The notes beneath the pieces are model-generated. The model was not told where the DNA came from and ran no database searches. It saw only the letters and a program-made list of their open reading frames with translations. A stretch of 30,777 nt of DNA from a virus: IMG/VR virus record IMGVR_UViG_3300006174_000005, positions 1-30,777 of that record; one strand, given 5' to 3'. Shown piece after piece: positions 1-30,777 of the stretch (position 1 is the stretch's first letter; each line of letters begins with the position of its first letter). The position numbers and the translations under genes are program-made.

Positions 1-1
1 C

Positions 2-64
2 GGCGACGGCTCCGGCTCCGGCTACGGCTCCGGCGACGGCTCCGGCTCCGGCTCCGGCGACGGC
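2..64 (+). repeat. GGC-NNC hexanucleotide microrepeat
   Basis: About ten tandem hexamers of the form GGCTCC, GGCGAC or GGCTAC. Every Gly codon is GGC and every alternate codon ends in C, so copy-number changes would lengthen or shorten the protein without shifting frame. Confidence 0.85.
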
Positions 65-70
65 CAATGA
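2..70 (+). CDS. C-terminal end of a Gly-rich repeat protein (5' partial)
   Basis: The second reading frame is open from the window edge to a TGA at 68-70. It reads as alternating Gly and Ser/Asp/Tyr (pattern G-D-G-S-G-S-G-Y) and ends in Gly-Gln. Only the last 22 residues are present, so the function of the parent protein cannot be told. Low-complexity Gly/Asp/Ser/Tyr tails of this kind occur on phage and bacterial proteins as flexible extensions. A good Shine-Dalgarno for the next gene starts 25 bases after the stop, consistent with a short plus-strand gene pair. The other two frames give Arg/Leu or Ala/Pro runs with no reason to prefer them. An alternative is non-coding hexamer repeat DNA at a contig edge. 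Confidence 0.55.
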   Translation, partial: GDGSGSGYGSGDGSGSGSGDGQ

Positions 71-71
71 A

Positions 72-90
72 ACAATTTCTCACAAATTGT
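72..90. promoter_or_regulatory. Inverted repeat upstream of the 110-residue gene
   Basis: Perfect 7-base arms ACAATTT and AAATTGT flank the 5-base spacer CTCAC. It sits 4 bases before the TGAGG ribosome binding site of the gene starting at 108. No T run follows on the plus strand, so it does not look like a terminator. It could be a repressor operator or a 5'-UTR hairpin. Confidence 0.4.
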
Positions 91-107
91 AACATGAGGA
101 TTGGAAT

Positions 108-440
108 ATGGGACTGTACACAGTGATCTGTCCAGAGTGCATAAAGCCCGGCGGAGATGGCTGCGGCGGTGATCACCCGACAGAACTATCTCAGTCGATA
201 GACAAACATAATTCTGAACTCACTGCACTCCGCGCAGAACTGGGCAGGTCTTACAACGACTATAAGAGCCTAAACGATGCATCAATTGAACTTACTATTG
301 AGCGGGACAGGTACAAGGCGGCACTTGAACAAATTGTGGGACATTCAAAAATTCATGCACATTTATATCTAACCGGAGAAACCGATGCATATAGCGGTTC
401 ACTTATGGCTGAAATCGCCAAAGAAGCTTTAAAAACATAA
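108..440 (+). CDS. Small coiled-coil phage protein, function unknown
   Basis: 110 residues. The N-terminus has CPEC (residues 9-12) followed by a Gly/Cys-rich turn, which could be part of a small metal-binding knuckle. Residues about 27-75 are a charged heptad-rich helix likely to be a coiled coil. A TGAGG Shine-Dalgarno 8 bases before ATG supports the start. Phages often encode small proteins with a short Cys motif and a coiled coil in accessory regions, but I do not recognise a named family. It is on the opposite strand from the late genes and probably belongs to an early or accessory operon running in from the left edge. It converges with the phosphoesterase gene; the 61 bases between them hold no visible terminator. 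Confidence 0.7.
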   Translation: MGLYTVICPECIKPGGDGCGGDHPTELSQSIDKHNSELTALRAELGRSYNDYKSLNDASIELTIERDRYKAALEQIVGHSKIHAHLYLTGETDAYSGSLMAEIAKEALKT

Positions 441-501
441 TATCAGTACCAAACATCCCACTCACGCCGCCAGTCATAATCCCATAGCTCAGCATATCGT
501 C

Positions 502-1191
502 TTATTCGAACGGCAACCATTGAGGAGTTCTCCCATTATTGGTTACAAGACCAACGCCTAGGCAGGGCTTAAACTTCGACCCCCGAGCGTAGTCAAACGC
601 ATAGCTCTCAAAGTCAATAAGGCATCCCGTGATCATTCCCCAGATCTGTTGCGTTGCTGTTTGCATGTGCTCAATGCCGGCGAGCGAGTGGTGGTGACCA
701 ATGACCACAGAGCGACCCAAATGAAGTGCGGCTTGTTTGTGTGGGTACTGCCCCCCCCAGTGATCGCCGTGCTCAACGCGCCATGGAAATTTGTCTTTAA
801 CGTCCCAGGCTTGTCGCCATTGCCAACCCTCAGGGGACTGAATAATGTCACAATAAGACCTGATCATTTGTGACGGAATCTCTGCGTCAAACGCCTTACG
901 CATCCAGCGTGTGCCGTGGTTGCTGATCGCAATCTTCATGAGCGGAAACTTATTATACCACCGCGAGAACTCTTCTTGAGAAGCCTTGAGTTCTTGTCTA
1001 GCAGTGTGCGCAGCGTCTGGCGACTTCTTCCAAGCTCCGCCCCAATAGTTGTCCGATTCATCGCCTACGCAATAGACGTGCTCATCTTTTATTTTGTAGT
1101 GTTTTTTAACGTAGCAGCAAAACTCGAGCGCTTTAGGCTCATGGTAGGGAATTTGTAAGTCGCTGATGACAAGCGAGTCACCAAAAGCCAT
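502..1191 (-). CDS. Calcineurin-like metallophosphoesterase
   Basis: 229 residues carrying the ordered motifs of the metallophosphoesterase fold: SDLQIPYH at 10-17 (motif I, where D-x-H is usual), GDESDNY at 43-49 (GDxxD), SNHG at 90-93 (the GNH motif), HGDH at 141-144 and GHHH at 165-168 (GHxH). These residues normally bind two metal ions and hydrolyse phosphoesters. The substrate cannot be inferred; phage members may act on nucleotides or nucleic acid ends. Motif I has Gln where His is typical, with a His four residues later, and motif III has Ser for Gly. It is the last gene of the long minus-strand operon, after the virion genes. AGGT lies only 3 bases before ATG, so translation initiation may be weak. 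The plus-strand open frames across it are shadows. Confidence 0.85.
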   Translation of the reverse strand: MAFGDSLVISDLQIPYHEPKALEFCCYVKKHYKIKDEHVYCVGDESDNYWGGAWKKSPDAAHTARQELKASQEEFSRWYNKFPLMKIAISNHGTRWMRKAFDAEIPSQMIRSYCDIIQSPEGWQWRQAWDVKDKFPWRVEHGDHWGGQYPHKQAALHLGRSVVIGHHHSLAGIEHMQTATQQIWGMITGCLIDFESYAFDYARGSKFKPCLGVGLVTNNGRTPQWLPFE

Positions 1192-1194
1192 GAC

Positions 1195-1228
1195 CTATTG
1201 TCATATGCTTTCGGTGACTACACAATAG
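1195..1228. other. Inverted repeat before the phosphoesterase gene
   Basis: Arms CTATTGT (1195-1201) and ACAATAG (1222-1228), 7 bases each, perfect, with a 20-base loop. In the minus-strand transcript the hairpin would lie directly against the weak AGGT and the ATG of the phosphoesterase gene and could limit its translation. No U run follows. Confidence 0.35.
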
Positions 1229-1238
1229 AGATAGAAAA

Positions 1239-1853
1239 TTAAATGCTGTATCTGCGTTTTTTCTTGCGCTCTTCAATCGCTTTTCTAGCGTCTTCGGGCA
1301 AGCCTGGACCCATCGGAACACCTTCTTGCGCATGGTCAAGACTTGCTGCTTTAGCTGGTTCTGCACTCATGAGCTCAGAGTCGCCGTCATCGATCCAATC
1401 AAGCTCAGGCTTTGTTCCAAGAGCACCGTCATGATCCATTTCTTCAACTAGACCACCGTGGGCGAACATCTCGCCCCTCTCTGATTGCTTATAGAGCTTA
1501 CGAGCGAGAATTCGCTCATGCTCCTCCATTTCGGGTGAAGCAACTTCGCCCTCGTGAACTTTGCCAAGCTCATCGTGCTCCATTAAACCCACTTCGGCTT
1601 GTTCATCATTGTCAGAGGAGAGACCCTCGTCATAATCTTCTCGAATGACGCCGCCATCAGCCATCATGACATTGGGTTTTTTCTCGTCGTGATGATCTAC
1701 GTCGTGAAGTTCACCACCGTGGGCCATCTTCTTATATTTACGCTTCATTGAAAGTGCAGCGGCGATAGCTTGCTTTTGTGGGTGCCCTGCTTTCACCATT
1801 TCTTTAATGTTTGAGCTAACAACTTCTGGGCTATGTCCTTTTTTAAGTGGCAT
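1239..1853 (-). CDS. Acidic virion-associated protein with AHGG motifs
   Basis: 204 residues. The N-terminal basic segment (residues 1-40, MPLKKGHSPE then GHPQKQAIAAALS) resembles a short helical module I recall at the start of many small uncultured-phage proteins. The remainder is acidic, rich in Glu, Asp and His, and probably disordered. It has three A-H/D-G-G motifs: MAHGG 43-47, ADGG 65-68 and AHGG 131-134. The same motif occurs in the 377-residue ejection-type protein of this window. The C-terminus is a basic tract EERKKKRR. AAGGAG 7 bases before ATG supports the start. Function unknown; a minor virion or assembly role is inferred from position only. Confidence 0.75.
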   Translation of the reverse strand: MPLKKGHSPEVVSSNIKEMVKAGHPQKQAIAAALSMKRKYKKMAHGGELHDVDHHDEKKPNVMMADGGVIREDYDEGLSSDNDEQAEVGLMEHDELGKVHEGEVASPEMEEHERILARKLYKQSERGEMFAHGGLVEEMDHDGALGTKPELDWIDDGDSELMSAEPAKAASLDHAQEGVPMGPGLPEDARKAIEERKKKRRYSI

Positions 1854-1863
1854 GAGATTCTCC

Positions 1864-2379
1864 TTAAATTTCCAACCAAAGGTTTCTTACAATTACTTTA
1901 CTAGATCCAACGCTGACCGTTGCTGTCATCAAAACAGACAAACCCGGATCGACTATTATTAGATCCGCTTTTTCAGCTTGAGCAAGTGACCCCACAACAA
2001 CAGAGTCAATCAATGTACCGTTTGCGCTAATTGTTGGGCTTAAATAGACGTTCATAGAACTAGCGGCGCCAGCAAGTCTTTTATTCACAGAAGTCTGCGC
2101 AGCTCCATTCACAGTTATAGTTGGAGCAGAGTAAAAGTTTATAATAGCCGTGGTTCCAGACGTTACGCTTGCAAGCTGTCTCTTATAAAGAAACAGTGCT
2201 TTGTTGATGTTGCTTGCATTGGTAGTCGGGTTTGTAAACAGCAATAGCGCCGTTTCTGACGTTCCAGAAACCGTTTGATTAGTTGTGAAAGAATATTCAT
2301 TTCCTTCATAGGCTTGTTTGCCGTTGATATCTAAGATTGAAAACTTAGGTACTTGTCCGGGATTCATTACAAAAGCCAT
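1864..2379 (-). CDS. Small beta-rich virion-type protein, function unknown
   Basis: 171 residues, rich in Thr, Ser, Val and Ala with alternating hydrophobic strands and almost no charged clusters, as in beta-sandwich decoration or fibre-associated proteins. It has no signal peptide and no Cys. GAGGA sits 8 bases before ATG. It lies between a coiled-coil/TM gene and the AHGG protein at the end of the fibre region and is probably a minor structural component. No family recognised. Confidence 0.7.
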   Translation of the reverse strand: MAFVMNPGQVPKFSILDINGKQAYEGNEYSFTTNQTVSGTSETALLLFTNPTTNASNINKALFLYKRQLASVTSGTTAIINFYSAPTITVNGAAQTSVNKRLAGAASSMNVYLSPTISANGTLIDSVVVGSLAQAEKADLIIVDPGLSVLMTATVSVGSSKVIVRNLWLEI

Positions 2380-2381
2380 GC

Positions 2382-2576
2382 TTAGTTCCTCACAAAAAGT
2401 TCAATTAAAAACGTTGTCAATGACGCCCCAATAAATCCAGCCAGCGAAACAATTCCAGTCATCTTCCAGCGCCAAGAGATGAGTGCATCAATCTTCCCAT
2501 CCATCTTTTCTAGCATGACGGCTTGCCATCTTCCCTGAGCCTCAAGTACCGCGATTCTTTCGCCGTCTGTTTTCAT
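2382..2576 (-). CDS. Small coiled-coil plus transmembrane protein (XhlA/holin-like)
   Basis: 64 residues: an amphipathic helix (residues 1-35, starting KTDGERIAVLEAQG) followed by Trp-Arg-Trp-Lys and one hydrophobic segment (about 38-60) ending in a short charged tail. This order matches XhlA-type haemolysin/holin-associated proteins and small phage membrane proteins. AAGGAA 5 bases before ATG supports the start, and it starts 9 bases after the stop of the exported 679-residue protein. It could be a holin or holin partner for release, separate from the plus-strand lysis cassette, or an anchor for the neighbouring exported protein. The family assignment rests on topology only. Confidence 0.7.
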   Translation of the reverse strand: MKTDGERIAVLEAQGRWQAVMLEKMDGKIDALISWRWKMTGIVSLAGFIGASLTTFLIELFVRN

Positions 2577-2585
2577 AAGGTTCCT

Positions 2586-4625
2586 TTAGTGCTGGCCTAC
2601 ACAATTGATATTAAACTCGTCGTTCCCAAGTGTTCCTGTGGTGTTTGTCCAAAGCTTTACGTTTACGCTTGATGTACTTTCATTTGTTATGACGGCAATT
2701 GGACTTGATGACGCTGCTTTTGCGGTCGCAGTACACATTGGGGTAGCGCTAAATGTTCCTGTTACAAAATTAACTAAATAACTTCCCGTAGCTGACCATG
2801 TAATGCTTGAAATTCCAGCCGTACTCGCAACGCTACCACAGGTACCGCTTGTGCAAATTGCGGACATATTTGCAGACTCAAGTCTATACCCTAAAGTTGT
2901 CGAACTAGACGTTACAGAGCCCGTGAGATAAGGCGCTGGCATTGGGGCGTCGAGTTCGACGACTTTCCAGTTAGTAGTAACTCGCGTCCCATCTCCAAGT
3001 GTTAAAGTATTTGAATTTGCAAATCCCCTAATCCCAAAAGAAGTAGATGAAGTATTAGGTAATGTGTCAATTCCACAAAGCTGAAAGGTCGAGAGATTTC
3101 CGCCAGTCCCTTGATGGAAAAATGTTTGGTCAAGAATTACAGAATTTGTTTCATCATAAAGCTGAAGCCCATTGACGGTACTTGCTGTAGAATTACTTAC
3201 TGCTCCACCTACGCATACTAAATAATTTCCAGTTCTAACAGGTGTAGCAATAATGCCAGGTTTAGCACTTGTTCCAGTCCCACCATAGTTTGTTACAGTC
3301 CCAAAATTTCGATTGGTGGTTTGAGTTAAAGCGCATGAACTACTTGCTGCCGTTCCAAAATCTGCAAAAGATGCTGAAGTAGTTGTCCAAGAACAATTTA
3401 GGTTTTCGTTTCCACTCCAACTCGCAGGGGTAACGTCTGTTCTGTAAAGTTGGGAAAGGATGGCTGGCGGGTAATAAAATACAGATATTTTAAAATCTGC
3501 TAAACCAGCCGTCTGATCATTTTCAATTCTATTCGTTCCACCACCAGAAGAGTATCCTTGAATTCGATAAGTTAAATTGGTCTGTGCTCCAGTATAATCA
3601 AAATTACCTATTACAGTTCCAACAGCAGCATTTGAAGCTGCGTTATTACTTCCAGAATTTCCACCGCCAGAACTGGTTCCATCATAAACTTGATAAGCTT
3701 CGTAGTCCGCTGTAGCGCTTGATTTATTAAAAGTACCCGTTGCTATTACAGTTACATGCCCAGCAGGAATCGCAGGAATAAGCACACCTGGAATTTTTGT
3801 TCCTGGAGCTTGTGCTGCCCCTTGTAGATTAGATCCAGAAGGAAGAGTGCAGGATGATTGAACAGCGTAATCAGCATAAGAAGATGCAGTCGCAGTCCAG
3901 TTACAGCTTGCAACTCCAGGCCAATTTGCAGACCCTAAAAACTGTGCAGAGTTACCACCTAACCCAAGATTAGTCGCACGCCCACAATACATGTAACCAA
4001 GATCAATCGTCGCAGCGGTCGAAGCAGTCGAGTCCGCGACTTGAATCGCAAAGCTTGTGTCACCTGAATTCACCGTAAAGTTCAGCGAAGTAGTCTGATA
4101 CGTGTTACTCGAAGGAAGGACTTGAGTAGCGACTGTCGTAGCACCGTTTTTGATAATGTTGAAATTCCAGTTAGCACTCGAAGTCTTTGCGATAATCGAG
4201 CACATGAGGTTCATGCCGATGTATCCGCCAATGTTCGTTGGCGTGAGTGTTTGAGTAATGCTCATCGTGCCCGTGGTCGAAGCACCGTAACTCATAAGTC
4301 CGGCTTGTGTTCCACCTTCTAGCAAGTTCGCCGCAGTCGCGTCTGCAGTGAACGTCCCTGGAGTTCCACCCCCAAGCGCCAAGGTCCAACTCGTCGTTGC
4401 ATTGCTTGAAATGCTTGCTTGGAAAGTTGGGTTGGCAAGTAGGTTTGTGTTACCTGTCTCAAAGAGCGCCTTAATACCACCGAGAGAGGTTACGGAGTAG
4501 TTTGGAGTTACGAAGTTAAACGCGACCGCCGCAGTTTGATTTTGCCCATTAACGCTCGTTGGCGGCAATCCCGCGTTAGCGCATGTAGTCCAGAGAAGTA
4601 ACGTCGCAACCAGTTTTTTAATCAT
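2586..4625 (-). CDS. Exported Cys-paired, domain-duplicated protein in the fibre locus
   Basis: 679 residues from the ATG at 4625, which overlaps the upstream stop as ATGA; an in-frame ATG at 4637 would add four residues. With this start the protein opens with a clear Sec signal peptide: MIKK, a hydrophobic core LVATLLLW, and the cleavage motif ANA|G near residues 16-19. About residues 62-214 begin NLLANPTF and look like a carbohydrate-binding jelly roll. Two diverged copies of a roughly 150-residue domain follow (about 234-388 and 402-564), each opening with C-x-W-T and a second Cys about 17-18 residues later. A C-terminal Cys-containing domain follows. Paired Cys and a signal peptide indicate folding outside the cytoplasm, which is unusual for an ordinary tail fibre. 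Possible roles are a surface adhesin, a receptor-masking protein, or a fibre borrowed from a host surface protein. Confidence 0.8.
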   Translation of the reverse strand: MIKKLVATLLLWTTCANAGLPPTSVNGQNQTAAVAFNFVTPNYSVTSLGGIKALFETGNTNLLANPTFQASISSNATTSWTLALGGGTPGTFTADATAANLLEGGTQAGLMSYGASTTGTMSITQTLTPTNIGGYIGMNLMCSIIAKTSSANWNFNIIKNGATTVATQVLPSSNTYQTTSLNFTVNSGDTSFAIQVADSTASTAATIDLGYMYCGRATNLGLGGNSAQFLGSANWPGVASCNWTATASSYADYAVQSSCTLPSGSNLQGAAQAPGTKIPGVLIPAIPAGHVTVIATGTFNKSSATADYEAYQVYDGTSSGGGNSGSNNAASNAAVGTVIGNFDYTGAQTNLTYRIQGYSSGGGTNRIENDQTAGLADFKISVFYYPPAILSQLYRTDVTPASWSGNENLNCSWTTTSASFADFGTAASSSCALTQTTNRNFGTVTNYGGTGTSAKPGIIATPVRTGNYLVCVGGAVSNSTASTVNGLQLYDETNSVILDQTFFHQGTGGNLSTFQLCGIDTLPNTSSTSFGIRGFANSNTLTLGDGTRVTTNWKVVELDAPMPAPYLTGSVTSSSTTLGYRLESANMSAICTSGTCGSVASTAGISSITWSATGSYLVNFVTGTFSATPMCTATAKAASSSPIAVITNESTSSVNVKLWTNTTGTLGNDEFNINCVGQH

Positions 4626-7600
4626 TGTTGTATCCATTGAAGGTTATAAGTTGGTGTCCCTGACTCTGAACAAATCGACAGAGCCGCACCAGAAGGAACA
4701 TACCCAGTATCTTGACCGGGAAGCAATTGGAATCCTGTAGCAGTACCAGCGGTATTACCAAATCCAGTCACCCAACGAATATTGACAGTGTTTGTCGATT
4801 GATTCTGAAGAATAAAACCCTTAGCACCGTATGGAACCGTAATGTTTGCCGCAGTCGTGCTTGCGGTAGTTGTGCTATTCGTGCCGTTATTATTGATATC
4901 AGCCGTTGCAGACAATTGTATTCGATTAATTGCGCGAGTAAAGGAAGGAGTTGTTCCCCCAAGAGTTTGCACATAGCGTACTTGAACACCCTTAAACAAC
5001 AAAGGTGGAGATTGTACAATCCCAGTTGTTGTCTGAGTAGGAAAGTTATAGACCGTCTGCCAGTTTGTCGGCGTACTATCTTGCGCTTCTTGAACAGCAA
5101 CTTGGTAGGTTGGAGTAGTACCCGAAACAACTGTAATTGGTATACTTACTACATAAGCCACACCAAATGTAGGAATGAACGCTGCAGTTGTGGTGGTTGT
5201 TGTAATTGCTGCTGAAGCAACATCCTGCACAAAACCAGGAATTGCAAGCTGATCTGATACAACTTTAGTAACTGAGCTAACAGTGGAGCAGGTCGTAACT
5301 GTAGAGCACGTGGTTAAAGTTCCAGAGTTAACAATGACCCCCAAGTCATTACCAAATGAAGTTAAGTTTGTTTCATTTCCAAGAACACCATCGATGCCTT
5401 GAATTGTAAGAACTGTACCCGTTGTAGTGCATTGTAACCGAACATATTTGTAACCCATTGGGCTAAACTTGTAAGTAGCCGCAGCCGTTAACGTACCAGC
5501 CGCAGATCCCTGAGTTGTTACGTTTTGTACTGGAATTGCTGCCCACGTAGTTTGTGATAAATCATTAGAACCTTGAGCGGTTAAAACCGTGGTTGTAATT
5601 GCAGAAATCTGTACGTTAAAGACTTGGAATCCAGAAGCATCAATCGGACCCATAACGGTCTGACCAGAGGTGATTGTATATGTCCAAGGCATTGCTACCT
5701 TGGCATTAGGCTGACCCCAAGTAGCTACGCTTATGGCAGCAGTACCAGAAGTATAAGCCGTCATTTGTGCGCGGAAATAGTTTGTAGCTGTTCCGCTTGG
5801 TGGAATACTAACAAGCCAAAGCCCATTGGCCGTAGTTGTTGATGCTGCTTGAGCTGTAGCAGCGCCGTTTAATGGAAATGCATTTACAGCGGTATAAGTA
5901 GATCCATCGCTTGAGGTAGTAAATGAAATGGTTCCAGACCATGTCGTTGTTGCCGCCGCGCTATTGGTAATAGATACCAAATAGGTTGCGCCACCTTCAA
6001 CCTGATATTGCGACAAGGCATTGAGCGCCGCCATCGTATTAGCTGATGGATTATTTAAAATCTGTGGAGCATTTGCATTTACGGTCGGCTCACCTAAAGG
6101 GTTATTGAGTGCGATATCATAAACCTGAAGCCTGCCTTTTGCATCAAGCTGTAAGGCAGCTTGCTGTGTATTTGTTAAACTTGGTGCCGTAGAGTTGTAA
6201 ACACCACCAGTAAGTTGTGAATTAGTCGCAGCAGTACCAGGGGCAACCGTACCAATAACAGAGATTTGATTTGCGCTTGTCGCCGCACCAGTTGGTAGGC
6301 TAACCGTACCGGAAACGTTTGTGATGTTCCAAATCCCGCTTTGAGTTGCCAAAACATTTGAATCGCTTGAAACCGTAACCCTTGGAATACCCGAACCGCT
6401 TGCCCCAGTTCCGGTTACAACCGCATTACCACCAAACTGTGCTATGTTTTCATTCCAAGGAGTTGCATTAGCAGTCCCTTGATTTGACGTAACAGTTGTG
6501 GGAGGCGTAAGGGTTGTAATCTGTGCAGCGGGAAGAACCACGGGTAATGAGGCTGCCGACAATTGCTGACCGATTGCTATTGCAGAGCCACCAACTTGAT
6601 TCAAATTTACGTTTTGCTCACCTGAAGGCGTTATTGTAACAGTCCCCGATATTGGGAGCGCCTGACCACCAGATACACCCTGAACGCTTACAACACCGCC
6701 AGATGGAGTTCCAGCTACACCATACCCTGCAACATTACCGATGTTATTTCCACCTTGAGGAAGTGAAGCCCCAAGAGACACGATAGCCGTAGAATCATCT
6801 CCAACTAGGGTAATAACGGCTGTGCCGCTTGTAATGGTGTTCCCAGTAATACGAACAGACGTTAAACCAGCAGCATTAATCTGTGCCTGATTTGGAGCGC
6901 TAAACGTGCTCGATATTAAACCAGCAGCAGTTACTGCGTAACCATTTTGAAAGGTAATTCCATCAACGCTTGTTTGAACTTGAAGTGATCCAGTAAATGC
7001 ACCAGTAATCAACATCCCAACCTGTCCCAAGCTTGGAGCTGTTATTGTTACAGATTGATTGCTTGTAATGTTTCCAGTAGCTACAGTGTTTGGACCCGCG
7101 ATGACAGGCAGAGAGCTGCTGGTAAGGGCGGTTCCGTTGATGTCTGCAATGCTGATCGGGTGATTGCCTAGAGAATTTACAGACGGCATTGACCCATAGC
7201 CTACGTCTAGTACGAACGTAGTAGTAGTGGATGCACCGGTATTCTTTGCCGTAAGATTAACGTAGTTTCCGTTAATAATAAGTGACTGTGCAAACTGCTG
7301 ATTTGCAGCAATAGTCCAGACAATCGGAGGCAATTTATGAGTTCCTGCAAGGTCCGTATATTGATTGAATGTAAGCGTGATTGGTTGATCTGAAGTCATG
7401 TCAATCGAGATCGATTGCTGATTTGTTCCTGCTTCAATCGTTCCGGTAAATGTCGCATTTGATGCAAGCTGAGTTGACGATGAATTTCCTACGCTTGGAA
7501 CAAACATTGTAGCAGCAATTGCAACTTCCGACGCATATCCACCATTACCGTCCGCTGCACCTGTAATCGGCTCAAGAAGACCTCCAACTACAACCCCAAC

Positions 7601-7705
7601 TTGAGTTGAGTTTGCAGGAGCAGCAGATCCATTCACACCAACGCTTGAAAGACCACCACCAGAACCAGCGAGCGCACCGTTATATATTGCGTAAAAATTA
7701 GCCAT
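4622..7705 (-). CDS. Long beta-rich tail fibre or virion surface protein
   Basis: 1027 residues, very rich in Thr, Ser, Ala, Gly, Val and Asn, with long alternating-hydrophobic beta stretches and few charged residues, typical of phage fibres and adhesive surface proteins. The N-terminal 50 residues (ending in VGVVVGG and PITGA) may be the virion attachment part. Segments such as NTQQAALQLDAKGRLQVYD, about halfway along, resemble short modules seen in fibre-like proteins of uncultured phages. There is no signal peptide. AGGTGG lies 6 bases before ATG. It follows a 131-residue beta protein with no gap and overlaps the exported protein by 4 bases, so the three are co-translated. Host receptor binding is inferred from composition and location; no enzymatic motif seen. 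Confidence 0.75.
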   Translation of the reverse strand: MANFYAIYNGALAGSGGGLSSVGVNGSAAPANSTQVGVVVGGLLEPITGAADGNGGYASEVAIAATMFVPSVGNSSSTQLASNATFTGTIEAGTNQQSISIDMTSDQPITLTFNQYTDLAGTHKLPPIVWTIAANQQFAQSLIINGNYVNLTAKNTGASTTTTFVLDVGYGSMPSVNSLGNHPISIADINGTALTSSSLPVIAGPNTVATGNITSNQSVTITAPSLGQVGMLITGAFTGSLQVQTSVDGITFQNGYAVTAAGLISSTFSAPNQAQINAAGLTSVRITGNTITSGTAVITLVGDDSTAIVSLGASLPQGGNNIGNVAGYGVAGTPSGGVVSVQGVSGGQALPISGTVTITPSGEQNVNLNQVGGSAIAIGQQLSAASLPVVLPAAQITTLTPPTTVTSNQGTANATPWNENIAQFGGNAVVTGTGASGSGIPRVTVSSDSNVLATQSGIWNITNVSGTVSLPTGAATSANQISVIGTVAPGTAATNSQLTGGVYNSTAPSLTNTQQAALQLDAKGRLQVYDIALNNPLGEPTVNANAPQILNNPSANTMAALNALSQYQVEGGATYLVSITNSAAATTTWSGTISFTTSSDGSTYTAVNAFPLNGAATAQAASTTTANGLWLVSIPPSGTATNYFRAQMTAYTSGTAAISVATWGQPNAKVAMPWTYTITSGQTVMGPIDASGFQVFNVQISAITTTVLTAQGSNDLSQTTWAAIPVQNVTTQGSAAGTLTAAATYKFSPMGYKYVRLQCTTTGTVLTIQGIDGVLGNETNLTSFGNDLGVIVNSGTLTTCSTVTTCSTVSSVTKVVSDQLAIPGFVQDVASAAITTTTTTAAFIPTFGVAYVVSIPITVVSGTTPTYQVAVQEAQDSTPTNWQTVYNFPTQTTTGIVQSPPLLFKGVQVRYVQTLGGTTPSFTRAINRIQLSATADINNNGTNSTTTASTTAANITVPYGAKGFILQNQSTNTVNIRWVTGFGNTAGTATGFQLLPGQDTGYVPSGAALSICSESGTPTYNLQWIQQ

Positions 7706-8101
7706 TTATGCCACCTTACAGTTGATCGTTGCGTTTAATGTTCCGGTGCCGCTTGTTGGAGTATAAACAGCTCGAATTGCATATGCAGCGAGATCACACA
7801 TATCGATCTCACCGTTGCCGGTGTTTCCGCTGACCGGAGCTGAAGACACAAGACTTCCGCTAATCGCAAGAGGCAGCGTATTCCAGGTACCGGCATTAAT
7901 AACCGTGACACCATCAGGGCCTAACGTGTAGTCATTTGACGCTTGAATCGAAACAGCGCCCACCGGCGTAGTACCAACCCAACTAAACGTATAGCTTGCC
8001 ATTGTAAGATTGGTAATAATCGTAACGGCGCTAGTAATATTAGACGCCATGCTCTGATTTACAATCACTGGATATTGCCTGATATTTGGGCGACTCGCCA
8101 T
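7706..8101 (-). CDS. Small beta-rich virion protein
   Basis: 131 residues, Thr/Ser/Ile/Val-rich, with a pattern suggesting a single beta-sandwich: the centre reads FSWVGTTPVGAVSIQASND, as in phage baseplate or fibre accessory domains that bind sugars or cap a fibre. AAAGAGG lies 7 bases before ATG. It is the first gene after the ejection-protein cluster and directly abuts the long fibre gene. A 66-base gap upstream holds a hairpin-rich element, so it may begin its own expression unit. Likely a fibre adaptor or decoration protein; no family recognised. Confidence 0.7.
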   Translation of the reverse strand: MASRPNIRQYPVIVNQSMASNITSAVTIITNLTMASYTFSWVGTTPVGAVSIQASNDYTLGPDGVTVINAGTWNTLPLAISGSLVSSAPVSGNTGNGEIDMCDLAAYAIRAVYTPTSGTGTLNATINCKVA

Positions 8102-8122
8102 TTGAGAACCTCTTTTTTGAGT

Positions 8123-8170
8123 TAGGGCTTTTGACCCTAGGTTATACTAATCAGGAAAATGGGCGCCCTA
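8123..8170 (-). terminator. Hairpin-rich junction element, possible weak terminator
   Basis: In the minus-strand transcript, just after the stop of the 1007-residue gene, the sequence is GGGCGCCCATTTTCC, then GTATAA, then a small hairpin with 5-base arms TAGGG and CCCTA. TAGGGC (8123-8128) can also pair with GCCCTA (8165-8170). The C-rich/T-rich/GTATA order matches the elements beside the coat gene. There is no long U run, so termination would be inefficient. Confidence 0.35.
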
Positions 8171-11100
8171 CGCCTCATCTTCTTTGTTTGTTTGAGTCGC
8201 AGCTCGAGACGCCGTCTTTACGTTCTTCATAGGTCCTAATGCTGGTTTTCTGCCAGTAGACACAGCGTTTTGGCTCAAAGACGGAGCCGATAAACTCATT
8301 TGATTCGACAATATCGCTTGCGGTCTCATGCTCGCGTCAAGCGGTTGACCTGTGAATAGACTTAAGCCCATCCTGATATTGTAAGGAATGTTTTTACCAT
8401 CCGCGTGTCGATCAATCATCTCACTTTGAAGCTTGTTTGACGCGCTCTGATACCATGATGGGGATATCATCTTAACCAGGCTCACGTCTTTAGACGTAAG
8501 AGTTCCATCTTTTAAGTATTGAAGCGCCGTGAGATTATTCTCTGCTAAGTTGAGCGCCCTGGTATAGTCTCTCTTCTCACTCTCTGATGGCTCTCTCTCT
8601 GGATCAAGCGGACCAAGCGGTGCAGTCTTAGGTTTCAATTGCGCCAAAACCTGAGCCGCTCGAGTAGAGACAGCCGCGATAGATGTGTTATGACTAGGTG
8701 AATAATAACCTAGATCATTTTCAGCATGGATCACACTGCCTGGATTCTTGTTGATCTCATCTATGCGACTCTCTAACCTGTCTCGGTCTTCTTTCTTTGG
8801 CAATTGTATCCTAACGTCTTTACCGCTCAAGATGTCGCCCACAGCGTTGTTGAGATGAGTCTCGCCAGCAATAGAGTGAGCAGCAAACGTGACCAGAGCT
8901 TTAAATCCAGCAGCGCTGACAGGTTGCGCGCTATCTATGACCTTAGAAAGTGCCCACCGAACGGCTGACTTGTTCTGATTTTTAACGGACAAATCAAAGT
9001 GCTCTATGTATTTGTCCAATATGTTCTTTGTAATTGCTGGACCATATTTATCAACCGCGCTACCGATAGCAGCTCCAGCAGCGCCCCCGCCGATTGTATG
9101 CCCGCTAAGTGTGCCGATAGCACCACCTAGCATCCCGAATAAGTTCACATTACGAGAGCCGTTCATTGCGCCCTTAGTGAACGCTTGTTTTGTTCTAATG
9201 AGATCTAAAACCTCTGGAAGCGTTTTTCCCTCATGCTTTGGAAAACTCTCGAGTACTCGGTTTGGATCAATCTTGCCCCGCATTGCGGCTTCCATTTTCC
9301 CCTGAAGAGATGCTGGCGTAACTCCTTTGATCATTTCTTTTTCTTGCTTTGCTTTTAGAAGAGCTTCTCTGGCCTTTGCGACTTCTTGCGCTTGACTCGA
9401 GTTTGCTATCTCATTTTCAAGTAGCCTAGTCGTTTCAGGATCTCTCATTGAGTGAAGCACTTCAGCAAGTTGCTGAGCTTTCGCGCTCTGTTCTAGAGCT
9501 TCAAACCGAGTTGCTCTTGTTTGCTTGTTAGCGTAGGCGTCAAGAGTGTTTGTAAAATCATTGCCAGTATGAGCTTCTAACTTCTTAAGAAGCGGCATTT
9601 CATTTCTGTACTTGGCTTCACTTGTTAGTGAACTAATGGAACTCGTTGCACCTTCTTGAGTGCCGTACCGGTCTAATTGATTAAGTAGACCAGCTTTATC
9701 GGCAACCGATTTCATCATTTCTTCGTATTTCTCAGAAGAACCCTTTAACGTCTGATCCATGAGCCTTCTAATTTTTGTATAATAGTTGTTTAAACTATCA
9801 CCAAAAGAAGCTGCATTATTTGTAAAAGTTGTGCGCTCATCTAAACCTTGAATAATGGTTTTCAGCATTCCAGGTCTGACAATATCGCCATGTCGCTCTT
9901 GAAGATTTTCTGAAAACTTCTGAAGCGCTCCTGCTGCTTCTTGATTTCCTTTATCAAGAAGCTCTTCTTGCATCTGAGAAATGCCCTTGTAAAAAAGCTT
10001 CATGTTGATGTCTTTTTTTACATTAGACAGCTCTTCGCGTGCAGCGTAGGATTCGCCTAACATCTGTTCTCTGAGTTGCTTTACCGCCGTTGCAACATCA
10101 CCGGCTTTATCAAGAGCGTCTGATTTAAGCTTAACCTCAAGATCTGTCTTTGCATTAGAGAGTAAGTCGTTTGCTTTTGCCGCTGCATCTGCAGCACTAA
10201 ACTTTTGTTGTCTTAGTTGAAACGTGAGGTCATCTTTAAGCTTGTCCATCGCAGAGCTTGCCGACGCGAGATCCATTGCTTTGTCTTGAACCGCTTGATT
10301 TACTCGCTGAATATGATCTAAAGCGAAATCATAGACCTGATGAAGCTCTGGAGCCGCTGCAATCTCAGCTTGATTTGAGACGTAAGCGTTGATTTCTTTT
10401 TCTGGTACGCCACCTAGTATAGAAAGTACTTTTTTAGAAGTTCCAGCTAAAATACCACCGGCGTCGTTTTTAATGTCGTTTAGGTGCTGTTCAACCACCG
10501 GGCCTATCGTCGAGTTCCAGACTGGCTTCACTGCACCTAAGGGTGCTCCGATCACGCCCCCCATAACACCGCTTAGTCCAACGTTCATCGCAGCGCTTTG
10601 AAGCGTTTGATCTGGATCACCGGCTAAGAACCTTGCATTCTCATCCCCTGCTGACATGAGCGAAGATTCAACGCCCATTTTGATAACGCCAGCGCCCATG
10701 CTAGACATGATTCCAGCGCCTTCACCGCCAAGACCAAGAGCACCGGACGCACTCTCTCCGGCGTGAGATAGAATTGCGCCCTCACCTACTCCAGCGAGAC
10801 TCGAGAGAGCAAGACCACCGACTTGACCAGCTCCGTAATAGGGCGACTCTTGACGACGCAAAATGTCTTCGTTTTTAACGCCCATTCCTTGTTCAATAGG
10901 TACTGATAAACCAAACGTTGCAGCACTCGCGGCGCCTTCAAGCGCGGCTTTTGCTTTCTCTGTAGGTGCCTCGTTCTTAGACTCATTGAGCAACGACTTA
11001 ATCTGTGATGGAGTCGGTTGCTTATAGCCCTGTGAGATGAGTTGCTGCGCTTCTGTAAGTGGAGCGGTTACAGGGTTTCCCTGTGGATCGGTGAGCGCCA

Positions 11101-11191
11101 CATGATAAGCGCCAGACTGAAGACCAGACGTCGCCTGGTCTTGTGGTAAATCTTCATGAACCTGCGAATCTGGATTAAAGACTATTGTCAT
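8168..11191 (-). CDS. Large ejection/internal virion protein
   Basis: 1007 residues. After a disordered N-terminus it has a Gly/Ala-rich hydrophobic region (about 115-180, including GAGQVGGLALSSLAG), a long charged helical stretch with many coiled-coil heptads (about 280-660), and a second Gly-rich hydrophobic patch (near 684-725, GMLGGAIGT and GGGAAGAAIG), followed by a Pro/Ser-rich C-terminus. Membrane-compatible Gly patches flanking long helices fit proteins ejected with the DNA to span the cell envelope, such as T7 gp16 or P22 gp16 by role. No lysozyme or transglycosylase motif is evident. It is third of three coupled genes in the usual ejection-protein position and overlaps the preceding gene as ATGA. 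Function is inferred from order, size and composition. Confidence 0.75.
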   Translation of the reverse strand: MTIVFNPDSQVHEDLPQDQATSGLQSGAYHVALTDPQGNPVTAPLTEAQQLISQGYKQPTPSQIKSLLNESKNEAPTEKAKAALEGAASAATFGLSVPIEQGMGVKNEDILRRQESPYYGAGQVGGLALSSLAGVGEGAILSHAGESASGALGLGGEGAGIMSSMGAGVIKMGVESSLMSAGDENARFLAGDPDQTLQSAAMNVGLSGVMGGVIGAPLGAVKPVWNSTIGPVVEQHLNDIKNDAGGILAGTSKKVLSILGGVPEKEINAYVSNQAEIAAAPELHQVYDFALDHIQRVNQAVQDKAMDLASASSAMDKLKDDLTFQLRQQKFSAADAAAKANDLLSNAKTDLEVKLKSDALDKAGDVATAVKQLREQMLGESYAAREELSNVKKDINMKLFYKGISQMQEELLDKGNQEAAGALQKFSENLQERHGDIVRPGMLKTIIQGLDERTTFTNNAASFGDSLNNYYTKIRRLMDQTLKGSSEKYEEMMKSVADKAGLLNQLDRYGTQEGATSSISSLTSEAKYRNEMPLLKKLEAHTGNDFTNTLDAYANKQTRATRFEALEQSAKAQQLAEVLHSMRDPETTRLLENEIANSSQAQEVAKAREALLKAKQEKEMIKGVTPASLQGKMEAAMRGKIDPNRVLESFPKHEGKTLPEVLDLIRTKQAFTKGAMNGSRNVNLFGMLGGAIGTLSGHTIGGGAAGAAIGSAVDKYGPAITKNILDKYIEHFDLSVKNQNKSAVRWALSKVIDSAQPVSAAGFKALVTFAAHSIAGETHLNNAVGDILSGKDVRIQLPKKEDRDRLESRIDEINKNPGSVIHAENDLGYYSPSHNTSIAAVSTRAAQVLAQLKPKTAPLGPLDPEREPSESEKRDYTRALNLAENNLTALQYLKDGTLTSKDVSLVKMISPSWYQSASNKLQSEMIDRHADGKNIPYNIRMGLSLFTGQPLDASMRPQAILSNQMSLSAPSLSQNAVSTGRKPALGPMKNVKTASRAATQTNKEDEA

Positions 11192-12765
11192 TTGTTTCTC
11201 TGTGGGCTGAGTTGTGGAGTTGCTCCCATCTTAGGCAACTTAATCCCTATGCTATCTAGCGTGGGAGTCGAGACTCCAGACGCGTCCATGTATTGAGAAG
11301 CTGCAAGCTTTTGCATGTTTTTTGTGTGTTTGTCGTGTGTTAACCCTGATTTAAATGCATTGATCATGTCAATTGAAATTGGAGTCACGCGGCCTGCATT
11401 GTCTTTTACAAACTTATCAATCATAGGATTCCAGATCGCATCAATTTGGGCCTGAGATTGAATAGGATTCATCAATCTATTCTCTGGCGTATTAAGTTGA
11501 GCAACTTTATCCATAGAATCCAAGAGAAGCTTTTTGTTTGCGATGTGATTCTCATGAGCACCGATCTCTTTTAGAGCATTATTTTGAGTCTCTTGTGGGA
11601 TAATTCCAACGCGCCCCATTAGACCTACTTTCATCGCGGGGTCACCACCAGATACATGATTAAGAGAATCAAACACAGCCGCTTGTTGTCTCATGTTTCT
11701 TGCCTGAAGCTGCCAATTTGCAACTTGTTGCATACCCTCACCACCGGCGGCTGTACCTTGAGCTTTTGCAAGCGCTGAGCTGAGTTGATTTGAGTAGTTG
11801 TCTAAGATCCCAGCTCGAGTGAGAAGCTGCGCGCTCTGCATGTTCTTAGTCATGTTGTAGTGTGCGCTAAGGAGGTTCTCTTTCTTACCTAAGTTATCCT
11901 TTTGCGCTTGCATGTCTCTATCTATTTGAGAGTTCAAGTATGCAAGAGCAGGATTCCCCTGATGAGTCAATCCACCACCGATACCGCCTAAGATCAATCC
12001 GACAGCGGATGCAATCTTTCCAGGCACGCTTGCGTTCTCATAGAGATCATTTGGATTAATCTTTGCGTCCTTAACGTCTTGAGCAAGGTGTTGACCTTCA
12101 TTCTCATAGAGTTGACTTACGTCGTTGAAGTGAGCCTGCCAATTATTAAGAGCGTTTGACTTCTGCTGTTCAATGTTTGATTGAGCTGTCGCGGCTTGCT
12201 GTTTTGCAGCCGTGGTTTGCTCGATTCCTTTTTGACCTTCAGACAAGATAGAGCCAAGACCTGGGCCACCGATTTGCATAGGTGGAGCACTTGCCGGTTG
12301 TGGAGCTTGTGGGATCACAGGATTTGAAGAACCTGTGCTGGCTGGAGCCGTCTCTGCTGATGGTGTCACCGTTGTCTGACCGCCAGATGATGGTATGAGT
12401 GATTGCTGACCTGTCAGTGATGGTGGAATTGCCGACGCTGTTTGTGATGGAGTCGCGATCCAGTTCCAAACGTTTTTTAATCCTTGACCCAACTTCTCAG
12501 AGCCTGACTCAATCGCTGCCGGTGCAGCCTCAAGAGCTGCTTTTGCTCTTGCGTCGCTATTTTCCCAGAACGAGCTAGCTGGCGCTCTATCGGTTGACGT
12601 GTCTTCGACGGTCCCGTCAGGCGTACCATCAGCAAGCATCTTGATTGTCTCGTGAGCCTTGGGCGATAAACCGGCTTTTTCTACTTTGATAGATTTACCC
12701 TTAGGATGACCAATCGTGTAATGCTTATCGTCTTCACTCAGTAATGAGAAGTTCTTTAAGTTCAT
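11188..12765 (-). CDS. Internal virion / ejection protein
   Basis: 525 residues. Residues about 15-44 (HYTIGHPKGKSIKVEKAGLS) form a short basic motif that I recall near the start of other podovirus internal proteins. A Pro/Ser/Thr-rich linker (about 100-165) follows, then a Gln/Ala-rich helical region (about 175-235), a Gly-rich hydrophobic patch (IASAVGLILGGIGGGL, about 251-266) and further helices to the end. This matches the composition of the second protein in podovirus ejection trios. GAAGGAAAA precedes the ATG, which overlaps the previous stop as ATGA; its own TGA overlaps the next start the same way. No catalytic motif seen. Confidence 0.7.
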   Translation of the reverse strand: MNLKNFSLLSEDDKHYTIGHPKGKSIKVEKAGLSPKAHETIKMLADGTPDGTVEDTSTDRAPASSFWENSDARAKAALEAAPAAIESGSEKLGQGLKNVWNWIATPSQTASAIPPSLTGQQSLIPSSGGQTTVTPSAETAPASTGSSNPVIPQAPQPASAPPMQIGGPGLGSILSEGQKGIEQTTAAKQQAATAQSNIEQQKSNALNNWQAHFNDVSQLYENEGQHLAQDVKDAKINPNDLYENASVPGKIASAVGLILGGIGGGLTHQGNPALAYLNSQIDRDMQAQKDNLGKKENLLSAHYNMTKNMQSAQLLTRAGILDNYSNQLSSALAKAQGTAAGGEGMQQVANWQLQARNMRQQAAVFDSLNHVSGGDPAMKVGLMGRVGIIPQETQNNALKEIGAHENHIANKKLLLDSMDKVAQLNTPENRLMNPIQSQAQIDAIWNPMIDKFVKDNAGRVTPISIDMINAFKSGLTHDKHTKNMQKLAASQYMDASGVSTPTLDSIGIKLPKMGATPQLSPQRNK

Positions 12766-13895
12766 TTGTTTTTCCTTCCCTCTATCGTGCGACGAAGTGC
12801 TGCATGAAACTCACCTTCTGGAGACTTCTTATGCTTTGCAAGAGCTTTAGTGACAAACTTCATTGCTTCTTTCTCTGGATCCGCTGAGTTCATCACAGAT
12901 CTTGGAATCACGACTCCACCTTCGTCAAGCTCTGCAGAGACTTTATCGTTCTTGAGTGAGTCGCCAGACACTTCAGCTTTGCCCGGGATATTAACTCCGG
13001 CCTTCATCGGACTCTTTGCCCCATCCGCCACAGCTTTCGCCTCACTCGGTGGTAGATACTTCTCGCCCGGCGATACAAGTGCAGGGACTTTCCCACCGTG
13101 GGCCATTTTTTCTTTTATTCCGCTTTGCAGCGAAGCAGATCCAGCCGCATTTTTTGCTTGCATATTAGCTAAGAACCCATATGGGTCCATTCCTGGAGCG
13201 CCAGCGCTAGAAGTTGACATGTTTGATCCAACTCCGCCCAGAAACTTACCAGCCATAGACGACGCGCCTGGTCCAGTGCTTGTGGCAGGGCCACTCATGC
13301 TTGTATTGACACCAAGAGTCGGAGCTTGTTGAGCTTGACCCACAGAGCTACCAAATGAGGGAGCAACAAATCCACCATCGTCATAGGCTTGCACTACACC
13401 GCCGTGAGCAAGAGCGCTCTGAAGCGCTGCCCCTCCACCGCCGAGAATACCACCCACAATGCCTTGAGCTGCGCCTTGATTGCCTGCTCCGATACCGGCT
13501 TGAATAGCGCTTGCTTGATTAGCTGCGCCCATTTGCCCTTGTAGCAGGCCCCCGAGCATCCCTTGTGACGCAAGTTGTTGTTGAGCTTGTTGGATTCCAG
13601 CAGTGCTTGCAGCGTTCTGCTGAAGATTGGCGGCCGTATTACCCGCCATTCGAGCAGCAAGTCCTGGATTGAGTGCTCGGTTGCCAGCGTATGTGGCGGC
13701 CTGCTGCTGAGCAATGTTCTGAGAGTTCTGCAGGAACTGCTGCTGCGCAGGGTTTGGCCCACCGCCAGCCGCTTGCGCTTGTAGTATTCCAGCAAGTTGA
13801 GAGGATTGATCTTGATAGCCTTGAATGTTCTGACTAGGCGTCTGCGTACTCACTTGATTGTTTGTGCCTAATGCGCCTGATAGAAAATTTCCCAT
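12762..13895 (-). CDS. Ejection-type virion protein with Gln/Ala helix and PGEKYLPP module
   Basis: 377 residues. Residues 20-130 are Gln/Ala/Gly-rich and probably helical, as in small podovirus ejection proteins (P22 gp7/gp20 type). AHGG occurs at 163-166 and MAHGG at 264-268. The C-terminal third, from GGKVPALVSPGEKYLPP (267-283) to a Gly-Gly-Val-Val-Ile-Pro-Arg-Ser segment, is a module I recall as recurrent in uncultured phage virion proteins; its role is not known to me. GGAGG 5 bases before ATG gives a strong start, one base after the GNAT-like gene. Probably the first ejected protein. The AHGG motif is shared with the 204-residue protein at the operon's end. Confidence 0.75.
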   Translation of the reverse strand: MGNFLSGALGTNNQVSTQTPSQNIQGYQDQSSQLAGILQAQAAGGGPNPAQQQFLQNSQNIAQQQAATYAGNRALNPGLAARMAGNTAANLQQNAASTAGIQQAQQQLASQGMLGGLLQGQMGAANQASAIQAGIGAGNQGAAQGIVGGILGGGGAALQSALAHGGVVQAYDDGGFVAPSFGSSVGQAQQAPTLGVNTSMSGPATSTGPGASSMAGKFLGGVGSNMSTSSAGAPGMDPYGFLANMQAKNAAGSASLQSGIKEKMAHGGKVPALVSPGEKYLPPSEAKAVADGAKSPMKAGVNIPGKAEVSGDSLKNDKVSAELDEGGVVIPRSVMNSADPEKEAMKFVTKALAKHKKSPEGEFHAALRRTIEGRKNK

Positions 13896-14264
13896 TTAAA
13901 CCTCCGCAACCAAGGACTCGAATTGTCCTTGGCTATTGAATCCATTTGCAATCGCAAGCCTAGCGATTGAGTTCTTTTGAGTAGTACATAACACTCGCGT
14001 CATGCCTTCTTTGGCCGCAATTTCTAATAAGCCTTGAGTGATTTCGTCTAATGCTCGCCCAGATTGCATGAAACTACAATCTGGATTTGAAACATAAAAG
14101 TCAATTATCCCCATGTTGGTGTCGGTCTTGATCAAGAAACCAGCCGCGATGCTGTCCTCAATTAATCCAATGAACGGTAGATCGCTTCTAAGAGGAGCGC
14201 TCATTCCACGCTTTTTGAACCAGAAAGATATCGTCTCATAATCTGAGATCTTATAAGTTCTCAT
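13896..14264 (-). CDS. GNAT-like acetyltransferase fold protein
   Basis: 122 residues. The order is beta (AAGFLI), beta (IIDFYVSNP), a long helix (RALDEITQGLLEIAAKEG), beta (RVLCTTQ), then IARLAIANGF, which is the C-terminal half of a GNAT N-acetyltransferase fold. The acetyl-CoA pyrophosphate loop normally reads R/Q-x-x-G-x-G/A; here SGRA at about 68-71 is at most a degenerate form, so activity is uncertain. Small GNAT-like proteins occur among podovirus structural genes, and a protein-modifying or purely structural role is possible. It overlaps the hub gene as ATGA and ends one base before the 377-residue ejection gene. Confidence 0.7.
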   Translation of the reverse strand: MRTYKISDYETISFWFKKRGMSAPLRSDLPFIGLIEDSIAAGFLIKTDTNMGIIDFYVSNPDCSFMQSGRALDEITQGLLEIAAKEGMTRVLCTTQKNSIARLAIANGFNSQGQFESLVAEV

Positions 14265-17200
14265 CCGACGCTTCCTTGTGGTGCGAGCTTGTTCGTGCCC
14301 TTTTTGACCGCAGCTACAAAGGACATATTAGAGAGATCAATGTACTCGCCTGATACACCGGTCGTTGTCTCTGCTATTGTGAGCTGGATTGTTCCGCACT
14401 TTTGTTGTGAGAAGAAATTTCTATACTGAAACTTTCCGCTACTGTTAACAGCACCAAAAGTGTAAACAACAGCGTTACCAGTATTGTTCCCGAAATCATA
14501 AGAAGCAGTAATTGATAAGCCATGGCTCGAATTAGATCCATTCGTGTAGTCTCCTAACGGTAGAATCCATTTAACTCGCTCAAAACCTTGTACTGAAGAT
14601 AGCGCCATCCACGTTGTTGTCATGGATAGATTAAACGCGGTTGCATTGTCTAAGAATGAGCTTGTGTCTTCTGTGTAGATTGATCCATCTGTTCTCACAT
14701 AAGAGTAAGTATTATTCCAGTTACAAGCTGAATAACCTTGATGATTAGTAAACGAAGACCATTGATTAAAGAAATAATCATAGAGCAATGATGAACCACT
14801 TGAAGTCAAAAATCTAATCTGATTCTTTGTAGGCACAATAAAAGCCGATTGAATATCTTGAGAGTTAAACGCTTCAACCTCTGCTCCGATGTAAACTGTT
14901 TGAACTCCGCGCGAGAGCATGTAAATGCCCTTGTTTGTTCTGTAGATGATACCTTCTGGAAACGACACGACCGATTTGCTATTAGTGCAGCCGCTACCTG
15001 ATGGAATAAACTGAAAGTTTGTTATGGTTGATCCAGTTCCCGCGTCGTTTGCTCCGTCGCCGATAAAGAATCCAACACCGTTTTGCTTTAAGATGATTGT
15101 TTTTTCATCCATTGGAGCAACGCCAGTGATTGCTCCTGCTTTTGAATCAATCACAAGCTCGAGTTGCCCGGTGCTAAACGATATACCAGTGCCTTGAGAA
15201 GCTGTTTTTGAGTAGTCTATGTTAGATTCTGGATTCTCTGAGTCAATCGCCCACAGTCTGTTATTGTTTGTCCAAAGAATCATCGAAGGAGGAGGAGCAA
15301 TATTCTCAAGAATCGTGTTTGCTTCTGTGTAAAGAGTTGGTCCGCCTTGTACTGTAGATGTTTGCACTTGATCAATGAGTGTAAGAGTTTGACCACCAGC
15401 AGAAGCGGGGATATTTGATAGTGAACCGATCAAGTAAGCAATATTGCCACCGTAGTTACTATCTGAGCGCCACACATTGATTGAGATGTTCTTTTTTTGA
15501 GTTACTTCAAATATCTGTATCTGAAGCGTTACTGCGCTTGTGCTTCCGAGCACACAAGTTGTTCCGATTGAAGGAGCCGACTCATAAAGATTTCCGTTAG
15601 CGTCAAACCATCGGTAGGTCACATAATAAACATAGGTTCCAGGTGGAACTACGCCACCACCGCCAGCCGATGATCTTGCGTAAATAATGTCTGGATCAAT
15701 CGTGAAACCAAGCTCACAGGTGTATGCGCCGTCATACATTGCAACGATTCCACCATTCAAGCAAAGAGTGTCTTGCTGTGTTACGTTTTGAAATGCGTCT
15801 ATGCTGTTAAAATTAAAGCTTACGTTCGCCACACCGTAGTAGCATCCGACAGATACAGAAACAGGATAAGCACTTGCTGCAGAACCGCCAGATAAAACAA
15901 GCGGAATCGTTGACGTTACATACCCACAACCAAACGAGTATAAGTTTGATGAAACAAGCTGAAGAGAGTTCAAAAATCCTGGAAACCTAGTTCCAATAAA
16001 CACAGGTGTTCCAGGAGTAGGACCAGTCGTGTTGTATCCTGGAGTATAGATGCCTTCTGCTGAGTCTTGATTAAACTTTGCTACGGCAACAACATTGGTT
16101 GAGGTTACGGAGCTTAAGTCCGCAAGAAACGCGGTCGGTGTATATGACGACAAGTTAATCATCGGCATATAGTTCGTGGAGTTAATTGTTATTGGTCTAC
16201 CGTAGATCTCAACGTTTGAAATCGTGTTGCTTCCAATTGCAAAAGTACCGTCATTCTTAACAAGAACATTCTTGATAAAAGGACTCAGCGGTTGCGTTGT
16301 AGGAGACGCCGATATTGTGGCGTATTGAGAGTAATATAGGTTCTGATAATTTGTAACGCTATTGATTGCGGCGATCTGACTTGGATTCGAAAGTGTATTT
16401 GTAATTAACGTCTTTGCAAGAACCACGGACAGTGAGCTGCTATAAATGGCGTAGTAAAGACTGGTTCCAGCGTTGACCCAATAGACCCAGAGATTACCAG
16501 AGCCGTCAATTAGTGAGGTCACTGGAGTTACAGTTCCGGACGCGTTTGCAAGCGCTGCGCTTGTAACAAAACCACCGCTTGTATTGATTTGATAGACTGT
16601 CAGGTTAGGTTGCTGAGCCACAGTGACAAAAGCGCCAGTTGATATTGTTGCAATGTCATATACGAATGGAAACTGTGACGCCGCAACCGTTGTCACAGCA
16701 GCACACGAGCCGATGGTGACAGATCCACCGACAGAAACACCAGAGCCTGACACCGTAACAACAACCATGATCAAGTTGTTGCTTGTGTTGATACCAAACA
16801 CAGCAAACGTAGAGGTACCAAGCTGAGCAGCTTTAGAGAAACCCTGAAAGTTTGCAATCTGAACAGTGTCACATAGGTGCTGGCCGGTTTGATTGTCTAT
16901 AACAGTAATATACGTCGCATTGTTACCGTTATTGCTTCTCCAGCCATAAGATATGGGTTGAGGATTTGTATTAAAAGCAGAGGACTGAGTATTGAGGTAA
17001 ATATCAAACGCATAGAGCGTGTAGTTACCAATCGTAACAGAGCTAGAGTTTGCAGGTGCAACGCTGTAAGAGTTAAAGTAACCGTCTTGAACGCTCAAGA
17101 CGTTCCCGTTAATGATCTGACGTGATACAGCGATTGATGCGTATTCGCCGCGATCCTCCCAACCGGACAAGCTTTTTGAATAGCTATAGAGTCTGTTTGA

Positions 17201-17455
17201 ACCGAGCGCACCTCTCGCAGCACATATGTACTCGCTCTTATAAGACGCGATCATTGTTGGGCTTGATATTGTAGTTCCACCTAGTTCGGTGAGAGAGAAC
17301 GAGTCATAGCCGTTTCGTTTGGTGATGCGTTTATTGTTTGTAAATATTCCGTTCTGCAAAACCGGAAACTTACTCGCAATGACCATCTTTGGATCTGTCT
17401 TTGTGTCGAGACCTTGACCAAAATCAATTGATACAACTTGATCTTGTAATGGCAT
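14261..17455 (-). CDS. Tail hub/nozzle protein (P22 gp10 / T7 gp12-like by position)
   Basis: 1064 residues from the ATG at 17455, which overlaps the previous stop as TAATG; an ATG at 17482 would add nine residues and overlap the upstream gene further. The N-terminal motif DFGQGLDTKTDPKMV, then PVLQNG and KRNGY, matches the opening I associate with podovirus packaged-DNA stabilisation or nozzle proteins (P22 gp10 begins similarly). The rest is beta-rich with repeated strand-turn units, including YYVTYRWFDANGNLYES and SSLLYDYFFNQWSS, consistent with a propeller-like hub. It attaches below the adaptor and closes the head. Gene order adaptor, small protein, hub, ejection proteins agrees. Confidence 0.82.
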   Translation of the reverse strand: MPLQDQVVSIDFGQGLDTKTDPKMVIASKFPVLQNGIFTNNKRITKRNGYDSFSLTELGGTTISSPTMIASYKSEYICAARGALGSNRLYSYSKSLSGWEDRGEYASIAVSRQIINGNVLSVQDGYFNSYSVAPANSSSVTIGNYTLYAFDIYLNTQSSAFNTNPQPISYGWRSNNGNNATYITVIDNQTGQHLCDTVQIANFQGFSKAAQLGTSTFAVFGINTSNNLIMVVVTVSGSGVSVGGSVTIGSCAAVTTVAASQFPFVYDIATISTGAFVTVAQQPNLTVYQINTSGGFVTSAALANASGTVTPVTSLIDGSGNLWVYWVNAGTSLYYAIYSSSLSVVLAKTLITNTLSNPSQIAAINSVTNYQNLYYSQYATISASPTTQPLSPFIKNVLVKNDGTFAIGSNTISNVEIYGRPITINSTNYMPMINLSSYTPTAFLADLSSVTSTNVVAVAKFNQDSAEGIYTPGYNTTGPTPGTPVFIGTRFPGFLNSLQLVSSNLYSFGCGYVTSTIPLVLSGGSAASAYPVSVSVGCYYGVANVSFNFNSIDAFQNVTQQDTLCLNGGIVAMYDGAYTCELGFTIDPDIIYARSSAGGGGVVPPGTYVYYVTYRWFDANGNLYESAPSIGTTCVLGSTSAVTLQIQIFEVTQKKNISINVWRSDSNYGGNIAYLIGSLSNIPASAGGQTLTLIDQVQTSTVQGGPTLYTEANTILENIAPPPSMILWTNNNRLWAIDSENPESNIDYSKTASQGTGISFSTGQLELVIDSKAGAITGVAPMDEKTIILKQNGVGFFIGDGANDAGTGSTITNFQFIPSGSGCTNSKSVVSFPEGIIYRTNKGIYMLSRGVQTVYIGAEVEAFNSQDIQSAFIVPTKNQIRFLTSSGSSLLYDYFFNQWSSFTNHQGYSACNWNNTYSYVRTDGSIYTEDTSSFLDNATAFNLSMTTTWMALSSVQGFERVKWILPLGDYTNGSNSSHGLSITASYDFGNNTGNAVVYTFGAVNSSGKFQYRNFFSQQKCGTIQLTIAETTTGVSGEYIDLSNMSFVAAVKKGTNKLAPQGSVG

Positions 17456-17766
17456 TATCCTAGATACAGCGAGATCACGCACGCCGTCCCCGCTTGTAGT
17501 GTAATGGTTGTATCACTCCAGGCTGTTCTCCATACGCTAGTGTTCGTATTTTGGTCTGTAATGACCCAGATCTTAGGAGTACGACCGAACGAATGATTGA
17601 TTGAAGTAGCAGATGTGCCAACATTAACAGAGGTGAGTTGAACACCTCCTATGAACGGGCTTGACGCAATCGAGTTATTCACTGAGTTGAGAGAGCTTCC
17701 AATGTTGGATTGAACTCTATTGAGGTCTTGATTACCAGTAATGATGGTTTGAAGATTAGTAGCCAT
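17455..17766 (-). CDS. Small virion protein between adaptor and hub
   Basis: 103 residues. An N-terminal helix with heptads (residues 5-35, NRVQSNIGSSLNSVNNS) precedes a small beta domain (about 40-103) with SINHSFGRTPKIWVITDQN and a Trp-rich turn. This helix-then-beta layout occurs in small tail appendage or tip proteins of podoviruses. Start and stop overlap the flanking genes by one base each, so it is translationally coupled to adaptor and hub. Possibly a tail-tip or fibre-adaptor protein; no family recognised. Confidence 0.7.
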   Translation of the reverse strand: MATNLQTIITGNQDLNRVQSNIGSSLNSVNNSIASSPFIGGVQLTSVNVGTSATSINHSFGRTPKIWVITDQNTNTSVWRTAWSDTTITLQAGTACVISLYLG

Positions 17767-18971
17767 TAGTAAAGACCAATGCCTCCAGCGCCTTCTCCGT
17801 CACTCCATGCAAAGTTGCGCATACGACTATCAGATACTTTCATAGGCTCAGCTATGTTGCGATTAGCTGCCATTTCTTCAAGACGTTGTTTCATGGCCAT
17901 CTTACGACCAAGTAACTCAGTAACGTCGCTTTCTTCTTTGGCGAGTGCTTTAGCAGCAACGTCATCAATGATGTACTCTTCCCAACCAGAAAGTCCGTCC
18001 ACTAAATCAGTATCAGCAACCAGAGTGGCAGGGCGCGGAGCATACCATATACGAATAGTCTGCCCCGCGCTGGCGATTGGAACTATCTGGAGTTGAGTTC
18101 CGGTGAGCCTGTAGCGAAGGTTCGTAATTCCGTAAAAGGTATAAACATTTGGAAAATTCCAAAGGTTTTGTTGAATCCGCTCATACTGTCTGAGCGTAAC
18201 CCATGAGTTTGAGTCTCCTGGATTCAATGCACACTCGCATAGTATGAGCTTGTAAAAGTCAGATGGTAATGGAAACACCTGTGCGTTGTAGTTTGGATCA
18301 ATAGTTCCTGATGTTGCATATTGATAGGGCTGTTTAACGTAATAGTCATTACCGTATGCGGCGATAAGTAGATCATAGAGTTCTTTATAGCTTTGAGTGA
18401 CGTATTTGTTCCACTCAGGGAGCGTAACAAACTGAGAGTTAACTCTGTCGGCTCGTTGTTGAGCTTGATCTCTTAAGGACTTAAGAGATACTTGACCGCT
18501 GCCAACTGGAATACAATTTAGAGTCGTATTAGTTGAGTCGGTCGAGGTGTATGCGCTCGTTCCAGAACCGTTCATTGCAGCTACTTGGTAGTAATACCTA
18601 TTGCCGTAAGGAGTTACGGTTGCAGTACCAGAGCCTGAGCCTGTCGCAATGGCTGTGAATATCACGCCGACCGCCGGCGTTGAGCTTACAACACCGATTG
18701 TTTGCCAATCAGTGAGAGTAGAGGTTCCAAGAGTAGTGATCTGATAGCGTTGACCTACGGTGAGCGTTGAACCAGTGATTGCAATTGCAACACCAGGAGC
18801 TGCGTCTGTGTAGTTATTAACGACAGAAGAGCCAAGAGCAGAGTAGTTGACTCCATCTGTGGATCTTTGAATGAGATAAGAAGTTGCTTCGCTAGAAATA
18901 GTCCAAGAGAGATAAGCGAGGTTATCTCCAGCCTGACACCATACGTTTGTAGGAGCCGAAGGAATTGCCAT
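17766..18971 (-). CDS. Fn3 domain fused to head-tail adaptor protein
   Basis: 401 residues. Residues 1-58 begin a fibronectin type III domain (SAPTNVWCQAGDNLAYLSW) that resumes at about 122 (NRYYYQVAAMNGSGTSAY). Between them, about 61-119, sits an inserted module with TVGQRYQITTLGT and VGVIFTAIATGSGSGTAT, which I recognise as a small unit recurring in phage structural proteins. From about 162 the helical C-terminal part (SLRDQAQQRADR, then LPEWNKYVTQSYKELYD) resembles podovirus head-tail adaptors (P22 gp4 position). It probably binds the portal inside and displays the Fn3 domain outside. GAGGTG 6 bases before ATG supports the start, and a terminator lies just upstream. Confidence 0.8.
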   Translation of the reverse strand: MAIPSAPTNVWCQAGDNLAYLSWTISSEATSYLIQRSTDGVNYSALGSSVVNNYTDAAPGVAIAITGSTLTVGQRYQITTLGTSTLTDWQTIGVVSSTPAVGVIFTAIATGSGSGTATVTPYGNRYYYQVAAMNGSGTSAYTSTDSTNTTLNCIPVGSGQVSLKSLRDQAQQRADRVNSQFVTLPEWNKYVTQSYKELYDLLIAAYGNDYYVKQPYQYATSGTIDPNYNAQVFPLPSDFYKLILCECALNPGDSNSWVTLRQYERIQQNLWNFPNVYTFYGITNLRYRLTGTQLQIVPIASAGQTIRIWYAPRPATLVADTDLVDGLSGWEEYIIDDVAAKALAKEESDVTELLGRKMAMKQRLEEMAANRNIAEPMKVSDSRMRNFAWSDGEGAGGIGLY

Positions 18972-18995
18972 TGATACACCTCATGAAAGAGGAAA

Positions 18996-19022
18996 AAGGG
19001 CAGAGTCTTTGGCTCTGCCCTT
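18996..19022 (-). terminator. Intrinsic terminator before the adaptor gene
   Basis: Minus-strand RNA: perfect 10-base stem AAGGGCAGAG / CTCTGCCCTT with a 7-base loop, running straight into further T residues (TTTCC). It starts 8 bases after the 91-residue gene ends and separates the head genes from the adaptor-hub-ejection unit. The plus-strand reading has no T run, so it acts on the minus strand. Confidence 0.85.
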
Positions 19023-19029
19023 CCTCGCC

Positions 19030-19305
19030 TTAAACGTCCTTGTCAGGCTCACCTGAATCATATCTTTGCGCCATGTGAATGTCTAAGAAATTAGCAAGAG
19101 AGTCTACCATCTTAGACGCTGACTTCTCATGATGAGCAGCAATGAAGTCCTGCATCGCCAAGTGACGACCGTCTATTTCGCCGTCCTCATGCTTGACGAC
19201 TTCGCCTTTCATGGCGGTTGGCTCCATCGTGCGCTCGCCCTTCATGTTGCGTTTTCCAACGATGAGGGTCGATATCTTCTTATGATCTTCGTCACCAAAG
19301 AACAT
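19030..19305 (-). CDS. Small acidic/His-rich head-region protein, unknown
   Basis: 91 residues, charged, with a likely helix at the C-terminal half (MQDFIAAHHEKSASKMVDSL). No Cys, TM or signal peptide. TGGAG precedes the ATG, and it begins two bases after the preceding gene's stop. Proteins with this Met-Gln-Asp-Phe helix occur in small phages near the coat gene; I cannot name a role. It may act in capsid assembly or as a minor virion component. Confidence 0.7.
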   Translation of the reverse strand: MFFGDEDHKKISTLIVGKRNMKGERTMEPTAMKGEVVKHEDGEIDGRHLAMQDFIAAHHEKSASKMVDSLANFLDIHMAQRYDSGEPDKDV

Positions 19306-19307
19306 GA

Positions 19308-19748
19308 TTAGACTCCAGAGTTAGAGAGCGTGATTGCCATCAAGAGCACTTCGCCGTTAGCTGGATCGGTTGCGGTTCCAGAGTTATTACGGAACTGAAT
19401 CTGAACGCTACCGGTTGAACTGTTATCAGCTACAACGTTGAACTCTGCGGCGGCCGGAGCAGATGCGCCAGACAAGAAGGTCACGCCGAAATCCAAAAGA
19501 GCATAATACAAATCCGGTTGCGCGGCTTGCGTTGCTGTAGATGGTGATCCGTAACTGATGGTATATTTACCAGCAGAGTTACGAACCATGCTCAAAATGC
19601 CTTTATTGAGTCCGCGAGTAAGTCCATTGACGGTCAAAGACGCCGTCAGAGTTGGAGCACCGGATGCTCCGATAGCGACGTTCATGTAGAGCGTAACGAC
19701 TTTTTTCTCGAGCGTATATTGAAACTGTTCAAATCTGCGATTTGCCAT
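19308..19748 (-). CDS. Probable capsid decoration or cement protein
   Basis: 146 residues, beta-rich (Val/Thr/Ser/Gly), starting with FEQFQYTLEKKVVTLYMNV and with few charges after that. Position directly after the major coat gene, and size, fit an outer head protein. AGAGGA 7 bases before ATG supports the start. It follows the coat terminator, so its level may be set by read-through or its own promoter. Family not recognised; a head fibre or tail accessory protein remains possible. Confidence 0.7.
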   Translation of the reverse strand: MANRRFEQFQYTLEKKVVTLYMNVAIGASGAPTLTASLTVNGLTRGLNKGILSMVRNSAGKYTISYGSPSTATQAAQPDLYYALLDFGVTFLSGASAPAAAEFNVVADNSSTGSVQIQFRNNSGTATDPANGEVLLMAITLSNSGV

Positions 19749-19837
19749 TGGGTAAGTCCTCTAAGGTTAAGGGTTACTCGTTGCCTAGATCCCCATCCGT
19801 ATACGAGATAAGCAGATTGCCTATACAGAAATGGAAA

Positions 19838-19870
19838 AAGGGCGCCAAAGTCATTAACTCGAGCGCCCTT
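19838..19870 (-). terminator. Intrinsic terminator after the major coat gene
   Basis: Minus-strand RNA: stem AAGGGCGC / GCGCCCTT (8 bases, perfect) with a 17-base loop, followed by TTTCC. It lies 8 bases past the coat stop. The 3' half followed by TGTATAG (19821-19827) closely matches the sequence found after the tRNA. Confidence 0.8.
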
Positions 19871-19877
19871 AGTCTAA

Positions 19878-21167
19878 TTAGAACTGCTGAACTTGAACAG
19901 AAATCACGCCGTTATGTCCGGGGCGTGTACAATAGAGATTTCCGTACATCCCTACGCGAAGCTCAGCGCTATCCACACCAGGAACGCGCAAGATTTCGAT
20001 TTCGTCCATGTACTTGAGGATGTGCGGCGCAGGATTCTGTGACCTCAAAACCCATGAATCCATTTCCAAGCAATAGATCAAACCATCTGGGCAGTTACGG
20101 TCCGGGAAAATGCTCATGACAGTGTTTGCACCGTTGACTTGAACGCCACGGAATCCAATTTCGCCGACCTTCTCGTCAACGTACTGAACCTTGGAACCAA
20201 GGGACACGATGAGAGCGGTATAGGTTGCATACGAGCAAACGCCAGTGTCAACTCGGCCACCGTTCAGAGCGATACGACCAGTTCCTTGCAAGAGAGCTTC
20301 TTCAATGCTGAGAGAAGTTCCAACAAAGGTCACGCCAGCCAAACGCTGTGGATCGATGTAACGATTGACTCCGAAAAACAAGTCCCCGCTCGAAGGAGGT
20401 CCGGCGATTGGAAGCCAAGCAGCCAAGCCTGCGATCTTGAGCAGGTTGTTGGTGGTGTTAGATCCAACTTGGAAGTTGTTGTTCGATGCAGACTGAGTAT
20501 CACCTTGCACTGCAAGGTAATAGGCTCCACCAGTCCAGTTAGCAGAAGGAGAACCCGTTGAACCAGTGCCCAAAAGAACGCCGGTGTTGCGATTGACAGC
20601 AGTCAACAAGCAAGTGGCAGCATCCAGTGTTCCGGATCCATCTGCGTTCTGAACTGCGACAATGGTCTGACCGATTTCAAACTGAACAGCATCATCTGGA
20701 TTGGACAGCGTGATCGTCCAAGCAGTTGTGCTGTTAGAGAAAGCAGACATCTGACCGATAGTACCGCCACCATTGCGAAAGATCGCAGAAGCGATGCGGT
20801 TAACAGCGGTCTGGAATGCAGCATCAATCATCAGCTCTGCGCCATCGATGAAAGCACCTGGATCGGTCTGAGCCGCTGCCAAGAGCTGTCCATCAATCGT
20901 TGCAAGCGAGAAATCAGCCACGCGAGTCACCAAGAACTCAGCAACTGATGGGCTGGATTGATTGCCGTAAGCGTTCGAGAAGGTCGCCGAAGCGCCTTGG
21001 CTCAAGCCGTAAACGACTGGAACTGGGAAGTATTTCCCTGGAAACTTCTCCTCTTTCTTGAGCATAGCAAGAAGGGGGTTGTCTTTATAAGTGAGCCACT
21101 GAACTTTCTGATCGTCGTAGAGTTCTTTTAAGATACCCGATACGGACGACTGTGTAATTGTTGCCAT
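19878..21167 (-). CDS. Major capsid (coat) protein
   Basis: 429 residues. It starts ATITQSSVSGILKELYDDQ and has a typical N-arm, then a mixed alpha/beta body without Cys-rich or TM features; GKYFPVPVVYGLSQGASATF and ERF-like capsid strands suggest the HK97 fold used by most tailed phages. Size is normal for coat proteins. It follows the scaffold gene (with the tRNA in between) and precedes a strong terminator, as expected for the most abundant virion protein. AGGTG 5 bases before ATG supports the start. Confidence 0.88.
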   Translation of the reverse strand: MATITQSSVSGILKELYDDQKVQWLTYKDNPLLAMLKKEEKFPGKYFPVPVVYGLSQGASATFSNAYGNQSSPSVAEFLVTRVADFSLATIDGQLLAAAQTDPGAFIDGAELMIDAAFQTAVNRIASAIFRNGGGTIGQMSAFSNSTTAWTITLSNPDDAVQFEIGQTIVAVQNADGSGTLDAATCLLTAVNRNTGVLLGTGSTGSPSANWTGGAYYLAVQGDTQSASNNNFQVGSNTTNNLLKIAGLAAWLPIAGPPSSGDLFFGVNRYIDPQRLAGVTFVGTSLSIEEALLQGTGRIALNGGRVDTGVCSYATYTALIVSLGSKVQYVDEKVGEIGFRGVQVNGANTVMSIFPDRNCPDGLIYCLEMDSWVLRSQNPAPHILKYMDEIEILRVPGVDSAELRVGMYGNLYCTRPGHNGVISVQVQQF

Positions 21168-21265
21168 TTAACACCTCGTGTAAATAGATTTGCGCAAGGC
21201 GATATGCCATGCTGCGAAGTCTTATTGTCCGAAGTGTCTTCAGTGGATCGTATGTCTAAACGACT

Positions 21266-21290
21266 CTATACAAGAGGAAAAAGGGCGGAG
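21266..21290 (-). other. Orphan 3' half of a terminator-like element behind the tRNA
   Basis: The minus strand reads CCGCCCTTTTTCC, then TCT, then TGTATAG, starting a few bases after the tRNA CCA. The same string forms the 3' arm, T run and following TGTATAG of the coat terminator, but no matching 5' arm (GGGCGG) exists nearby. It looks like a remnant, or a T-rich 3' trailer for tRNA processing. Confidence 0.45.
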
Positions 21291-21292
21291 AT

Positions 21293-21366
21293 TGGCTGGG
21301 CATTGAGGATTTGAACCTCAACTAACAGAGTCAAAGTCTGTGGTGCTACCGTTACACTAACGCCCA
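21293..21366 (-). tRNA. tRNA-Gln (anticodon UUG), CCA encoded
   Basis: 74 bases folding as a complete cloverleaf: acceptor TGGGCGT / ATGCCCA (7 pairs with one G-T), D stem GTGT/GCAC, anticodon stem ACAGA/TCTGT, loop CTTTGAC with TTG in the anticodon position, T arm TGAGG-TTCAAAT-CCTCA, discriminator G and genomic CCA. The U1-A72 pair and G73 are hallmarks of bacterial tRNA-Gln. It lies on the coding strand, 6 bases after the scaffold stop and 125 bases before the coat start, so it would be excised from the structural transcript. Confidence 0.95.
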
Positions 21367-21372
21367 ATAGGC

Positions 21373-22305
21373 TTACTTACGAAGAAGTGCGGCGTTGCCA
21401 GTCCTTAAGACTTCTTCAAGTCTTGCACGCTTCTGTTCTTTGGTCTCAACTGTGCGAGCGGCGCCAGTCATGGTTGCTCGAGCTGCATCATTAGATAGCG
21501 TTCTATTCTTTTGAATCGCTGGCTTAGGCGCGTCTGCACCGTTCATCATTGTGGTGCGTGTGCTCTTGGGAGCTTCTTTCGTCTCTTCAACAACCGGAGT
21601 CTCTACTTTAGGCTGACGTTTCTTGATACTGCTCATAAGTTTGTCCTGCTCTTCGTAAAATTGTTCGACCATCTCTATTGCTTCTTCAATTGTAGGAATG
21701 TCCTCGCCTTTTGAATCTTTAACCACCTGCAGCACTGTCTTATAGGCAAGGTCAACCGCAATAGGACCATAGTGGGCGCAATATTCATATTTCTCTTTGT
21801 TTGATTCAACGAAAGAACCTAGATCGGTTCTAAACTCAGTTAGCGCCTTTTGATCTGATTCGGTTTGAGCTTTCAGCTTCTCAGCCGCTTGAGCGTCTTG
21901 ATATTCTTTAAGCTTCTGGTCAACCGTCTTAGCTGCAATCTGCTCTGCTTTCTCTTCTGGTGTCTGCTCTTTGGCTGGTTGAAGCTCATTGATCACGTTA
22001 AAGATGTCAGTATCGGACCAGCCAAGAAGCCTTAGAGCTTCAATCTTAGAACGCTTTGAGGTCTCGTCAAATTGTTGGCCCTTTTTAAGAAGCTCATCTG
22101 CTTTGGCTTTCTCGCTCATCCACGCATCGCGTTCTCGTTTTAACTCCTGCTGCTTTTTTACAAACTCAGCTTCTTTGCGTGCAAACTGCGCGAACTGAGT
22201 AGACGTTACTTGTGGCGTCTCTTGCGTAGTAGGCGATACGATATCTACTGGAGCCTGTGGTTTAGGTGCTTCCGTTACCATTGCTACGGCGTTCTCTCTG
22301 CTCAT
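21373..22305 (-). CDS. Capsid scaffolding protein
   Basis: 310 residues, highly charged and helical: Pro-rich N-terminus, a coiled coil (about 35-75, FAQFARKEAEFVKKQQELKR), further Lys/Glu/Gln helices, and a basic helix near the C-terminus (KEQKRARLEEVL) of the sort that binds coat protein. Composition, size and position between portal and coat are those of phage scaffolds (P22 gp8 type). AGGGAG 7 bases before ATG; it overlaps the portal stop as ATGA. Confidence 0.85.
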   Translation of the reverse strand: MSRENAVAMVTEAPKPQAPVDIVSPTTQETPQVTSTQFAQFARKEAEFVKKQQELKRERDAWMSEKAKADELLKKGQQFDETSKRSKIEALRLLGWSDTDIFNVINELQPAKEQTPEEKAEQIAAKTVDQKLKEYQDAQAAEKLKAQTESDQKALTEFRTDLGSFVESNKEKYEYCAHYGPIAVDLAYKTVLQVVKDSKGEDIPTIEEAIEMVEQFYEEQDKLMSSIKKRQPKVETPVVEETKEAPKSTRTTMMNGADAPKPAIQKNRTLSNDAARATMTGAARTVETKEQKRARLEEVLRTGNAALLRK

Positions 22306-24221
22306 TGGATTACTCCCTGATTGACGTTAGGAATCATGTTGCTTGTGGGCGGTGCTGACGGATTCGCAGGCGGTGTGCCTTGCGCTCCTGGCATCGGTTG
22401 CGGCGCAAGAGCAGCGGTTGCAACGCCCATCATGTCATTGACTTGGTCATTGAACTGCTGAAGAAGCGAGAGCACTGATTCGGGCGCTTTCATGTACCAA
22501 GAGTAGTTGTAATACTCTAAGCACAACTGCTTTGCGAGCTGTAGATCCATGAACGGTCTCGGTGGTTGATAGTCCTCATCATAGATCATGTCTTCAAGCA
22601 CTTTATGGATAAGATCTTCAGCAGCATTACTTAGACTCTCATTCATCTCAACGTCTGGCATGTTCATGAGGCGTCTGCCGGTTCGAGGCGAGATGAGACC
22701 AGCTTGCATCATCTCTTGAATATCGGCTAAGCGACCGGTGAGATCATCAGCAAGCGAAGATGTTGGGTAAGCCTTAAGCACATAGGCGTCTGCTTCAAGA
22801 TCAATGTCTTTCCAGTCCACGGTTTCTAGAAAGTTAGTGGAAGGAAACACACACTCATAGGTCTTTTTGTCCTTATAGATGTCCTTGACCACTTCAATTG
22901 CTTGACGATGGTTCTCGAGCACAAAGTCCTCCATCATCTGACTCACAAACGTAAATCGGTCGTCTTCAATGTCTGTGATCGTGCGAAGAGCTTTACCAGA
23001 ATCAACGCCCATAGGTTTCTCGCCCGCTGCAGCGAGCTCGGAAACCCCTTCTTGCATGTAAGCTTTTTGAATCAAGCTATCAATCCACTGCTGAAGCTCT
23101 GGGTTAGTTGCTGGAGGCGTCACGTATTGCGGTGGGGTTCCGGTGTAGTAGATGAGAGAACCGATATCGTTGCTCATATGTTGAGCAACTACTTTAGAAC
23201 CGTTCTCGAGCAAGATCTTAAAAGCGCCCTGCATATAAAGAGCTTTTTGTTTCAGCATCATTGAGCGATTGATTTCACCTTGGATTGTTTGAAGCCGTTC
23301 AGCTCCTCCTTGTGAATACCAACCAAGCATCTTTCGTGAGTAGCGCATGTGTGGGAATGGAAAATAGTCCTTCTCCCACTCATCAATAATAGAACCATCA
23401 CCGACAGAGATCACCTTGAGACCGTCGTCACAGCCTGGGCCAGACTTTAGATGCCAGCTCTCGGTTACCGAGATGAGATCCGCAGCGGTGCCGTAACCGC
23501 CAATGTCTTGATAATTCGCAGGACTTGCAAGCGCAATGTGTTCTTCGAGTTCAGGGAATAACTCAAAGGCAATGTCCCGGTCCATGATCTTTGGTCTATG
23601 CAACTGCCTAGGCTCCTCAACCATCGACTCAATAAGATCAACCACCAGCTCATGTGGTAGCACGCGCTCGATAGCAACCTTATCGTCTTTCCTAAATACG
23701 TGCGTGAAACCATCCCCCCATACATAAGCGTCCCTAAATCCGTTGATGCATTTCTCATGCATACCGAGTTGATAAGAAAGACCTTGGCTGAACTTAGTCA
23801 ACTGTTTGGCTTTCTTTTGATACTTCCAGATACCACCGTTTGTGACAAAGGTTGGAATTACTTTGTTCTTAGCCATCTTTGCAACAAGTGTATCTCCTAC
23901 AGAAGAAATAACATTGAAACAAAGGCGTTGACTCATTGGATTTGAATTAACTGAGCTAGCGCGAGTAAAAGCAGTGCCAAGCAAGTTGTATGCAGTAGCG
24001 TTTCCATAGAGCCTCGTTGAAACGGTGAGCTGTTCCATTCGTGATGATTGATGTCGTTGAATAAACTTAACAGTAGAAGCAATTGCATTTGCCATGTCTT
24101 TCTCTGACATCTTCCACCAGCGGAAGTTAGCAGCTTCGCCAGAGGAGTTGTCTTTAGGAGCACGCAAGACTTTGCCGTCCTTGTCAGTTTGAGTCATGTT
24201 GCTGCGCTGTATCTTAGCCAT
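22302..24221 (-). CDS. Portal protein
   Basis: 639 residues, immediately after the terminase genes and before the scaffold, with a size usual for podovirus portals. Features fitting a portal are an N-terminal helical segment, a beta-rich wing, and a C-terminal half with DRFTFVSQMMEDFVLENHRQ and PRTGRRLMNMPDVEMNESL resembling stem/crown helices, ending in a Pro/Ala/Asn-rich tail. The dodecameric portal sits at one head vertex, receives terminase during packaging and then binds the adaptor. The start overlaps the 54-residue gene by 8 bases. Confidence 0.88.
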   Translation of the reverse strand: MAKIQRSNMTQTDKDGKVLRAPKDNSSGEAANFRWWKMSEKDMANAIASTVKFIQRHQSSRMEQLTVSTRLYGNATAYNLLGTAFTRASSVNSNPMSQRLCFNVISSVGDTLVAKMAKNKVIPTFVTNGGIWKYQKKAKQLTKFSQGLSYQLGMHEKCINGFRDAYVWGDGFTHVFRKDDKVAIERVLPHELVVDLIESMVEEPRQLHRPKIMDRDIAFELFPELEEHIALASPANYQDIGGYGTAADLISVTESWHLKSGPGCDDGLKVISVGDGSIIDEWEKDYFPFPHMRYSRKMLGWYSQGGAERLQTIQGEINRSMMLKQKALYMQGAFKILLENGSKVVAQHMSNDIGSLIYYTGTPPQYVTPPATNPELQQWIDSLIQKAYMQEGVSELAAAGEKPMGVDSGKALRTITDIEDDRFTFVSQMMEDFVLENHRQAIEVVKDIYKDKKTYECVFPSTNFLETVDWKDIDLEADAYVLKAYPTSSLADDLTGRLADIQEMMQAGLISPRTGRRLMNMPDVEMNESLSNAAEDLIHKVLEDMIYDEDYQPPRPFMDLQLAKQLCLEYYNYSWYMKAPESVLSLLQQFNDQVNDMMGVATAALAPQPMPGAQGTPPANPSAPPTSNMIPNVNQGVIQ

Positions 24222-24378
24222 TGTCTCGTACCTCTTCCTTTAGGCGTTCTTGTTTCATCTTCTTTTGCTCTTGAATCACGTCATAGTAGGGCGTTGCCCA
24301 ATAGAGCAGCTCTTCATCAGTTACGTTATCTAGATCTACAGGCTTTGCGAATATCTTCTCAAGGTCTAGCTCGTTCAT
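24214..24378 (-). CDS. Small acidic linker-region protein between terminase and portal
   Basis: 54 residues from the ATG at 24378, which overlaps the large-terminase stop as ATGA; a longer in-frame start at 24411 would run 37 bases into the terminase gene and lacks support. Contains DLDNVTDEELLYWATPYYDV and a C-terminal charged helix EQKKMKQERLKEEV. Small genes at this junction are common in tailed phages; its role is unknown. Overlaps the portal start by 8 bases. Confidence 0.7.
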   Translation of the reverse strand: MNELDLEKIFAKPVDLDNVTDEELLYWATPYYDVIQEQKKMKQERLKEEVRDNG

Positions 24379-25868
24379 GCGCCCTTCTTTCGGTTGATAT
24401 AATAAGACCACACCTCATTAGGTTCCATCCCCATCGTGTCGAAGTGCTTTTGCTCTTCTTCTGCATCTATTTGACGTTGAGCAGTCTTATCTAAGTATTC
24501 ATCCATGACTTTCTTAGAGTGAGCAATCACTTTCTCACGATCTCTTGAGTCTATGCGTTCTTTTTCAGGCTCAGAGAGCCAGTGTAGAGCTTCACGATAA
24601 GCATAGAGAACAGAGTCACATATGTCTGAGTGATAGGCGTCTGAGATGACCTTACGATCAGCGGTTGTTTTGTCTTGGTCCCACTCGAGTATGAGAGCGT
24701 CTTGAGCAAACCGAGATGACTTCTTAGCAAACAGCCTACCGGTTCTCAGAGCATCGTTCACTAGCTCAATGTACTCAAACTTACGAGACTTCTCAGCCGC
24801 ATGAATGGGCAGCGTGTATCGTTTGCGAATTTCTTCAGCAATCTTTTTACCAAGACCGCCGGTGTCCATCACGACTTTAAGTGGGTTATGAATTGATATC
24901 AGACTTGAGATCTTCTCTGAGAGCGTTGTGATTGATTGTCTTGTCTGAATATCTTCGTGAATAAGATAGATGCGTCGATCAAACTCATTCCATCCGAGCA
25001 CACAGATCGCGTCTGCATCGTCGTGACCTAAGTCAATGCCTATTACTGTTTCCCATTTCTTGAAAGCGGGAACAGTTTCAAAATCGTTACGAACAGGGTC
25101 ATACTTAAAAACCAGAGCGTCAATGTCAATAACCCAGCGCCCAAACCACTCGCGTTGAATAGATGGCTCTGTAGCCAGAACTCCGCGTCGTTGAAGCTCT
25201 CGATTAAGAATGACATCGTGTTTTTCTCCAGACTTTAGCTCAATGTGTGGATTTTGCCAGAAGGTCCAGCCGTGCTTGGACCAGTGTTCTGATTTGACAG
25301 CGCAATCATAGAAATAGCCTGCTGGCACCGCTCCAGGCGTTCCGATAAGACAAAGAGATCCGGCATAGTCCATGAGGGCTGGTCCAATAACTTCATCAAT
25401 AAGTTCTTTAATATAAGAGCGGAAGCTCTGACATTCATCAATGTAACAGAGCGATATTGCGAGACCTCGGAACTTTTCAATTTCCGACTTATCCTTGGCC
25501 CCAGATAGATAGATTGTCGACCCATTTGGAAACCGTAGCGATAGCTCAGCTTCATTGGGAGAGCCACCGAGCTTATAGCGATGATTAATTTGAGTAAGTT
25601 CATTCCAGATAATTCTCTTTGCGTTGAGTCGAGAAAGCGTGATGTAGATTGAGACTCGATTAGGTTTATTGATCGCTTCATAGATCAAATGAGCTGCGCA
25701 CGCGACGGTTTTACCAGAACGCCGAGAGCACACAGCGGCTTTGAACTTTGCTTTGTCTTTAATAAACAAAAGCTGTTCATGAAAGCAAAAGCTATCTATA
25801 TCAAAGAACGGTTTGTTCTTTTGAGTTCTTGCTAGATAGGCTTTGAAGACCTCTTCATTTGTTGGCAT
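24375..25868 (-). CDS. terL: Terminase large subunit (ATPase and nuclease)
   Basis: 497 residues. The ATPase domain has Walker A CSRRSGKT (47-54), Walker B CYIDE (141-145, with catalytic Glu) and the coupling motif LIGTPGA (174-180). The RNase H-like nuclease domain has GIDLGHDDAD (Asp 279), VVMDTGG (Asp 335) and HSDICDS (Asp 415). This is the full set of packaging-motor and DNA-cutting residues, so it should be active. It drives DNA into the head through the portal. It overlaps the small-terminase gene by 14 bases and ends overlapping the next gene as ATGA. Confidence 0.95.
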   Translation of the reverse strand: MPTNEEVFKAYLARTQKNKPFFDIDSFCFHEQLLFIKDKAKFKAAVCSRRSGKTVACAAHLIYEAINKPNRVSIYITLSRLNAKRIIWNELTQINHRYKLGGSPNEAELSLRFPNGSTIYLSGAKDKSEIEKFRGLAISLCYIDECQSFRSYIKELIDEVIGPALMDYAGSLCLIGTPGAVPAGYFYDCAVKSEHWSKHGWTFWQNPHIELKSGEKHDVILNRELQRRGVLATEPSIQREWFGRWVIDIDALVFKYDPVRNDFETVPAFKKWETVIGIDLGHDDADAICVLGWNEFDRRIYLIHEDIQTRQSITTLSEKISSLISIHNPLKVVMDTGGLGKKIAEEIRKRYTLPIHAAEKSRKFEYIELVNDALRTGRLFAKKSSRFAQDALILEWDQDKTTADRKVISDAYHSDICDSVLYAYREALHWLSEPEKERIDSRDREKVIAHSKKVMDEYLDKTAQRQIDAEEEQKHFDTMGMEPNEVWSYYINRKKGA

Positions 25869-26190
25869 CTTCGAGTCTCTTCTTTACTTCTTCAGCAAGA
25901 ACTTCGTCAGGTATTTTAGTCAAAGTTAAGACTGTGTGGTCTTGTTGGCCGAGCATTTGTTTGCCGAGCCAGATGAGCATTGCGACCTGACCTTTTTGTG
26001 CGGCCTGGAGCTGCCAACGTCTCAAAGACATTTTGAGTTCTGACCTACCTTTGTCCAACTCTGACGCAAAACGTCGCTCAATAACATCATGAGAACAGCC
26101 TAAGAAATCAGCTATTTCACCTATCCGACAACCGATCTGAGCGAGCTTATAGACTTCTTTTGGGTCGATTTGAATTTTAGGTCTTGCCAC
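25855..26190 (-). CDS. terS: Terminase small subunit
   Basis: 111 residues starting at GTG. Residues about 10-38 (KEVYKLAQIGCRIGEIADFLGCSHDVIERR) form a helix-turn-helix, followed by a helical oligomerisation region (RRWQLQAAQKGQVAMLIWLGKQMLGQ) and a charged C-terminus that may contact the large subunit. It binds the packaging site and feeds DNA to the large subunit. Adjacent and overlapping the large-subunit gene. No strong ribosome binding site precedes the GTG, suggesting coupling to the 38-residue ORF just upstream. Confidence 0.88.
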   Translation of the reverse strand: MARPKIQIDPKEVYKLAQIGCRIGEIADFLGCSHDVIERRFASELDKGRSELKMSLRRWQLQAAQKGQVAMLIWLGKQMLGQQDHTVLTLTKIPDEVLAEEVKKRLEDANK

Positions 26191-26293
26191 GTTTAACTTT
26201 GCATCCTTTCACACAATGCCAGACTCGTTTTATCTTGTGAGTTGTTCTATCCATGACATCCTCTAGTGTGCAATGCGGTGTATGCTTAGCCAT
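26177..26293 (-). CDS. 38-residue Cys-rich micro-ORF (possible zinc knuckle)
   Basis: ATG at 26293 overlaps the methyltransferase stop, and its TAA lies 14 bases inside the small-terminase gene, so it tiles exactly the otherwise empty gap. Residues: MAKHTPHC, an acidic/basic middle, then WHCVKGCK and a basic tail. His7-Cys8 and Cys27-x3-Cys31 could form a small metal site. It might stabilise or regulate the terminase or methyltransferase, or be a translational bridge to the GTG of the small terminase. No clear ribosome binding site; too short to judge by composition. Confidence 0.5.
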   Translation of the reverse strand: MAKHTPHCTLEDVMDRTTHKIKRVWHCVKGCKVKRGKT

Positions 26294-27476
26294 CGAGGAG
26301 TTCTGCTTTCTTGCCGGTGTACTTTTCCCAGCGGGCCACGATGACGTCGCAGTACTTTGGGTCTAGTTCCATCATGAAACACTTTCGATTCGTTTTCTCG
26401 CACGCGATAAGTGTTGAGCCTGAGCCGCCGAAGAGATCGATTACGTTTCCGGTCTTGCTTGACCATCCTTCAATTTGAAGTTCGATAATTTGAATTGGTT
26501 TTTGAGTCGGATGACCAAACTCTTTTTCAGTTTTTTCGGTAATCCAATATTTCCTGTAGTGCTCCGGTGAAAGCCCGGCATTAAAAATAGCTCTCTTGTT
26601 CAAAAAGAGACAATATTCCGTATCTGGATAATGGCTACCCGAAGTGAATGGGATGTGTGATGTCTTGTGCCAGGTTAGGATGTTAAAATTGTACTTACAT
26701 CCTATCGCCCAGTTTAAGTAATTCGGCACAAGATCCTTGTTGCAGAAAATGAATGCCGACATTCTATCCTCAAAAATCGCTGGCAAAACATTCAGAAAGT
26801 CGGTCGGGTCAAAATCGACCAATCCCTCAAGCTGCTTCTCGAGTTTGTTTGCTGCTTTAGCAAAGGCTCCTCTCCCGCTTGTTTCCATGTTGTACGGCGG
26901 GTCAGTAAAGACCATGTCGGCCTTCTCGCCGTTCATTAGCTTCTCAACCGAATCAATACTCGTCGAATCCCCACACATCAGCCGATGCCGCCCGAGTTGG
27001 TAAATATCGCCTAGTTTCGTCTTTGGCTCCACTTGTTCCGGTACTTCATCCTCATCGCATTGGGGTTCTATTTGCTCAATGTTCAAGCTGAAATCTTTAA
27101 TCCCTAGGATATCAATATTAAAATCAGGACCAAGATCATCCAAGTCGGAACTGATTGTAGATAGGTCAAGCTCTGACCAAGCGGCGATAGCATTATCAGC
27201 TTGAACGTCTGCATATTCTTGATCTCCAGAGTCATAGTTTTGATAGTTGACAGGCACCTCCGTCCAGTTCATTAGCTTTGCGGCTTCTAGGCGGCCGTGA
27301 CCAGAGGTGATGAAGCCCGATTGCTTTGAGACTTTAATGGGGTACCGCCAGCCTTGATACTCGAGTATCTCAGCTAGACGTTTGATCTGATCAGGCGGGT
27401 GCTTATTGCGATTCTTAGGATGAGCCTTAAGATCACGCGGATGAGCTAGCTTATCGTAGAGGCAGTGTATGATCAC
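26286..27476 (-). CDS. ParB-like domain fused to DNA methyltransferase
   Basis: 396 residues from a GTG that overlaps the upstream stop as GTGA. Residues 1-75 are a ParB/Srx-like domain (LKAHPKNRNKHPPDQIKRLA and SGHGRLEAAKL). Residues about 150-396 are an N6-adenine/N4-cytosine methyltransferase: catalytic TDPPYN at 191-196, HPTQKP at 322-327 and the AdoMet loop DLFGGSGST at 347-355. DPPY preceding the FxGxG motif is the beta-class order, with the recognition region between. It would methylate phage or host DNA, for protection from restriction or to mark DNA for packaging. ParB-methyltransferase fusions beside terminases are known in phages. No partner endonuclease is visible. Confidence 0.9.
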   Translation of the reverse strand: MIIHCLYDKLAHPRDLKAHPKNRNKHPPDQIKRLAEILEYQGWRYPIKVSKQSGFITSGHGRLEAAKLMNWTEVPVNYQNYDSGDQEYADVQADNAIAAWSELDLSTISSDLDDLGPDFNIDILGIKDFSLNIEQIEPQCDEDEVPEQVEPKTKLGDIYQLGRHRLMCGDSTSIDSVEKLMNGEKADMVFTDPPYNMETSGRGAFAKAANKLEKQLEGLVDFDPTDFLNVLPAIFEDRMSAFIFCNKDLVPNYLNWAIGCKYNFNILTWHKTSHIPFTSGSHYPDTEYCLFLNKRAIFNAGLSPEHYRKYWITEKTEKEFGHPTQKPIQIIELQIEGWSSKTGNVIDLFGGSGSTLIACEKTNRKCFMMELDPKYCDVIVARWEKYTGKKAELLDG

Positions 27477-27706
27477 TCGGTGGTCTCCGCGATGAGTTTA
27501 CAGAGCTTAAGATTAGCATTTGGAAACAGCACTTCGTCGCCGGTGGCTTTACTGATCGCTAGAACACCTTCGAACACAACGACCATGTCGGCCATACGAG
27601 TGGTGACGGTTTTTTTGTTGCCGATGCCTTCGACAGGAGAGCCCATCTCGACCATCGAGACTTTTCGACCCACAACGGATTTGGTTTCAATGTTTTTCTT
27701 TGCCAT
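27473..27706 (-). CDS. Small protein upstream of the methyltransferase, unknown
   Basis: 77 residues, Val/Lys/Glu-rich, probably a small mixed alpha/beta protein, without Cys, TM or signal. AGGAG 7 bases before ATG supports the start. It overlaps the methyltransferase start as GTGA and begins 20 bases inside the end of the GNAT-like gene. No family recognised; possibly a methyltransferase accessory or regulator by position. Confidence 0.65.
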   Translation of the reverse strand: MAKKNIETKSVVGRKVSMVEMGSPVEGIGNKKTVTTRMADMVVVFEGVLAISKATGDEVLFPNANLKLCKLIAETTE

Positions 27707-28157
27707 CGGTTACTCCTATTTTAAAGAACGTTTTGCCGGATATGAGAATGTCCGGCAAGAGTTCGGGTTTATAGTCCAAGAACTGATTGAATCCTCGAAG
27801 CATCTTACTGAGATGAGTCATAGAGCCATCAAACTCGATGCGTTCACAGAGCGCGGTGGCGATGCCGCAGCGTCTAAAAATGGATTTCACAAAGATAAAG
27901 TGAATGGTTTTGTTGTGGCTAACGCAGTAGCCATAAATCACAGACGCGTCGTCAGGAGCACATGCAACTGAAACGAGGGTTGCTTTGTCGTTTAAGATCT
28001 CATCAATGACTTTGGAGTAGCTTGTAAAGAAGAAATGCTTAGAGCAAGCGATATCGTGTTCGCTCGAAGCCCAGACGTTATTGAGCCAAGTCGAGTAAAT
28101 AAAGTGAAGGTCTTCGCCGTGTGCGGGCCTGATTGTCCAGTTACTATTTTCGCTCAT
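27687..28157 (-). CDS. GNAT-like acetyltransferase fold protein (packaging region)
   Basis: 156 residues. Residues about 6-40 (TIRPAHGEDLHFIYSTWLNN) match the start of GNAT domains, and FVKSIFRRCGIATAL (about 89-103) is the acetyl-CoA loop in the form F-R-R-C-G-I-A. The loop looks usable, unlike that of the smaller GNAT-like gene near the hub. The target is unknown; phage members may modify host or virion proteins. It runs 20 bases into the next gene. The upstream region has only a weak AGGG before ATG. Confidence 0.75.
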   Translation of the reverse strand: MSENSNWTIRPAHGEDLHFIYSTWLNNVWASSEHDIACSKHFFFTSYSKVIDEILNDKATLVSVACAPDDASVIYGYCVSHNKTIHFIFVKSIFRRCGIATALCERIEFDGSMTHLSKMLRGFNQFLDYKPELLPDILISGKTFFKIGVTDGKEKH

Positions 28158-28187
28158 ATCTATTAACCCTGTGGAGAATGGGCGCGT

Positions 28188-28529
28188 TCACGTGAGTAGG
28201 CGCTTATATTTCCTTATGGTGTCCTTGACCTTGGTGCGTCCAAGGCCTAAGCCTAGTCTCACTGCGATCTCACGAAGCGGTGCACCCTGTATGTAGAGCG
28301 TAAGAATGTTTCGCTCAACTTCTTTAACGTCGTTCTCTTCTAAGAACTGCTCGAGTCGGATGAAGAAGTCTCGGATTCTGTCTCGATTCTCCCAACCGAT
28401 GGTGCGCCTATCGTATTGGCGTAGACGCTCTCTGTGGTCTTCAACGTCTATGAAACCGGACTCTTTGAGTTTAAACTGCCACTCGATCTTAAGTTCGATG
28501 AAACGTGGATCTTTGTAGAACTTACTCAA
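28188..28529 (-). CDS. Helix-turn-helix protein (sigma-region-4-like)
   Basis: 113 residues if started at the TTG at 28529, three bases after the stop of the upstream gene. An ATG at 28670 in the same frame would add 47 Arg/Ser/Glu-rich residues that look like the shadow of the upstream gene. N-terminal LSKFYKDPRFIELKIEWQFK and a charged helical middle precede a helix-turn-helix (about 80-113, ILTLYIQGAPLREIAVRLG then TKVKDTIRKYKRLL) like sigma-region 4 or small DNA-binding terminase-linked proteins. Position upstream of the methyltransferase/terminase genes suggests a regulator or DNA-recognition factor. The start is uncertain. Confidence 0.65.
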   Translation of the reverse strand: MSKFYKDPRFIELKIEWQFKLKESGFIDVEDHRERLRQYDRRTIGWENRDRIRDFFIRLEQFLEENDVKEVERNILTLYIQGAPLREIAVRLGLGLGRTKVKDTIRKYKRLLT

Positions 28530-28531
28530 GT

Positions 28532-28861
28532 TCAGGTGATTTTCTGAACCATCTCGAGCATGCCGACCTTCTTGGCTTTCGCTTCGAGATCTTTCTGTTC
28601 GGCTTCTGCTTTCTGTTCTTTCAGCATGTTGAGCAATACTGGCTGAGGTTCTGGCAAGAGGCGTGCGCAAACGAGCACGTATTGCACGATGACTTTAGGG
28701 ACCATAAGGACCTGAGCCATATTGCGCAAGACTTTAAGAATCCACTGACAAGCGAGTGTTTCGCTTGATCGAAGGATAGAGTAAGCTTGTCGCTTTGAGT
28801 CTGCGTCTTCAGCAAGACGCAGTTCCTGGAAACGATTTTCGATGAATGTAACTATTTTCAT
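28532..28861 (-). CDS. Small helical protein heading the late operon, unknown
   Basis: 109 residues from the ATG at 28861 (an upstream in-frame ATG at 28912 would overlap the divergent gene). Helical throughout: a hydrophobic helix (about 43-65, MAQVLMVPKVIVQYVLVCAR) that may be amphipathic or membrane-associated, then a charged coiled coil (MLKEQKAEAEQKDLEAKAKK). No recognised family. First gene of the minus-strand series, with its stop three bases before the HTH gene's TTG, implying coupling. Confidence 0.55.
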   Translation of the reverse strand: MKIVTFIENRFQELRLAEDADSKRQAYSILRSSETLACQWILKVLRNMAQVLMVPKVIVQYVLVCARLLPEPQPVLLNMLKEQKAEAEQKDLEAKAKKVGMLEMVQKIT

Positions 28862-28910
28862 TGCAATAGATTGAAGCGTCCTTAGTATGAAAGCAAGGAG
28901 AAAATAATAC
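28862..28910. promoter_or_regulatory. Divergent intergenic gap, possible bidirectional control
   Basis: Only 49 bases separate the minus-strand late operon from the plus-strand lysis cassette. On plus, TTGCAA (28861-28866) is 16 bases from TAGTAT (28883-28888), a weak sigma-70-like match, with AGGAG shortly after. On minus, TTGCTT with a weak -10 17 bases on is even poorer. True promoters may lie inside the neighbouring genes. Confidence 0.2.
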
Positions 28911-29129
28911 ATGAGTCCACAATTGATTGCATTGTTACAGAAGATTGAAAAAGAAGACCTCGCTATTTTGGCGGAGGGTCTGGTGCCAGCTATTTTTGAA
29001 GAGATCCAGAAGTTGTCTGCAAGTCAGTCAACGATCTCGGCTATTGAAGCCGTGGTGTTTCCGGCTGTGTTGCCTGCCGCACAATCGGCTTTCGCTAGCT
29101 TGATTGCGAAGCTTCCGGTAGTGGCGTAA
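28911..29129 (+). CDS. Small helical protein at head of lysis cassette, unknown
   Basis: 72 residues, Ala/Leu/Ile-rich, with helices PQLIALLQKIEKEDLAILAEG and a long hydrophobic C-terminal helix AVVFPAVLPAAQSAFASLIA. AAGGAG 10 bases before ATG is a good start. The C-terminal segment is long enough to insert in or lie on a membrane, so a holin-associated or antiholin role is possible. First gene of a plus-strand set that ends in the endolysin. Confidence 0.65.
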   Translation: MSPQLIALLQKIEKEDLAILAEGLVPAIFEEIQKLSASQSTISAIEAVVFPAVLPAAQSAFASLIAKLPVVA

Positions 29130-29133
29130 CTCT

Positions 29134-29289
29134 ATGGGCGGCTTGGATATACATGCACTCACTGAGCAGCATCAGTTTGTTATATTGCTTTTGATCCAAG
29201 CCGCTCAAATTGTGAGTATGGTTTTACTTTACAGATCTTCACCGAAAAAAGATGACGCTACCACCAAACAAGACAATACAAACGGCTGA
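29134..29289 (+). CDS. 51-residue single-TM protein, holin candidate
   Basis: Starts two bases after the previous stop and ends 38 bases inside the next gene. Residues 15-33 (FVILLLIQAAQIVSMVLLY) form one transmembrane helix with a short N-terminal segment and a charged, disordered C-terminal tail (RSSPKKDDATTKQD). This is the layout of small class III-like holins or holin helpers. No Shine-Dalgarno is visible, and an inverted repeat with one arm overlapping the G of the ATG could fold over the start, so translation may be restrained or coupled. An alternative is that the stretch is structured RNA with an incidental frame. Confidence 0.55.
   Translation: MGGLDIHALTEQHQFVILLLIQAAQIVSMVLLYRSSPKKDDATTKQDNTNG
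29136..29206 (+). other. Long-range inverted repeat in the lysis cassette
   Basis: Arms GCGGCTTGGAT (29138-29148) and ATCCAAGCCGC (29194-29204) are perfect 11-base complements; one G-U and one G-C pair extend the stem to 13 (29136-29148 with 29194-29206). The 45-base loop has no obvious strong stem. It covers the beginning of the 51-residue ORF and would hide its start codon. No U run follows. Confidence 0.7.
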
Positions 29290-29629
29290 CGAAATCATCG
29301 CTCAAGCGAACAGTGCGGGCGTGAAGTACCTCCAGGGGTTGATCACGGCGGACGTGCCGTTCCTAGGACTCCCCGTCATAAGTACGTTTGTGGGCATGGT
29401 GCTGGGCTGGCTTGACGGCTACCTCGTGACGGTCGAAGAAGACGGCGTCAGCTTTGCAATATACGACATTAAGACAAGCGGTGAAGAGACTGCGATATCA
29501 AAGGCACGCGCGGCGTTATTAGCGGCCAACAAGTCACAGGATCCCGCGGCGATCCAGAAAGCGAGACAAGACTATGCGAGCGCTCAATCTGCGCTGGTTA
29601 ATCTGGACGGCATCACTCCTTCTGCCTAG
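29252..29629 (+). CDS. Lysis-cassette protein with hydrophobic segment
   Basis: 125 residues. An N-terminal helix (QTADEIIAQANSAGVKYLQG) is followed by one hydrophobic stretch (about 34-58, VPFLGLPVISTFVGMVLGWL) and a soluble C-terminal part with a charged/Ala helix (KARAALLAANKSQDPAAIQK). Such proteins beside endolysins in podovirus-like phages are taken as holin-like; an inner-membrane spanin is less likely because the hydrophobic segment is not at the N-terminus. GAAAAAAG precedes ATG weakly. Overlaps the 51-residue ORF and, by 56 bases, the lipoprotein gene. Confidence 0.65.
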   Translation: MTLPPNKTIQTADEIIAQANSAGVKYLQGLITADVPFLGLPVISTFVGMVLGWLDGYLVTVEEDGVSFAIYDIKTSGEETAISKARAALLAANKSQDPAAIQKARQDYASAQSALVNLDGITPSA

Positions 29630-29906
29630 CTGTTCGATCACGCTCAAAGACGCGACCTTTTGCTCACCGATGCCAGGTGGAGGCGCAGCGTGCGATAACT
29701 TGCTCACTAAGAATCAGCGGATCTTGAGTGAGCCTGAGTGGAACGCACTGCTCCAGAGCTGGATCACGGCCGGCAACGCGATTGAGGTCACCACGTCCCA
29801 GACGTTCGGAGACCTAAAGCTTGAGCTAGAGAAGCTCTGCACCGCAAGTAAGCTGCAGTGCGTTCAAGCAGAAGCATCTATTACGCAAGGAGTCGTGAAA
29901 CCATGA
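29574..29906 (+). CDS. Outer-membrane lipoprotein, Rz1-like spanin candidate
   Basis: 110 residues with a lipoprotein signal peptide: basic start, hydrophobic WLIWTASLLL and lipobox L-P-S-C with Cys 20 as the lipidation site. The mature part has several Cys (ATFCS, AACDN, EKLCTA, LQCVQ) and a helix, unlike the short Pro-rich classical Rz1. Overlap with the previous gene by 56 bases and placement just before the endolysin recall spanin gene arrangements. If a spanin, it would link to an inner-membrane partner and disrupt the outer membrane at lysis. Otherwise it could be a superinfection-blocking lipoprotein. Confidence 0.7.
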   Translation: MRALNLRWLIWTASLLLPSCSITLKDATFCSPMPGGGAACDNLLTKNQRILSEPEWNALLQSWITAGNAIEVTTSQTFGDLKLELEKLCTASKLQCVQAEASITQGVVKP

Positions 29907-30316
29907 GCAAGCACGCACGCGACGCGGTATGCCCAAGCTGTGAAGAGAAACTCAAACAAGCGTGTGGCTATATGGTCAATTGGTTCCACAACACTAAGAA
30001 GCATTTCCCAAGTATTCATATCAGTTGTTCGTTCCGTAATCAGCAAGACCAAGAGCAAGCCTATGCGGAGGGCAAGACCCATGCACAATGGCCTAAATCG
30101 CCCCATAATCGCACGAACGATGACGGGGTGCCATGTTCGTATGCCCTAGACCTCTTTGAGCTGTCTGAGGGCAACGTAGCGCTGTTTCCGCCTAAGTTGT
30201 ACTGCGATCTCTGGGACTACTGCGTCAAGAATGGTTTAGAGATTATCTGGGGGGGAAAGTTTAGGTCGCTAGGGGATGCGGATCATTTCCAGTACAATCC
30301 CCTAGCTAAGACTTAA
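29903..30316 (+). CDS. Endolysin, M15-type peptidase (VanY / L-Ala-D-Glu or D,D-carboxypeptidase)
   Basis: 137 residues from the ATG at 29903, overlapping the lipoprotein stop as ATGA; an upstream in-frame ATG at 29858 is less likely. The zinc ligands of peptidase M15 are visible as H68 (KSPHN), D83 (SYALDLF) and H128 (DADHF), with the conserved SFRNQQDQEQAYAEGKT before them. It would cut peptide cross-links of peptidoglycan at lysis. It lacks a signal peptide, so a holin must release it. N-terminal CPSCEE and a later Cys could form a small metal site or disulfide. Last gene of the cassette; its TAA shares two bases with the opposing gene's stop. Confidence 0.9.
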   Translation: MSKHARDAVCPSCEEKLKQACGYMVNWFHNTKKHFPSIHISCSFRNQQDQEQAYAEGKTHAQWPKSPHNRTNDDGVPCSYALDLFELSEGNVALFPPKLYCDLWDYCVKNGLEIIWGGKFRSLGDADHFQYNPLAKT

Positions 30317-30645
30317 ACTAGGTCGACTAATATTGACCCCTTGTGATGGCAGACCTGTAAAACAAAATCGTCACCCCATTCACTTTTCAAAAAAATCCTA
30401 ACCCCGGGTTCGTTTCTAAGCCGATAGGGTACTTTTTGAATTTTTGGCTCAACTCTATTTGAAATAGTTAAAGTGCTATTTGGATCTGCATCCACTCTAT
30501 AACAACTTGTTTCGTTATAATCGTCATCTCCCGTAAAAACTTCAAGATGGCTAACGTGAAAGTTTTGTTGTTCGCCTATTTGAATAGAGCCATTTAAAAT
30601 TGATAATTGTTTATTTTCGTTTTCCATATTTTTCTTTCTACCCAT
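30313..30645 (-). CDS. Small protein, unknown, AT-rich
   Basis: 110 residues from the ATG at 30645; a GTG at 30672 or an ATG at 30627 are alternative starts. The predicted protein is beta-rich with a charged surface (HVSHLEVFTGDDDYNETS) and one Cys pair region (SCYRVD, LQVCHHKG). No family recognised. Codons and flanks are AT-rich, unlike the adjoining lysis cassette. Convergent with the endolysin gene, and it probably belongs to a different expression unit. Confidence 0.55.
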   Translation of the reverse strand: MGRKKNMENENKQLSILNGSIQIGEQQNFHVSHLEVFTGDDDYNETSCYRVDADPNSTLTISNRVEPKIQKVPYRLRNEPGVRIFLKSEWGDDFVLQVCHHKGSILVDLV

Positions 30646-30777
30646 GCTCGGGATTTTGAAATCAAATAACACAGAATTAACTTTATTAAATCGATAAATA
30701 ATAACTGTTTTAATCAGGTTATTTTAACGCATATACGCTTTACTTGACTAGACAAAAGTAGTATTAAGTGTATGTGT
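30646..30777. other. AT-rich upstream region with a small dyad
   Basis: About 130 bases without a convincing gene. A dyad AATAAC (30700-30705) / GTTATT (30718-30723) with 12-base spacer could be an operator for the leftward gene. Plus-strand TTGACT near the right end has no -10 at the usual distance, so I do not call a promoter. Confidence 0.25.

Follow-up and report, generated by a model that had tools for sequence, protein, structure and literature searches.

A widespread phage protein family with predicted Sec export and domains related to the tips of Bdellovibrio adhesins

Gene organization of the locus

In this study, we analysed a gene for a predicted exported protein in the tail region of an uncultivated phage. 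The window (the whole stretch of DNA analysed, 30,777 nucleotides) is a 30.8-kb IMG/VR virus record that encodes a terminase, a portal protein, a major head protein, and an SU10-type adaptor, and it is therefore assigned to a tailed phage. Its terminase has no near relative among isolates (23% identity). The gene is read from the minus strand (4625..2586; ATG at 4625-4623 and stop codon at 2588-2586) and encodes 679 aa, so that the first-pass annotation was right in its coordinates, 2586-4625. An alternative in-frame ATG at 4637 would add four aa to the protein. The start proposed there from an ATGA overlap was confirmed, as the ATG overlaps the stop codon of an upstream gene for a 1027-aa protein. 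The features of the locus are as follows.

4622..7705, minus strand: upstream fibre-like protein of 1027 aa with no signal peptide and four Cys (translation and gene table)
4622..4625, minus strand: ATGA overlap of the upstream stop codon TGA and the gene start ATG, likewise found in 9 of 26 family members (sequence)
4572..4625, minus strand: predicted Sec signal peptide, residues 1-18, MIKKLVATLLLWTTCANA (sequence and crude signal rule)
3975..4448, minus strand: CBM4/CBM22-like jelly roll, residues ~60-217, with putative Cys pair 142-214 (fold and profile)
3471..3947, minus strand: TNF/C1q-like domain A, residues ~227-385, with putative Cys pair 241-259 (sequence and fold)
2952..3431, minus strand: TNF/C1q-like domain B, a diverged copy of domain A, residues ~399-558, with putative Cys pairs 411-431 and 471-517
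2589..2909, minus strand: C-terminal beta domain, residues 573-679, with putative Cys pairs 591-596 and 631-675 (alignment A7 and Cys covariation)
2382..2576, minus strand: 64-aa product of the downstream gene, holin-like by reading only, with a single membrane-spanning stretch (no Pfam match)

Signal peptide cleavage is predicted between MIKKLVATLLLWTTCANA and GLPP, leaving a mature protein of 661 aa. The site, ANA followed by G, is of the signal-peptidase-I type, and those of the relatives are alike. A classical lipobox at C15 is absent, and the relative L029 has no Cys at that position. No C-terminal anchor or sorting signal was identified in the window protein. The large genes neighbouring it in the tail module encode few or no Cys. 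The gene had been described as lying between tail-fibre genes, which is certain for its upstream side and uncertain for its downstream side.

Domain architecture

The structure of the protein was predicted by AlphaFold without templates (mean pLDDT of 67.7 for the full protein and 77.9 for the C-terminal half), and the models were compared by Foldseek/VIA. The N-terminal domain resembles CBM4-2 in the fold comparison of the predicted model (Z about 15.7) and the CBM of xylanase Xyn10C by sequence profile (E 2.7e-5), bearing out the carbohydrate-binding-like domain that had been suggested from the sequence. It shares its fold with CBM4/CBM22 modules and differs in having no attached enzyme. Domain A matches 8okw with a phmmer E value of 1.9e-8, a TM score of 0.89, a Z score of 20.5, and an rmsd of 1.9 Å over 150 residues; the sequence of the window protein matches no other PDB chain at E values up to 10. 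Domain B matches the same chain (profile E 1.1e-5, Z 16.8). A profile-profile comparison of the two domains by hhalign (probability 99.3%, E 5.5e-20) indicates a true duplication, in agreement with the two diverged Cys-containing copies noted previously. The C-terminal domain, which ends in ICMGPK/R in the family, has no convincing PDB relative by sequence, the best match being Phi92 gp135 (E 0.39). No beta-helix stretch is apparent in the monomer model. We infer that the protein may form trimers and that its lectin-like domains may bind glycans.

A phage-borne family

The first four relatives, all on viral contigs, were found with a degenerate DNA pattern designed on the motif AQFxGSA...CxW, and further relatives were collected with profiles built from these four and with a domain-A profile blind to the N-terminus. 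In total, relatives of the window protein are present on 44 further IMG/VR viral contigs; gene calls were home-made, and many of the relatives, coming from contigs, are fragments. The members in family alignment A5 are 17-32% identical to the window protein. The first set comprises 26 members including the window protein, and the members from the N-terminus-blind profile form a held-out set. The nearest relative in layout is L029, whose N-terminus, MIKKLASILLLWSFAANAGLPPT, is much like that of the window protein. Two contigs carry members cut off at both of their ends. On 3300031999_000069, the overlapping stretch of these members (L033 and L038) differs, and therefore they are two diverged copies on one contig; those on 3300042476_000424 (L088 and L091) could be two pieces of one gene interrupted by the contig ends.

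The window protein has no fitting model in Pfam, NCBIfam, or PHROGs, and the few weak matches of other members are not family-wide. A tblastn search of 50,697 phage records with the window protein gave no match, and peptide-pattern scans with it found no true relative, the one candidate (L002) being a chance match. Two pattern scans of 84,980 genomes found no family member, with patterns that would miss diverged bacterial copies such as Bd2734 of Bdellovibrio bacteriovorus; the 17 loci of the second scan have at most weak scores against the family profile and were regarded as chance matches. With the tip domain of Bd2734 as the query, nothing was found in phages or plasmids, and one further viral contig (L059, counted among the 44) was recovered. 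Since the relatives are on viral contigs and none appeared in the two genome pattern scans, the family looks phage-borne. The earlier suggestion of descent from a host adhesin gains no support from these genome scans, which miss diverged copies. No report of such a phage family was found in the open-access literature. The window protein belongs to an undescribed family.

In most contigs, the family gene comes immediately after a gene for a cytosolic fibre-like protein, one of a cluster of 18 (c1), and precedes small genes, and this position suggests late expression. The upstream structural genes vary by contig and are either podovirus-like with SU10-type parts or siphovirus-like with a putative tape measure. 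In L059, the family gene is followed by three small ORFs, a Peptidase_M15 protein, and a terminase-like gene. The c1 proteins have a conserved fibre C-terminal domain (e.g., L024:9359-9898 and L025:9207-9917) that ends like DLIxVRLYRDTDTATGDVxFxxxxEVxFS and accompanies the exported family in most contigs. The idea that the exported protein is a copy of the neighbouring c1 fibre tip is unsupported, as profile comparison finds no homologous domain.

Evidence for export

By a simple and crude home-made rule, backed by reading of the N-termini, signal peptides were found in 25 of the 26 first-set members (window protein included). Among the 207 other proteins from these contigs that are 200 aa or longer, only 13 pass the rule (Fisher p 2e-24). 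The mature part has an even number of Cys in 25 of the 26 members (range 4 to 18, with a few members truncated by a contig end) vs 32 of 63 controls with at least four Cys (p 1.6e-5). Both p-values treat as independent members that are in fact related. The remaining member in the signal comparison lacks its 5' end, and the clean Sec signal peptide of the first-pass annotation is thereby borne out. In the held-out set, nearly all five-prime-complete records pass the signal rule, the one exception (L065) being signal-like by eye, and the Cys count is even in 14 of 14 unique full-length members. Cys accounts for 2.2% of the family residues vs 0.6% in other proteins.

The Cys columns of the alignment also co-vary. 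Among the relatives, columns 631/675 carry both Cys in 19 cases and neither in one, columns 471/517 both in 18 and neither in two, columns 144/212 both in 12 and neither in eight, columns 411/431 both in 10, neither in nine, and a single Cys in one, and columns 609/618 both in five and neither in 15. The 12 mature Cys of the window protein fit the six pairs given in the feature list, all of which fall in co-occurring or near-invariant columns; Cys142 and Cys214 are each shifted by two columns relative to the 144/212 pair seen in the relatives. The disulphide pairing proposed here follows these alignment columns. Pairing of this kind would be expected if the protein folds in an oxidising compartment. 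Export of the family is well supported by signal peptides, even Cys counts, and covarying Cys columns, all of them sequence-level evidence that goes beyond signal prediction. The window protein is very probably an exported lectin-like adhesin.

These observations bear on the simplest alternative, an ordinary tail fibre folded in the cytoplasm, whose hydrophobic N-terminus merely resembles a signal peptide. Its position in the tail operon and its fibre-like modularity would fit such a protein. However, the n-h-c signal architecture is conserved in every complete first-set member, and even Cys counts and paired Cys columns stand against tail-module neighbours with few or no Cys. Given the export signal and the Cys pairing, we consider an ordinary tail fibre very unlikely.

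Several of the 13 rule-positive controls are fibre-like proteins with real-looking signals. Sec-like signal peptides are present on fibre-like or collar proteins of sibling phages (L034:8367-9887, L034:15467-16366, L039:8113-9048, L039:9058-9501, and L040:8267-9904), including a Phage Tail Collar (PF07484) protein. Homologs of the L034 fibre in other contigs have no signal peptide.

Relationship to Bdellovibrio adhesins and other known systems

The 8OKW structure consists of residues 691-843 of Bd2734 from B. bacteriovorus, and this tip is the best solved match of both Cys domains by sequence and fold. Therefore, a faint resemblance to Bdellovibrionota surface proteins, noticed before any database search, proved right at the domain level. 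Bd2734 belongs to the mosaic adhesive trimer (MAT) superfamily of surface adhesins and has no beta-helical domains (PMC10769870). Members of this superfamily have been shown to be displayed on the cell surface, and one of them, Bd2439, to bind prey glycans; all 21 MATs have a conserved beta-rich domain of ~130 aa directly after the signal peptide (PMC10769870). The window protein shares with Bd2734 a signal peptide, a modular adhesin architecture, and a homologous disulphide-bearing TNF/C1q-like domain, in which the Cys spacing is the same as in domain A. The motif APGTKIPG of domain A has the same version in Bd2734 (APTEGKIPG), L035 (APGTKIPA), and L039 (APSTNIPA), whereas the commoner version, QTTDxDLP, is not present in domain A of the window protein. 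The two proteins differ in that the window gene is phage-borne and lies within a tail operon, its TNF-like domains are internal and two in tandem whereas that of Bd2734 is a single C-terminal tip, and they are preceded by a CBM4-like domain and followed by a distinct C-terminal domain. The phage family appears to work like MAT adhesins and shares their tips; we do not go as far as to class it as MAT, a group defined by the N-terminal domain and display on the predator. Domain homology suggests a Bdellovibrionota host.

The TNF-like lectins BC2L-C and PLTL and the heads of cyanophage short tail fibres (8KE9) share their fold with domain B and, by homology, with domain A. Their similarity is lower than that of Bd2734, and the cyanophage fibres are virion parts. 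Like the superinfection-exclusion lipoproteins T5 Llp and Cor, the window protein is a phage-encoded exported protein. However, Llp is an early-expressed lipoprotein of small size that resides in the periplasm, whereas the window protein, with 661 aa in its mature form, is multi-domain, lectin-like, and apparently non-lipidated. Since a lipobox was looked for and is absent, it is not a lipoprotein of the Llp/Cor type.

Proposed function

We propose that the gene encodes a disulphide-stabilised multi-domain adhesin whose domain type is that of Bdellovibrio MAT tips, and that it would be translated late, coupled to the tail-fibre operon. The Sec machinery of a diderm host would export the protein to the periplasm, where it would be oxidised, and from there it would most likely reach or line the outer surface of the infected cell. 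There, the CBM4-like and two TNF-like domains might bind surface glycans and block phage receptors; this would stop progeny from adsorbing again to the dying cell or to cell debris and would keep competitors out. Export, lectin folds, late expression, and the adjoining receptor-binding module together argue for such a surface lectin, and T5 Llp provides a positional precedent, being an exported phage protein whose gene neighbours that of the receptor-binding protein pb5 on the downstream side (PMC9586334). A late, phage-borne, Sec-exported adhesin that blocks receptors on the infected cell is the best explanation we can offer, at slightly less than an even chance. Receptor blocking as such is the leading mechanism and is put forward tentatively, and its simple form is weakened by the neighbouring c1 fibre tip, which has no homology to the domains of the protein. 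The lack of a lipobox and of an identified C-terminal anchor or sorting signal also weighs against retention at the surface, and T5 Llp is an imperfect precedent in view of its small size, lipidation, periplasmic location, and early expression.

The main rival is an exported accessory virion fibre. Its subunits would fold and be oxidised in the periplasm and would be added to tails outside the cytoplasm, either in the course of lysis or later. The position in the tail operon with ATGA coupling fits this reading, as does the domain mosaicism: in L017, L034, and L036, domains are swapped for those of tail-fibre type, which would also suit a virion protein. TNF-like heads occur on phage fibres (8ke9 and 9k09), and the signal peptides on other fibre or collar proteins of sibling contigs (L034, L039, and L040) point the same way. 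However, the tails of tailed dsDNA phages are completed in the cytoplasm, and we know of no fibres in these phages that are exported and then joined to virions. We regard an exported accessory fibre as unlikely.

The protein might instead be a phage-delivered adhesin that alters the behaviour of the infected cell (attachment, aggregation, or, in a predator host, prey handling) and has no part in receptor blocking. The domain homology to predator adhesin tips would be consistent with this role, as would the surface display of the Bdellovibrio superfamily, one member of which binds prey glycans (PMC10769870). A late, tail-coupled gene would leave little time for such a change to pay off, which makes a behaviour-altering adhesin quite improbable.

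A broader and more doubtful reading is that tailed phages whose hosts are probably Bdellovibrionota use Sec late in infection to export fibre-type adhesins with disulphide bonds, which would either dress the host with MAT-like lectins or join virions outside the cytoplasm, with predator and phage sharing a pool of tips by exchange. The present data describe a phage protein family that is widespread and whose function can be tested, and they link phages to the adhesins that predatory bacteria use in prey recognition. The adhesin tips would be either phage-derived or taken up by phages. Very few phages of predatory bacteria have been isolated and sequenced, and we suggest the family as a marker for them.

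Other features of the window

A probable lysis cassette, identified by reading only, lies at 28911-30316 on the plus strand and contains small membrane-type ORFs, a lipoprotein (29574-29906, LLPSC), and an ORF that reads like an M15 peptidase (29903-30316). The lipoprotein in this cassette suggests a diderm host. On the minus strand, positions 26286-27476 encode a fusion of a DNA methyltransferase with a ParB-like N-terminus (phrog_498 and ParB-like PHROGs), and the SU10-type adaptor (PF24175; 17766-18971) has ~160 extra N-terminal residues that read like fibronectin type III. A tRNA-Gln (TTG) gene is located at 21293-21366 on the minus strand, beside the major head protein gene.
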